From NCBI GenBank assembly GCA_016792565.1, contig JAEUMK010000021.1:1-49586 (forward strand): DNA of 49,586 nucleotides, read 5' to 3'. Positions within the stretch are counted from its first letter, which is position 1. Every line of letters starts with the position of its first letter. Both the position numbers and the translations under genes were made by a program. Source of the DNA: Alphaproteobacteria bacterium (GTDB taxonomy: Bacteria; Pseudomonadota; Alphaproteobacteria; Micropepsales; Micropepsaceae). Of the stretch, positions 1 through 49,586 are shown piece after piece. The notes under the pieces were generated by a model, which was not told the DNA's origin, made no database searches, and saw only the letters and a list, made by a program, of their open reading frames with translations.

Positions 1-4
1 GCCC

Positions 5-715
5 ATGCAGACGACCCACATCCCCTACGCCGCCGACGGGCGGCAGATGATCGGCACGCTTTGCGTCGGCAAGGGCGTCGGCAAGCGCCCGGCGATCCTC
101 ATCGCCCATGAAGGCCCCGGCCTCGACGATCACGCCCGCGCCGTCGCCGCGCGGCTCGCCGAACTCGGCTTCATCGCCTTCGCGCTCGACTATAACGGCG
201 GCGGCCAGTGGCTGCCCGACCGGGCGCAGATGATGGCCCGCATCGGCGAATTGTCGGCGGCGCCGGATCGCATCCTCGCGCTGGGCCAGGCGGGGCTCGA
301 CATCCTGCTGGCCCAGCCTGAGGCCGATCCCACCCGCGTCGCCGCCATCGGCTATTGCTTCGGCGGCACGATGGCGCTGCACATGGCCCGCGCCGGGCTC
401 GACCTGAAGGCCGCGGTCGGCTTCCATTCCGGCCTCGGCACCGTCGCCCCGGCCGCGCCCGGCGCGATCAAGGCGAAGGTGCTGGCGCTGATCGGCGCCG
501 ACGATCCCATCGTCCCCGCGGCCCAGCGCGACGCCTTCGTCGCGGAAATGACGGCGGCCAGGGCCGACTGGCAGCTTCACCTCTATGGCGGCGTGCAGCA
601 CAGCTTCACCAACCCTGCCGCCGCCCGCCTCGCCATGCCCGGCATCGCCTACGACGCCGTGGCCGACCACCGCGCCTGGACCTCGATGATCGCCCTCTTC
701 CACGAGGTGTTCTGA
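5..715 (+). CDS. Dienelactone hydrolase family protein
   Basis: Alpha/beta hydrolase of the dienelactone hydrolase family, 236 aa, the usual length of the family and predicted cytosolic. The nucleophile elbow GYCFGG puts the cysteine at residue 118. The acid is in GADDPIVP (Asp166 or Asp167) and the histidine is His199 in GVQHSF, so a Cys-Asp-His triad is complete. HEGPGL near residue 36 matches the conserved Glu segment. Known family members open lactones of chlorocatechol breakdown, but many homologues act on unknown esters, so the substrate is not assigned. The start lies four bases from the window edge; the N-terminus fits the family, but an upstream start or an upstream operon partner cannot be excluded. 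The next gene has its own promoter. Confidence 0.88.
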   Translation: MQTTHIPYAADGRQMIGTLCVGKGVGKRPAILIAHEGPGLDDHARAVAARLAELGFIAFALDYNGGGQWLPDRAQMMARIGELSAAPDRILALGQAGLDILLAQPEADPTRVAAIGYCFGGTMALHMARAGLDLKAAVGFHSGLGTVAPAAPGAIKAKVLALIGADDPIVPAAQRDAFVAEMTAARADWQLHLYGGVQHSFTNPAAARLAMPGIAYDAVADHRAWTSMIALFHEVF

Positions 716-742
716 CCGCAAAGGCCGCACCGCGTCCGACTT

Positions 743-763
743 CCTTCCCCCATCGGGGGAAGG
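743..763. terminator. GC-rich hairpin downstream of the hydrolase gene
   Basis: Nine-base arms CCTTCCCCC (743-751) and GGGGGAAGG (755-763) around a 3-base loop, 28 bases after the stop codon. No T-run follows, so termination is only possible, not shown. Similar C-run/G-run palindromes occur near 2010-2025, so this may also belong to a dispersed palindrome family. The rest of 764-866 shows a weak ACGCGagaGCGT hairpin and nothing coding. Confidence 0.4.
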
Positions 764-866
764 CGCCCGGCGAAGCACGCGAGAGCGTGTTCGCGCCTCC
801 TGAGTGCTGAAGGGGCCTTGGCACGAAGCACCGCGCCGCAGGCGGTCTCCGGCCGCTGCGTGATTC

Positions 867-895
867 TTGACGATTTCAGCAAATATTCCTATAAT
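867..895 (+). promoter_or_regulatory. Near-consensus sigma-70 type promoter
   Basis: TTGACG (867-872), a 17-base spacer and TATAAT (890-895). This predicts transcription starting near 902 and a leader of about 40 bases before the ATG at 942. It sits inside the longest possible ORF of the next gene and so argues against that gene starting at 867. Confidence 0.8.
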
Positions 896-941
896 GCCTG
901 AACGCGCCTTTGCGGCTGCGGCGGGGAGGCGCACGAGCACG

Positions 942-1907
942 ATGCGGGCCTGGATGTGCCGTCGCTATGGCGGGCCGGAGACATTGACGCTGGAGACAGT
1001 TCCGCAGCCGAGGCCGAAACCGGGCGAAGTGCTGATCCGTGTGGTGGCGACGAGCGTTTCGTCGGGGGATGTGCGCGTGCGGGCGCTGAGGGTCCCTGCA
1101 GGCATGAAGACGATGGCCCGCCTGGCGCTGGGGTTCACGGGGCCGCGCCGCCGCGTACTGGGCACGGAACTGTCGGGTGTCATTGCCGCTGTGGGTGGCC
1201 GCGTCACGGCGTTCAAGCCGGGTGATGCGGTGATCGCCTTTCCAGGCGTCGCGATGGGCGCGCATGCGGAATACCGCGTGATGCCGGCCGATGGCCGGAT
1301 CGCCCTGAAGCCTGAGTCCATGAGCTTTGCCGAGGGTGCGGCCCTTTGTTTCGGCGGATCGACAGCGCTGCATTTTCTGCGGCGCGCAGGGCTGAAGCAG
1401 GGCGAGCGCATGCTGGTGATCGGCGCGTCAGGCGCGGTCGGCAGCGCGATGGTGCAACTCGCGCGGCAGCAGGGCGCATGGGTGGCGGGCGTCGCCAGCA
1501 CAGCCAATCTGGATCTGGTGCGCAGCCTGAACGCGGACGCGGCGATCGACTATACGCGCGGGGCCTATCTCGGCACCGGCGAGACCTATGACGTGATCGC
1601 CGACGCCGTGGGCATCACGCATTTTTCCGGCTGCCACGCATCGCTGAACGAGCACGGCCGCTATCTCAGCCTCGCTGGCGGGCTTGGCGACATGATGGCG
1701 CGGCCCAAGGGGACCAGGCGATCAATCGCCGGACCGGCAGCGGAGCGCAAAGAGGACGTGGCCGAACTGGTGCAGTTGGCGGCGGCCGGCGCATTCCGCC
1801 CGGTCATAGACTCCATCGTGCCGTTCGAGGCCCTGCCCGACGCCCACCGCCGCACCGATAGCGGGCGCAAGCGGGGGAGCGTGGTGGTGGAGGTTTCGGA
1901 GGCGTGA
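942..1907 (+). CDS. Zinc-independent MDR family NAD(P)-dependent oxidoreductase
   Basis: Medium-chain dehydrogenase/reductase of the quinone oxidoreductase-like branch, 321 aa. The N-terminal GroES-like fold includes GEVLIRVVATSVSSGDVRVR, and the Rossmann dinucleotide motif is GASGAVGSAMVQLA in the middle of the protein. The catalytic and structural zinc ligands of classical alcohol dehydrogenases are not visible. The likely reaction is NAD(P)H-dependent reduction of a quinone or enone; the substrate is unknown. The reading frame is open from 867, but the promoter lies at 867-895, so the ATG at 942 is chosen. A GGGGAGG stretch at 923-929 is a rather distant ribosome site. It appears to be a monocistronic gene. 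Confidence 0.85.
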   Translation: MRAWMCRRYGGPETLTLETVPQPRPKPGEVLIRVVATSVSSGDVRVRALRVPAGMKTMARLALGFTGPRRRVLGTELSGVIAAVGGRVTAFKPGDAVIAFPGVAMGAHAEYRVMPADGRIALKPESMSFAEGAALCFGGSTALHFLRRAGLKQGERMLVIGASGAVGSAMVQLARQQGAWVAGVASTANLDLVRSLNADAAIDYTRGAYLGTGETYDVIADAVGITHFSGCHASLNEHGRYLSLAGGLGDMMARPKGTRRSIAGPAAERKEDVAELVQLAAAGAFRPVIDSIVPFEALPDAHRRTDSGRKRGSVVVEVSEA

Positions 1908-2026
1908 CGCTAGACACGCCGCCGCCCAGGTTCGGTTTACTGGACGAACTTCCAAAGCTGTCCCGACACGCCCTGGCACGAGTCCATGAAGGCGGCGTCA
2001 TACCCCCCCTCCCCCCGGGGGAGGGC

Positions 2027-2050
2027 GAGGAACGAAGATGCTTTATGCCG
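2027..2050 (+). repeat. Dispersed repeat, copy 1
   Basis: A 24-base sequence (GAGGAACGAAGATG followed by CTTTATGCCG) that recurs perfectly, inverted, at 31806-31829. Similarity continues for about 25 bases beyond it (ACAAAATTGCGCG here, ACAGAAAATGTCGCGC there), and a C/G-rich tract precedes both copies. It lies in a gene-poor stretch (1908-2350) that otherwise holds only the small minus-strand unit described below. Confidence 0.7.
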
Positions 2051-2117
2051 CGACCGGCTCACAAAATTGCGCGGGGGTTTCCGCGACGGGCCGCGCGGCT
2101 TCCCGTCGGCGCAAACA

Positions 2118-2153
2118 GAAAGGGCCGCCCCCATTTCAGGGGACGGCCCTTTC
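2118..2153 (-). terminator. Strong terminator hairpin of the minus-strand micro-ORF unit
   Basis: GAAAGGGCCG (2118-2127) pairs perfectly with CGGCCCTTTC (2144-2153). An inner CCCC/GGGG pairing follows after one mismatch, with a 6-base loop. On the minus strand the stem is followed by TGTTTG. It may also stop plus-strand transcription, where TTCCTTG follows. It lies about 45 bases beyond the stop of the micro-ORF. Confidence 0.65.
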
Positions 2154-2198
2154 CTTGCGAATCCGCGAATCCGGTCTGGACCCTTGGGCGCCTTCAGC

Positions 2199-2276
2199 TC
2201 AGGCGCGGCGGTCCGTGCCGGAGGCGACAGACCAGAGACCCATGGCCGGCAGACGCGGCTTCTTGCAATGAGACAC
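2199..2276 (-). CDS. Micro-ORF (25 aa) behind a perfect extended Shine-Dalgarno
   Basis: GTG start at 2276 and TGA at 2199-2201. The peptide begins VSHCKKPRLP, contains AMGLWSVA and ends SGTDRRA. Its start lies seven bases after GGAGG within AAGGAGGTGATCC, which is complementary to the 3' end of 16S rRNA over 13 bases. A hairpin terminator follows, and a TATATT element (2312-2317) upstream could be its -10 box. The unit is thus about 180 bases and self-contained. I do not recognise the peptide. It could be a translated microprotein, a leader peptide, or the carrier of a ribosome-binding RNA decoy. A longer overlapping frame that uses the GTG inside the AAGGAGGTGATCC motif runs through the terminator and is judged spurious. 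Confidence 0.5.
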   Translation of the reverse strand: MSHCKKPRLPAMGLWSVASGTDRRA

Positions 2277-2277
2277 T

Positions 2278-2290
2278 GGATCACCTCCTT
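2278..2290 (-). promoter_or_regulatory. 13-base perfect anti-16S 3'-end sequence (extended SD)
   Basis: On the plus strand this reads GGATCACCTCCTT, identical to the conserved 3' terminus of bacterial 16S rRNA. On the minus strand it is the full complement and precedes GTG at a good spacing. Ordinary genes in this window show only 4-6 matching bases. Confidence 0.75.
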
Positions 2291-2350
2291 CCGTTGGTTG
2301 ACGACGCACCCAATATAGGCAGCAACCGCCGCATCGGCTAGAGGGGGGCG

Positions 2351-3307
2351 ATGGCCGCCATCGACGAGCACGACACCACGCTGCGCCTGCCGCCCTTCCA
2401 CGCGCTGCGCGCCTTCGAGGCCGCCGGGCGGCATCTCAGCTTTGCGCGCGCCGCCGACGAGCTGGGGGTCAGCCCGGCTGCCGTCAGCCAGCACATCCAG
2501 CAGATGGAGGAGTTCGCCGGCCAGCCGCTCTTCCGCCGCCTCGGCCGCCGGGTCGAGCTGACCGACGCCGGCACGGCGGCCCTCGTCCATGTCGCCGCCG
2601 CGATGGCGAGCCTGGGCGACGCCGCCCGCATCATGCGCCTGCCGCTGCGCGGCCACCGCGTCTCGGTCTCGGTCGCCCCCTCCTTCGCCATCAAATGGCT
2701 GGTCCCAAGGCTCGAGCGCTTCAAGGCCCTGCACCCCGACATCGAGGTCTGGGTCTCGGCCGATATGGGCCTCGTCGATTTCGCGGTCGCCGACGTCGAT
2801 CTCGCCATCCGCTACGGGGCGGGCGGCTATGCCGACTCGCAGGCCCAGATGCTGCTCACCGAATCCGTGGTGCCGATCTGCTCGCCCTCGCTGATCGAGG
2901 GCGACGGCGCGCTGAAGAGCCCGGCCGACATCGCCCGCTTCGCCCTCCTGCACGACGACAGCCCCGACCGCGACCCCTCGTGCCCGACCTGGCCGATGTG
3001 GCTGATGGCCCGCGGCCTCGACGTCGAGCACGCCCGCAGGGGCCTGCGCTTCAACCAGTCGAGCCTGGTGGTCGAGGCGGCGATCGCCGGCAAGGGCATC
3101 GCCCTCGCCAAGGGCCAGCTCGCCGCCGCCGACATCGCCGCCGGGCGGCTCATCACGCCCTTCGAAAACGCCGAGACGCCGATCAATTTCGCCTATTGGC
3201 TGGTGTGGCGGCGCGGCCGCTCGCTCTCGCCCGGCCTCAAGGCGTTCATGGACTGGATCCGCGAGGAGGCCGGCCAGGGCGACGCCGATATCGGCGCGGG
3301 GATCTGA
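2351..3307 (+). CDS. LysR family transcriptional regulator (GcvA-like)
   Basis: 318 aa. The N-terminal winged helix-turn-helix is visible around residues 15-75 (ALRAFEAAGRHLSFARAA, then GVSPAAVSQHIQQMEE and PLFRRLGRRVELTDAG), followed by a periplasmic-binding-like effector domain that starts near VSVAPSFAIKWLVPRL. That pattern is typical of the GcvA subgroup. Its effector and target are not evident. LysR proteins often control a divergent neighbour; the divergent unit here is the micro-ORF at 2199-2276, and the next gene downstream is a convergent ferredoxin-NADP reductase seven bases away. A GAGGGGGG stretch directly before the ATG is the ribosome site. A TATAGG element at 2314-2319 may be its -10 box, but no good -35 is seen. 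Confidence 0.88.
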   Translation: MAAIDEHDTTLRLPPFHALRAFEAAGRHLSFARAADELGVSPAAVSQHIQQMEEFAGQPLFRRLGRRVELTDAGTAALVHVAAAMASLGDAARIMRLPLRGHRVSVSVAPSFAIKWLVPRLERFKALHPDIEVWVSADMGLVDFAVADVDLAIRYGAGGYADSQAQMLLTESVVPICSPSLIEGDGALKSPADIARFALLHDDSPDRDPSCPTWPMWLMARGLDVEHARRGLRFNQSSLVVEAAIAGKGIALAKGQLAAADIAAGRLITPFENAETPINFAYWLVWRRGRSLSPGLKAFMDWIREEAGQGDADIGAGI

Positions 3308-3314
3308 CCCCGGT

Positions 3315-4124
3315 CTAGCCGACGAAGGCGCGCTCGATCACGAACTCGGCCGGCTGGGCGTTCGAGCCTTCCTTGAGGCCCGCCTTCTCCAGCAGCGCCT
3401 TGGTGTCGGCGATCATCGCCATCGAGCCGCAGATCATCGCCCGGTCCGAGGCCGGATCGAGCGGCGGCACGCCGAGATCGGCGAACAGCTGCCCGCTCTC
3501 CATCAGCGACGTGATGCGCCCCATGCGCGGCCCGGCCTCCTGGGTGACGCTGGTATAGTGGCGCAGCTTGCCCGCCGTCATCTCGCCGACCAGCGGGTCC
3601 TCGCGCGTCGTCGCCACCAGGTGCTCGCCATAGGCCAGCTCCGCCGTCTGGCGGCAGGTATGGGTGAGGATCACTTCCTCGTAGCGCTCATAGGTGTCCG
3701 GGTCGCGGATCAGCGAGGCGAAGGGGGCGATGCCGGTGCCGGTGGAGAAGAGATAGAGCCGCTTGCCGGGGGTGAGGGCGTCCAGCACCAGCGTCCCCGT
3801 CGGCTTGCGCCCCAGCAGCACGGTGTCGCCCGGCTCGATCTTCAGCAGGTGCGAGGTCAGCGGCCCGCCCTCGACCTTGATGGAGTAGAAGTCCAGCGCC
3901 TCGTCCCAGGCCGGGCTGGCGATCGAATAGGCCCTCAGCAGCGGCTTGCCGGCGATGACCAGGCCGATCATCACGAACTCGCCCGAACGGAAGCGGAACG
4001 AGGCCGGGCGGGTGATCCGGAACGAGAACAGCCTGTCGGTCCAGTGCCTGACCTCCAGCACGGTCTCGGTGGTCGGCCCGCCGGATTTGGCGGCGGTCGT
4101 CTCGGCGCTATCGCTGGAACTCAT
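3315..4124 (-). CDS. fpr: Ferredoxin--NADP reductase
   Basis: 269 aa, the normal size of bacterial class II Fpr. RAYSIASP (about residues 64-71) is the FAD-binding signature. STGTGIAPFASLIRDP (about 127-142) is the nicotinamide-site motif. The protein ends in IERAFVG, matching the usual C-terminal aromatic tail of this family. It transfers electrons between NADPH and ferredoxin or flavodoxin in the cytosol. It diverges from cysI across a 234-base gap, so it could supply reduced ferredoxin to the ferredoxin-type sulfite reductase CysI, which lacks a CysJ partner here; that link is inferred. An ORF open to 4226 adds a low-complexity RG-rich leader. The ATG at 4124, where MSSSDSAETT begins, is preferred. 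Confidence 0.88.
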   Translation of the reverse strand: MSSSDSAETTAAKSGGPTTETVLEVRHWTDRLFSFRITRPASFRFRSGEFVMIGLVIAGKPLLRAYSIASPAWDEALDFYSIKVEGGPLTSHLLKIEPGDTVLLGRKPTGTLVLDALTPGKRLYLFSTGTGIAPFASLIRDPDTYERYEEVILTHTCRQTAELAYGEHLVATTREDPLVGEMTAGKLRHYTSVTQEAGPRMGRITSLMESGQLFADLGVPPLDPASDRAMICGSMAMIADTKALLEKAGLKEGSNAQPAEFVIERAFVG

Positions 4125-4226
4125 CGGGAAAGTCCTGGTCCGGGGCCGGGATCGGCCGGGAAGTGACGCACATGGGCGGCTCTGGCGGCCGGTGCCATGG
4201 GAAGAGCCCCCGCCGCCACGCCGCAT

Positions 4227-4247
4227 CGCTTAAGTGTGGCTTAAGCG
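4227..4247. promoter_or_regulatory. Perfect inverted repeat between fpr and cysI
   Basis: Arms CGCTTAAG (4227-4234) and CTTAAGCG (4240-4247) with a 5-base spacer TGTGG. Its position in the divergent fpr/cys intergenic region fits a dimeric regulator binding site that controls sulfur assimilation. No cognate regulator is identified, and convincing -35/-10 pairs are not visible around it. Confidence 0.55.
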
Positions 4248-4358
4248 GCATACAAGTGGTCCGCGCGGGCGCGAGGGGTTATTTCAGCCTGGATCGAATT
4301 CGGCAAGCCGGGCCTCATCGCCCGCGCTGGTCCCATCGTCATTTTTAGTGCGTGGCCC

Positions 4359-6023
4359 ATGTATCGTTACGACGCCGTCGATAAGCTGATCGTCGAGGAA
4401 CGGGTCGACCAGTTCCGCGACCAGACCCGGCGTTTCCTCGCCGGCGAGCTCAGCGAGGACGAGTTCAAGCCGCTCAGGCTCCAGAACGGCCTCTACGTCC
4501 AGCGCCACGCTCCGATGCTCCGCGTCGCGATCCCCTACGGCATGCTCTCCTCGGACCAGCTCCGCGTCCTCGCCCGCATCGCCCGCGACTACGACCGCGG
4601 CTACGGCCATTTCACCACGAGGCAGAACATCCAGTACAACTGGATCGACCTGGCGCAGGCGCCCGACATCCTCGCCCTTCTCGCCACCGTCGAGATGCAC
4701 GCCATCCAGACCAGCGGCAATTGCATCCGCAACACGACGACCGACCATCTGGCAGGCGTTGCCGCCGACGAGCGCATCGACCCGCGCCCCTATTGCGAGC
4801 TGATGCGCCAGTGGTCGACCTTCAATCCGGAGTTCGCCTACCTGCCGCGCAAGTTCAAGGTCGCCTTCAACGGCGCCGCCGAAGACCGCGCGGCGACCGG
4901 CGTCCACGATCTCGCCTTCGAGCTGCGCCACGACGCGGCGGGCGAGGTGGTGATGGATGTCAGCGCCGGTGGCGGTCAGGGACGCACGCCGCGCATCGGA
5001 CCCGTCATCAAGCGCGACCTGCCCTGGCGCGAGATGCTGACCTACACCGAGGCCGTGCTGCGCGCCTATAATCGCTGGGGCCGCCGCGACAATCTCTACA
5101 AGGCCCGCATCAAGATCCTGGTCGAGGCGATCGGGCCGGAGCGCTTCGCCGCCGATGTCGAGGCGGAGTGGGCGCACCTCAAGGGCGGCATCGCGCAGAT
5201 ATCCGAAGACGAGTTCGCCCGCATCGCCGCCTGCTTCGCGCCGCCGGCCTATCTTCCCGACGACGAGGCCTATGCCGACCTTGCGGCGCTGCGTCTCGCG
5301 CACAGGCGCTTCGACGCCTGGCTGCGGCGCAACGTCGTCGCCCACAAGCGCCCCGGCTATGCCGCCGTCACGCTCAGCCTCAAGCGCACCGGCCCGGCGC
5401 CCGGCGATGCGACCGACGCCGAAATGGACGCGGCGGCCGATCTTGCCGACCGCTTCTCGCTCGGCGAACTCCGGGTCTCGCACCACCAGAACCTCATCCT
5501 CTCGGATGTGGCGCGCAAGGATCTCTTCGCGCTCTGGCAGGCGGCCGAGGAGGCGGGTCTCGCCGAACCCAATGTCGGCCTTGTCACCGACATCATCGCC
5601 TGCCCCGGCGGCGATTTCTGCGCCCTCGCCAACGCCCGCGCCATTCCCATCGCGACCGCGATCCAGGAACGCTTCAGCCCGGCGCGTCAGGAAGAGATCG
5701 GCGAGCTGGCGATCAAGATTTCCGGCTGCATCAATTCCTGCGGCCACCACCATGTCGGCCATATCGGCGTGCTTGGCGTCGATAAGAACGGCGAGGAATG
5801 GTACCAGATCCTCGTTGGCGGCCGCTCGGACAGCAAGGTCGCCCTCGGTACGATCCTCGGCCGCTCGATCAAGTTCGAAGACGTGCCGGGCATGGTCGAG
5901 CGCCTCGTCGGCGTCTATCTCGCTCACCGGACCCCCGGCGAACGCTTCATCGACACCGCCGAACGGATCGGCGTCGCGCCCTTCAAGGCGGCCGCCTATC
6001 CCGAAAAGGCGGTAGCGGCATGA
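4359..6023 (+). CDS. cysI: Assimilatory sulfite reductase hemoprotein (nitrite/sulfite reductase family)
   Basis: 554 aa siroheme/[4Fe-4S] reductase that reduces sulfite to sulfide with six electrons. The four cluster cysteines are seen in CPGGDFC (Cys415, Cys421) and GCINSC (Cys457, Cys461). TSGNCIRNTTTD (about 118-129) and QNIQYNWI (about 89-97) are conserved substrate and siroheme-binding segments of the duplicated ferredoxin-like half domains. The family also contains nitrite reductases, but the downstream cysH, cysD and cysN and siroheme genes make sulfite the substrate. No flavoprotein subunit (CysJ) is present, so ferredoxin is the likely donor. It is the first gene of the operon; its TGA overlaps the ATG of the next gene (ATGA). 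Confidence 0.93.
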   Translation: MYRYDAVDKLIVEERVDQFRDQTRRFLAGELSEDEFKPLRLQNGLYVQRHAPMLRVAIPYGMLSSDQLRVLARIARDYDRGYGHFTTRQNIQYNWIDLAQAPDILALLATVEMHAIQTSGNCIRNTTTDHLAGVAADERIDPRPYCELMRQWSTFNPEFAYLPRKFKVAFNGAAEDRAATGVHDLAFELRHDAAGEVVMDVSAGGGQGRTPRIGPVIKRDLPWREMLTYTEAVLRAYNRWGRRDNLYKARIKILVEAIGPERFAADVEAEWAHLKGGIAQISEDEFARIAACFAPPAYLPDDEAYADLAALRLAHRRFDAWLRRNVVAHKRPGYAAVTLSLKRTGPAPGDATDAEMDAAADLADRFSLGELRVSHHQNLILSDVARKDLFALWQAAEEAGLAEPNVGLVTDIIACPGGDFCALANARAIPIATAIQERFSPARQEEIGELAIKISGCINSCGHHHVGHIGVLGVDKNGEEWYQILVGGRSDSKVALGTILGRSIKFEDVPGMVERLVGVYLAHRTPGERFIDTAERIGVAPFKAAAYPEKAVAA

Positions 6024-7228
6024 GCCGGCTCGTTCGCCTCGCCGATCGCCGCGCCGTCGTCGCCGGCGATGGCTTCACGCTGGTGCGCGAATCCGGCGCG
6101 CCGCTGCCGGACGGCGATGTCATCATCCCGGCGGCCGACTGGATTGCGCGCGGCGAGGCGCTGGGCGGGCGCTCCGGCCGGACCGGCGTCTGGCTCGGCC
6201 CTGCCGAAGACCCTGCGATCCTCAAGGACCGTCTGGCGGGCCTTGCCCTCGTCGCGGTGGAGTTCCCGAAATTCACCGACGGGCGCGGCTACTCGATCGG
6301 TGCCCTGCTGCGCCGCCGCTACGGATGGACGGGCGAGCTGCGCGCCATCGGCGAGGTGCTGCGCGACCAGCTCTTCTATCTGGCCCGGGCCGGCTTCGAC
6401 GCCTTCGCCCTCGCGCCCGGCCGCGACGCCGAGGCTGCGGCCCGGGCTTTCGAGGACTTCAGCATCGCTTACCAGGACGCCTCCGATGGCCGCACGCCGG
6501 CGCTCGCCGATCGTGCGGCGGCGGCGCGCGAGGCGAAGATCGTGCGCACGCGCAAGCTGCTCGCACGCATCGCCGCCGCCCATCCCGACGCCGCCTTCGC
6601 CAGCAGCCTTTCCGCCGAGGACATGGTGCTGACCGATCTCATCGCCCGCGCCGGCCTGCCGATCCGCGTCTTCACGCTCGACACGGGCCGGCTCCATGCC
6701 GAAACGCTCGGCATGATCGGCGAGGCCAGGGCGCGCTACGGCATCGAGATCGAGGTCATGCGCCCCGTCGCGGCCGAGGTCGAAGCCCATGTCGCCGCCC
6801 ACGGCGCGCACGCCTTCTACGAGAGCCTGGAGCTGCGCAAGGCCTGCTGCTTCATCCGCAAGGTGGAGCCGCTGAACCGCGCGCTCGCCGGCCGCAGCGC
6901 CTGGCTCACCGGCCAGCGCCGCGACCAGGCGGTGACGCGCGGCGCCCTTCCCGAGGAAGAGACCGACACGGCCCGCGGCATGGCGAAGTTCAACCCGCTC
7001 GCCGACTGGAGCTGGGAGGACGTGCTCGCCTACGCCGCCCGTTTCGAGGTCCCGCTCAATCCGCTCCATGCGCGCGGCTATCCCTCGATCGGCTGCGAGC
7101 CGTGCACGCGCGCCATTCGCCCCGGCGAAGACCCGCGCGCCGGGCGCTGGTGGTGGGAGCAGGCGGACAAGAAGGAATGCGGACTGCACGAGCAGCCATC
7201 CGCCCAGTCATTGGAAAGCGCGGCATGA
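6020..7228 (+). CDS. cysH: Fused DUF934 - adenylylsulfate (APS) reductase
   Basis: 402 aa with two parts in one uninterrupted frame. Residues about 1-155 match DUF934, a family usually encoded as a separate gene between cysI and cysH (signature FPKFTDGRGYSIGALLRRRY, then GEVLRDQLFYLARAGFDAF). Residues about 165-392 are CysH: SSLSAEDMVLTDL, TLDTGRLHAETL, and the catalytic Cys387 in KKECGLH. The pairs Cys276-Cys277 and Cys359-x-x-Cys362 are the [4Fe-4S] ligands typical of APS reductases, so the substrate should be APS rather than PAPS. This fits the absence of an APS kinase (CysC) in the operon. It overlaps cysI and cysD by four bases each. The DUF934 role is unknown; it has been suggested to assist sulfite reduction. 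Confidence 0.92.
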   Translation: MSRLVRLADRRAVVAGDGFTLVRESGAPLPDGDVIIPAADWIARGEALGGRSGRTGVWLGPAEDPAILKDRLAGLALVAVEFPKFTDGRGYSIGALLRRRYGWTGELRAIGEVLRDQLFYLARAGFDAFALAPGRDAEAAARAFEDFSIAYQDASDGRTPALADRAAAAREAKIVRTRKLLARIAAAHPDAAFASSLSAEDMVLTDLIARAGLPIRVFTLDTGRLHAETLGMIGEARARYGIEIEVMRPVAAEVEAHVAAHGAHAFYESLELRKACCFIRKVEPLNRALAGRSAWLTGQRRDQAVTRGALPEEETDTARGMAKFNPLADWSWEDVLAYAARFEVPLNPLHARGYPSIGCEPCTRAIRPGEDPRAGRWWWEQADKKECGLHEQPSAQSLESAA

Positions 7229-8145
7229 GCGCCCTCATCAAGTCGAGCCCCCGCCTCAGCCATCTCGACCGGCTGGAATCGGAAGCGATCCACATCATCC
7301 GTGAGGCTGCGGGCGAGCGCACGCGCCTCGCGCTGCTCTTTTCGGGCGGCAAGGACTCGGCCACCGTTCTTCATCTGGCGCGAAAGGCCTTCTGGCCGGA
7401 AAAGCTGCCTTTCCCCCTGCTGCACGTCGATACCGGGCACAACTTCACCGAGGTGCTGGAATTCCGCGACGCCGAGGCGCGCCGTCATGGCGAGCGGCTG
7501 ATCGTCCGCCAGGTCGAGGACTCGATCGTGCGCGGGACGGTGAAGCTCGCCAAGGCGGAAGCCTCCCGCAACGCGGCGCAGTCGGTGACGCTGCTGGAGG
7601 CGGTCGAGGAGTTCCAGTTCGACGCGCTCATCGGGGGCGCCCGTCGCGACGAGGAAAAGGCCCGCGCCAAGGAACGCATCTTCTCGCACCGCGACGAGTT
7701 CGGCGCCTGGAACCCGAAGGCCCAGCGGCCCGAACTGTGGAGCCTCTACAACGCGCGCATCAATCCGGGCGAGCACATGCGCGTCTTCCCGCTGTCGAAC
7801 TGGACCGAGCGGGATGTGTGGACCTATATCGGCCGCGAGGGCATCGCGCTCCCCTCCCTCTACTTCGCCCATCCGCGCGACGTGGTGCGTCGCGACGGGC
7901 TGCTCGTCCCGGCGACGGCCCTGACCCCGCCGCGCGTCGGCGAGACGGTCGAGCGCGTCTCGGTGCGCTTCCGCACGGTGGGCGACATCACCGGCACCTG
8001 CCCGGTGGAAAGCACCGCCGCGACGGTCGAGGACATCCTGATCGAAACCGAACTCTCCGATCTCAGCGAACGCGGCGCGACCCGCATGGACGACCGCGCC
8101 AACGAGGCCGCCATGGAGCGCCGCAAGCGCGAGGGGTATTTCTGA
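7225..8145 (+). CDS. cysD: Sulfate adenylyltransferase subunit 2 (ATP pyrophosphatase)
   Basis: 306 aa, standard length. The PP-loop SGGKDS (residues 40-45) binds ATP, and PLLHVDTGHNFTEVLEFRD and GGARRDEEKARAKERI are CysD signatures. With CysN it adenylates sulfate to APS. The ATG overlaps the preceding cysH stop (ATGA) and the TGA shares one base with the cysN ATG, which indicates translational coupling and fits the CysDN complex being made in equal amounts. Confidence 0.95.
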   Translation: MSALIKSSPRLSHLDRLESEAIHIIREAAGERTRLALLFSGGKDSATVLHLARKAFWPEKLPFPLLHVDTGHNFTEVLEFRDAEARRHGERLIVRQVEDSIVRGTVKLAKAEASRNAAQSVTLLEAVEEFQFDALIGGARRDEEKARAKERIFSHRDEFGAWNPKAQRPELWSLYNARINPGEHMRVFPLSNWTERDVWTYIGREGIALPSLYFAHPRDVVRRDGLLVPATALTPPRVGETVERVSVRFRTVGDITGTCPVESTAATVEDILIETELSDLSERGATRMDDRANEAAMERRKREGYF

Positions 8146-9434
8146 TGCGCGCCGTCCAACCTCCCGCCGGCGCGTTCGACGGCGAACCGGGCGTCCTGCG
8201 CTTCATCACGGCGGGCAGCGTCGATGACGGCAAGTCGACGCTGATCGGACGGCTGCTGTTCGATTCCAAGGGCCTGCTGCGCGATCAGGTCGCGGCGCTG
8301 ACCACGGCGCGCGGCGCCCAGTCGGCGCTTCAGGACGGCGACATCGACCTCGCGCTCGTCACCGACGGGCTTGAATCGGAACGCGAGCAGGGCATCACCA
8401 TCGATGTCGCCTATCGCTACTTCGCGACGCCGCGCCGCTCCTTCGTCATCGCCGACGCGCCCGGCCACGAGCAGTACACGCGCAACATGGTGACGGCGGC
8501 CAGCAATGCGGAAGTCGCGATCATCCTGATCGACGCCAGCCGCCTCGCCGGCAAGGGCCTGAAGGCGCAGACGCGCCGCCACGCGACCATCGCCGCGCTC
8601 ATGGGCCTGAAAGTCATCGTCGCCGTCAACAAGATGGACCTCACGGGCTGGTCGCGGGCGGTCTTCGAGGAGATCCGCGAGAACTTCGAACGGGTCGCCC
8701 GGACGCTCGCAATCGCCGATCCTGTCTATGTGCCGCTGGCCGCCAAGCATGGCGACAACGTCGCGGCCCGCTCGCCGCATACGCCCTGGTATGAGGGGCC
8801 GCCGCTTCTTGAAATCCTTGAGACCATCGAAGCGGCGCGGGGTGTCAGCGCGGCATTCCGCCTGCCGGTGCAGCGTGTGCTGCGCATGGCGAACGGCGCG
8901 CGGGCCTATGCGGGCCGGGTCGAGTCCGGCGTGGTGAAGCCGGGCGACGAGGTCGTCGCCATGCCGTCCGGCCAGAGCGCGGTCGTCGAATCCATCCGCA
9001 CCTATGACGGCAGCCGCGCCGACGCCGCTGAAGGCCAGTCGGTCAGCATTGTCCTCGACCGCGATCTCGATCTGGGGCGCGGCGATACGCTGACCTCGCA
9101 GGATGCGCAGGCGGTCAAGTCCGTTACGGCGGATCTGTGCTGGCTGGACGAGGCGCCCTGGGAAAAGGGACGGCGCTACCTGCTCCGCCAGGCGACGCGC
9201 ACCACCCAGGCGCTGATCGAGTCCATCGTCTTCGTGCGCGAGATGACGGAGCTTGCCGAGGTGAGCGAAGCGAGCGGGCTGAAGCTCAACGACATCGCCT
9301 CGGTCCGCATCAAGACCCGCGACGCGATTCTCGGCGATCTCTATGGCGCGCGGCCGGCGACCGGCGCCTTCGTGCTGATCGATCCGGTCTCCAACCAGAC
9401 GGCGGCTGCCGGCATGATCCGCGAGGCGGCGTGA
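8145..9434 (+). CDS. cysN: Sulfate adenylyltransferase subunit 1 (GTPase)
   Basis: 429 aa translation-factor-like GTPase that drives APS synthesis with CysD. The P-loop GSVDDGKSTLIGRLLFDSK starts at residue 24. EREQGITIDVAYRYF is the switch I segment, DAPGHEQYTRNM the G3 motif and NKMD the G4 motif, followed by beta-barrel domains. In many alphaproteobacteria CysN is fused to an APS kinase (NodQ/CysNC); here it ends after the barrel domains with no kinase. This agrees with the APS-type reductase encoded upstream. One-base overlaps link it to cysD and to the following methyltransferase gene. Confidence 0.95.
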   Translation: MRAVQPPAGAFDGEPGVLRFITAGSVDDGKSTLIGRLLFDSKGLLRDQVAALTTARGAQSALQDGDIDLALVTDGLESEREQGITIDVAYRYFATPRRSFVIADAPGHEQYTRNMVTAASNAEVAIILIDASRLAGKGLKAQTRRHATIAALMGLKVIVAVNKMDLTGWSRAVFEEIRENFERVARTLAIADPVYVPLAAKHGDNVAARSPHTPWYEGPPLLEILETIEAARGVSAAFRLPVQRVLRMANGARAYAGRVESGVVKPGDEVVAMPSGQSAVVESIRTYDGSRADAAEGQSVSIVLDRDLDLGRGDTLTSQDAQAVKSVTADLCWLDEAPWEKGRRYLLRQATRTTQALIESIVFVREMTELAEVSEASGLKLNDIASVRIKTRDAILGDLYGARPATGAFVLIDPVSNQTAAAGMIREAA

Positions 9435-10195
9435 TGACCGGGACTGTCTATCTCGTCGGCGCGGGGCCGGGCGCGGCCGATCTGCTGACGCTGCGGGCGG
9501 CGCGCCTGCTCGCCGAGGCGGATCTCGTGCTCCACGATGCGCTGGTGACGGACGAGGTGCTGGCCCTGGCGCCTCGGGCCCGAAGGCTTGCGGTGGGCAA
9601 GCGCGCGGGCCGTCCCTCTACCGATCAGGCGGTCATCAACCGCCTTCTGGTGCGTGCGGCGCGTCATCACCGCGTCATCGTCCGGCTCAAGGGCGGCGAT
9701 CCGATGCTGTTCGGACGGGCGCAGGAGGAGATTGACGCGCTGCGCGCCGCCGGCGTTCCCCATGAGGTCGTGCCGGGCGTCAGCGCCGGGTTCGCTGCCG
9801 CCGCCGAGATCGCGCAGTCGCTCACCCATCGCCGCCTGTCGCGCTCGGTCGCCTTCGTGACGCCCGCCTTGGCGCGCGGGGCAGAGGCCGACGACAGCTG
9901 GGCCGATGCCGCCGCCGCTGCCGACACGGCGGTTGTCTATATGGGCAAGGCGGAAGCCGTACGCATTCGCGATGCGCTCATCGCGCGCGGGGTTCCGGCG
10001 CGACGCCCGGCGGTTCTGGTCGAGGGCGCATCGCGCGGCGGCATCGTCGCGGGCGGATCGCTCGGATCGCTGGAGGCGCTCGCCGGGCGCGCCGGCGACG
10101 GCCCGGCGCTGCTGCTCATCGGCGAGGCCTTCGCCCGCGCCGCGGCGGACCATGCGGCGGCGGCGGACGAGGGCGATGCGGCACGGAGCGCCTGA
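9434..10195 (+). CDS. cobA: Uroporphyrinogen-III C-methyltransferase (SUMT)
   Basis: 253 aa, equivalent to the C-terminal half of E. coli CysG. TVYLVGAGPGAADLLTLRAA (residues 4-23), VGKRAGRPSTDQAVIN and VRLKGGDPMLFGR are the three SUMT signatures that bind S-adenosylmethionine and uroporphyrinogen III. It makes precorrin-2, the first step toward siroheme, the cofactor of CysI at the head of the operon. The ATG overlaps the cysN stop (TGATG). A role in cobalamin synthesis is possible, but no cobalamin genes are nearby. Confidence 0.93.
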   Translation: MTGTVYLVGAGPGAADLLTLRAARLLAEADLVLHDALVTDEVLALAPRARRLAVGKRAGRPSTDQAVINRLLVRAARHHRVIVRLKGGDPMLFGRAQEEIDALRAAGVPHEVVPGVSAGFAAAAEIAQSLTHRRLSRSVAFVTPALARGAEADDSWADAAAAADTAVVYMGKAEAVRIRDALIARGVPARRPAVLVEGASRGGIVAGGSLGSLEALAGRAGDGPALLLIGEAFARAAADHAAAADEGDAARSA

Positions 10196-10198
10196 GCC

Positions 10199-10753
10199 AT
10201 GATCCCGATCATGCTGGACGCCGCGCGGCTCAGGGTCGGCCTTGCCGGGCGCGGCGCGCTCGCGGTGCGCCGGCTCGAATGGTTCCGCCGTCTGGGCGCC
10301 GCGCCGGAACTCTTCTCCGACGCGCCGGGCGGCGAACTGATCGCTGTGGCGGGCGACATGCTCATCCCCCGCCTGCCGGACGCGGGCGATCTCGCCGCGC
10401 TCGATCTCCTGTGGATCGCCGACATCGACCCGCGCGCCGCCGCCGATCTCTACGGGCTCGCCCGGGCCGCCAAGGCGCTCGTCAATGTCGAGGACGATCT
10501 TCCGCTGTGCGATTTCCACACCCCGTCGGTGGTGACGCGGGGCGCGCTGGTGATCGCCGCCGGCACCGGCGGCGGCAGCCCGGCGCTCGCCGCGATCGTG
10601 CGCGAACGGCTTGAGGAGGCGTTCCCCGCCGCCTGGGGCCCGGCGCTCGACGACATCGCCGCGGCGCGCCGCCAGATGCGCTCGGCGGGCGCCGCGCCGG
10701 CCGAGATCGCGGCCGATGCGCGCAGGCGGCTCGCCGAAACCAAGCTGATCTGA
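10199..10753 (+). CDS. Precorrin-2 dehydrogenase / siroheme synthase N-terminal domain protein
   Basis: 184 aa, similar to the N-terminal part of CysG. A glycine-rich NAD-binding turn (GLAGRGALAVRRLEWF, about 14-29) departs from the usual GGGxVALRK form but keeps the pattern. ALVNVEDDLPLCDFHTPS (about 93-110) contains the conserved aspartates used for dehydrogenation and metal chelation. TRGALVIAAGTGGGSPALA follows as expected. It should oxidise precorrin-2 to sirohydrochlorin and possibly insert iron. It lies three bases behind the SUMT gene and ends the operon, so the two CysG halves are split and in reverse order. It is slightly shorter than typical stand-alone versions. Confidence 0.85.
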   Translation: MIPIMLDAARLRVGLAGRGALAVRRLEWFRRLGAAPELFSDAPGGELIAVAGDMLIPRLPDAGDLAALDLLWIADIDPRAAADLYGLARAAKALVNVEDDLPLCDFHTPSVVTRGALVIAAGTGGGSPALAAIVRERLEEAFPAAWGPALDDIAAARRQMRSAGAAPAEIAADARRRLAETKLI

Positions 10754-10783
10754 CAGGCTGCCGTCCATCAAGGGAGAAGCCGC

Positions 10784-11746
10784 ATGAAAGCCGCCGTCTA
10801 CTACGAGACCGGGGCGCCCGACGTCTTCAAATACGAGGACGTGCCGGACCCGCATCTCTTTCCCCAGGGCGTGCTCATCCGCGTCGAGGCCGTGTCCATC
10901 GAGGGCGGCGACACGCTCAACCGCGGCGGCGGCGCGATGGCGGGCCGGCCGCACATCGTCGGCTATCAGGCGGCGGGCACGATCCTCGAAGTCGGCAGCG
11001 AGGTCGGCGATCTGAAGCCCGGCCAGCGGGTCGTCACCGTCAACGCCTTCGGCAGCCACGCCGAACTGCGCGTCGTGGCGGCGCGTACCGCCTGGCCGGT
11101 GCCGGACGGCATGGACATCAGGATCGCCGCGGCCATCCCCGTGCCCTTCGGTACGGCGCACGAATGCCTCTTCGAGTTCGGCCGCCTGAAGGCCGGCGAG
11201 ACGGTGCTGGTCCAGGCCGGCGCCAGCGCCGTCGGCATCGCCGCGATCCAGCTCGCCAAGCAGGCCGGCGCGACGGTGATCGCGACGGCCTCCAGCGAGG
11301 CGCGGCTGGCGAAGCTGACGCCGCTCGGCCTCGACCACGGCATCGACTATGCCCGCGCCGACGTGGCGCAGGAGATCATGCGCCTGACCGGCAACAAGGG
11401 CGTCGACCTGGTGGTCGATCCGGTCGGCGGCGCGACGCTGCCGTCCTCGCTCGCCTCGCTCGCCTATCGCGGCCGCATCTCGCTTGTCGGCAATGCCGGG
11501 CGCGAGCCGCAGAAGGTCGACGTCAGCTCGCTGATGCCCGGCAACCGCTCGCTCACCGGCGTCTTCCTCGGCGCCGAGATCGCGACCGATCGCGTGCACG
11601 ACAACATCCAGCGCCTCATCGGCGAGGTCGCCGCCGGACGGCTGAGCGTGCTGATCGACTCGACCTATCCGCTCAGCGAGGCGGCGGCCGCCCACGCCTA
11701 TATCGAAAGCCGCAAGGCGGTCGGCCGGGTTCTGCTGATCCCTTAA
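10784..11746 (+). CDS. Quinone oxidoreductase-like MDR dehydrogenase
   Basis: 320 aa medium-chain dehydrogenase/reductase. The N-terminal GroES-like domain has MKAAVYYETGAPDVFKYEDV. The nucleotide-binding motif is VQAGASAVGIAAIQLAKQAG, and no zinc-ligand cysteines are seen. It probably reduces quinones or alpha,beta-unsaturated carbonyls with NAD(P)H. It stands 30 bases behind the siroheme gene with its own AGGGAG ribosome site. Co-transcription with the sulfur operon is possible, but no functional link is apparent. It is a different subfamily from the MDR gene at 942. Confidence 0.87.
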   Translation: MKAAVYYETGAPDVFKYEDVPDPHLFPQGVLIRVEAVSIEGGDTLNRGGGAMAGRPHIVGYQAAGTILEVGSEVGDLKPGQRVVTVNAFGSHAELRVVAARTAWPVPDGMDIRIAAAIPVPFGTAHECLFEFGRLKAGETVLVQAGASAVGIAAIQLAKQAGATVIATASSEARLAKLTPLGLDHGIDYARADVAQEIMRLTGNKGVDLVVDPVGGATLPSSLASLAYRGRISLVGNAGREPQKVDVSSLMPGNRSLTGVFLGAEIATDRVHDNIQRLIGEVAAGRLSVLIDSTYPLSEAAAAHAYIESRKAVGRVLLIP

Positions 11747-11765
11747 GGCCGCCCGCCCGCCGCCC

Positions 11766-13256
11766 TCACTCGGGCAGGCGAACCGGACGCATCATGGCCA
11801 TCGCGCCGATCTCGCCATTGGCGTGGGCGGCGGGACGGTAGGGCTCGGTCGGCATCGCCGGACGGCTCGCGCCGCCCTGGCTTTGGCCGCGATGCGGCTG
11901 GCCGCCGCGGCGCTCGTCGCTGCGCCCGCCATGCGGCTTGCCGTGCCCCTGGGCGGGCTTGCCGTGGCCGCCCGGCTTGCCGGACCTGGCGTGCTGCGGC
12001 CGGGCGCCGCCCGGCTTGCCCTGGGCGGGACGCTGGCCGGCGCCGCCGCGCGGCTGCTGGCGGCGCAGCTCGTGCGGCTTCAGCGTGACGCTTTCCGGCG
12101 CGACGAGGTTCGCCGAATTGGCGACGATCTGGCCGCGGCGGTCGACGGCGTCGATCTTGATGCGGATCAGGCGCTCGATGTCGCGCAGGAAGGCGCGTTC
12201 CTCGTTGTCGCAATAGGAGATCGCGATGCCCGAGGCGCCGGCCCGCGCGGTGCGGCCGATGCGGTGGACGTAGGATTCGGGAATGTTCGGCAGGTGGTAG
12301 TTGATGACGTGGCTGACCGCGTCGATGTCGATGCCGCGGGCCGCGATGTCGGTGGCGACCAGCACCTTGATCTCGCCCTTCTTGAACGAGGCGAGGGCGC
12401 GTTCGCGGTTCGACTGGCTCTTGTTGCCGTGGATGGCGGCGGCGGCGATGCCCTGCTGCTCCAGATAGCGCACGACCTTGTCCGCGCCGTGCTTGGTGCG
12501 GGTGAAGACGAGGCTGCGGGTCATCTCGGGGCTGCGCAGCGCCTCGGCGAGGGCGGCGTTCTTTTCGGCCGGGTTCATGAACTCGACGCGCTGGCGGATC
12601 AGCTCGACCGTGGTGGCGACCGGCGTCACCGCGACGCGCACCGGATCGGTCAGCAGCTCGGCCGCGAGCTTGCCGATCTCGTCGGGCATGGTGGCCGAGA
12701 AGAACAGGCTCTGGCGCTTGCGCGGCAGGCCGGCGACCAGCTTGCGGATGTCGCGGATGAAGCCCATGTCGAGCATCTGGTCGGCCTCGTCGAGGACGAA
12801 GATCTCGGTGTGGTCGAAGCGGATATTGCCTTCGCGCATGTGGTCGAGCAGGCGGCCGGGCGTGGCGACCAGGATGTCGACGCCGGCGCGCAGGGCGCGG
12901 GCCTGCGGCACGTGGCCGACGCCGCCGAAGACGGTGAGGACGCTCATCTTCAGATTGCGGCCATAGGTGCGGAAGCTCTCGGCGATCTGGGTCGCCAGCT
13001 CGCGCGTCGGCGAAAGGATGAGGGCGCGGCAGGTCATCGGCTTGCGATTGGGGACATGGGCCGCCAGGCGCTGCAGCATCGGCAGCGCGAAGGCGGCGGT
13101 CTTGCCGGTGCCGGTCTGGGCGATGCCGAGCAGGTCCTTGCCGGCGAGAACATGGGGAATGGCCTGCGCCTGGATCGGCGTCGGCGTCACATAGCCTTCC
13201 GCGTCGAGCGCCTGGAGAAGGGGGGCTTCGAGCTTGAGGTCGGTAAAGGTGGTCAC
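11766..13256 (-). CDS. rhlE: DEAD-box RNA helicase, RhlE type
   Basis: 496 aa with a GTG start. All helicase motifs are present: Q motif TPTPIQAQAI, motif I AQTGTGKT (47-54), Ia PTRELA, DEAD (157-160), SAT (188-190), ARGID and HRIGRTARAG (331-340). The C-terminal tail from about 395 is rich in Arg, Gly, Gln, Lys, Pro and His, typical of RNA-contacting RhlE tails. It unwinds short RNA duplexes in ribosome assembly or RNA decay, often in the cold. The frame is open to 13490, but the extension overlaps a promoter and is not protein-like, so GTG at 13256 before TTFTDLKLEAP is chosen. An out-of-frame five-codon ORF (ATGAAAGTGCCCACGTGA) ends on this GTG. Confidence 0.9.
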   Translation of the reverse strand: MTTFTDLKLEAPLLQALDAEGYVTPTPIQAQAIPHVLAGKDLLGIAQTGTGKTAAFALPMLQRLAAHVPNRKPMTCRALILSPTRELATQIAESFRTYGRNLKMSVLTVFGGVGHVPQARALRAGVDILVATPGRLLDHMREGNIRFDHTEIFVLDEADQMLDMGFIRDIRKLVAGLPRKRQSLFFSATMPDEIGKLAAELLTDPVRVAVTPVATTVELIRQRVEFMNPAEKNAALAEALRSPEMTRSLVFTRTKHGADKVVRYLEQQGIAAAAIHGNKSQSNRERALASFKKGEIKVLVATDIAARGIDIDAVSHVINYHLPNIPESYVHRIGRTARAGASGIAISYCDNEERAFLRDIERLIRIKIDAVDRRGQIVANSANLVAPESVTLKPHELRRQQPRGGAGQRPAQGKPGGARPQHARSGKPGGHGKPAQGHGKPHGGRSDERRGGQPHRGQSQGGASRPAMPTEPYRPAAHANGEIGAMAMMRPVRLPE

Positions 13257-13461
13257 GTGGGCACTTTCATATGCGTGCCGGCGCGCCCGGGCATCGGCCT
13301 GGCGCGGAACGGCGGGGGGTGGCGAACGCCCCGCGTAAACTTGGGAGTTCAGGTGTTGGGATGGGCTGCCCCGCCGCCGGCGCCAGAACTTCGATGACGA
13401 AGCTGAGGCTGCCTTTACGCGAGAGGTCGAGGCGCGCGGCCGGAACGCCCGGCCATGCGGT

Positions 13462-13490
13462 CTTATACGCTTTCGCATTTGCGAAAGCAA
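13462..13490 (-). promoter_or_regulatory. Promoter of rhlE
   Basis: On the minus strand TTGCTT (13490-13485), a 17-base spacer and TATAAG (13467-13462). The predicted start near 13455 leaves a leader of about 200 bases before the GTG at 13256, unusual for this compact window and reminiscent of cold-regulated helicase mRNAs. Besides this leader, 13257-13530 holds no gene. Confidence 0.6.
13469..13488. promoter_or_regulatory. Perfect palindrome inside the rhlE promoter spacer
   Basis: Arms GCTTTCGCA (13469-13477) and TGCGAAAGC (13480-13488) with a 2-base centre. It fills the -35/-10 spacer, so a bound dimer would occlude RNA polymerase. Candidate operator; it lacks the T-run and loop expected of a terminator. 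Confidence 0.55.
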
Positions 13491-13530
13491 GCCGATGCGG
13501 ACATTTTTCCCAAACCTGGAAAACGGCCAG

Positions 13531-15768
13531 CTACGGCGCCGCCTCGACGACGATGGCGACGGCGCCGCGCAGGACGCTTTCGTCCTCGTTGAAGAACGCC
13601 CGGATCTCGTAGGCGCCGGGGGCGCCAGGGGCCTTCAGCTCGGCGCGTCCCGCCGTCTCGCCCTTGGTGTAGGCATAGGAGACGTACTGGCCGTAGCGCG
13701 ACCCGGCCGCCGCGACGGCGACATAGTCGACCTCGGAACCCGACATGCCGGAGAAGGCGATGGCGATCGTCTCGCCCGGCGCGAAGCTGGTCTTCTCCAG
13801 CGTCAGCGTCGCCATCGCGGCGTCCGGCGGGGCGGCGATGGAGAGCGGAACGGCGGCGGCAACCTTCGAACCGATGACGGCGCGCACTTCATACGCGCCG
13901 GGTTCGGGCGGCAGTTTCAGTTCGACCAGCCCGGCGCTTTCCCGTCCGGTGTCGGCATAGACCACATAAGCCGACTCCGGCGCGCCTGCGGGGGCCAGAT
14001 AGACATAGTCGCCGCCGTCGCCGGGAAACCCGGCGAAACGCACGGCGATCTTCTCGTTGGCGACGGCGCTCGCCGCGGCGAGCGCCAGCGCCGGTCCCGC
14101 GGCGCCGTCGATCTCCGGCGGCAGGTCGGGACCGCGCACGGTGAAGGCGATGCGGGCGCGCATCCGCCGTTCGCCGTTGAACCAGGCGCGCACCTCATAA
14201 TCGCCCGGCTCGTCGGGGGCCTTCAGCGTCAGCGATCCCTCGGCGGCGCCGCCGCTCGGCTGGTAGATGCGGCCATAGTCGCCGGGATCGGCCCCCTTGG
14301 GGGCGATCGAGATGACGTCGCCCGGCGTTCCGGCCATGGCGGCGAAGGCGATCCTGATCTCCTCGCCCGGCTTGAAGCTGTCACGCTCCAGGGTCAGCCG
14401 CGCGGCGGCGAGCGCGATGCGGAACTCGGCGACGGCGACCGGTTCGCGGCCCTCGCCGACCAGGCGGACTTCATAGACGCCCGGCTCGATGAAGGGATAA
14501 AGCTCCAGATCGGCCGCCCCTTCGGCGCTCGCCACCTCCGGTGCCGACCGCGCCACCGAAGCGCCGGCGTCACCGTCGGAGGCCGGCGCGACCCGCAGTT
14601 CCAGATAGCCGCCCGGCGTCACGCCGCGCCAGGTCACCTTGATCGTGTCGGTTTCGGCATAGACGTCGAAATCGGTTTCCAGCGCGGGCGCGGCCAGCAG
14701 CGCCTCCGCCTCGCCCCGCCAGGCGCCATCCGGGAAGGCCTCCAGATACGCGGCCGCGCCTTCGCCGCCAGCGTCCTCCACGGCGCGCCAGGCGGCGATG
14801 TCGTCGGACGCCGCGCCCTCCTTGGGCACGAACGCGCCGCCGCCATACCAGATCGCGGCGTCGCCGGTCGGCGCGGGCGGCGGCGGTTCGGCGGGACGGT
14901 CCGGCAAGGGCAGAGGCTCGCCCGGCAGGCGCTGGATGGCGAAGCCGGTGGCGGCGAGGGCGTAGTCCTCATAGACGAAGGCGACGATCGCCGGGCTGCC
15001 CGAGGCGGCGTCCGCTTCCGTCAGGACGACGGCCCCGACCGCGCCGAGGCTGGCATTGCGCTCCGCCCAGGGCTTCAGGAGCTCGCCATAGTCGGCGCCG
15101 AAACGCGCCTCGATCTCGCCCATGCCGACGGCCTTGGCGTTCGCTTGCGCCTCGAAGGCGGCGAGAAGCTCGGCGACCGGCGGCGCGGCGATGAAGACAT
15201 AGGCGCCGTTGTTGCGCATCCGCTGGAAATGCAGGAAGCGCGTTCCCGCTGGCCAGGTCGCGATCCCCATGGCGGCGGGATCGAAAGGCAGCGGATCGGG
15301 GTCGAAGGCGCTTCCCGAGGGCATCGGCTGGGCGCGGCCGGCGAGTTCCTGCGCGGCGGCGTCGGGAACCAGCTTCAAGGCGCCGGTCGCGGCGCGGCGC
15401 ACGCCGGGCACGTCGCTCAGCAAGGCCTCGCGCAGGACCGGCAGGTCTTCTGCGGCCGGTCCCAGCCGGGCCAGGGCATAGATCGCGGCGGCCTGGATCT
15501 CGCCCTTGGGGAACGCCGCCATCTCGCGGAGCAGCGGCGCGCTCTCCGCATAGGTCGACTCGTAGCCGAGGAAGCTCAGCGCCTCGACGGTCGAGGGCAG
15601 GACGGACCTCAGCGCGATCCGGCAGGCCGCGCCTTCGGGCTCGCTCTCGCAGGCGGCGACCGCCTCGGCCATGCGCGCCGGATAGTCCCGCAGCGAGAAC
15701 GCTTCGGGTTCCTGCGCAGCGGCGGGGAGCGCGGCGAGCAATGCCACGAGGGCCAGGGGGCGGATCAT
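13531..15768 (-). CDS. Exported protein with HEAT-like region and four tandem Ig-like repeats
   Basis: 745 aa of unknown function. The start has a Sec signal (MIRPLALVALLAALPAAAQ) and a GGAGG site six bases upstream. Residues about 85-145 look like HEAT repeats (alternating short helices, IQAAAIYALARLG). A central region (about 165-345) is unassigned. The C-terminal half has four related units of about 90 residues at about 362-452 (degenerate), 456-545, 558-645 and 652-742. Each carries the pattern SFxPGExIxIxF, then GDxVxIAPxG, and ends in PGxYEVRAxF. Such beta-sandwich units are met in periplasmic VWA and related proteins and suggest protein binding in the envelope. Its ATG overlaps the stop of the upstream exported protein (ATGA), so the two are probably made together. 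Confidence 0.75.
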   Translation of the reverse strand: MIRPLALVALLAALPAAAQEPEAFSLRDYPARMAEAVAACESEPEGAACRIALRSVLPSTVEALSFLGYESTYAESAPLLREMAAFPKGEIQAAAIYALARLGPAAEDLPVLREALLSDVPGVRRAATGALKLVPDAAAQELAGRAQPMPSGSAFDPDPLPFDPAAMGIATWPAGTRFLHFQRMRNNGAYVFIAAPPVAELLAAFEAQANAKAVGMGEIEARFGADYGELLKPWAERNASLGAVGAVVLTEADAASGSPAIVAFVYEDYALAATGFAIQRLPGEPLPLPDRPAEPPPPAPTGDAAIWYGGGAFVPKEGAASDDIAAWRAVEDAGGEGAAAYLEAFPDGAWRGEAEALLAAPALETDFDVYAETDTIKVTWRGVTPGGYLELRVAPASDGDAGASVARSAPEVASAEGAADLELYPFIEPGVYEVRLVGEGREPVAVAEFRIALAAARLTLERDSFKPGEEIRIAFAAMAGTPGDVISIAPKGADPGDYGRIYQPSGGAAEGSLTLKAPDEPGDYEVRAWFNGERRMRARIAFTVRGPDLPPEIDGAAGPALALAAASAVANEKIAVRFAGFPGDGGDYVYLAPAGAPESAYVVYADTGRESAGLVELKLPPEPGAYEVRAVIGSKVAAAVPLSIAAPPDAAMATLTLEKTSFAPGETIAIAFSGMSGSEVDYVAVAAAGSRYGQYVSYAYTKGETAGRAELKAPGAPGAYEIRAFFNEDESVLRGAVAIVVEAAP

Positions 15769-16565
15769 CGGCCGCCTCCGCCCGAAACGCTTCCGCCCGG
15801 CGCCGGGGACGGGAAGCTGCGGGGCTTCAGCCCCTGCAGCAGATTGATCGTGTCGCGCATCGTCTTGGCGTCGGTGCAGATGTCGGTTGAAGTCGTTGTG
15901 TTGCCGCTCGTCGATTGCTCGACCGTGCACCAGCGGCGCAGATCGCGGATCGTCACGCCGCAGATCTTCATCTTCTCCACGCCTTTGACGTCGAGGATCC
16001 AGCCCGACATCTCGTCCACCACCTCGCGATAGACCGCGAGCGCCTCGGCCATGTCCTGCTTGTTGTCGAGACGGCAGCGCATCGATTTGAGGCACTTCTC
16101 CAGCGGTTCGCGAAAACGTTCGCCCCAGGACATGATCTCGGACTTGAAGGCGACGCCGGCCTCGTCGGCCGCCCAGGCGCGCTGGGACGCCGCCTTGTGC
16201 GCCTTCACCAGCGCCTTGCAGCTGCGCTTGGCCTCTTCGGCGTAGCGCTTGTTGCGGTCGTTCTCGCGGCACTCCTTGAGGCCCTCCTGCAGGCCGGCGA
16301 GGCGCTGGGCCTCGGGCGAGGCGGGGTCCAGCCTGTGCATCTGGAGGCCATAGTCGCGGATCGCGTTGCGGTATTCGCGGTCGGTGAAGAAGGGCGCGGC
16401 CTGCCTTTCGAAACCGCAGATCGAGAACATCTCGTCGGGGGTCAGCGCAGCGACCTTCGGCGAGACCCTGGGCGGGGCCGGATCGAGCCGGAATATGGTC
16501 GCCGAGGCGAGACCGGCGGCGAGCGCAGCGCAGGCAAGGGCGAGGCTCAGTCGAAGCGGGCGCAC
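15765..16565 (-). CDS. Exported cysteine-containing protein of unknown function
   Basis: 266 aa. GTG at 16565 is chosen because GAGGGA lies nine bases upstream; a GTG at 16592 is in frame but has no such site. A signal sequence (RPLRLSLALACAALAAGLAS) is followed by a helical, charged region with eight or so scattered cysteines (for example SICGFE, LKECRE, KRSCKA, EKCLKSMRC, KICG, RWCTVE, DICTD), which suggests disulfides in the periplasm. The C-terminus is Gly/Ser-rich. No family recognised. It is coupled to the next gene by an ATGA overlap and so may be a partner of the Ig-repeat protein. Confidence 0.7.
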   Translation of the reverse strand: MRPLRLSLALACAALAAGLASATIFRLDPAPPRVSPKVAALTPDEMFSICGFERQAAPFFTDREYRNAIRDYGLQMHRLDPASPEAQRLAGLQEGLKECRENDRNKRYAEEAKRSCKALVKAHKAASQRAWAADEAGVAFKSEIMSWGERFREPLEKCLKSMRCRLDNKQDMAEALAVYREVVDEMSGWILDVKGVEKMKICGVTIRDLRRWCTVEQSTSGNTTTSTDICTDAKTMRDTINLLQGLKPRSFPSPAPGGSVSGGGGR

Positions 16566-16681
16566 GGGGAAAGGTCCCTCGGTTGGGAGCACGTATTCTG
16601 ACGGCCCAGACTAGCCTCTCCGGCGGCGGGCTTGTGACGGCGAAATGTCGCTGAACCGACGGCGCGGCGCGCGGGCGGATG

Positions 16682-18013
16682 TCACAGGGCGGTCGATTCG
16701 AGGATCGCGCGGACGAGGTCGAGCGCCGCGGCGGCCTCGGCGTCGAGCGGGTCGAGGTCGCAGCCGCGGGCGAGCGCTGCCTCGGCTTCGGCGTAGCGAC
16801 CGGCATTGAACAGGGCATAGCCGAGCATGATCGAGGGGCGGCCGTAGTCCGGCGTCTTGGCGGCGGCGTCCTGCCAGAGCGCGATCTCGTCGGCGAAGAG
16901 CGCGTTGCGCTGGATGGTCGCCATGCTGAGCGCGATGGCTCCTATGAGGGCGAGCGCCACGAAGGCGCGCTGCGGCAGGACCGCCGCAAAGGCCAGCACG
17001 AGGCCTAGGCCGCCGAGATAGAGCGGCTTCAGGCTCACCGGATCGGCGCGCCAGAGCAGCGTGTTGGAGGGCGCGAGCGCCAGCAGCGCGAGGCCGAGGG
17101 CGAAGGCGAAAAGCGGTGCGCGGCGGCGCAGGGCGATCGCCACGACGGCGGCCCCCGCGAAGAACGCGAGCTTCGCCAGCGTGCGCGCATCGCTCCACGG
17201 CCAGGCGAGGGGAGGTGCGGGATCGATCGTGACCCGCCAGGGGGCGACCCAATGGGCGAGGATGTCGAAGGCGGCAGGGAGATTGCCGCGCAGGGCCTCG
17301 ACAGGCGGGCGGCTGGCGAGGCTGTGGGCAATGAGATCGGTATGGCGCGGCAGCATCAGGATCAGAGCGGCGGCGAGGGCCGTGCCGAGCAGCGCCGGAC
17401 CGAGGCCGCTCCTTGCGCCTTGCGGCTTCAGCGTGAGCGTCCACCACAGAAGGATCGCCGGGGCGATCAGCGCGGTCTCGCGGGCGAGGGGGGCGAGGAA
17501 GGCGGCGGCGAAGGCCGCGAGGCGCGCGCCCTGGGTCTGCGGTCCGGTGGCGGCGAGCAGCATCGCCAGCACGAGGACCGAGGAGAGGCCCATTGAGCGC
17601 CCGCTGACATAGGTGACGGTCTCGGTCAGCGCCGGGTGGACGGCCCAGAGCGCGGCGGCGGCCAGCGCAACGAGGGCGGCGGCGCCGTCCTCGGCGCCGG
17701 TCAGGCGGAGCGCGCGGCGGATCAGGGCATAGGCGAGCAGCGCCGCGGCGAGATGCAGGATGACGTTTACGGCATGGAAGCCCGCCGCCCACGGTCCGTG
17801 GATCAGGTCCTGCAGCGCATAGCTCGCCTTGGTGAGCGGGCGGTTCATCGCAGCCAGGCGCTCCAGGAAGGTCGCGGCCTTGGCGGAGGCGTTCTGGAGA
17901 ATGTCGGCGCTGTCGTCGAAGACGAAGGCGCCGCCCAGCGCATTGGCGAAGACGGCAAGGACCAGCGCCGCGAGAACCGTCGGCGCCAGGCGTCCGGCCG
18001 CCCTGCCCGTCAT
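16682..18013 (-). CDS. TMTC-like GT-C membrane glycosyltransferase with TPR
   Basis: 443 aa. An N-terminal hydrophobic segment is followed by FVFDDSADILQN (Asp33-Asp34), the catalytic acidic loop pattern of TMTC/PMT enzymes, then RPLTKASYALQD and GFHAVNVILH, which are also TMTC signatures. About ten membrane segments follow. A C-terminal TPR pair (about 395-440: GYALFNAGRYAEAEAALARG) is present. TMTC relatives transfer sugars from lipid carriers to proteins on the outer side of the membrane. It begins one base after the nitronate monooxygenase gene stop and lies 117 bases upstream of the two exported proteins, so O-glycosylation of one of those is a testable idea. Confidence 0.75.
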   Translation of the reverse strand: MTGRAAGRLAPTVLAALVLAVFANALGGAFVFDDSADILQNASAKAATFLERLAAMNRPLTKASYALQDLIHGPWAAGFHAVNVILHLAAALLAYALIRRALRLTGAEDGAAALVALAAAALWAVHPALTETVTYVSGRSMGLSSVLVLAMLLAATGPQTQGARLAAFAAAFLAPLARETALIAPAILLWWTLTLKPQGARSGLGPALLGTALAAALILMLPRHTDLIAHSLASRPPVEALRGNLPAAFDILAHWVAPWRVTIDPAPPLAWPWSDARTLAKLAFFAGAAVVAIALRRRAPLFAFALGLALLALAPSNTLLWRADPVSLKPLYLGGLGLVLAFAAVLPQRAFVALALIGAIALSMATIQRNALFADEIALWQDAAAKTPDYGRPSIMLGYALFNAGRYAEAEAALARGCDLDPLDAEAAAALDLVRAILESTAL

Positions 18014-18014
18014 C

Positions 18015-18968
18015 TCATGCGGCGGCGATGCGGCCGAGGCCGGCGGCGGCCTCGGCGAACCCGGCGACCGTTTCGGCGATGATCTGGGCGACCGGCTTGA
18101 CGGAATCGATGCGGCCGGCGACCTGGCCCGAGAGCGCGATCGAGGCCTCCATGTCGCCCCCGAAATAAAGCGCCTTGGCGTTGCCGAACTCGGCCATCAC
18201 CGGCGGGCCCTTGTAGTCGGGGGTCAGCTCGCGTTCGAGGCGCGCGGTCTTTTCGGTGCGCAATGCTCGCAGGGACGGGCTGCCAAAGCGGTTGAGGAAC
18301 ACCGTGCCGGTTTCGTCGGCGGCCAGTATCGCGTTCTTCCAATTGGCATGTACCGGCGACTCCGCCGCCGAAACCATCCGCGTCCCCATCTGCACGCCCT
18401 CGGCGCCGAGCGCGAAGGCTGCCGCCATGGTTCGGCCGCAGGTGATGCCGCCGGCGGCGATCAGCGGCACGTCCGTCTTCTCGCGGACCAGCGGCAGGAG
18501 GACCATGGTCGAGACGTCCTTCGGGTTCTTGAAGCCGCCGCCTTCGGCGCCTTCGACCACCAGTCCATCGACGCCCGCCTCGATCGCCTTCAACGCCGCC
18601 TTCAGCGTCGGCACGACATGAAAGACGGTCAGTCCGGCGCTCTTCAGCGCCTCGCAATAGCGTGTCGGATCGCCCGCCGAGGTGGTGACGAACTTGACGC
18701 CCTGATCGACGACGAACTTCACGATGTCGGGGTCGCGCACGAAGGCCTGGGCGATGTTCACGCCGAAGGGCTTCGCCGTCAGCCTCCGCATCTTGCGGAT
18801 TTCCTCGCGCACCTCGTCGAGCGCGCCGGACGAGGTCTCGATGATCCCCATGCCGCCGGCGTTGGAGACGGCGCTCGCCAATTTCGCGCGGGCGATCCAG
18901 CCCATTGGCGCCTGGACGATGGGATACTCGACGCCGAGCAGGCGGGTGATGCGGTTGTCGAACTTCAT
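18015..18968 (-). CDS. Nitronate monooxygenase family flavoprotein
   Basis: 317 aa FMN-dependent TIM-barrel enzyme of the 2-nitropropane dioxygenase/NMO family. The N-terminal YPIVQAPMGWIARAKLASAV and SNAGGMGII are typical of class I NMO. GITCGRTMAAAFALGAEGVQ and MGTRMV bind the FMN phosphate. It oxidises alkyl nitronates (for example propionate 3-nitronate) or related reactive acids; members next to acyl-CoA ligases are common in fatty-acid catabolic contexts. It lies 17 bases behind the acyl-CoA ligase gene and one base before the TMTC-like gene, all on the minus strand. Confidence 0.88.
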   Translation of the reverse strand: MKFDNRITRLLGVEYPIVQAPMGWIARAKLASAVSNAGGMGIIETSSGALDEVREEIRKMRRLTAKPFGVNIAQAFVRDPDIVKFVVDQGVKFVTTSAGDPTRYCEALKSAGLTVFHVVPTLKAALKAIEAGVDGLVVEGAEGGGFKNPKDVSTMVLLPLVREKTDVPLIAAGGITCGRTMAAAFALGAEGVQMGTRMVSAAESPVHANWKNAILAADETGTVFLNRFGSPSLRALRTEKTARLERELTPDYKGPPVMAEFGNAKALYFGGDMEASIALSGQVAGRIDSVKPVAQIIAETVAGFAEAAAGLGRIAAA

Positions 18969-18985
18969 GACCGTCGTGCCCCGGT

Positions 18986-20743
18986 TCAGGCGGCGGTGTC
19001 GAAAAGCGACTTCAGATCCTTCTTGAGGATCTTGCCGTTCGCGTTGCGCGGCAGGGTCTCGTGCAGGAAGCGGATCTCGACCGGCACCTTGAAGGCGGCG
19101 AGCCTCTCGCCGACGAAGGCGCGCAACTCGGCCTCCGAGGCTTCGGCGCCCGACTTCAGATGGACGATGGCGACCGGCTCCTCGCCCAGAGTCCGGTGCG
19201 GGCGGCCGACCACGGCGGCGTCCATAACCGCCGGGTGGTCGTAGAGCGCGTTCTCGACCTCGACGCAGTAGATGTTCTCGCCGCCGCGGATCAGCATGTC
19301 CTTGGCGCGGTCGACGATGTAGACGAAGCCCTCGTCATCGACGCGGGCAAGATCGCCGGTCTTCACCCAGCCGTCGGTGAAGGTCTCGGCAGTTTCCTTG
19401 GGCTTCTGCCAGTAGCCGCGCACCACGGTCGGGCCGCGATACCACAATTCGCCGACCTCGCCGACGCTAAGGTCCTTGCCGTCGGGCGAGACGATGCGCA
19501 CCTCGCCGGTCGGTGCGGGCAGGCCGCAGCTCGCGGGTTTGCGGATATAGTCCTCGCCGTAATTGCTGACCGCCGTGGCAGAGGTCTCGGTCATGCCCCA
19601 GCCCTGGCCCGGCTGCGACTTGGGGAAGCGCTGCTTAATGCGGCGTACGAGGTCGGGTGCCGAGGGCGCGCCGCCATAGGAGACGGTCTCCAGTGACGAG
19701 AGGTCGAATTCCTCGAAGCGGGGATGCTCGACGATCTGCCAGGCGATGGTCGGCACGCCGCCGGCGCTGTTGATCTTCTCGCGCTCGATCAGGCCGAGCG
19801 CCTGCTCCACGTCCCAGCGGCGCTGCAGCACCAGCTTGTTGCCCGAAAGCATCGCCGGGACCATGACCGCGAAGCAGCCGGTGGCGTGGAAGAACGGCAC
19901 CGAGAGCAGGCCCGCCTTCTGGGGGGCCGCCGGGTCGGGGGCGGGCGGTATCTCGCCGCGGCGCAGGAACGAGCGGGCCTGGGCGCTCAGCGCGTTGAAG
20001 ATGTTGGAGACGATATTGCGATGCGTGATGACCGCACCCTTGGGTTTGCCCGTGGTGCCCGAAGTGTAGAAGATCGTCACGTCGTCGTCGGCACCGAGCG
20101 CCACGTCGGGCAGCGCCCCGGCGGGCAGCCTGCCCCAGTCGTTCGGCTTGCCGAGGAGGTCTTCCAGCAGCGCGACCCTGGGATGATCGATCGCCGCCGG
20201 GGCGCGCGTCACATAGACCTTCTCCAGCGCCGGGCAGGCCGCCAGATGCGGTTCGATGCGGGCCCAACGCTCGGCGTCGGCGATGAGGATCTTGGCGCCC
20301 GAATCCTGAAGGCCGTATTCCAGCTCGCCGCCCGTCCACCAGGCGTTCAGAGGGGTCACGATTGCACCGGTCAGCACGCCGGCCCAGAAGGCCGCCGACC
20401 ATTCGGGCAGGTTGCGCGCCACGATGGCGACGCGGTCGCCCTTGGTCACGCCGTCCGCGACGAGCTGCGCGGCGAGCTTAAGCGTAGCGCGGCGGTGCGC
20501 GTCGAAGGTGACGCGGTCGTCATCGAGGACGATGTAGGTCTTGGCGGCCTGAGGCAGGCTCGCCTCGAAAATCTCGCGCAGCGTCCCTGGCGCGTTCTTC
20601 CAGGTCTTGAGCCGGACACCGCGGATCTCGGTCTCCTCGATCTCGAGCGGCGACCCTGGGGTCTGGGTCATCAGGGTCGTGGCGTCCTTGACGGACATGG
20701 CCGGGAATCCCGGCGGCAGCAGGTCGGAGAGATCGTCGGCCAT
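18986..20743 (-). CDS. Acyl-CoA ligase (AMP-binding, long-chain type)
   Basis: 585 aa class I adenylate-forming enzyme. FYTSGTTGKPKGAVITHRN is the phosphate-binding A3 motif, GWGMTETSA the A5 motif, and GDLARVDDEGFVYIVDRAKD plus GGENIYCVEVE the A7/A8 hinge. Lys in NANGKILKKDL near the end is the catalytic A10 lysine. It activates a fatty or aromatic acid to its CoA thioester through an acyl-adenylate; substrate not predictable. ATG at 20743 is preceded by GAGGAAACC. The frame remains open much further upstream across the opposite-strand gene, which is an artefact of the GC content. First gene of a probable operon with the nitronate monooxygenase. Confidence 0.92.
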   Translation of the reverse strand: MADDLSDLLPPGFPAMSVKDATTLMTQTPGSPLEIEETEIRGVRLKTWKNAPGTLREIFEASLPQAAKTYIVLDDDRVTFDAHRRATLKLAAQLVADGVTKGDRVAIVARNLPEWSAAFWAGVLTGAIVTPLNAWWTGGELEYGLQDSGAKILIADAERWARIEPHLAACPALEKVYVTRAPAAIDHPRVALLEDLLGKPNDWGRLPAGALPDVALGADDDVTIFYTSGTTGKPKGAVITHRNIVSNIFNALSAQARSFLRRGEIPPAPDPAAPQKAGLLSVPFFHATGCFAVMVPAMLSGNKLVLQRRWDVEQALGLIEREKINSAGGVPTIAWQIVEHPRFEEFDLSSLETVSYGGAPSAPDLVRRIKQRFPKSQPGQGWGMTETSATAVSNYGEDYIRKPASCGLPAPTGEVRIVSPDGKDLSVGEVGELWYRGPTVVRGYWQKPKETAETFTDGWVKTGDLARVDDEGFVYIVDRAKDMLIRGGENIYCVEVENALYDHPAVMDAAVVGRPHRTLGEEPVAIVHLKSGAEASEAELRAFVGERLAAFKVPVEIRFLHETLPRNANGKILKKDLKSLFDTAA

Positions 20744-20914
20744 GGTTTCCTCGGCGGCAGCGGCGGATTTCTTGCTCTTTTGCCGGACAGAAGCGCACCG
20801 GACCGGGCGAACGCAAGCTCTATCGCCGCCGGCCCGGCGGCTGACGCTGCGGAAGGGCCGTGCGACGGCCGCCCGGTTGCATGATCGCGCCAAGTGAGGC
20901 GTGATCGCGGCCGC

Positions 20915-23038
20915 ATGGCCGACTCGTCTCCTCCGTTTTCCGCCTTCATCGAAACGCTCGCCGACGCCCTGGAGGCGCGGGCGACCGACGGGCGTGAGCT
21001 TGCGGTCCGCTTCGACCCGGCGCGCGCCACGCCGACCTCCCGGGGCGAGGTCTATGTCGGGATCGGCGCTTGGCTCGATCGCGGCGCGCCGGTCGCTCAT
21101 GAAGGGGCCTGCCTCAACAATAAATCGGCGGGAGCGCGGTTCGGCTGGCGGCGCGATCCCATCACGGTCGCCTCGTTCGTGCGCGACGCGCCCGACGCGC
21201 TGGTCGCGCAATGGCGGGACCAGTTTTCCGGCGATCCGGAAACCGCGTTCGAGAGGGCGGTGCTGGTAGTGGAGGACGCGAGCCCCGATTCGGTGCTCTG
21301 CGTCATCTTCTGGCTGGCCCGCCTCGCCGGCGTCGCGCCGGACGCGCTGCCGCAGCGCTGGATCACCGCGCTGACCGCCTGGGAACGCGACGGCGTCGCG
21401 CCCTCGGTCACCGAGAGCTGGACCGCACTGATGTCGGCGCTGGCGCACTCTCATTTCGGCGAGGACGGCATCGCCGCCGCCTGGAGCGACGCGCTGCGCT
21501 TCACGGCGGCGCTGCTGCGAGGCGGCGTCGATCCCGACGCGGTGACTCCGGAAGCCAGCCCGGCGATCCTGGCCGAGGCCGCCTATGGCCGGGCGATCGC
21601 CTTCGCGATGAACGAGCGGCAGGACTATCTGCAGTCGCTCGCCCGTGCCGTCCGGCTGGAGCTGCTGGTGCCGATGGCCGGGGCGCATGGCCGCTCGCTG
21701 CTGGTGGACGCCTATTTCGCGGTGGAATCGAACGCGCCCTCGGGGGTGAAGAAGATATACATCCGCACCGACACGCAGAACACGTCGCTCGGCAACGGGC
21801 ACTCGCTGATGGGGCTCTATCGGCCTGGCCTCGCGGGGACCGGGAACGACATGACGATCTCGGTCGATCCGCGCTCGGGGATTGCGCTGAGAGACCTGTG
21901 GGCGCGGCTGGAGGCGGCGGAGAACGAGCGCTGGGGCGGGGCGCGCCCTGCCGGCTCGCCGCGGCGCATCGCCAGCTATCCGCCGGGCGAGGGCTATGAC
22001 CAGCCCTGGTGGGACGATCACGGCCGCTACACGCTGCTGGGCGCGCCCAAGGCGATCGACGGCGCGCCGGGCTCCCGATTGTCCTGGAGCGACGTCCTGG
22101 AGGCGGTCTGGCGCAGCTACAACCAGCTGCGCGACGTGTCGGTCTTCGATCTGGGCGACGATGGCGGTCATGGCGTCCCCAAGCCGATTGAGGCCTGCCT
22201 GCCGCGCCGGGTCGCGCACGGGGCGGGACCGACCGAGGCGGTCAAGCACCTCATCGCCGCCAAATGGGACCGCAGCATGGGTCACTCCCAGACGCTGCAG
22301 TTCACCGCCACGGTAAAGCGCCATCTCGCCGCGCTGGTGATGCAGGCCGGGCTCGGCCGGTCCGGTCCGGTGCCGCTCGCTGGGCTCGCCGAGCCGGAGG
22401 ACTTCGACTATCTGGAGATCGCCGGCGGGGCCGCGATCGTGGCGCGCGAGGGCGTCTTCCTGCTCGACGACTGGCGCGACAAAGACCTCGCCATCCAGGC
22501 GCTGAGCGCCGATTTTGCGAGCGCCGTGGCGCTGCTGTCGGCCTGTAAGGCGTTCGACGCCGAGGTCGAGGCGCTCTATGCGGTTTCCGACGCTCAAGGC
22601 GGGCTCTTCAGCTCCAATACCGGCGACGTGCTGAGGCGGATCACGCTGCTGCGCGGCCGCATCGCGGCGACCTTCCAGAAGGCCGATCTCACCGAAGCCG
22701 CGCCGGAGCGCCGGGCGCTGCGGGGTGCGATCGAGCAGCGCTGGGGCCTCGATGGCAAGGAAGCGGCGCTGACCGGCCGCCTGAAGGACCTGCAGGAAAT
22801 CCTGGAGACCAAGGCGACGCTCGACACCCAAGGGATGGCGACGCTGATCGGCATCGTCGCCATCCCCAACTTCGTCGTCGCCCTGATGGCGCTCTACATG
22901 GGGGTGGTCGATCATGTCTCGGGCGGCGTGCAGATGGCGAACGCATCGAGCTACGGACTGACCATGACCGTTGCCGTCGCGCTGATCTCGGTGGTCTTCC
23001 TCGCGGTCGCCTGGCTGCTGACTCGCAGGCGGGGCTGA
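20915..23038 (+). CDS. Large protein of unknown function with CorA-like C-terminal membrane hairpin
   Basis: About 707 aa. The first 640 residues are soluble and alpha-helix rich with no motif I can name; KKIYIRTDTQNTSLGNGHS, then a Trp/Pro-rich stretch (GYDQPWWDDHGRY), stand out. A helical segment leads into two membrane helices at about 641-665 (starting MATLIGIVAIP) and 680-704. This layout resembles CorA-type channels or CorA-like anchoring domains, but the GMN loop is absent. ATG at 20915 is chosen; a GTG at 20894 is in frame, and neither has a strong ribosome site. The next gene, another envelope protein of unknown role, follows after 74 bases in the same direction, so the two may work together. 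Confidence 0.65.
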   Translation: MADSSPPFSAFIETLADALEARATDGRELAVRFDPARATPTSRGEVYVGIGAWLDRGAPVAHEGACLNNKSAGARFGWRRDPITVASFVRDAPDALVAQWRDQFSGDPETAFERAVLVVEDASPDSVLCVIFWLARLAGVAPDALPQRWITALTAWERDGVAPSVTESWTALMSALAHSHFGEDGIAAAWSDALRFTAALLRGGVDPDAVTPEASPAILAEAAYGRAIAFAMNERQDYLQSLARAVRLELLVPMAGAHGRSLLVDAYFAVESNAPSGVKKIYIRTDTQNTSLGNGHSLMGLYRPGLAGTGNDMTISVDPRSGIALRDLWARLEAAENERWGGARPAGSPRRIASYPPGEGYDQPWWDDHGRYTLLGAPKAIDGAPGSRLSWSDVLEAVWRSYNQLRDVSVFDLGDDGGHGVPKPIEACLPRRVAHGAGPTEAVKHLIAAKWDRSMGHSQTLQFTATVKRHLAALVMQAGLGRSGPVPLAGLAEPEDFDYLEIAGGAAIVAREGVFLLDDWRDKDLAIQALSADFASAVALLSACKAFDAEVEALYAVSDAQGGLFSSNTGDVLRRITLLRGRIAATFQKADLTEAAPERRALRGAIEQRWGLDGKEAALTGRLKDLQEILETKATLDTQGMATLIGIVAIPNFVVALMALYMGVVDHVSGGVQMANASSYGLTMTVAVALISVVFLAVAWLLTRRRG

Positions 23039-23112
23039 GTCGCGGCTTAAGGTCGCGATGAAGCCGCGCGCCGGGCGCCCTATACAAGGGGCGGACAGCA
23101 ACGGAATCACGC

Positions 23113-25419
23113 ATGCCCGCACCCAAATGGCTCGGCGTCGCCGCCGGCATCTGCCTTCCCCTCGCCCTCGGCCTCAGCGGAGCATTCGGCCAGGCGGAGC
23201 CAGACCAGGCTGCCGAAGCTGCCCGCATCGCAGGCGTCTACGAGGCATCGGCCGAGGCGCTGGACGCCATGCAGGCGCAGCTCCACCGCGAGACCTTCGA
23301 CGTCGCGGCGCTGGCCGGCACGCTGAATGGAAAGTCGGCCCAAGAGATCGCCGCTTGGGTCGGCGAGAACATCGCACTCACCGCCTATCGCGGCGTCCTG
23401 AAAGGCGCGCAGGGAACGTTGGAGGACCGACGCGGCAACAGCCTCGACCGGGCACTGCTGATCGTTGCGCTGCTTGAGGCGAACGGGATCGAGGCGCGGC
23501 TCGCCCGCGCGTCGCTGGACGAGACGTCGGCGACCGCCCTGCTGGCGGCCGCCAACGGCGTGCCGCCGCCGCCGCCCGCTCCGACGAGCGATGCCGCGAT
23601 CTTCGAAGCGCTCTATGCCGATCCGCGGATCGACGCGGCGCGGATGCGGGCCCGCACGGAGCGCGAACAAGCCGACGCCGCCGCGCAGACCGCCCAGGCG
23701 AACGCGAACATTGCGGTGATCGCCGCGCGCCTGGAGGCCGAGGCGGCCACAGTGCTGACGGCCCAGGGCGGCGACGAGAGGCTGGCGGCTATCGCCGATC
23801 ACTGGTGGGTGCAGGCGCAGAGCGGCGGCGCCTGGAGCAACCTCGATCCCTCGGCCGGCATCGTCGGCGCTCTGAGCGCCGCCGAAACCCATGGCGCCGA
23901 CGCGGTGCCGCAGGACCTGCGCCGCACTGTGACGGTTCGTGTCGTCGCCGAGTTTAGCCGCGGGGGCGTGCTGGCGCGCGAGACGCTGCTGGCGCGGGAC
24001 TTCGATCCTGCTGCGATCTCAGGCCGCGTGCTGGTGCTGCGGCACCGTCCGCTCGACCTCAAGTCGTTCGACGCGATTTTTGCCGAGGGTGGCGACTTCG
24101 ACGCCAAGGTCATCGCGGCGGTTGCCGCTAGCTCGGCCTGGGTGCCGATGCTGGCGCTCGGCGGCGAGGTCGCGACCGACCGTCTCGTCGCCACCGATGG
24201 CGATGTCTCCGAGGCGACCGAAGCCGCGATGGCCAAGCACGGCGGCGGCAACGGTGTCGGCGCGAGCCTCGGCGGGGCGATCGACGCGATCGACGCGATG
24301 GGCGAGGAACCGGCCGGTCCCTATGACGAGAATACGGGTCCGGTGAAGTTCACCGCCGAGTTCGTCGAGATCGAAACCCGGGCGCCGGGCGAGGCGCCGC
24401 GGATCGAGCGGCGGACGCTGTTCGACCTAATCGGCCCGGCGGCGCGGGCGCGACGCGACGGCTCGCCCGCCATCGCCGATGCCGGGCGCAACGCGCGGGG
24501 CTTCGCGTTGCTGCAGAGCATCGAGATCCTCGTCACCACCGGGCGGCTGTCGCCGGAGCGCGCGGCGGCGCGCATCAACGAGTCGTTCGGCACGGCGTTC
24601 CGCGCGACCGCCGCTTGGCTGCGCGCCGCCGACGGCACGCCGGCCCCCGCTCTGCCGGAAGATTTCGCGCATGTGAACCTGCCGCTGACCGCCTTCGCCG
24701 CGGGGCGGCTCGGCTATGGCCCCGACGGCGACAAGCGCATCCAGGTGGAGCCCAACGTGGCGATGACGCGTCAGGGCCTGAGGCCGGCGACCGATGGCGG
24801 GCTGAACGACGCCCTGACCTTCGACATTGTGATGAATCGGGTACGCACCACCGACGCGGCGGCGGCGATCGCGGCGGGCGTCGCCGACACGGTCGCCGAG
24901 ACCATTGCGATCGGCGCGCCCAATTCGCAGAGCAGCGCGGCGGTTCGCTTCGCCGGCGCTCTCTCGGAAGGACAGAGCTGGCTGCTGATAGAGGCGGGCA
25001 ATCTGGCGGCGCTGCAGGCGCTCGATCTGGAGCCCGATTCGGAAGCGCTGGTCGCGGAGGATCTGGAGCGCGGCTATGCGGTCGTTGTGCCGCAGCGGAT
25101 CGCCAGCCTCGAAGAGGCGGTGTGGTGGCGGATCGATCCGGCGACCGGCGAGACGCTGGGCATGAACGCGATGGGCGGCGCGGTCACCGTCGAATACGCC
25201 ATCAACATGACCATCGCGCTCGCGAACACCGCATCGTGCCTCTACAAGATAAGTCAGGCCGGAGCGAACCCCAGCACCGGCAAGGTGGTGGGCATCGGGC
25301 TCTGCCTGTTGGGCGCCTCGATCTCGATAGCCGGCGCGCTGGCGGGTGCGCAGGTCATGTGGCAACTCGGTTCAGTCGGTGGGGCGCTCGGCGTCGCGGG
25401 CAACTTCGCGGACCCCTGA
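23113..25419 (+). CDS. Exported transglutaminase-like protein lacking the catalytic cysteine
   Basis: 768 aa. The N-terminal hydrophobic segment (ending near SGAFGQA) looks like a signal sequence. Residues 100-130 (GTLEDRRGNSLDRALLIVAL) fit the transglutaminase-like core helix, and HWW at 230 and NLDPS near 245 fit the histidine and aspartate strands. At the place of the nucleophilic cysteine there is Asn-Ser (109-110), and no cysteine occurs in the domain, so protease or transferase activity is unlikely. A long central region is unassigned. The C-terminus has a hydrophobic Gly/Ala-rich stretch (GKVVGIGLCLLGASISIAG) that could insert in a membrane. Known Cys-less members of this superfamily are thought to act as binding modules. 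Likely co-transcribed with the preceding gene. Confidence 0.65.
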   Translation: MPAPKWLGVAAGICLPLALGLSGAFGQAEPDQAAEAARIAGVYEASAEALDAMQAQLHRETFDVAALAGTLNGKSAQEIAAWVGENIALTAYRGVLKGAQGTLEDRRGNSLDRALLIVALLEANGIEARLARASLDETSATALLAAANGVPPPPPAPTSDAAIFEALYADPRIDAARMRARTEREQADAAAQTAQANANIAVIAARLEAEAATVLTAQGGDERLAAIADHWWVQAQSGGAWSNLDPSAGIVGALSAAETHGADAVPQDLRRTVTVRVVAEFSRGGVLARETLLARDFDPAAISGRVLVLRHRPLDLKSFDAIFAEGGDFDAKVIAAVAASSAWVPMLALGGEVATDRLVATDGDVSEATEAAMAKHGGGNGVGASLGGAIDAIDAMGEEPAGPYDENTGPVKFTAEFVEIETRAPGEAPRIERRTLFDLIGPAARARRDGSPAIADAGRNARGFALLQSIEILVTTGRLSPERAAARINESFGTAFRATAAWLRAADGTPAPALPEDFAHVNLPLTAFAAGRLGYGPDGDKRIQVEPNVAMTRQGLRPATDGGLNDALTFDIVMNRVRTTDAAAAIAAGVADTVAETIAIGAPNSQSSAAVRFAGALSEGQSWLLIEAGNLAALQALDLEPDSEALVAEDLERGYAVVVPQRIASLEEAVWWRIDPATGETLGMNAMGGAVTVEYAINMTIALANTASCLYKISQAGANPSTGKVVGIGLCLLGASISIAGALAGAQVMWQLGSVGGALGVAGNFADP

Positions 25420-25580
25420 GCCGCAGCGTCACGCGAAGGTGATCGGGCCTCGCTGTCAAACCGGCCCTGAAATGAAGCGGTCGTCACAGCGCACGGCGAT
25501 GTGAGCGGGTGCGCCATTGCGCATCCGACTCAAGGCGTCATCGTCCCGCCGGGACAGCGCCTCTTGGGGCTCGGCGGGCC

Positions 25581-28500
25581 ATGAATCTGACAGATTTCTG
25601 CATGCGCAATCCGGCGGCGGTGATCGCTGGGAGCCTTTTCATCCTGCTGCTCGGCGTCTACAGCGCGCTGACGCTGCCCGTGCAGCTGTTCCCTGACATC
25701 GAGCGGCCGACGCTGTCGGTTTTCACGCCGTGGCGCGCCGCCGCGCCGACCCAGGTGGAATCGGAAATCACCGAGCAGGTCGAGGACGTGCTCGACGGGT
25801 TGTCGGGGATGACCGAGATGCAGTCGTGGTCGAACCAGGGTGCCTCGTGGGTCGGGCTCGAGTTCGAGGTCGGCTCGGACATGAACGCGGTGGTGCTGGA
25901 CGTGCTGGCGCGGCTGAACCGCATCCAGGGCCTGCCCGAGGAGGCCGACCGGCCGATCCTGCAATTCGGCGGCGAGTGGGACGCCAACAATTCGCTGATC
26001 TTCCTTTTCCTCCAGGCGCTGCCCGGCAACGAGGCCGACATCCTCTCCTATCGCCGCTTCGTCGAGGACACGATCATTCCCAAGCTGGAATCGATCGACG
26101 GCGTCGCCGGCATCCAGCGCGGCGGCGGCTTCGGCGCGCCGGACGAACTGCGAATCACCTTCGATCCCTTCAAGGCGGCGGAGCTGGGCGTCACGGTGCC
26201 GGACATCGCCTCGGCGGTGCGGGCGACGGCCGATTCCAGCGCCGGCACGACCGATATCGGCCGGCGCTCCTATGCGGTGCGCTACGAAGGCCGGCTCGAC
26301 GTCCAGGCGCTGCGCGATCTCACGCTCGCCTGGCGCGAAGGGCGCCCGGTCAAGCTCGGCGACGTGGCGAGCGTCGAGATCACGCGGGCCGACCGCACCG
26401 AGTTCTCCTACCAGAACGGTAATCCGGCTTTCGGCTTGCGCGTGCTGCGCGAGAGCGGCGCCAACGTGCTGGACGTGCTGACCCGCGTGAAGGCGGCGGT
26501 CGACGAACTGAACGAGGGCCAGCTGAAGGATCGGAATCTGAAGCTGGTGAAGTCGTTCGATCCCTCCGTCTTCATCAACCGGGCGATCGCCTTCGTGGTC
26601 GGTAACCTGACGGCCGGCGTGGTGCTGGCGCTGCTGGTGCTGTGGTACTTCCTGCGCAATGTCCGCGCGACGCTGATCTTCGCCGTCGCCATTCCGATCT
26701 GCCTGATGACGACGGTCCTGGTGCTGGCGCTGCTGGGGCGGACGATCAACGTCATTTCGCTGGCCGGGCTGGCCTTCGGGGTCGGACAGGTACTGGATGC
26801 CTCGATCGTTGTGGTCGAGAACATATTGCGCCTGCGCGCCGCCGGCGTGCCCGAGCCCGAAGCCTCGACGCGCGGCACGAACGAGGTCTGGAAGGCGCTG
26901 TTCGCCTCGACGATGACCTCGATCATCATCTTCGTGCCGATCATCTTCGTCGCCGACGTCGAAGGCCAACTCTTCGCCGACCTTGCGCTGACCATCGCCG
27001 TGTCGGTGACGGTGTCGCTGATCGCCGCGATGACGGTCATCCCGCTGTGCGTGCGCCACTTCCTGCCCGTCGCAGGGGGAACCGCCGAGGCCGGCGACTC
27101 GGCACGCAGCGCCCGGCTGGTGACCCGCCTGACTGATCGTCCGGCGCGCCGCGCGGCGGTGATCGGCGGCCTTATCTTCGCGTCGATCGCCGGCACCTGG
27201 CTGCTGCTGCCCGACCTGCACTATCTGCCGGCGGTGCGGCGCGACGCGATCGACTCATTCGTCGGCGTGCCACAGGGCACTTCGGTCGATGTCGTCGATC
27301 GCGAGATCGCCCAGCCGATCATCCAGCGCCTGCAGCCTTATATGGTCGGCGAGAAGCAGCCGGCCCTGCTCAACTACTATGTCTTCACCGAGGGCGGCGG
27401 CGTGAACATCGGCGTCCGCGTGCTCGACGAGAGCCGCCTGAAGGAGATGGGCGAGATCGTCAAGAACGAGATCCTGGCGGACTTCCCGGACACGTTCGTA
27501 TTCTCGCAACAGGGCTATCTGTTCGGAGGCCTTGGCGATGGCGGCGGGCTTCAGCTCGTTCTGCAGGCCCCAGACCCCGAGAAGCTGCTGCCGGTGGTGC
27601 AGAAGGCGCAGGCGCTGATCGAGGAAAAGCTGCCCGGGGCGTTCGGCAATCCCGATCCCGATCTCACCGTGCGGCAGCCGGAGATCATCGCAGCGCCCAA
27701 CGACCAGCGCCTGCTCGAGACCGGCATGACGCGGCGCGACGCGGCGCAGATGCTTCAGGCGTTCGTCGCGGGGCTCTACGCCGGTGAGTTCTTCGACGGC
27801 GAGCAGCGGGTTGACGTGCTGGTGCGCTCGACGCCGTGGGCCGATCTGCCGGCGCTTGCCGGGTTGCCGGTTGCGACCCGGTTGGGCGGCGCGGTCACGT
27901 TCGGCGATCTGGTCGCGCTGCGCGAGGGTACCGGGACGCCGGCCATTCACCGCTATGAGGGCCGCCGCGCCATCCGCCTGGGCATCAATACGCCAGAGGA
28001 CATGTCGTTGGAGGACGCGCTGAGGGTCATCCACAACGATATCGAACCCGCGCTGCAGGCGATCATGCCTGAGGGCGGCAACATCCTCTTCTCCGGCAGC
28101 GCCGCCAGCCTGGAGAAGGCGACCGCGACGATGCTGGGCAACTTCGCCTTCGCGCTGGTGCTGCTGTTCATCCTGATGGCGGTGATGTTCCGCTCGGTGC
28201 TGGACTCTCTCTACTGCGTCGTGGCGCTGCCGCTGGCGACGGTGGGCGGCATGGCGGCCCTGCAGATTGTCAACCTGTTCGCCTTCACGCCGCTCGACCT
28301 GCTGGCGATGATCGGCTTCATCATCCTGACCGGACTGGTGGTGAACAACGCCATCCTGCTGGTCGACCAGACCCGCGAGGGGCAGCGGGACGGGCTGTCG
28401 CCGCGTGACGCGGTCGCCCAGGCGGTGCGCTATCGCACGCGGCCGATCCTCGCCGGCACGACGACCAATCTCGTCGGCATGGTGCCGATGATGATCTCGC

Positions 28501-28682
28501 CGGGCGAGGGCGCGGAGATCTACCGCGGTCTTGCGACCGCCATCGCCGGCGGCATGGCGGTGTCCACGCTCTTCACCCTCGTCCTGCTGCCCGCCCTTCT
28601 GCGCTTCGGCGAGGACGGCGAACTAAGCCGGGTCTTCGCCCGGCGGTTCAGCCGCCTGCCGCGTCCCCAGCCCGCCGAATGA
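25581..28682 (+). CDS. RND efflux transporter permease
   Basis: 1033 aa inner-membrane RND pump protomer with the usual duplicated 6-TM plus porter-domain layout: TM1 near residues 12-30, then the PN1 porter region (PTQVESEITEQVEDVLDGL), a TM2-6 block from about 335, and a second half repeating the order. In TM4 the relay aspartate is seen as LDASIVVVEN (Asp406), but the second aspartate of AcrB is Ala, and the TM10 lysine position reads NNAILLVD (Asn922), so the proton relay differs from AcrB. The start at 25581 (MNLTDFCMRNP) is chosen over 25509. The adaptor gene follows rather than precedes it. Exported substrate unknown; no outer-membrane TolC gene is nearby. Confidence 0.92.
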   Translation: MNLTDFCMRNPAAVIAGSLFILLLGVYSALTLPVQLFPDIERPTLSVFTPWRAAAPTQVESEITEQVEDVLDGLSGMTEMQSWSNQGASWVGLEFEVGSDMNAVVLDVLARLNRIQGLPEEADRPILQFGGEWDANNSLIFLFLQALPGNEADILSYRRFVEDTIIPKLESIDGVAGIQRGGGFGAPDELRITFDPFKAAELGVTVPDIASAVRATADSSAGTTDIGRRSYAVRYEGRLDVQALRDLTLAWREGRPVKLGDVASVEITRADRTEFSYQNGNPAFGLRVLRESGANVLDVLTRVKAAVDELNEGQLKDRNLKLVKSFDPSVFINRAIAFVVGNLTAGVVLALLVLWYFLRNVRATLIFAVAIPICLMTTVLVLALLGRTINVISLAGLAFGVGQVLDASIVVVENILRLRAAGVPEPEASTRGTNEVWKALFASTMTSIIIFVPIIFVADVEGQLFADLALTIAVSVTVSLIAAMTVIPLCVRHFLPVAGGTAEAGDSARSARLVTRLTDRPARRAAVIGGLIFASIAGTWLLLPDLHYLPAVRRDAIDSFVGVPQGTSVDVVDREIAQPIIQRLQPYMVGEKQPALLNYYVFTEGGGVNIGVRVLDESRLKEMGEIVKNEILADFPDTFVFSQQGYLFGGLGDGGGLQLVLQAPDPEKLLPVVQKAQALIEEKLPGAFGNPDPDLTVRQPEIIAAPNDQRLLETGMTRRDAAQMLQAFVAGLYAGEFFDGEQRVDVLVRSTPWADLPALAGLPVATRLGGAVTFGDLVALREGTGTPAIHRYEGRRAIRLGINTPEDMSLEDALRVIHNDIEPALQAIMPEGGNILFSGSAASLEKATATMLGNFAFALVLLFILMAVMFRSVLDSLYCVVALPLATVGGMAALQIVNLFAFTPLDLLAMIGFIILTGLVVNNAILLVDQTREGQRDGLSPRDAVAQAVRYRTRPILAGTTTNLVGMVPMMISPGEGAEIYRGLATAIAGGMAVSTLFTLVLLPALLRFGEDGELSRVFARRFSRLPRPQPAE

Positions 28683-28690
28683 GGCCCGTC

Positions 28691-29785
28691 ATGCGCGCCC
28701 TTCCTCGCCGCCTCTCTGCCGCCGCCGTGTTTGCCTTCGCCGCCGGTGCGGCACTCGCCCAACAAGGCCCCGATGCGCCGCCGCCCGTCGTGGTGGTAGC
28801 GAGCGCGACCGCCGAGCGGATGGCGGAGACCATCACGGTTCCGGGCTCGGTGGTGAGCCGCTCGGATTCGGAAGTCGCGGCCGAGGTGTCGGGGGTGGTC
28901 GACTGGGTCGCCGAGATCGGGGCGCCGGTCGAGGCGGGCGGCACGATCGCCCGGGTGGGCGGCGAACTGCTGGAGATCGAGGCCAAGCGCGCCGAGGCGT
29001 CGGTCAAGCGTCTGGAGGCGCGCGTCGCCTATCTCGACGAGGAGGTGGCGCGCCAGGAGGAGCTGAGCCGCAAGGGCACCGCGAGCCGGCAGAAGCTGGA
29101 CCAGGCGCGCTCGGAGCGAGACATGGCGCGGCAGGACCTCGCCGAGGCGCGGCTGGTGCTGGAGCGCGCCCGCTACGACCTCGCCCACGCCGAGGTAAAG
29201 GCGCCGTTTCCCGGTCGGGTGGTGGCACGGTTGATCGAGCCCGGCGAGTTCCTCAACCGCGGCGGCGCGGTGGCACGGATCGTCGATGTGGAGGCGCTGG
29301 AGGTGACGGCGCAGATCCCGATCGCCTCCGTGGCGCAGCTGAAGGAAGGCGACCGCGTCACGGTCGAAGGTCCCGGCGGCGAGGTCGTCGGGGCGATCGT
29401 GCGTGCCCTGGTGCCGGTCGGCGACCAGGTGTCGCGCTCGGCCGAACTGCGCGCGGCGCTCGATTCCGGGAGCTGGCTGGTCGGGATGGCGGTCAAGGTG
29501 GCGACCCCGACCGCGCCGCCGCGCGACGTGATTGCGGTTCCGCGCGACGCGATCCTGCTGCGCGCCGAAGGCTCGGCCGTCTTCCGGATCGGCGCCGATG
29601 ATGTCGCCGAACTGGTGCCAGTGCGGGCCGGGCTGACGACTGGAGAGCTGGTCGCCGTCGAAGGCGGCCTCGCGCCGGGCGACCGGGTCGTGGTGCGCGG
29701 CGGCGAAACGCTTCAGCCGGGGCAGAAGGTGCAGATCCAGGCACAGACCGGCCCCAACGCCGCCGTCCCGGCGGGAGCTGGCTGA
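28691..29785 (+). CDS. RND efflux periplasmic adaptor (membrane fusion protein)
   Basis: About 364 aa. A signal sequence (residues near 5-25, ending AAGAALAQ) is followed by a lipoyl-like beta segment (SEVAAEVSGVVDWVAEIGAPV), a coiled-coil hairpin (AKRAEASVKRLEARVAYLDE to ERARYDLAHAEV), the second lipoyl half (KAPFPGRVVARLIEPGEFL) and beta-barrel/MP domains. It joins the permease upstream to an outer-membrane channel encoded elsewhere. The first ATG (28679) overlaps the permease stop, but ATG at 28691 has TGAGG six bases upstream and is preferred; either way the two genes are coupled. Confidence 0.9.
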   Translation: MRALPRRLSAAAVFAFAAGAALAQQGPDAPPPVVVVASATAERMAETITVPGSVVSRSDSEVAAEVSGVVDWVAEIGAPVEAGGTIARVGGELLEIEAKRAEASVKRLEARVAYLDEEVARQEELSRKGTASRQKLDQARSERDMARQDLAEARLVLERARYDLAHAEVKAPFPGRVVARLIEPGEFLNRGGAVARIVDVEALEVTAQIPIASVAQLKEGDRVTVEGPGGEVVGAIVRALVPVGDQVSRSAELRAALDSGSWLVGMAVKVATPTAPPRDVIAVPRDAILLRAEGSAVFRIGADDVAELVPVRAGLTTGELVAVEGGLAPGDRVVVRGGETLQPGQKVQIQAQTGPNAAVPAGAG

Positions 29786-29865
29786 GAGCGGCCGGATCGC
29801 CGGTTGACCGCCCCCGCCGACAGGACTAAGCGACCCCATCCTCAGGCTTACGGTGCGGGCCGCCC

Positions 29866-30852
29866 ATGCTGCGTGTATTCGAGATTGCGGACGCCTGCCT
29901 GAAGCGCCGCCAGCTTGAGCTGGCCGCGCCGATCGCGATTCCGACGGCAGCGCTGTGGCTCGACCTCTACAGCCCGACGGCCGAGGAGACGCGCGCCGCC
30001 GAGGCCTTCCTCGGGGTGACGCTGCCGACCAAGGAGGAGATGGAGGAGATCGAGGCCTCGAGCCGGGTCTATGTCGAGGACGACGGCCTCTTCATGACCA
30101 CCAGCATCGTCTCGAAGACCGAGACCGAGTATCCCGAATCCGCCTCGGTCACCTTCGTGCTGGCGAAGGACCGCCTGCTGACCATCCGCTACAGCGAGCC
30201 GATGCCGTTCAACACGTTCCCGGCCCGCGCCGAGCGCCAGAGCGGGATGTGGAACACGGCCGACTATCTGCTGGTCGGCATCCTGGAGGCGATCGTCGAT
30301 CGCACCGCCGACATCCTGGAGCGGGTCGGCGCGGACGTCGACAGCCTGAGTCGGGAATCCTTCGACAAGCCCCGCCACAACCAGGCGCTGGAGCACAAGG
30401 ATTTCCAGCAGCTCCTGGTCAGGCTCGGCCGCCAGAACGACCTGATCGGCAAGGTCCGCGAGAGCCTGATCGGCTTCTCGCGCATCCTGACCTTCCTGAC
30501 CCAGACGCTGGAAGGCCGGCCGGGCGGCAAGGAGCTGCGGAGCTACAACAAGACCATCACCCGCGACGTCGCCTCGCTCGCCGATCACACGAACTTCCTG
30601 TCGAACAAGGTGACGTTTCTACTCGACGCGATCCTCGGCATGATCAACCTGGAGCAGAACCGGATCATCAAGATCCTGTCGGTCGCCACCACCATCTTCC
30701 TGCCGCCGACGGTGATGGCGAGCATCTGGGGCATGAATTTCCACAACATGCCCGAACTCGGCTGGAGCTGGGGCTATCCGATGGCGCTGCTGGCGATCAT
30801 CGTGTCGGCGGCCATCCCGGCGATCTTCTTCAAATGGCGCGGCTGGCTGTAG
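29866..30852 (+). CDS. corA: Magnesium/cobalt transporter CorA
   Basis: 328 aa 2-TM-GxN channel. A large N-terminal cytosolic domain with long helices is followed by two C-terminal membrane helices, with the selectivity loop GMN in SIWGMNFHNMPEL between them and a short basic end (FFKWRGWL). Imports Mg2+ (also Co2+, Ni2+) down its electrochemical gradient, as a homopentamer. ATG at 29866 gives the normal N-terminus. The gene follows the RND adaptor by 80 bases and the EamA-family gene starts four bases after its stop, so the latter two are one transcript. Confidence 0.93.
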   Translation: MLRVFEIADACLKRRQLELAAPIAIPTAALWLDLYSPTAEETRAAEAFLGVTLPTKEEMEEIEASSRVYVEDDGLFMTTSIVSKTETEYPESASVTFVLAKDRLLTIRYSEPMPFNTFPARAERQSGMWNTADYLLVGILEAIVDRTADILERVGADVDSLSRESFDKPRHNQALEHKDFQQLLVRLGRQNDLIGKVRESLIGFSRILTFLTQTLEGRPGGKELRSYNKTITRDVASLADHTNFLSNKVTFLLDAILGMINLEQNRIIKILSVATTIFLPPTVMASIWGMNFHNMPELGWSWGYPMALLAIIVSAAIPAIFFKWRGWL

Positions 30853-30856
30853 CGGC

Positions 30857-31771
30857 ATGAACGATCCCGCCGCCGCGCCGCGCGCCGACGCGCCGATCGC
30901 GGCGATCGCCTACAAGGTCGCGGCGACGCTCTCCTTCGCGGCCATGGCGGCGTCGATCAAGCTGCTGGACGAGGGCTTTCCGGTCGGCGAGGTCGTTTTC
31001 TTCCGTTCGGCCTTCGCGCTGCCGGTGGTCCTGGCCTGGGCCTATGTCACCGGCCGCGTCGGGGATTCCTGGCGCACCACCAATGTCTGGTTCCACGTCT
31101 CGCGCTCGACCGTCGGCATGGCGGCGATGTTCCTGTCGTTCGTGGCGCTCGCCGATCTGCCGCTCGCCGACTGGACGGTGATCGGCTTCGCCATGCCGAT
31201 CTTCGCCACCATCCTCGCCGCGGCGCTGCTGAACGAGCCGGTGGGGCCGTGGCGGGCGGCGGCGGTGGCGGCGGGGTTCGCCGGCGTGCTCGTCATCGTC
31301 GGGCCGAAGCTCAGCTTCGCCCACGGCGTGCCGGCGCTGATCATGCTGGTCTCGACGCTCTGCGCCGGCCTCGTCATCGTCATCATCCGCAAGATCAGCG
31401 CGACCGAGAACGGCTCGGCGATCGCCTTCTACTTCATGCTGTCCTGCACGGCGATGGGGGCGCTGACGCTGCCCTTCGCCTGGAAGACGCCGGAGGGATG
31501 GTCGCTGGCGCTGCTGATCGCGTCCGGCGTCTTCGGGGGGCTCGGCCAGGTCTGCAACACCTTCGCCTATGCCCGCGCCCAGCCCTCGATGCTGGGGCCG
31601 TTCGACTATATGGGCCTGATCTGGGCGACGGCGCTGGGCGTTCTGCTGTTCGGCGAATGGCCGGATGCGACGGTGTGGGCGGGGGCGGCGGTCATCGTCG
31701 CCTCGGGCGTCGTGATCGCCGTGCGCGAGGGCCGCCACGGCCTGCAGAAGCCGCGCATCCCGAGCGTCTGA
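30857..31771 (+). CDS. DMT superfamily (EamA) transporter
   Basis: 304 aa with about ten membrane segments in two EamA repeats; the first starts KVAATLSFAAMAASIKLL and the second near VPALIMLVSTLCAGLVIVII. EamA proteins export or import small metabolites, often amino acids or nucleotides; the substrate cannot be predicted. Starts four bases after corA. It is followed by a hairpin at 31782-31802. Confidence 0.85.
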   Translation: MNDPAAAPRADAPIAAIAYKVAATLSFAAMAASIKLLDEGFPVGEVVFFRSAFALPVVLAWAYVTGRVGDSWRTTNVWFHVSRSTVGMAAMFLSFVALADLPLADWTVIGFAMPIFATILAAALLNEPVGPWRAAAVAAGFAGVLVIVGPKLSFAHGVPALIMLVSTLCAGLVIVIIRKISATENGSAIAFYFMLSCTAMGALTLPFAWKTPEGWSLALLIASGVFGGLGQVCNTFAYARAQPSMLGPFDYMGLIWATALGVLLFGEWPDATVWAGAAVIVASGVVIAVREGRHGLQKPRIPSV

Positions 31772-31781
31772 CCCCCGGCAG

Positions 31782-31802
31782 GCGCGACATTTTCTGTCGC
31801 GC
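31782..31802 (+). terminator. Hairpin after the EamA-family gene
   Basis: Arms GCGCGACA (31782-31789) and TGTCGCGC (31795-31802), loop TTTTC, 11 bases after the stop codon. No T-run follows, so intrinsic termination is uncertain. The hairpin overlaps the similarity zone of the dispersed repeat and may be part of it. The remainder of 31830-31965 holds a G-rich tract and nothing coding. Confidence 0.4.
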
Positions 31803-31805
31803 TCC

Positions 31806-31829
31806 CGGCATAAAGCATCTTCGTTCCTC
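31806..31829 (-). repeat. Dispersed repeat, copy 2
   Basis: Inverted, perfect 24-base match of the sequence at 2027-2050, with weaker similarity extending through the hairpin at 31782-31802. Both copies lie between genes and beside a C/G-rich tract. Confidence 0.7.
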
Positions 31830-31965
31830 ACCTTGCGTGGAGGGGGGAGGGGGTTCATGCCGCCAAACCCGATCGCCCTTGCCGCCATCCGCACGCCCGT
31901 CCTCCGCCCGGTCCACGGACGAGTATAGGACGAAATGCCTATGATGTCCAGCGCGCCGTGCGCCG

Positions 31966-32589
31966 TCAGGCGGCCGATTTCCGGCGCGCCAGGTCGGCGT
32001 CGCGGACGGCGTCGAGTTCGGCGACCAGTTCCGGCCCCCAGTAGTGGAGGATCTCATTGCGCTGCGCGTCGTAGCAGCTGGGACCGTTGCCCATGCAGAC
32101 GAGCGAGCCCTCGTAGAGTTCCTCGCCGAGGCACATCAGGCCGTCGCCGAAGGTGATCGGGAAGAGGCTGGAGATCAGCGGCTTCACTTCGTGATAGTCG
32201 AAGCCCTTGTCGAGCGCGAACGAGTGCAGCTTGCACGCCCCGTTGTCGCGATTCTGGAAGATGCAGGTGCCGTTCACGACCCTGGTGCGCGTCGCCTTGC
32301 CGCCGGGATAGTCGGGCGTGTCTTCCCACTCGCCGGTGAACCAATCGTCCCACTTCGTGCCGAGATAGGCTTCCAGCTCGTCCTTGCGGGCGCGGATGCG
32401 CTCTACATTCGTGACGTCGATGTCGACGCCCCAGTTGCAGCAGGAATGGCCGCAGAAGGTGCAGCTGAGGCAGGCGCTGAAATAGGACATGCGGAAAATG
32501 TTGAGATCGACGCTGTCGATGGTCGGCGTGCCCTCGATCGAGGTGTACGCCTTCGACAGCTTTACTGGCTCGTAGCCGAACTCCGCCAT
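31966..32589 (-). CDS. Ten-cysteine protein, YkgJ/DUF3109-like cysteine cluster
   Basis: 207 aa, cytosolic. Cysteines are dense and patterned: CLSCTFCGHSCC (Cys40, 43, 46, 50, 51), then Cys109, Cys119, Cys153, Cys165 and Cys172. This resembles the metal-chelating YkgJ or DUF3109 families, which are thought to bind zinc or an iron-sulfur cluster; biochemical roles are not established. Last gene of the KamA operon, two bases behind the acetyltransferase stop. A TTG at 32595 would overlap that stop, but the ATG at 32589 has GGGG six bases upstream and is chosen. In this setting it could be a metal carrier, a redox or cluster partner for the radical SAM enzyme, or an enzyme of its own. Confidence 0.7.
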   Translation of the reverse strand: MAEFGYEPVKLSKAYTSIEGTPTIDSVDLNIFRMSYFSACLSCTFCGHSCCNWGVDIDVTNVERIRARKDELEAYLGTKWDDWFTGEWEDTPDYPGGKATRTRVVNGTCIFQNRDNGACKLHSFALDKGFDYHEVKPLISSLFPITFGDGLMCLGEELYEGSLVCMGNGPSCYDAQRNEILHYWGPELVAELDAVRDADLARRKSAA

Positions 32590-32591
32590 GC

Positions 32592-33086
32592 TCAACCCCG
32601 CTTGAGCGGCCCGCCATAGATCGCCTTGCCGCTGCCCGAGCGATAATAGTCGGGGACGGTGGCGATCAAGGGGAATCCGCAGGATTCGTAGAGACGATGC
32701 GCGGCCGCGTAGTCCGCCCCCGTCTCGGTTTCGATGAAGAGACGCGCCGCCCCTTCCGCCGCGGCGCGCCGGGCCGCTTCGGCGAGCAGCAGGCGGCCGG
32801 CCCCGCGCCCCCGGGCGCGCGGATGGGTGGCGATCCAGTAGAGGTCGTAGCTGCCGTCCGTCGCCGGGATCGGGCCGTAGATGGCGAAACCCGCAGGACC
32901 GTCAGGGTCCTCGGCGACGAGCAGGCGGTAGCCGGAGGCTTCAGCGCCCTGCTCCGCGAGCTGGGCAAGGATTTCGGGCACGAAGGCGATTTCGGCGGGC
33001 GCGAAATTGCCGCACGCCGCAGCGATGGCGGCGAGAAGCTCGGCGTCGCCGGGGCGGGGATCGTGGCGGAGCGCGAAACCGCTCAT
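32592..33086 (-). CDS. GNAT family N-acetyltransferase
   Basis: 164 aa single GNAT domain. The acetyl-CoA pyrophosphate loop is RARGRGAGRLLL (about 90-101), and the C-terminal LYESCGFPLIATVPDYY segment is typical. It transfers an acetyl (or aminoacyl-derived acyl) group to an amine. Overlaps the preceding ATP-grasp gene by four bases (ATGA) and is followed after two bases by the cysteine-cluster gene. Because the operon begins with lysine 2,3-aminomutase, an amine of beta-lysine or its ligated product is an attractive substrate. It is much shorter than the archaeal/clostridial beta-lysine acetyltransferase AblB, so orthology is not claimed. Confidence 0.85.
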   Translation of the reverse strand: MSGFALRHDPRPGDAELLAAIAAACGNFAPAEIAFVPEILAQLAEQGAEASGYRLLVAEDPDGPAGFAIYGPIPATDGSYDLYWIATHPRARGRGAGRLLLAEAARRAAAEGAARLFIETETGADYAAAHRLYESCGFPLIATVPDYYRSGSGKAIYGGPLKRG

Positions 33087-34072
33087 CCGCGTGCCCGGCG
33101 GAGGCCGGCCTCGATGATGCCGGCGACGAGATCCACGTAGGCGATGCCGGCGCGGGCGGCGGCGGCGGCAAGGCCGGCGTCGTCGGAGATGTCGGGGTTC
33201 ACGTTGACGTCGATGACCAGCGGCTCGCCCGAGGGCGCAATGCGGAAATCGACCCGCGCCCAGCCGCCGAGGTCGAAGAGACGCCAGGTCTTCAGCGCGA
33301 TCTCCCTCAGCGCCGCCGCCAGCTTCGCTTCTGCCGCCTCGTCGATGAAGCGGCGGTTGGTGTGGCGGTATTCGAAGCTGTCCTCTTTCCACTTCGCCGC
33401 ATAGTCGATGATGCGCGGCTTGCCTTCGGGAAAGCCGGAGAAGTCCATCTCGGCGAGAGGGAGAACGCGCGGACCGTCCGCCGTCTCGATCATCGCCACG
33501 TTGAATTCGCGGCCCTCGATGTACTCTTCGGCGAAGACGCGGGCCTTGTGCTGCGCCTCATAGGCGGCGGCGCGGGCCTCGACGGCGGCGCGGCCCCGGA
33601 CCACGGCGCCCTCGTCGAGGCCGAGCGAGGCATGCTCGGCGATCGCCTTGACGATATAGCGGCGGTCCTCGCGCAGCGCCGACCAGTCCGGCCCCTCGGC
33701 ATAGCCAGGGGTCGGGATGGCGGCGTCGGCCAGCAACCGCTTGGCGACGATCTTGTCGGTGCCGGCCATCAGGCCGAACGTGCCCGAGCCGGCGAAGGGC
33801 ACGTGCGCCGTCTCGTAGAGCGCGGTGGCGACGAAGGCGAGGCGGTCGGTGGCGAGGAAACTCTCCACCATGTTGAAGACGAAATCGGGCGGGTCGCGGC
33901 GCAGGCCATCGAGCAGGACCTGCAGGTCGCCCTCGAACTTGCGGTGCTCGGCACGCCAGCCGAGGGTTTCGAGCACGGCGACCAGCGAGGCGGCGATAGC
34001 GCCGGTGGCGTTGGCGGGGTCTTCCTCCTCGCCGGGGACGACGGCCGTATAGAGCAGGCAGCGCTTCGTCAT
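33083..34072 (-). CDS. ATP-grasp ligase A (D-Ala-D-Ala ligase-like)
   Basis: 329 aa ATP-grasp enzyme. PDFVFNMVESF (62-72) and AGSGTFGLMAGTDKIVAKRLL (94 on) match the N-terminal parts of D-Ala-D-Ala ligases. YIVKAIAEHASLGLDEG is the ATP-binding loop, EEYIEGREFNVAM (182-194) the adenine-contact strand, RVDFRI (273-278) and DVNVNPDI (288-295) the Mg2+ site. The usual metal-ligand Glu of the E-x-N motif is Asp288 here. It should form an amide between a carboxylate and an amine through an acyl phosphate. It is not a cell-wall Ddl by context: it sits between a second, different ATP-grasp gene and a GNAT gene in the KamA operon, with four-base overlaps on both sides. Confidence 0.82.
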   Translation of the reverse strand: MTKRCLLYTAVVPGEEEDPANATGAIAASLVAVLETLGWRAEHRKFEGDLQVLLDGLRRDPPDFVFNMVESFLATDRLAFVATALYETAHVPFAGSGTFGLMAGTDKIVAKRLLADAAIPTPGYAEGPDWSALREDRRYIVKAIAEHASLGLDEGAVVRGRAAVEARAAAYEAQHKARVFAEEYIEGREFNVAMIETADGPRVLPLAEMDFSGFPEGKPRIIDYAAKWKEDSFEYRHTNRRFIDEAAEAKLAAALREIALKTWRLFDLGGWARVDFRIAPSGEPLVIDVNVNPDISDDAGLAAAAARAGIAYVDLVAGIIEAGLRRARG

Positions 34073-35082
34073 GCCCGGGCGGCCCCGTGCCGCGCGGCGA
34101 GGTCGGGGTGGCGGGCGAGGAACGAGGCGACGATCTCGGCGATGAGGTCCTGATAGGTGAGGCCGGCGAAATTGGCGAGGAAGACGAGATCGGAATAATC
34201 GGGATGAAGGCCGGCGAGCGGGTTCACCTCGATGAAGTGCGGGCGGCCGCCGGCGTCCGACTTGACGTCCACCCGGCCGCCGTCGCGGCAGCGCAAGGCC
34301 CGCCAGCCGGCGAGCGCCACGGCGGCGGCGGCGCGGGCCTCGGCATCGTCCACCAGTTCGTAGCCGATCTTGCCTTCCCAGTTCTGCTTGTTGTCGTAGC
34401 CGTAGCCGCCCTCCGTCACCTCGTCGTCCTCGATCACCTCCATCACGCCGATCGCCCGCGCCGCCGCACCTTCGCCGGTAATGCCGACGGTGAACTCGCG
34501 CCCCGGCAGATAGGCCTCCACCAGCACCGGCTGGCGGAACTCGGCGATGAGCGCGGCGGCCACCTTCTCCAGGTCCGCCGGGCTCCGGACCAGGGAGGCG
34601 GGGCCGACGCCCTTGCCCGAACCTTCGGCGACCGGCTTGGCGAAAACCGGGAAGGGGAGCGTTACCGCCGCCGCCTCTGAGGGATGGGCGATGAGGGCGA
34701 AGGGCGCGGTCGGCACGCCGTCATGCAGCAGCACCTTCTTGGCCATCGCCTTGTCGAGGGTCAGCGCGTTGGTCAGCGGGTCGGAGAAGACATAGGGAAT
34801 GGCGTAGGCGTCGAGCAGGCAGGGGACCTGCGCCTCGCGCCCGAGGCCGGCGACGCCTTCGCAGATGTTGAAGACGAAGTCCCAGCGCTCGCCGGCGACG
34901 AGGCGGGCGGCCAGCGCCTTCACATGGCCGATGCGCTCGACCGCGAAGCCGAGGGCGGTCAGCGCGGTCTCAAGGCCTTCGATGGTGCGGGGGCTGTCGA
35001 ACTCGGCGGTCGCTTCCTCGCCATAGCCCATCGCCAGATAGTCCTGACGCAGATCGTAGGTCAGGCCGCAGCGCAGCATCAC
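34069..35082 (-). CDS. ATP-grasp ligase B (D-Ala-D-Ala ligase-like)
   Basis: 337 aa, second ATP-grasp enzyme, only distantly similar to ligase A. WDFVFNICEGVAGLGREAQV, then TLDKAMAKKVLLHDGVPTAPF, PVFAKPVAEGSGKGVG (glycine-rich ATP loop), VEAYLPGREFTVGI, RVDVKSD and FIEVNPLAGLHPDYSDL (Mg2+ ligands Glu and Asn) are all in order, so the active site looks complete. It should join two amino-acid-like substrates at the expense of ATP. Start at 35082 overlaps the kamA stop by four bases; the next codon is also ATG. Two consecutive ligases suggest a product with two amide bonds or two alternative acceptors. Confidence 0.83.
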   Translation of the reverse strand: MMLRCGLTYDLRQDYLAMGYGEEATAEFDSPRTIEGLETALTALGFAVERIGHVKALAARLVAGERWDFVFNICEGVAGLGREAQVPCLLDAYAIPYVFSDPLTNALTLDKAMAKKVLLHDGVPTAPFALIAHPSEAAAVTLPFPVFAKPVAEGSGKGVGPASLVRSPADLEKVAAALIAEFRQPVLVEAYLPGREFTVGITGEGAAARAIGVMEVIEDDEVTEGGYGYDNKQNWEGKIGYELVDDAEARAAAAVALAGWRALRCRDGGRVDVKSDAGGRPHFIEVNPLAGLHPDYSDLVFLANFAGLTYQDLIAEIVASFLARHPDLAARHGAARA

Positions 35083-36458
35083 TCCGCGGCGTCGGCGAGG
35101 CCCGCGTTCCGGTCCCTACCCAGCGCGCCTTCCGGATCGACGTAGCGATAGCGGCCGCCTTCGTAGTTGGTGAGCACGAGGGCGTCGCCGTCGCGGCCGA
35201 CGACATAGTCGGGATTGACGGGGATCTTGCCGCCGCCGCCGGGCGCATCGACCACGAAGGTCGGCACGGCATAGCCGGTGGTGTGGCCGCGCAGGGAGCG
35301 GATGATCTCGACGCCCTTGTCGACCGTCGTGCGGAAATGGCCCGAGCCGGTGATCGGGTCGCACTGATAGAGATAATAGGGACGGACGCGTCGTTGCAGC
35401 AGGCCGTGCATCAGCGTGCGCATCACGGCGGCATCGTCGTTGACGCCCTTCAGCAGCACGGTCTGCGAGCCCAAGGGGATGCCGGCATCGGCGAGGCGGG
35501 CGGTCGCTTCGGTCACTTCGGGCGAGAATTCGGCCGGATGGGTGAAGTGCAGGCTCATCCACAGCGGATGGTGCTTCTTGAGCACCCGCACCAGGTCGCG
35601 GGTCACGCGCTGCGGCAGGACGACCGGGATCTTGGTGCCGATGCGGACGAACTCGACATGCTTGATGCGGCGCAGGCGGCCCAGCAGATAGTCGAGCTTG
35701 TCGTCGCCGATCGAGAGCGGGTCGCCGCCCGACAGCAGCACGTCGCGGATCTCGGTATGGGCCTCGATGTAGTCGAGCGCCTTTTCCCATTCGTGGGTCG
35801 AGAAGTGGTATTCGCCGCCGGCGTTGCCGACCATGCGCGAGCGCGTGCAATAGCGGCAATAGGTGGCGCAGAAGCCGGTGGTGAGGAAGAGGACGCGGTC
35901 GGGATAGCGGTGCACGAGGCCCGGGACCGGCATGTCGTGGTCTTCGCCGAGCGGGTCGTCTTCCTCGCCGGGCCCGCGCAGGAACTCGTCGCCCACCATG
36001 ATGTGGGTGCGGCGCAGCGGCTCCATCGGGTCGTCCAGGCCCATGCGCGAGGCATAGAAGGGCGTGATGCCGACGGGCAGCGAGCCGGTGTGGCGGGAGG
36101 CCGCGGCGCGTTCGTCCTCGGACAGCGTGAAGATGCGCTCCAGCTCGGGAAGCGTGCGGATGCGGTGGCGCGACTGCCAGCGCCAGTCGTTCCAGTCCTC
36201 CGGCGCGGCGTCGGGATAGAAGCGGCGCATGAAGTCGCGCGCCTCGGCGCCGATGGGAAAACGGTTGGGACGCTTCAGCGCGGTCGGCGAGGCGGTGGAG
36301 ATCACCGCCGGCATCGGCCCCAGCAGCGCCGCGCTGCCGCGCTGCGACTTCCTGAGGCTGCCGCCGGCGGCGCTCTCGGTGAGGCCTGCGGCGCTCTCGG
36401 TGAGGGATGTGCGATCCTGCTTGCGCCTAGAGGCGTCGAAGATCGTATGAGCCGTCAT
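35079..36458 (-). CDS. kamA: Lysine 2,3-aminomutase (KamA family radical SAM)
   Basis: 459 aa radical SAM and PLP enzyme. The cluster motif is CATYCRYC (Cys197, Cys201, Cys204), the SAM-binding GGDP follows at 244-247, and the PLP lysine is Lys411 in PGGGGKIPV. Asp367 (YQCDPITGSGHF) and Asp404 (FVVDAPGGGG) occupy the positions that hold the substrate side-chain amine in clostridial lysine 2,3-aminomutase; glutamate-specific relatives differ there, so conversion of L-lysine to beta-lysine is supported. The protein is longer than EpmB-type enzymes. The N-terminal 50 residues are low-complexity with a duplicated LTESAAG unit; ATG at 36314 is an alternative start. First gene of the five-gene operon. 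Confidence 0.88.
   Translation of the reverse strand: MTAHTIFDASRRKQDRTSLTESAAGLTESAAGGSLRKSQRGSAALLGPMPAVISTASPTALKRPNRFPIGAEARDFMRRFYPDAAPEDWNDWRWQSRHRIRTLPELERIFTLSEDERAAASRHTGSLPVGITPFYASRMGLDDPMEPLRRTHIMVGDEFLRGPGEEDDPLGEDHDMPVPGLVHRYPDRVLFLTTGFCATYCRYCTRSRMVGNAGGEYHFSTHEWEKALDYIEAHTEIRDVLLSGGDPLSIGDDKLDYLLGRLRRIKHVEFVRIGTKIPVVLPQRVTRDLVRVLKKHHPLWMSLHFTHPAEFSPEVTEATARLADAGIPLGSQTVLLKGVNDDAAVMRTLMHGLLQRRVRPYYLYQCDPITGSGHFRTTVDKGVEIIRSLRGHTTGYAVPTFVVDAPGGGGKIPVNPDYVVGRDGDALVLTNYEGGRYRYVDPEGALGRDRNAGLADAAE
36367..36404. repeat. Two 17-base direct repeats, period 21, in the 5' end of kamA
   Basis: GCGGCGCTCTCGGTGAG at 36367-36383 and again at 36388-36404, encoding LTESAAG twice. In-frame slippage repeat within the poorly conserved N-terminal leader; copy number may vary between strains. 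Confidence 0.7.
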
Positions 36459-36541
36459 GTGCGACCAGCGTCGTTTCCAGTCGTCCCGTGTGCGACGCCG
36501 TTCGACGTCTTGATCCCCTCACACGAATCCGAAGCGATTCG

Positions 36542-36569
36542 ACACTACGCGAAGTTTTTCAGTCGTCAA
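36542..36569 (-). promoter_or_regulatory. Possible kamA operon promoter
   Basis: Minus strand TTGACG (36569-36564), 16-base spacer, TAGTGT (36547-36542), about 85 bases before the kamA ATG. This A/T-richer gap between kamA and the upstream glycosyltransferase gene (36459-36633) is the only intergenic space in front of the operon. The -10 box is a weak match. Confidence 0.4.
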
Positions 36570-36633
36570 CAAAATGACGCGAAAAGCGCCCTCTCGACTG
36601 GAGCAGTTCAAGTCGACTGGGTTCAGCCGCCGT

Positions 36634-38112
36634 TCAGTCGATTTGGAAGCCCGACAGATCGATCAGACGAAAGGTCCGCTGGCGGTCCTTGCCGATCGTG
36701 ACGGAGACGATTTCGGTTTCGCGGGCGGCCGCGAAGCGCCCGGTCACGTCGTTCGACTCCTCGCGCCGCGTAATGAAAAGCACGCGATCGGGCGTACCGG
36801 CATAGGGTTTCGTCATCTGGTAGTGATCGTTGGGATGGGTGGGATCGGGGGTCCACATCAGGATCGGCACGCCGCTGCGGCGCGTGTAGTAGAGCAGCGA
36901 GGCCATGTCCTCGCGGTCCTCGGCGAGCACCGCCTCGAAGCCGCCTTCGCGCGCCGCAAGGGCGATGGCGGGGCCCTGAGTGTTCCATCCGCGCAACAGC
37001 TTGAAGGCATTCGTCTGGCCGATGGCCTCGACGAAGCGTGGCGAGAGCGCCGCCGCAGTGAGCGCGGCGGCGGCGACGAGGGCGACCGCGAACGATCCGG
37101 CGAGCCATTTGCGGTTGGCGTTGGCGACCAGCCAGCGGGTCGCCACCAGCGCAAGGCCGGCATAGGCGGGGGCGGCCCAGTTGGCGTTGGCCTTGGAGAG
37201 GAAGGCGATGGAGAGCCCGACAAGGAGCACCGGCGCGCTGATCGCCAGCAGCACGGCGTCATCGCTGGTGGCGCGCGGCCAGGCGCCGGACCTGAGCCCA
37301 AGGGCGAGGCCGGCGACGATGACGCCCATGAGGACCGGGCCGAAGACGCCGAACTGGGCGCCGGCGAACTCGGCGAGGCGGGCGGGGTGGAAGAGATCGC
37401 CCTTGAGGCCGGCGTTGTAGGCGGTGTGGGAGACGGTTGCGAAGCCGTTCTCGAGATTCCAGACGATGTTGGGGGCGATCATCGCCAGCGCGCCGGCGAG
37501 GATGAGCACGCCGTTGAGGCCGAGGACGTGGGCGCGCACCCGGCGGTCGATCAGGGCGGCGAGGGCGAGGCCGAGCAGGAAATAGCCGCCGGCGTATTTC
37601 GACAACATGGCGAGGCCGACCGCGAGGCCGAGGGCGAGCGCGATGAGCCGCGACTCGGCGGGGGCGCGGCGCAGCATGGCGGCGAGGGCGAGCAGCGCCG
37701 CCGACCAGAAGGCGAGCAGCGGCACGTCGGTCGTCATCAGGGCGCTGGAGAAGGAGACGCCGGGCAGGGTCGCGAAGGCGAGGCAGGACCAGAGCGCGAC
37801 GCGGGCGCCATAGAGGAGGCGGCCCGCCTCGAAGATCAGCAGCGCCGAGACGGCGTAGAGGAGCGGCGAGGCGGCGCGGATGCAGCCCTCGCCGTCGCCG
37901 CAGACGGACGTCATGCCGGCGATGATCCAGGCGATCATCGGCGGCTTGGAGAAATAGCCGAAGGCCGGCTCGGTCGACCACGACCAGTATTGCGCCTCGT
38001 CCGGCCCGAGATTGAGGTCGGTGGCGAAGACGACATAGAGGCGCAGCAGCGTCAGCGCGGTGACCGCAGCAACGGCGGCGAGCCAGAGCCGGCGTTCGTC
38101 CGCGCCGCTCAT
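36634..38112 (-). CDS. Glycosyltransferase family 39-like (GT-C) membrane protein
   Basis: 492 aa, about ten membrane helices. LNLGPDEAQYWSWS near residue 35 carries the acidic catalytic loop, and GYFSKPPMIAWIIAG is the second family signature of ArnT/PMT-type dolichyl- or undecaprenyl-phosphate sugar transferases. It would transfer a sugar from a polyprenyl phosphate to lipid A or another envelope acceptor on the periplasmic side. It overlaps the preceding GT-C gene by four bases and is the last gene of that pair. About 175 bases separate it from kamA, so it is not clearly part of that operon. Confidence 0.88.
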   Translation of the reverse strand: MSGADERRLWLAAVAAVTALTLLRLYVVFATDLNLGPDEAQYWSWSTEPAFGYFSKPPMIAWIIAGMTSVCGDGEGCIRAASPLLYAVSALLIFEAGRLLYGARVALWSCLAFATLPGVSFSSALMTTDVPLLAFWSAALLALAAMLRRAPAESRLIALALGLAVGLAMLSKYAGGYFLLGLALAALIDRRVRAHVLGLNGVLILAGALAMIAPNIVWNLENGFATVSHTAYNAGLKGDLFHPARLAEFAGAQFGVFGPVLMGVIVAGLALGLRSGAWPRATSDDAVLLAISAPVLLVGLSIAFLSKANANWAAPAYAGLALVATRWLVANANRKWLAGSFAVALVAAAALTAAALSPRFVEAIGQTNAFKLLRGWNTQGPAIALAAREGGFEAVLAEDREDMASLLYYTRRSGVPILMWTPDPTHPNDHYQMTKPYAGTPDRVLFITRREESNDVTGRFAAARETEIVSVTIGKDRQRTFRLIDLSGFQID

Positions 38113-39767
38113 GGCGCCCCTCCGGCGGCCTGCGCCCGGAAGACCGCGATCTCGACCCGCTGGCCGCGCGAATAGTTCAAGCCCGAAAGGCTCGCTACCT
38201 GCTCAATGGCGAGGCCGGCGGCGCCCTTGTCGAAGGTCTCGCGATGGCGGCCCTCGACGATGGCGTAGCCGCCGGGATGGGCGGCGAGGAAGGCGGCGGC
38301 CTCGGCGCCGTCGCCGACGAGGTCGATGTCGGTGGCGGTGAGGAAGACGAGGCTCGGTTCCTGGTAGCCGGCCGCCGCGATGGGCGTGCCCGGCGTCCAG
38401 CCCGCCGTGCGCACCGCCGCCGCGAGGCGCCGGCTGACATTGAGGTCCTCGGCGCCGCCGAGCGTCACTTCGAAGAGGCCGCCATAAACGATGGCGGCGA
38501 GGACCGCGGCGCCGGGCAGGAAGAGCCGCCAGGTCTGGCTGACGACGATCGTCGCGAAGACGGCGGCGGCGGCGAGGACCGCGAGCGCCAGCGCGATGTC
38601 GGCGAAGGCGATGCCGCCGCCATACAGGTGAGGCGCGGCCAGCATGAGGGCGGCGAGCGCGACGGCCATCAGCCCCCACCAGAGGAGATTGCCGATCCGC
38701 GCCGCGCGGGGCGTCGCATCGGGCTCGCGGGCGAAGCGCGCCGCGACATAGGCGCCGATGGCGAGGGCGAGCGCCGGATAGGTGGGAAGGACGTAGTGGG
38801 GCAGCTTGGTCGGCAGGATCTCGAACACAAGCCAGGTCGGCACCGCCCAGGCGATGAGGAACATCGCCCATGGCGCCGTGCGCATCTGCACCGCGCGCCA
38901 GGCCGCCGGAAGAAGAAGGATCGAGGCAGGAAAGAGGGTCAGCGTCACCAGCAGCAAGTAGTAGCCGGGGAAGCCGCCATGGCGTTCCTGCCCGGCGACC
39001 GCCTTGGAGAGCATGTCCCCGACCACCGCGTCGTACCAGAAGGACCAGCCCGTCTCGATGGTGATGGCGATCGCCCAGGGAAGCACGACGAGCAGCGCCA
39101 GCGGCGCCCAGATCGCCGGCCGCGTGCGGCGCAACCAGCCGATCCCGCCGCCCATCGGCCAGAGCGCCAGCACGGCGAGGCCGCCGACCATCAGCCCGAC
39201 CGGCCCCTTGATGAGCGCGCTGAGCCCGAGGCCGCCGCCGATCAGCAGGGCGTCGAGGAGGCGGCCCGGCGCGCCGGGCTCAGCCAGCTGGCGCATATAG
39301 GCGCGGGCGAGGCCGGCCATCATCGCGGTGATCGCCGCGCACATCATGGCGTCGGTCTTGGCGATATGGCCCTCGGCGACCAGCAGCATCGAGAGCGCGA
39401 AGATCGCCGCCCCCAGCGCCGCCGCCCGGCGGTCCAGCAGGGCGGCGCCCGCCATGTAGGTGAAGAGGATCGCCAGGATCGCCCCGATCGCGGAGGGGAT
39501 GCGGTAGGCCCAGATGGGCGCCGCCTCCGCGCCGCCCAGCGCCGAAGCGGTCGCCGCCTGCATCCAGTAGATGCCGACCGGCTTCTTGTTGCGGGCGGTG
39601 TCCTGGAAACGGATCTCGACCGGATCGCCGGTCTGCAGCATCTGCCTGGTCGCCTGGGCGAAGCGCGATTCATCGCGGTCGAGCGGCGGCAGGGTGAAGA
39701 AGCCGGGCGTCAGGAAGACGAGGGCGTAGACCAGGAGCAGCAGGGCGCCGGTGAGACGGGAAGGCAT
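38109..39767 (-). CDS. ArnT-like glycosyltransferase (GT-C)
   Basis: 552 aa polytopic protein. The N-terminal PLDRDESRFAQATRQML (about 28-44) and the following KKPVGIYWMQAA match the catalytic loops of ArnT (4-amino-arabinose lipid A transferase) and related PMTs. About ten membrane helices and a C-terminal soluble periplasmic part follow. Donor would be a polyprenyl-phosphate sugar. Pairs with the downstream GT39-like gene (ATGA overlap), and a divergent GT2 gene (39889) could make the lipid-linked donor. No other arn genes are present, so the sugar is unknown. Confidence 0.88.
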   Translation of the reverse strand: MPSRLTGALLLLVYALVFLTPGFFTLPPLDRDESRFAQATRQMLQTGDPVEIRFQDTARNKKPVGIYWMQAATASALGGAEAAPIWAYRIPSAIGAILAILFTYMAGAALLDRRAAALGAAIFALSMLLVAEGHIAKTDAMMCAAITAMMAGLARAYMRQLAEPGAPGRLLDALLIGGGLGLSALIKGPVGLMVGGLAVLALWPMGGGIGWLRRTRPAIWAPLALLVVLPWAIAITIETGWSFWYDAVVGDMLSKAVAGQERHGGFPGYYLLLVTLTLFPASILLLPAAWRAVQMRTAPWAMFLIAWAVPTWLVFEILPTKLPHYVLPTYPALALAIGAYVAARFAREPDATPRAARIGNLLWWGLMAVALAALMLAAPHLYGGGIAFADIALALAVLAAAAVFATIVVSQTWRLFLPGAAVLAAIVYGGLFEVTLGGAEDLNVSRRLAAAVRTAGWTPGTPIAAAGYQEPSLVFLTATDIDLVGDGAEAAAFLAAHPGGYAIVEGRHRETFDKGAAGLAIEQVASLSGLNYSRGQRVEIAVFRAQAAGGAP

Positions 39768-39888
39768 GCGTGTCGTTCTGCTCCGGCCTTGGCCATCCGG
39801 TTAGGTCGCCGGACGGTTTGCGCGCCGCCCGTCCCGCCGCCTATAAGGCGCGGCGGCCGGGCAATGGCCGCTGTATAGTATAGGCAGC

Positions 39889-40638
39889 ATGACCAGCGAA
39901 AGCGCGCGCCCGGTTCCCGAACTCTCGGTCGTGGTCCCGGTCAAGGACGAGGCGGAGAACGTTCGTCCGCTGATCGACGAGATCACCGCCGCGCTGCGCG
40001 GCGTCGTGCCGTTCGAGATCGTCTATGTCGACGACGGCAGCGGCGATGCGACGCCCGCCGTGCTGGCCAAGGCGCGCACCGAGGTGCCGGAGCTGCGCGT
40101 GCTGCGCCACGAAAAGAATTCCGGCCAGAGCGCCGGGGTGCGCAGCGGCGTCAAGGCGGCGCGCGCCCCGCTGGTCGTCACGCTGGACGGCGACGGGCAG
40201 AACGATCCGGCCGACATCCCCAGGCTGCTCGCCGCCTATCGCGCCGCCGCTCCGGCCGAACGGGTGCGCCTGGTCGGCGGCCAGCGGGTCAAGCGGCAGG
40301 ACACGGCGGCCAAGCGCTGGGCCTCGCGCTTCGCCAACGGACTGCGCTCGTGGCTGCTGAGCGACGATACCCGCGACACCGGCTGCGGGCTGAAGCTGTT
40401 CGACCGGCAGGCGTTCCTGGACCTGCCCTATTTCGACCATCTGCACCGCTATCTGCCGGCGCTGATGAAGCGCGACGGCTGGGCGATCCGCATGGTCGAC
40501 GTCGGCCACCGGGCGCGCACCAGAGGCGCCTCGAAGTACGGCGTGCTGGACCGCGCCTTCGTCTCGATCCGCGACCTGATGGGGGTGATGTGGCTGATGG
40601 CCCGCCGCCGCCTGCCGGGCGAGGTGAAGGAACTCTAG
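39889..40638 (+). CDS. GT2 polyprenyl-phosphate glycosyltransferase (DPM1/ArnC-like)
   Basis: 249 aa GT-A fold. LSVVVPVKDEAENVRPLIDE (about 12-31), VYVDDGSGDAT (46-55) and LDGDGQNDPADI (99-110, the DxD-type metal site) are characteristic of dolichol-phosphate mannose synthase and ArnC. There is no C-terminal membrane anchor, as in soluble DPM1-type enzymes. It probably charges undecaprenyl phosphate with a sugar for the two GT-C transferases encoded divergently. A TATAGT/TATAGG element lies only about 10 bases before the ATG, and no good ribosome site is seen, so the transcript may be nearly leaderless. The stop shares CTAG with the stop of the convergent next gene. Confidence 0.88.
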   Translation: MTSESARPVPELSVVVPVKDEAENVRPLIDEITAALRGVVPFEIVYVDDGSGDATPAVLAKARTEVPELRVLRHEKNSGQSAGVRSGVKAARAPLVVTLDGDGQNDPADIPRLLAAYRAAAPAERVRLVGGQRVKRQDTAAKRWASRFANGLRSWLLSDDTRDTGCGLKLFDRQAFLDLPYFDHLHRYLPALMKRDGWAIRMVDVGHRARTRGASKYGVLDRAFVSIRDLMGVMWLMARRRLPGEVKEL

Positions 40639-41339
40639 GCGTCCGGCGCGCCGGTCTTGTCCGGATAGAGCTTCCGGACCGCCCTGGGCAGGAGCCACGA
40701 GACGAAGATGAGGCCGAAGCCCCAGGCGGCCAACAGCGCGTAGTTGGACAGGTCCGAGCCGCTTTCGGCGAGCGAGCGGCCGCTCGCCCCCAGATTGGCG
40801 TAGACGATCGAGGTCGGGACCATGCCGAGCGCCGAACCCAGCAGGTAGCCGCGCGTCGACATGCGCGAGAGCCCGAAGACGTAGTTCACCAGGCTGTGCG
40901 GCAGGATGGGAATCAGGCGGACGACGAAGACCAGCCGCCAGCCCTGGGCCTCGGCCTTGTCGAGCCAGGGGCCGATGGCGGGGGCCTCGCGCAGGCGCAC
41001 CGAGTCGGCGTTGACGAAGCGCACGAGGACGAAGCCGGTGAACGAGGAGAGCGTGCCGCCGACGAGCGAGAGGACGCTGCCCCAGACGGGTCCGAAGAGG
41101 ACGCCGGCGGCGATCCCCATGATGAGGCGCGGGACGAAGACGAGGCCGGCCAGCATATGGACGGCGAGAAACTCCAGTGCCGTCGCCCACCAGGATTGGT
41201 TCTGCGCCCAGGCGACGATCGCCGCCGCGTCGATCGCATTGCGATAGACGAGAACGAGGACGAAGCCGGCGACGAGCGCTGCCACGATGGCGGCGCGCAG
41301 GACGCGGTTCTTCTTCGGCGAGGAGGCGAAATCGGACAT
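40635..41339 (-). CDS. TVP38/TMEM64 (DedA-like, VTT domain) membrane protein
   Basis: 234 aa with about five or six membrane segments. FVPRLIMGIAAGVLFGPVWG (then SVLSLVGGTLSSFTGFVLV) is the VTT-domain signature with the reentrant Gly-rich loop, and RLIPILPHSLVNYVFGLS is the second conserved loop. DedA/TVP38 proteins are linked to undecaprenyl-phosphate or phospholipid flipping and membrane homeostasis. ATG at 41339 is chosen because GAGG lies nine bases upstream, over ATG at 41354. It overlaps the convergent GT2 gene through the CTAG stops and follows acr3 in the same direction by 40 bases. Confidence 0.87.
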   Translation of the reverse strand: MSDFASSPKKNRVLRAAIVAALVAGFVLVLVYRNAIDAAAIVAWAQNQSWWATALEFLAVHMLAGLVFVPRLIMGIAAGVLFGPVWGSVLSLVGGTLSSFTGFVLVRFVNADSVRLREAPAIGPWLDKAEAQGWRLVFVVRLIPILPHSLVNYVFGLSRMSTRGYLLGSALGMVPTSIVYANLGASGRSLAESGSDLSNYALLAAWGFGLIFVSWLLPRAVRKLYPDKTGAPDA

Positions 41340-41341
41340 GA

Positions 41342-41368
41342 CCGGCCGCCTCATAGCATCGCGGCCGG
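41342..41368. other. Hairpin between acr3 and the TVP38 gene
   Basis: Arms CCGGCCGC (41342-41349) and GCGGCCGG (41361-41368) with an 11-base loop that contains most of the GAGG ribosome site of the TVP38 gene. It might weaken read-through translation from the arsenic operon. No T-run, so not a clear terminator. Confidence 0.4.
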
Positions 41369-41379
41369 CGGGCCGTCGA

Positions 41380-42444
41380 TCACGATGGCGGGCGGGACTC
41401 CCCCGGCAGTCCGAAATACCGCCGGCCGAGCCAGAGCGCGACGCCGACCAGGGCGACCAGGACCGGCACCTCGACCAGGGGGCCGATGATCGCCGCGAAG
41501 GCGGGCTCGGACCCCAGGCCGAAGGCGGCGATGGCGACGGCGATGGCGAGTTCGAAATTGTTCGATGCGGCGGTGAAGGCGAGGGCGGTCGTGCGCGGAT
41601 AGTCCGCCTCGATCAGCCGGCCCATCGCAAAGCTGATCGCGAACATGGCGAGGAAGTAGATGCAGAGCGGCAGGGCGATCCGCAGCGCGTCGAGCGGCAG
41701 CGCCACGACGTCGCCGCCCTTCAGGGCGAACATCGCGACGATGGTGAAGAGCAGCGCGGCAAGGGTCAGCGGCGCGATACGCGGCAGGAAGCGGTTGTCG
41801 TACCAGTCCGCGCCCATGGCCGGCCGCAGCAGGGTGCGGCTGAGATAGCCGGCCGCGAAGGGCACGCCGAGATAGAGAAGGACCGCGCCGGCCACGGTCC
41901 AGAAGCCGACCTCGACGACGCTGCCCTCGAGCCCGAAGAGCGGCGGCAGGACGGCGAGGAAGAACCAGGCATAGACGCTGAAGAAGAGCACCTGGAAAAC
42001 CGAGTTGAAGGCGACGAGGGCAGCCACGTATTCGGTGTCGCCGCGCGCCAGCTGGTTCCAGACGACGACCATGGCGATGCAGCGGGCGAGCCCGATCAGG
42101 ATGAGGCCCGTCATGTAGCCCGGCTCGTCGTGCAGGAAGAGGGCGGCCAGCGCGAACATCAGGACCGGGCCGATCACCCAGTTCTGCACGAGCGAGAGGG
42201 CGAGCACCCGGCGGTCGGCGAAGACGCGGTGCATCTCCTCGTATTTCACCCGGGCGAGCGGGGGATACATCATCACGACCAGGCCGATCGCGATGGGCAG
42301 GTTGGTGTCGCCGATGCGCAGGCCCTCGAACGCCGCCGGGAGTCCCGGAACGGCCGTGCCGAGGACGATCCCCGCCGCCATGGCGGCGAAGATCCAGACG
42401 GTAAGATAGCGGTCGAGAAAGGACAGGCGCCGCGCGTCAGGCAT
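41380..42444 (-). CDS. acr3: Arsenite efflux transporter Acr3
   Basis: 354 aa, ten predicted membrane segments, normal Acr3 length. [13 protein letters not shown] contains the conserved cysteine needed for arsenite transport, and [17 protein letters not shown] is the conserved second-half signature. It expels As(OH)3 from the cytosol. Last gene of the ars operon, eight bases behind arsC. ATG at 42444 ([19 protein letters not shown]) is chosen; the frame is open further upstream into arsC. Confidence 0.93.
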
Positions 42445-42452
42445 CGCCCGGC

Positions 42453-42965
42453 CTAGGCGCCGGCCGAGGCTTCGAGACCGACCTTGCCGATGTCGGCCAG
42501 CTTGTTCTTCAGCGACAGCCGGCCCAGCGAGGCGATCGGCAGCGAGGCGAAGAGCTCGACGCGCCGCTTGAGCACGCGGAAGGCCTCGCGGAAGGCGCGC
42601 GTGCGTTCGGCCTGCGTGCCGGTCGCGGCGACAGGGTCGGCGACCCCCCAATGGGCGCTCATCGGCTGACCCGGCCAGATCGGGCAGACTTCGGCGGCGG
42701 CCTGGTCGCAGACCGTGAAGACGAAATCCATCTGCGGCGCGCCGGGGGCGGCGAACTCCTCCCAGTTCTTGGAGCGCAGGCCCGCCGTCGGCAGCTTCAT
42801 CTCCTCAAGCAGCCTGAGGGTGAGCGGATTGACCGCGCCCGCCGGGTGGCTGCCGGCCGAGAAGCCCTTGAGCTTGCCCATGCCGAAGCGGTCGGCGATG
42901 GCTTCGCCAAGAATGCTGCGCGCCGAATTGCCGGTGCACAGGAAGAGGACATTGTAGGGTTTCAT
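42453..42965 (-). CDS. arsC: Arsenate reductase, low-molecular-weight phosphatase type (thioredoxin-coupled)
   Basis: 170 aa. The P-loop CTGNSAR gives the nucleophilic Cys10 and Arg16. Two further cysteines (Cys86 and Cys94 in [15 protein letters not shown]) are placed as in the staphylococcal-type enzyme that passes a disulfide to thioredoxin. It reduces arsenate to arsenite for export by Acr3. It is somewhat longer than the roughly 130-140 residue classic form, with about 30 extra C-terminal residues. ATG at 42965 ([14 protein letters not shown]) is the natural start. A strong stem-loop separates it from the upstream ArsI-like gene. Confidence 0.93.
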
Positions 42966-43008
42966 GAGCGCCGGGTCCTGACGAGGGATCGTGGAGGTGA
43001 TTGACGAA

Positions 43009-43053
43009 CCCCGGCGCCGCCCGTCCCGGCGCGGGCCGGGGGCGGCGCCGGGG
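43009..43053. other. 14-bp perfect stem-loop between the ArsI-like gene and arsC
   Basis: CCCCGGCGCCGCCC (43009-43022) pairs with GGGCGGCGCCGGGG (43040-43053); the 17-base loop itself can form CCCG/CGGG. No T-run on either strand. Lies in the only sizeable gap (97 bases) inside the ars operon, so it may stabilise the upstream message or reduce read-through to arsC and acr3. Confidence 0.6.
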
Positions 43054-43062
43054 GCTTTGCGT

Positions 43063-43545
43063 TCAGCCGCAGCAGGCGGCGGCGCGCGGCGCGGGGGCCG
43101 TCTCGGCCTTCGGGGCGCAGCAGGCGCTTTCCGCCGCCGGAGCAACGCCAAGTCCGGCGAAGTCGGGGCCGCGGCCATAGGTGGTGATCTGGCCGTGGGT
43201 GATGAAGCTCTCCCACTTCACGCCCTGCGGGTCGGCAGCCCAGGTCTTGTCGGATTGCGCGTAGCAGCACTGGGCGCCCGCCTCGGGCATCACGGCTTGC
43301 TCGGCCGCCTTGAGGCGGGCGGTGATGTCGGCGAGTTCCTCGGCGCTCTCCACCTGGATGCCCAGATGATCGACGCCGCCCGCCGCACCGCGCTGAGAGA
43401 TCGCGAAGTTCACGCGCGGGTCGTCGAGCATCCACTTGGCGTAGTCGGCGTGGCGGATGGCGGGATCGGCGCCGAACAGGGCGGCGTAGAAGCCGATCGA
43501 GCGGTCGAGATCATCAACGGCGACGTGAACGTGCAGGCGCTTCAT
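43063..43545 (-). CDS. arsI: ArsI/CadI family dioxygenase (C-As lyase-like)
   Basis: 160 aa VOC (glyoxalase-fold) protein. Metal ligands are visible as His5 (LHVHVAV), His60 (GVDHLG) and Glu112 (VKWESF). The vicinal Cys93-Cys94 in AQCCYAQSDKTW matches the arsenic-binding pair of ArsI, the Fe(II)-dependent lyase that removes methyl or aryl groups from trivalent organoarsenicals. Two more vicinal pairs (Cys142-143, Cys158-159) lie in a Pro/Ala-rich C-terminal tail. The start is within the end of arsR (32-base overlap), with GGAG placed seven bases upstream. CadI-like proteins of unproven activity share the fold, so organoarsenical cleavage is likely but not certain. Confidence 0.85.
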   Translation of the reverse strand: MKRLHVHVAVDDLDRSIGFYAALFGADPAIRHADYAKWMLDDPRVNFAISQRGAAGGVDHLGIQVESAEELADITARLKAAEQAVMPEAGAQCCYAQSDKTWAADPQGVKWESFITHGQITTYGRGPDFAGLGVAPAAESACCAPKAETAPAPRAAACCG

Positions 43546-43876
43546 GGGGCACTCCTTCGATGGCGGGGACGCAGACGGACGGCGCGCAGGCCGATCCGGC
43601 GCAGCAGTTTTCGGTCAGATAGGCGATGAGGCCGTTCATCGCGGCATAGTCGGCCGCATAGTGCAGCGACCGTCCGGTGCGGCGGACGCTGACGAGGCCG
43701 GCGTTCTTCAGCTGGGCCAGATGGAACGAGAGCGTCGGCGCGGGAATGCCGAGACGCTCCGACAGGAGGCTCGGCATCGCGCCTTCCGGCCCCGCCTCGA
43801 CCAACGCGCGGAAGGCGGCGAGCCGGGCTTCGTGGGCAAGGGCGGCAAGGCCGCGGATGACGTGTTCCGATTCCAT
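43514..43876 (-). CDS. arsR: ArsR family arsenic-responsive repressor
   Basis: 120 aa winged helix protein (HTH around IPAPTLSFHLAQLKNAGLV, residues 44-62). The C-terminal NCCAGSACAPSVC gives Cys91, Cys92, Cys97 and Cys102, similar to the C-terminal arsenite site of the Acidithiobacillus-type ArsR rather than the alpha-3 CVC site of E. coli ArsR; such regulators respond to As(III) and, in some cases, methylated arsenic. It should repress its own promoter, which overlaps two inverted repeats. No ribosome site precedes the ATG, and the -10 box is seven bases away, so translation is probably leaderless. First gene of the ars operon. Confidence 0.92.
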   Translation of the reverse strand: MESEHVIRGLAALAHEARLAAFRALVEAGPEGAMPSLLSERLGIPAPTLSFHLAQLKNAGLVSVRRTGRSLHYAADYAAMNGLIAYLTENCCAGSACAPSVCVPAIEGVPHEAPARSRRR

Positions 43877-43902
43877 GATTTGATAATTATGGAATCATCA
43901 AA
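43869..43902. promoter_or_regulatory. Two interleaved inverted repeats: candidate ArsR operator
   Basis: Repeat one: TTTGAT (43879-43884) and ATCAAA (43897-43902). Repeat two: GATTCCAT (43869-43876) and ATGGAATC (43889-43896). Both have a 12-base spacer, and together they cover the -10 box and the arsR start codon, so ArsR binding would block polymerase. Confidence 0.6.
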
Positions 43903-43912
43903 CAGAAGTCAA
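43884..43912 (-). promoter_or_regulatory. arsR operon promoter
   Basis: Minus strand TTGACT (43912-43907), 17-base spacer, TAATTA (43889-43884). The transcription start should fall at or next to the A of the arsR ATG (43876). Confidence 0.8.
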
Positions 43913-44015
43913 GCCGGCGCGGCGCTGAAAGTTGCGTCCGCTACATGCGTACGGCCCGGCCCATAGTATAAGGAGAGCGATCCGGCGCGACGGCGCGCCG
44001 CCTCGGGAGGGTTCG

Positions 44016-44450
44016 ATGCTGATTCAGGTGTTTCCGCTGCTGGCGCTCAGCGTCATCGTCTACAACATCCTCGTGCTGGTGGTCGGCGATTCCAGCCTGG
44101 TCGATGCCGGCATGACGACCTTCCTCAACAAGGGCATCGAGATCGGGCTGTTCTCGGGCGGCGCCTGGAAGTTCACGATCGGCGATCTCTTCATCGTCGT
44201 GTCGCTGGTGCTGCTGTTCGTCGAGATCCTCAAGTCGACCGTCACGACGGCGAACTCGATCGCCAATCATGCGCTCAGCCTGCTGGTCGGCGTCGTCGCG
44301 CTGATCGAGTTCCTGATGTTCAAGGGCTTCGGCACCTCGCCTTTCTTCATCATCATCTGCATGACCGTCATCGACGTGATCGCCGGCTTCTCGATCACCA
44401 TCGTCGCGTCCAAGCGCGATCTCGGCATCGCCCCGCCCATGGTGGGCTAG
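44016..44450 (+). CDS. Small polytopic membrane protein, unknown function
   Basis: 144 aa with about four membrane helices (starting MLIQVFPLLALSVIVYNIL; IGDLFIVVSLVLLFVEIL; ALSLLVGVVALIEFLMF; FFIIICMTVIDVIAGFSI) and a short tail ending PPMVG. ATG at 44016 has GGGAGG five bases upstream, which rules out the longer frame from 43932. Diverges from arsR and has its own TATAAG box (43967-43972) without a clear -35. No named family recognised. Confidence 0.8.
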   Translation: MLIQVFPLLALSVIVYNILVLVVGDSSLVDAGMTTFLNKGIEIGLFSGGAWKFTIGDLFIVVSLVLLFVEILKSTVTTANSIANHALSLLVGVVALIEFLMFKGFGTSPFFIIICMTVIDVIAGFSITIVASKRDLGIAPPMVG

Positions 44451-44463
44451 GGCGGCGGCCGGT

Positions 44464-44484
44464 GCCGGTCCCCGCGGGACCGGC
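44464..44484. terminator. Hairpin between convergent small-membrane-protein genes
   Basis: GCCGGTCCC (44464-44472) and GGGACCGGC (44476-44484), loop CGC, between stops at 44450 (+) and 44488 (-). Its position fits a shared bidirectional terminator, although T-runs are weak (CTTAAAA side only). Confidence 0.5.
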
Positions 44485-44487
44485 GGC

Positions 44488-44649
44488 TTAAAAGAGGAAA
44501 TAGATGAAGGTCGCGACGATCAGGTAGTCGACGACCCGGGGAATGGCGAAGCGCGCGCGCCGGGCCGGCGGCGGCGCGTCGCCGGCGGCGACGGACAGCG
44601 GCAGCGCGGCTATCGCGGCATCACCCGATCGGTTGTCCTCGCCCGCCAT
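44488..44649 (-). CDS. 53-aa single-TM small protein
   Basis: ATG at 44649, TAA at 44488-44490. The peptide starts MAGEDNRSGD, has a Pro/Arg-rich middle (APPPARRARF) and ends in one hydrophobic helix, VVDYLIVATFIYFLF. GGGGA stands six bases before the ATG. Third positions are G/C-rich as in real genes here. The arginines before the helix suggest the N-terminus stays in the cytosol. It lies directly after a hairpin that follows the Rieske gene on the same strand and converges with another small membrane protein. Function unknown. Confidence 0.6.
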   Translation of the reverse strand: MAGEDNRSGDAAIAALPLSVAAGDAPPPARRARFAIPRVVDYLIVATFIYFLF

Positions 44650-44667
44650 GACGGATCCCCGGGCGAA

Positions 44668-44692
44668 GCACCGTCCCGCAATGGGACGGTGC
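44668..44692 (-). terminator. Hairpin downstream of the Rieske oxygenase gene
   Basis: Ten-base arms GCACCGTCCC (44668-44677) and GGGACGGTGC (44683-44692), loop GCAAT, between the Rieske stop (44729) and the small ORF start (44649). Only TTC follows on the minus strand, so it is a moderate terminator candidate. Confidence 0.5.
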
Positions 44693-44728
44693 GGCCTCGC
44701 CTGGGGCGTTCAGAGCAAGCGCCGCGCC

Positions 44729-45820
44729 CTAGGATCGCCAGTGCAGCGTCGTTTCGCCGACGGGGTTAACGAAGGGGCGGCCTTCCGCCTGCGAGGCGGT
44801 CCACTCCTTCTTGATGCGGAAGTACCACATGGCCGGCACGTCGGCGTCGCGGATCAGCATCAGCCGCGGGTCGTGCTTCAGGCCCTCGCGCTGCAGCGTC
44901 ACCATCCGGCGGTCCTGACCGAGGAAGATCCGGGCGATGGGCTGGAGCAGCGGCCGCAGCAGGCCGGCCCAGCCGATGTTCCAGAAGAAGACCTGCGTGA
45001 CCTCCGTCTCGCTCTCGGTCAGCGGCGTGCAGGCGGTGAAGCCGAAGACGCGCTTGGCGCCGGCCTTGATGATCTCGTAGCGCAAGCCCGGCAGTTCGAA
45101 GACGATCTCGGTCACCGGCCGGCCGCCGATCAGCTTGTAGAGTCCGGCGTTCTTCGAGGGCGGGTGCGGCAGCATGGTGAAGCCGCGGCGCGAGGGACCG
45201 TAGTTCTTCGCTTTCTGGTGGATCGAATCCGGCTTGCGCCACCACCAGACGTTATGAACGAACGGCCCATGCGCCGGGTCCATCAGGCCGACCACGGCAT
45301 GGTCGACCGGACAGGGAAAGAGCTGGCGCTCGACGAGGCCGGGCCGCTGACCGGCCTCCAGCGGCAGGTCCGGGGGGCCTTCGGGCGGCTCGGCGCCCTG
45401 GCGTTCGGGCGAGGCCATGTAGATCCAGATCAGACCGTTGCGCTCGGCGAGGTGGTAGCGGCGCACCCTGATCTTCGCCGGGTCGATGTCCTGGCCCGGC
45501 ACCAGCGAGGGAATCAGCCGGCAGCCGCCGTCCGGTCCGAAGCGCCAGCCGTGATAGGGGCATTCCACCGTGTCGTCGGCCATCCGCCCGGCCGACAGCG
45601 GCACGCCGCGATGCGGGCATAGATCGCGCAGCGCGAAGGCTTCGCCCGCCTTGGTGCGGCCGAAGGCGACAGGCTCGCCCAGCAGTGTCTTGTGCAGCAC
45701 CCTGCCGGGCTTCAGGTCGCGCGAGAGCAGCGCGAAATACCAAAGGTCGCGCGCGAAGGGCGGCGCGGCGCTGGCGGTGGCGGCGGTGACGCCGGCGGCG
45801 GCGGTGGGGGCAAGGTCCAT
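44729..45820 (-). CDS. Rieske [2Fe-2S] non-heme iron oxygenase
   Basis: 363 aa. The Rieske cluster ligands are Cys68-x-His70 (CPHRG) and Cys87-x-x-His90 (CPYHGW). The mononuclear iron site is suggested by Asp181, His184 and His189 in MDPAHGPFVHN. The overall length and the C-terminal WNIGWAGLLRPLLQPI region resemble oxygenase components of the PaO/KshA-like branch, which hydroxylate steroids, chlorophyll catabolites or other bulky rings. A reductase partner is not encoded nearby. It diverges from an enoyl-CoA hydratase gene across 66 bases. Substrate unknown. Confidence 0.87.
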   Translation of the reverse strand: MDLAPTAAAGVTAATASAAPPFARDLWYFALLSRDLKPGRVLHKTLLGEPVAFGRTKAGEAFALRDLCPHRGVPLSAGRMADDTVECPYHGWRFGPDGGCRLIPSLVPGQDIDPAKIRVRRYHLAERNGLIWIYMASPERQGAEPPEGPPDLPLEAGQRPGLVERQLFPCPVDHAVVGLMDPAHGPFVHNVWWWRKPDSIHQKAKNYGPSRRGFTMLPHPPSKNAGLYKLIGGRPVTEIVFELPGLRYEIIKAGAKRVFGFTACTPLTESETEVTQVFFWNIGWAGLLRPLLQPIARIFLGQDRRMVTLQREGLKHDPRLMLIRDADVPAMWYFRIKKEWTASQAEGRPFVNPVGETTLHWRS

Positions 45821-45886
45821 GGCAGGGTGTGCTAGCGAATGCGCGAGGCGCTGGAAAGGGGGCGAAAAGCGACTAGTCTTGCCGCT

Positions 45887-46702
45887 ATGACAGCATCGAT
45901 CTCCCCGCACGACTTCACCGCCCTCCGCTACGAACTCAACGATCACGTCGCGACCGTGACGCTGAACCGGCCCGAGGTGCGCAACGCGCTCGACCGCCGG
46001 GCCTATGACGAGGTGGAAAGCGCCTTCCGCCACATCCATGCCGACCCGGACGTCCGCGTCGCCATCGTGACTGGCGCCGACCCGGCCTTCTGTTCCGGCG
46101 AGGACGTGAAAGCGATGATGACCGGGGCGCAGAAGGAGGCGAGCGTCACGCGGCTCACCTCGGGTGCGGCCGGCACGACGCCCGCCGCCGCCGCCGTGCT
46201 CGACTGTTCCAAGCCGGTCATCGCGGCCGTCAACGGCGTCGCGGTCGGCTGGGGCTGCGAACTGGCGCTCTTCGCCGATATCCGCATCGCCTCGGAGCGG
46301 GCACGGCTGGGCGAGATCTTCATCAAGCGCGGCCTCATCACCGATGTCGGCGGCCTGTCGCGCCTGCCGGCGCTGGTCGGGCCGGAAAAGGCGGCCGAGC
46401 TTCTCTTCACCGGCGACATCGTCGATGCGGCCGAGGCGGCGCGGATCGGCCTCGTCTCGCGCGTCGTGACGCACGACGACCTGCTGCCGGCGGCGCGCGA
46501 TCTCGCGGCGCGCATCGCCGCCAATCCGCCGCTCGCCGTCGTGGCGATGAAGGAGGGGCTGCGGCGCGGCACCGGCTATGCCCATGCCGAACTCGGCGCC
46601 TGGGTGAGCGCCACGCTCGGCCGGCTGTTCCAGACCGAGGATCATCGCGAGGGCGTCGCCTCATTCCTGGAAAAGCGCGCGCCGGTGTTCCGGGGGCGCT
46701 GA
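45887..46702 (+). CDS. Enoyl-CoA hydratase/isomerase family protein
   Basis: 271 aa crotonase fold. FCSGEDVKAMM supplies the oxyanion hole, and NGVAVGWGCELALFADIRIA with RLGEIFIKRGL carries the second oxyanion glycine and the glutamate region of hydratases. Hydrates a 2-enoyl-CoA in beta-oxidation or related catabolism. ATG at 45887 gives the normal N-terminus; the frame from 45839 is an extension. Its stop shares one base with the start of the small HTH gene, so they are translated together. Confidence 0.9.
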   Translation: MTASISPHDFTALRYELNDHVATVTLNRPEVRNALDRRAYDEVESAFRHIHADPDVRVAIVTGADPAFCSGEDVKAMMTGAQKEASVTRLTSGAAGTTPAAAAVLDCSKPVIAAVNGVAVGWGCELALFADIRIASERARLGEIFIKRGLITDVGGLSRLPALVGPEKAAELLFTGDIVDAAEAARIGLVSRVVTHDDLLPAARDLAARIAANPPLAVVAMKEGLRRGTGYAHAELGAWVSATLGRLFQTEDHREGVASFLEKRAPVFRGR

Positions 46703-47013
46703 TGGCGTTGTTCTTCGACCAGGGCTGGTTCGACGCCCGCCTCGCCGAACGCCACCTGCGGCGCGAGGACCTGGGCGCGCTGCTCGGCCTGGATGCCGAA
46801 GCCGTGGCGGAGATCTGGAAGGACCAGCGCGAACTCAAGGCCGCCGACGTGGCGGTGATCGCCGCGCTGCTCAACGTGCCGGCGGCCGAGGTCGCCGGAC
46901 GGGCGGGGATATCGACGCCCGTGCCGCGGCAAGCCGCCGGCGAAGGCGACATCGCCGCGCGGCTCGTGGTCATCGAGGCCAAGCTCGACGAAATCCTGCG
47001 GCGGCTGGGCTAG
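46702..47013 (+). CDS. Small XRE-like helix-turn-helix protein
   Basis: 103 aa. An N-terminal helix-turn-helix-like fold (LRREDLGALLGLDAEAVAEI, then LKAADVAVIAALLNVPAAEV) resembles XRE/Cro domains, and the C-terminal 25 residues (ARLVVIEAKLDEILRRLG) form a likely coiled coil for dimerisation. DNA binding is plausible but not proven. It starts on the last base of the enoyl-CoA hydratase stop, so it may regulate that pathway or respond to its CoA-ester substrates. Its stop overlaps a convergent ORF through CTAG. Confidence 0.75.
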   Translation: MALFFDQGWFDARLAERHLRREDLGALLGLDAEAVAEIWKDQRELKAADVAVIAALLNVPAAEVAGRAGISTPVPRQAAGEGDIAARLVVIEAKLDEILRRLG

Positions 47014-47264
47014 GCGCGGATCGAGAAGATCGGTGAGGTGTCCTCAAGGGGGACATACGATGCACGCCCGGCAGGAAGGGCTGCCGCGAAGCTCTGCGCC
47101 ATCAACAGGGTCAGACAGGCCGCATCGCCCCGCGCCTGCGGCGGCAGGGCCGGGGTGTGGCGGATGGCGGGGATCTCGATCACCTCGACCACGCGCCCGG
47201 GCGCACCGAACCACGGCGTGGCGCGCAGGGCCGAGTGTATCGATTTGGGACCGCTGATCCTCAT
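47010..47264 (-). CDS. Hypothetical protein, 84 aa
   Basis: Open frame starting MRISGPKSIHSAL and ending SPIFSIRA, with the high G/C third positions of coding sequence. No ribosome site is visible before the ATG and no family is recognised. It ends on the CTAG shared with the HTH gene stop. Could be a real small gene or a chance frame; if it is not, 47014-47423 is a 410-base gap with nothing else recognisable. Confidence 0.45.
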   Translation of the reverse strand: MRISGPKSIHSALRATPWFGAPGRVVEVIEIPAIRHTPALPPQARGDAACLTLLMAQSFAAALPAGRASYVPLEDTSPIFSIRA

Positions 47265-47423
47265 GGCAAGCAGAGGAGCAAGGGTTGGGCCGGGATGGGG
47301 GTGAACGGAAATTAAGCATCTTTTTCAGCGACTTGCGAGCGAGGCCCACGGCGGCTTCGGGCTTTCTCAACGCTTTGCAGGCATGATCCGGCGAACGGCA
47401 GAGGCCAAACGGGGCAACGGGAC

Positions 47424-49103
47424 GTGCACGGACACAGGGCAGTCGAGGCGGTCGAGAGGCTGCGCCAGGCGGCGACGCCGCACTGGGCGGCGCTGGCGCT
47501 GATCGGCTCGTCGGCCTGCGCCTATGACTGGATCGTCGACGGCGACGCGATCGCCTGGCTGGGCGATCCGGTCGATCTGTTCGACCTCGACACCGACCGG
47601 CCGCCGGCCACCCGCGACGACATCGCCGCGCTGATGCGCCCCGGCGCCAGGCTGCCGCTCGACAAGATGGTCTATGCCGGAGCCGGCGGCCGCGAGACGT
47701 TCTCGGGCCGCTATGCGCTGCGCACCAAGACCGGCGGCTACGTCGCCATCGAGGATCGCGGCATCGTGATGCGCGGGGCGGACGGCCGGATCGAACGCGT
47801 CGTCGGCACGCTGGCGGCGACCCAGTTCGGCCCGGATACCCAAGGCGAGCGCACCGGACACCTCGACCGCGCCCAGATGCGCGACGCCATCGACGCGGCG
47901 ATCGACTGGGCGGCGAGCGGCGGGCTGGACGCCGCGCTGCTGATGGTCTCGATCGACGCGCTGGGCACGATCAACGATTCCTACGGCCTCGATGTCGCCG
48001 ACGAAGTGATCGCCGCGACGACGCGCCGCCTCGCCGCGGCGCTCGGGGCGGAGGGCGGCGCGCTGGGCCGGGTGGGCGGCAACAAGGTCGCCATCCTGCT
48101 GCTCGACTGCGCGCGCGAACAGATCCGCGCCCAGGCGTCGCGCCTGCGCGAAGCGGTCCAGGAGAGCATGATCGCGACCAGCAGCGGCCCGATCGCCGCG
48201 ACCGTCTCGATGGGCGCGCTGCCGCTGCCGAGCGGGGCGGCGACCTCGGAAGTCGCGCTGATGCGGGCCGAGGACGCGCTGTCGCGCGCCAAGCGCTCGG
48301 GCCGTTCCAGCCTCGCCATCTACGACGCCTCGCCCGAACGCGAGGCGGCCCGCAAGCACAAGGCCGACACCGGCGCCCAGATTATCGAGGCGCTGAAGGC
48401 CGACCGCTTCCGCCTCGCCTACCAGCCGATCGTCTGCGCCCGCACCGGCCGCATCGAATCCTACGAGGCGCTGATCCGCATGCTGCGCGAGGACGGCTCG
48501 CCGGTCCCGGCCGGCGACTTCATTCCGGCGGCCGAAGAGCTGGGCCTGGTGCGCGATCTCGACCGCCGCGTGCTGGAGCTCGCCTCGGTGGCGCTGCGCC
48601 GCGCCCCGGCGCTGAAGCTGGGCGTCAACGTCTCGGGCATGAATGTCGGCGACGAGATGTGGATGCACACCTTCGCCACCCATCTGGCGGGCGACCGCTC
48701 GCTGACCTCGCGCCTCACCATCGAGGTGACGGAAACGGCGGCGCTGCACGACATCGACGACGGCATCCGCTTCGTGCAGTATCTGCGGGCCGCCGGCTGC
48801 CGGGTCGCCATCGACGATTTCGGGGCGGGCTACACCTCGTTCCGCAATCTCCAGACGCTCGACCTCAACTGCGTCAAGATCGACGGCTCGTTCGTCAAGG
48901 GCATCGCTTCGCGGCCCGACAACCAGGCCTTCGTGCGCACGCTGGTCTCGCTCGCCAAGACCTTCAACCTGGAGGTCGTGGCCGAATGGGTCGGCACCAA
49001 GGAAGAGGCGACGCTGCTGCGGGCGCTGGGCGCCGACAAGTTCCAGGGCTGGCTCTTCGGCGCGGCCGACATGACCCCGCCCTGGGACCGCCGCGCGAGC
49101 TGA
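47424..49103 (+). CDS. PAS-like/degenerate GGDEF/EAL c-di-GMP phosphodiesterase
   Basis: 559 aa, GTG start. Residues about 20-130 look like a PAS-type sensor. A GGDEF domain (about 145-300) has GGNKV (218-222) in place of GG[D/E]EF, so cyclase activity should be lost; it may bind GTP. The EAL domain (about 315-555) keeps the residues needed for hydrolysis: EAL (348-350), Asn402, Glu434, Asp464-Asp465 in IDDFGAGY, Lys485, Glu521 and Gln541. It should cleave cyclic di-GMP, affecting motility and biofilm. No membrane helix is seen, so it is cytosolic. No linked cyclase or receptor gene in the window. Confidence 0.9.
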   Translation: MHGHRAVEAVERLRQAATPHWAALALIGSSACAYDWIVDGDAIAWLGDPVDLFDLDTDRPPATRDDIAALMRPGARLPLDKMVYAGAGGRETFSGRYALRTKTGGYVAIEDRGIVMRGADGRIERVVGTLAATQFGPDTQGERTGHLDRAQMRDAIDAAIDWAASGGLDAALLMVSIDALGTINDSYGLDVADEVIAATTRRLAAALGAEGGALGRVGGNKVAILLLDCAREQIRAQASRLREAVQESMIATSSGPIAATVSMGALPLPSGAATSEVALMRAEDALSRAKRSGRSSLAIYDASPEREAARKHKADTGAQIIEALKADRFRLAYQPIVCARTGRIESYEALIRMLREDGSPVPAGDFIPAAEELGLVRDLDRRVLELASVALRRAPALKLGVNVSGMNVGDEMWMHTFATHLAGDRSLTSRLTIEVTETAALHDIDDGIRFVQYLRAAGCRVAIDDFGAGYTSFRNLQTLDLNCVKIDGSFVKGIASRPDNQAFVRTLVSLAKTFNLEVVAEWVGTKEEATLLRALGADKFQGWLFGAADMTPPWDRRAS

Positions 49104-49160
49104 AGCGCGGCCGGTCAGGCCTTTACCCGCCTTCCCTTCTCGGGCACCCGTCCGGTGCGG

Positions 49161-49338
49161 TGCGTCCTTCGAGACGCGGCCGTTGGCCGCTCCTCAGGAT
49201 GAGGAGGGTTTGGGATGGACGATGGTGCGTCCTTCGAGACGGCCGCTTTGCGGCCTCCTCAGGATGAGGAGGGTTTGGGATGGGCGATGGTGCGTCCTTC
49301 GAGACGCGGCCGTTGGCCGCTCCTCAGGATGAGGAAAG
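49161..49338. repeat. Tandem array of a 65-bp palindromic repeat (three units)
   Basis: Units at 49161-49225, 49226-49290 and 49291-49338 (last one truncated). Each starts TGCGTCCTTCGAGAC, holds a central hairpin and continues CTCAGGATGAGG. The hairpin arms vary together: GCGGCC-gtt-GGCCGC in units one and three, GGCCGC-ttt-GCGGCC in unit two. The repeat fills the gap between the EAL gene and the WYL-domain gene (49104-49452), which has no gene. Confidence 0.85.
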
Positions 49339-49380
49339 GCGGGGAGTTTTCCGGGTGAGGCATGGCCTCGACCTTTCCCC

Positions 49381-49408
49381 GGCCGCCTTGCGGCCCCTCA
49401 GGATGAGG
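49381..49408. repeat. Fourth, partial copy of the palindromic repeat
   Basis: GGCCGC-ctt-GCGGCC followed by CCTCAGGATGAGG; the leading TGCGTCCTTCGAGAC part is missing or diverged. Confidence 0.7.
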
Positions 49409-49452
49409 ACGGTCCGGGAATCGCACAGAGCGGACATCGGCAGGTGCGCCGG

Positions 49453-49586
49453 TCAGGGCATCGCCGGCCAGTGCGGGCGGTGGGCGGCGACCATCTCGCG
49501 CAGCGCATCCGGAGCGAGCACCTCGACCCGGTCGCCCCACATATAGAGGTGCCAGGCCATTTCGAGATGGCCGGCGGCGGCGAAGC
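49453..49586 (-). CDS. WYL-domain transcriptional regulator, C-terminal fragment (gene cut by window edge)
   Basis: The last 44 codons of a minus-strand gene with stop TGA at 49453-49455. The visible end includes GHLEMAWHLYMWGDRVEVLA, then PDALREMV, which is the typical C-terminal end of YafY/PafBC-like WYL regulators (helix, then beta strand ending in a V-x-V-L-x-P pattern). The N-terminal DNA-binding part lies outside the window. A different frame open from 49540 to 49259 over the repeats is rejected. Confidence 0.6.
   Translation of the reverse strand, partial: FAAAGHLEMAWHLYMWGDRVEVLAPDALREMVAAHRPHWPAMP

Follow-up and report, generated by a model that had tools for sequence, protein, structure and literature searches.

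What is selected in a small RNA that can form as many as 17 base pairs with the 3′ end of 16S rRNA, and then offers the ribosome a reading frame of only 25 codons? The question is raised by a minus-strand unit near one end of a 49,586-nucleotide stretch of DNA (hereafter, the window) from an alphaproteobacterium of the Micropepsaceae. A sequence-only reading had proposed a highly translated microprotein, a leader peptide, or an RNA that sequesters 30S subunits, and had suggested that a divergent LysR gene might respond to it.

Organization of the unit

The unit comprises the following parts, given in window coordinates:

2312–2317 (−): −10-like promoter box TATATT, as CTATATTGG unchanged in 5/5 genomes of the genus
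2122–2300 (−): whole unit matched by Rfam RF01867 (CC2171), 76.9 bits, model positions 1–159 of 159
2276–2292 (−): extended Shine-Dalgarno (SD) sequence GGAAGGAGGTGATCCAG, pairing with the 16S 3′ end; it overlaps the start codon by its last base
2199–2276 (−): 25-codon ORF by translation, GTG start, TGA stop, peptide VSHCKKPRLPAMGLWSVASGTDRRA; start codons interchange and a short in-frame ORF is present in relatives
2255–2272 (−): 5′ arm of a long-range closing stem, about codons 2–8, pairing with 2151–2167 (partner-swap test, Rfam closing stem)
2216–2236 (−): ORF-internal anti-SD segment TCTGGTCTGTCGCCTCCGGCA, able to pair with the SD in the predicted fold (z = −2.3 against shuffles)
2151–2167 (−): 3′ arm of the closing stem, at the terminator foot (Rfam model, swap test, RNAalifold)
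2118–2153 (−): intrinsic terminator hairpin, with one U·G and four G–C inside ten perfect outer pairs; poor U tract TGTTTG

The GTG start lies at 2276, with GGAGG seven bases earlier, and the outer arms of the terminator are GAAAGGGCCG and CGGCCCTTTC (ten pairs), with TGTTTG directly after. The start codon, frame, hairpin, and TATATT box are all as the sequence-only reading had described them. Together they suggest a stand-alone RNA of about 185 bases with its own promoter and terminator. The transcript would start near 2305–2300, and the Rfam model begins at 2300.

Family assignment and distribution

An Infernal search matched the unit to RF01867, "caulobacter sRNA CC2171", with 76.9 bits (E = 9.6e-15). 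The gathering cut-off of 75 bits was reached over the full length of the model, and the stem closing the start region onto the terminator foot is also present, as are the terminator and a very short ORF whose start codon comes straight after the SD. The genome holds one true copy; a second match (29.3 bits, C110) was rejected as spurious, being the end of a coding gene followed by a terminator.

Searches with RF01867 found the family in 36 of 61 relatives and in 85 of 385 genomes of the class. The model recognizes a Brevundimonas copy, and did not recognize the tested copies from Bradyrhizobium, Ruegeria, Sphingomonas, Novosphingobium, Mesorhizobium, and Gemmatimonadota. A search pattern using sequence only, AAGGAGGTGATCCNDTG, matched 68 of 135 alphaproteobacterial genomes (counted from the listing) against 1 of 263 other Pseudomonadota. 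The same pattern reversed, used as a control, matched 0/398 genomes, compared with 69/398 for the real pattern. Given this contrast and the Rfam E value, the unit is not a chance arrangement. The succession of SD, start, short ORF, and hairpin, for which a search of relatives had been proposed, recurs across Alphaproteobacteria, and an RNA with so extreme a match to the ribosome is retained, one per genome, in about half of those sampled.

The pattern also reaches a second phylum. Four Gemmatimonadota MAGs appeared among the first 117 stretches listed in a scan of named genomes, and a search of the phylum matched 25 of 150 genomes, with one match each, all TTG-started, and none for the control. 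The units read (L183–L203, e.g., L188 1501–1717) have frames of 14–22 codons followed by a terminator-like hairpin, and most contain a GATCGCC-like segment. A very long stem joins the ORF with the segment just before the terminator (native −32.3 kcal/mol, partners swapped −25.8 kcal/mol; native better in 18 of 20). These units are of the same architecture. No report of the TTG-started version was found in the literature searched, the text of Hahn et al. (2017) aside, and it looks new here, as does the joining of CC2171 with the rre small mRNAs discussed below.

Single matches in Prochlorococcus and Virgisporangium were not counted as members; the latter is a 201-aa gene. The Prochlorococcus record (L102, 3870–3888 (−)) has an extended SD, TTG, a frame of 33 codons, and a strong terminator whose T run is long, in one case. 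Phage contigs carrying the SD of the unit members were likewise set aside, most of them containing a 65-aa phage gene. In L205, L209–L213, L215, L216, and other IMG/VR contigs this gene (LSTTVFDVLN...) starts from TTG behind an identical 13-base extended SD. Four contigs called viral (L204, L206, L230, and L243) hold rreB-like (14–16 aa) and CC2171-like (21 aa) units, which are probably host DNA swept into prophage calls.

The reading frame and its peptide

All 53 true loci found with Rfam have the SD, an NTG start at equal spacing, and a frame closing within 20–30 codons. Neither frame nor length was selected on in this set, as reading frames play no part in Rfam scoring. GTG, ATG, or TTG invariably follows the SD, whereas the base ahead of that triplet varies. 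In a wider set of 147 non-redundant units, an in-frame stop falls at 14–36 codons in 147/147, against 51 (35%) expected from shuffling and 51 and 49 in frames +1 and +2. Part of this set was collected with a pattern in which a start codon is required, frames longer than 45 codons were discarded (three pattern hits), and L102 and L157 were removed by hand; the result is thus partly by construction, and the unfiltered Rfam loci give the cleaner evidence. ORF lengths of 14–31 aa are clade-specific: 14 in Bradyrhizobium and 18 in Rhodobacteraceae (both with GTG starts), 18 also in Sphingomonadaceae, and 20–26 in the VSHC group. The reading frame looks real. Since start codons interchange and a short in-frame ORF is universally kept, a real, translatable small unit with exceptional ribosome complementarity is supported.

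Is the product of this frame what matters? If a very strong ribosome-binding site served to make a functional microprotein, this would account for the conserved start and stop and for clade-specific motifs such as VSRxxLERGVGT and MSHGS. However, pooled pN/pS is near 1 in well-sampled groups (0.86–1.30; 0.59–1.83 over all groups), which argues for little amino-acid constraint, and lengths spread from 14 to 31 aa. Conserved-looking residues also coincide with RNA pairing segments: codons 2–7 pair with the terminator foot, and codons of about 14–19 (the TWIxAS motif) resemble the 16S tail. The synonymous-biased change that had been suggested as a check is not seen in the well-sampled groups. Within the window's genus, pS exceeds pN in 5 of 6 same-genus pairs, a hint of weak peptide constraint, and together with short clade motifs (LERGVGT, EQP) this leaves room for a peptide role. 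On balance a selected microprotein is poorly supported and unlikely as the main explanation. The peptide appears nearly unconstrained, and the constraint lies in the RNA, on the SD, the long-range stem, and, in some clades, an internal anti-SD.

RNA structure

The arms of the closing stem vary in sequence between clades and stay complementary. In the VSHx clade the native stem is computed at −15.1 kcal/mol, compared with −12.8 for swaps within the clade and −6 to −11 for swaps across clades; in the MSHG clade the native value is −16.9, against −8.5 to −11.7 across clades. RNAalifold (39 sequences) recovered both the closing stem and the terminator, with two-sided changes at one pair of the former and eight of the latter. 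Covariation contributes a weak term in the alignment (−1.04 kcal/mol), and the case for the closing stem is carried mostly by the partner-swap test. Pairing of the SD inside the ORF is clear in rreB-type units (5/5) and partial in the MSS and VSHx groups; in the MSHG (MSHG18) and VSR (VSR18) groups it does not reach significance.

A plain non-coding, trans-acting sRNA, in which the AAGGAGGTG segment pairs with targets and the ORF is incidental, would agree with the Rfam classification and with a predicted fold of the whole unit that is more stable than shuffles (z −3.07). Against this, all relatives read have an NTG start, interchanging in kind, and a short ORF in frame with it, which would not be expected if the ORF were incidental; we consider this account slightly less likely still than the microprotein.

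Complementarity to the 16S rRNA 3′ end

The window's assembly lacks a 16S gene, and the 16S tail of a congener (G003) was therefore used for pairing. The SD forms 15 contiguous Watson–Crick pairs with this tail and 17 pairs in all with one G·U, extending through CAG. The anti-16S match noted earlier is confirmed and its length corrected, having been given as 13 bases; that core, AAGGAGGTGATCC at 2290–2278 (−), has one exact copy in the window. There is no rRNA at the locus, and an antisense to a 16S gene was ruled out. The computed duplex energy is about −31.9 kcal/mol against −10.1 kcal/mol for canonical AAGGAGG, about three times as strong. The stronger grip on the ribosome that had been anticipated is borne out for the computed duplex, and we infer that 30S binding would be far stronger than at a normal gene start. 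The majority of genes in Alphaproteobacteria may start without an SD; such starts make up 75.4% in Caulobacter (PMC4117421).

A duplex of about −32 kcal/mol, three times the canonical SD, would suit an RNA dedicated to sequestering 30S subunits, with translation unneeded. Pure sequestration has no need for the start and stop that are kept everywhere, and with a single gene copy per genome, titration on a large scale is doubtful unless the RNA accumulates to very high levels. Of the earlier proposal, 30S binding fits best and sequestration is unproven; as a complete account we hold it improbable, a shade more so than the trans-acting sRNA.

Genomic neighborhood

A LysR gene lies divergent at the unit in 5/5 genomes of the window's genus. 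Outside the genus, LysR was seen only as one 40% identical protein near L164. In the window, a LysR-type regulator occupies 2351–3307 (+) and a ferredoxin-NADP reductase-like gene 3315–4226 (−), both named from sequence alone; in both congeners for which ORFs were listed, the reductase-like gene adjoins as well. No neighbor gene was shared among the clades compared, which argues that the unit acts on its own. A LysR partnership was rejected as a general feature, being genus-level only. It is very improbable that the unit is a leader or signal regulating the divergent LysR gene: the constancy of that gene within the genus is countered by its absence elsewhere, by neighbors that vary by clade, and by a terminator that precedes any downstream gene. 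The leader peptide is likewise unsupported, because the frame is followed by the terminator and no conserved gene lies downstream.

Proposed mechanism

The unit is probably a small mRNA of the CC2171/rre kind that stands alone and binds 30S, with selection acting on ribosome occupancy and not on the peptide. The RNA would be transcribed from its own promoter and end at its own terminator. Its extended SD can base-pair with the 16S 3′ end over as many as 17 positions, which would give strong 30S binding. Start-proximal codons are tied to the terminator foot, a pairing supported by covariation, and in several clades the SD also pairs inside the ORF; with these two pairings, the RNA could alternate between being closed on itself and being bound to 30S. 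A token ORF of 14–31 codons would allow the bound ribosome to start, traverse the frame, open up the fold, and so clear the RNA, in line with the stabilization that rreB is said to show on loss of its start codon. Initiation would be slow and turnover coupled to translation. Ribosome occupancy of the RNA may then report on free 30S subunits or buffer them mildly; if the ORF serves to open the fold and clear the RNA, occupancy rather than the peptide would be the selected property. It is tempting to extend this to an RNA class across Alphaproteobacteria and Gemmatimonadota that senses or buffers free 30S by toggling between self-closure and pairing with 16S, its ORF solely coupling ribosome availability to RNA life span. 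That generalization is tentative, and we would not yet bet on it.

Comparison with known systems

The consensus of RF01867 has the SD, GTG, closing stem, and terminator of the window unit. Rfam files the family as a non-coding sRNA, whereas the relatives read here keep an ORF.

Hahn and co-workers reportedly described small mRNAs with an extended SD, namely rreB (Bradyrhizobium, 14 aa, GTG) and rreR (Rhodobacter lineage, 18 aa). The rre type is said to be defined by a small ORF preceded by at least 16 nt complementary to the 16S 3′ end, and to combine co-sedimentation with 30S and weak translation; for rreB, 30S binding was reportedly found, and the RNA is said to be stabilized once the start codon is lost. 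The 14-aa Bradyrhizobium and 18-aa Rhodobacteraceae copies recovered by our pattern fit the published rreB and rreR. Since these forms fit, the names CC2171 and rre appear to cover a single kind of element. The window unit shares with rreB and rreR the extended SD, the place of the start codon, a very short ORF, and a similar RNA size. It differs in its longest unbroken Watson–Crick match (15, against a reported 16–17 for rreB/rreR) and in its peptide (25 aa, against 14 and 18 aa). The peptide has no visible resemblance to RreB or RreR, and the unit is therefore filed as the same kind and not as an orthologue of either.

In the literature searched, no further description of rreB or related small mRNAs was found; PMC7298713 cites the original report in its reference list (Hahn et al. 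2017, RNA Biol 14:1353, doi 10.1080/15476286.2016.1256534). The rnTrpL/peTrpL RNA of Sinorhizobium (PMC10117765) is likewise a small alphaproteobacterial RNA with a very short ORF. However, it is leaderless and precedes an attenuated operon, in contrast to the very long SD of the window unit, which has no attenuated operon downstream.

Judged by these comparisons, the window unit is a member of CC2171 and of the same kind as rre, a kind that is widespread but poorly understood. Rfam calls it non-coding and the literature, for a subset, a small mRNA; here both are joined and Gemmatimonadota added. The joined set provides defined elements for asking whether an RNA can be selected for ribosome occupancy.
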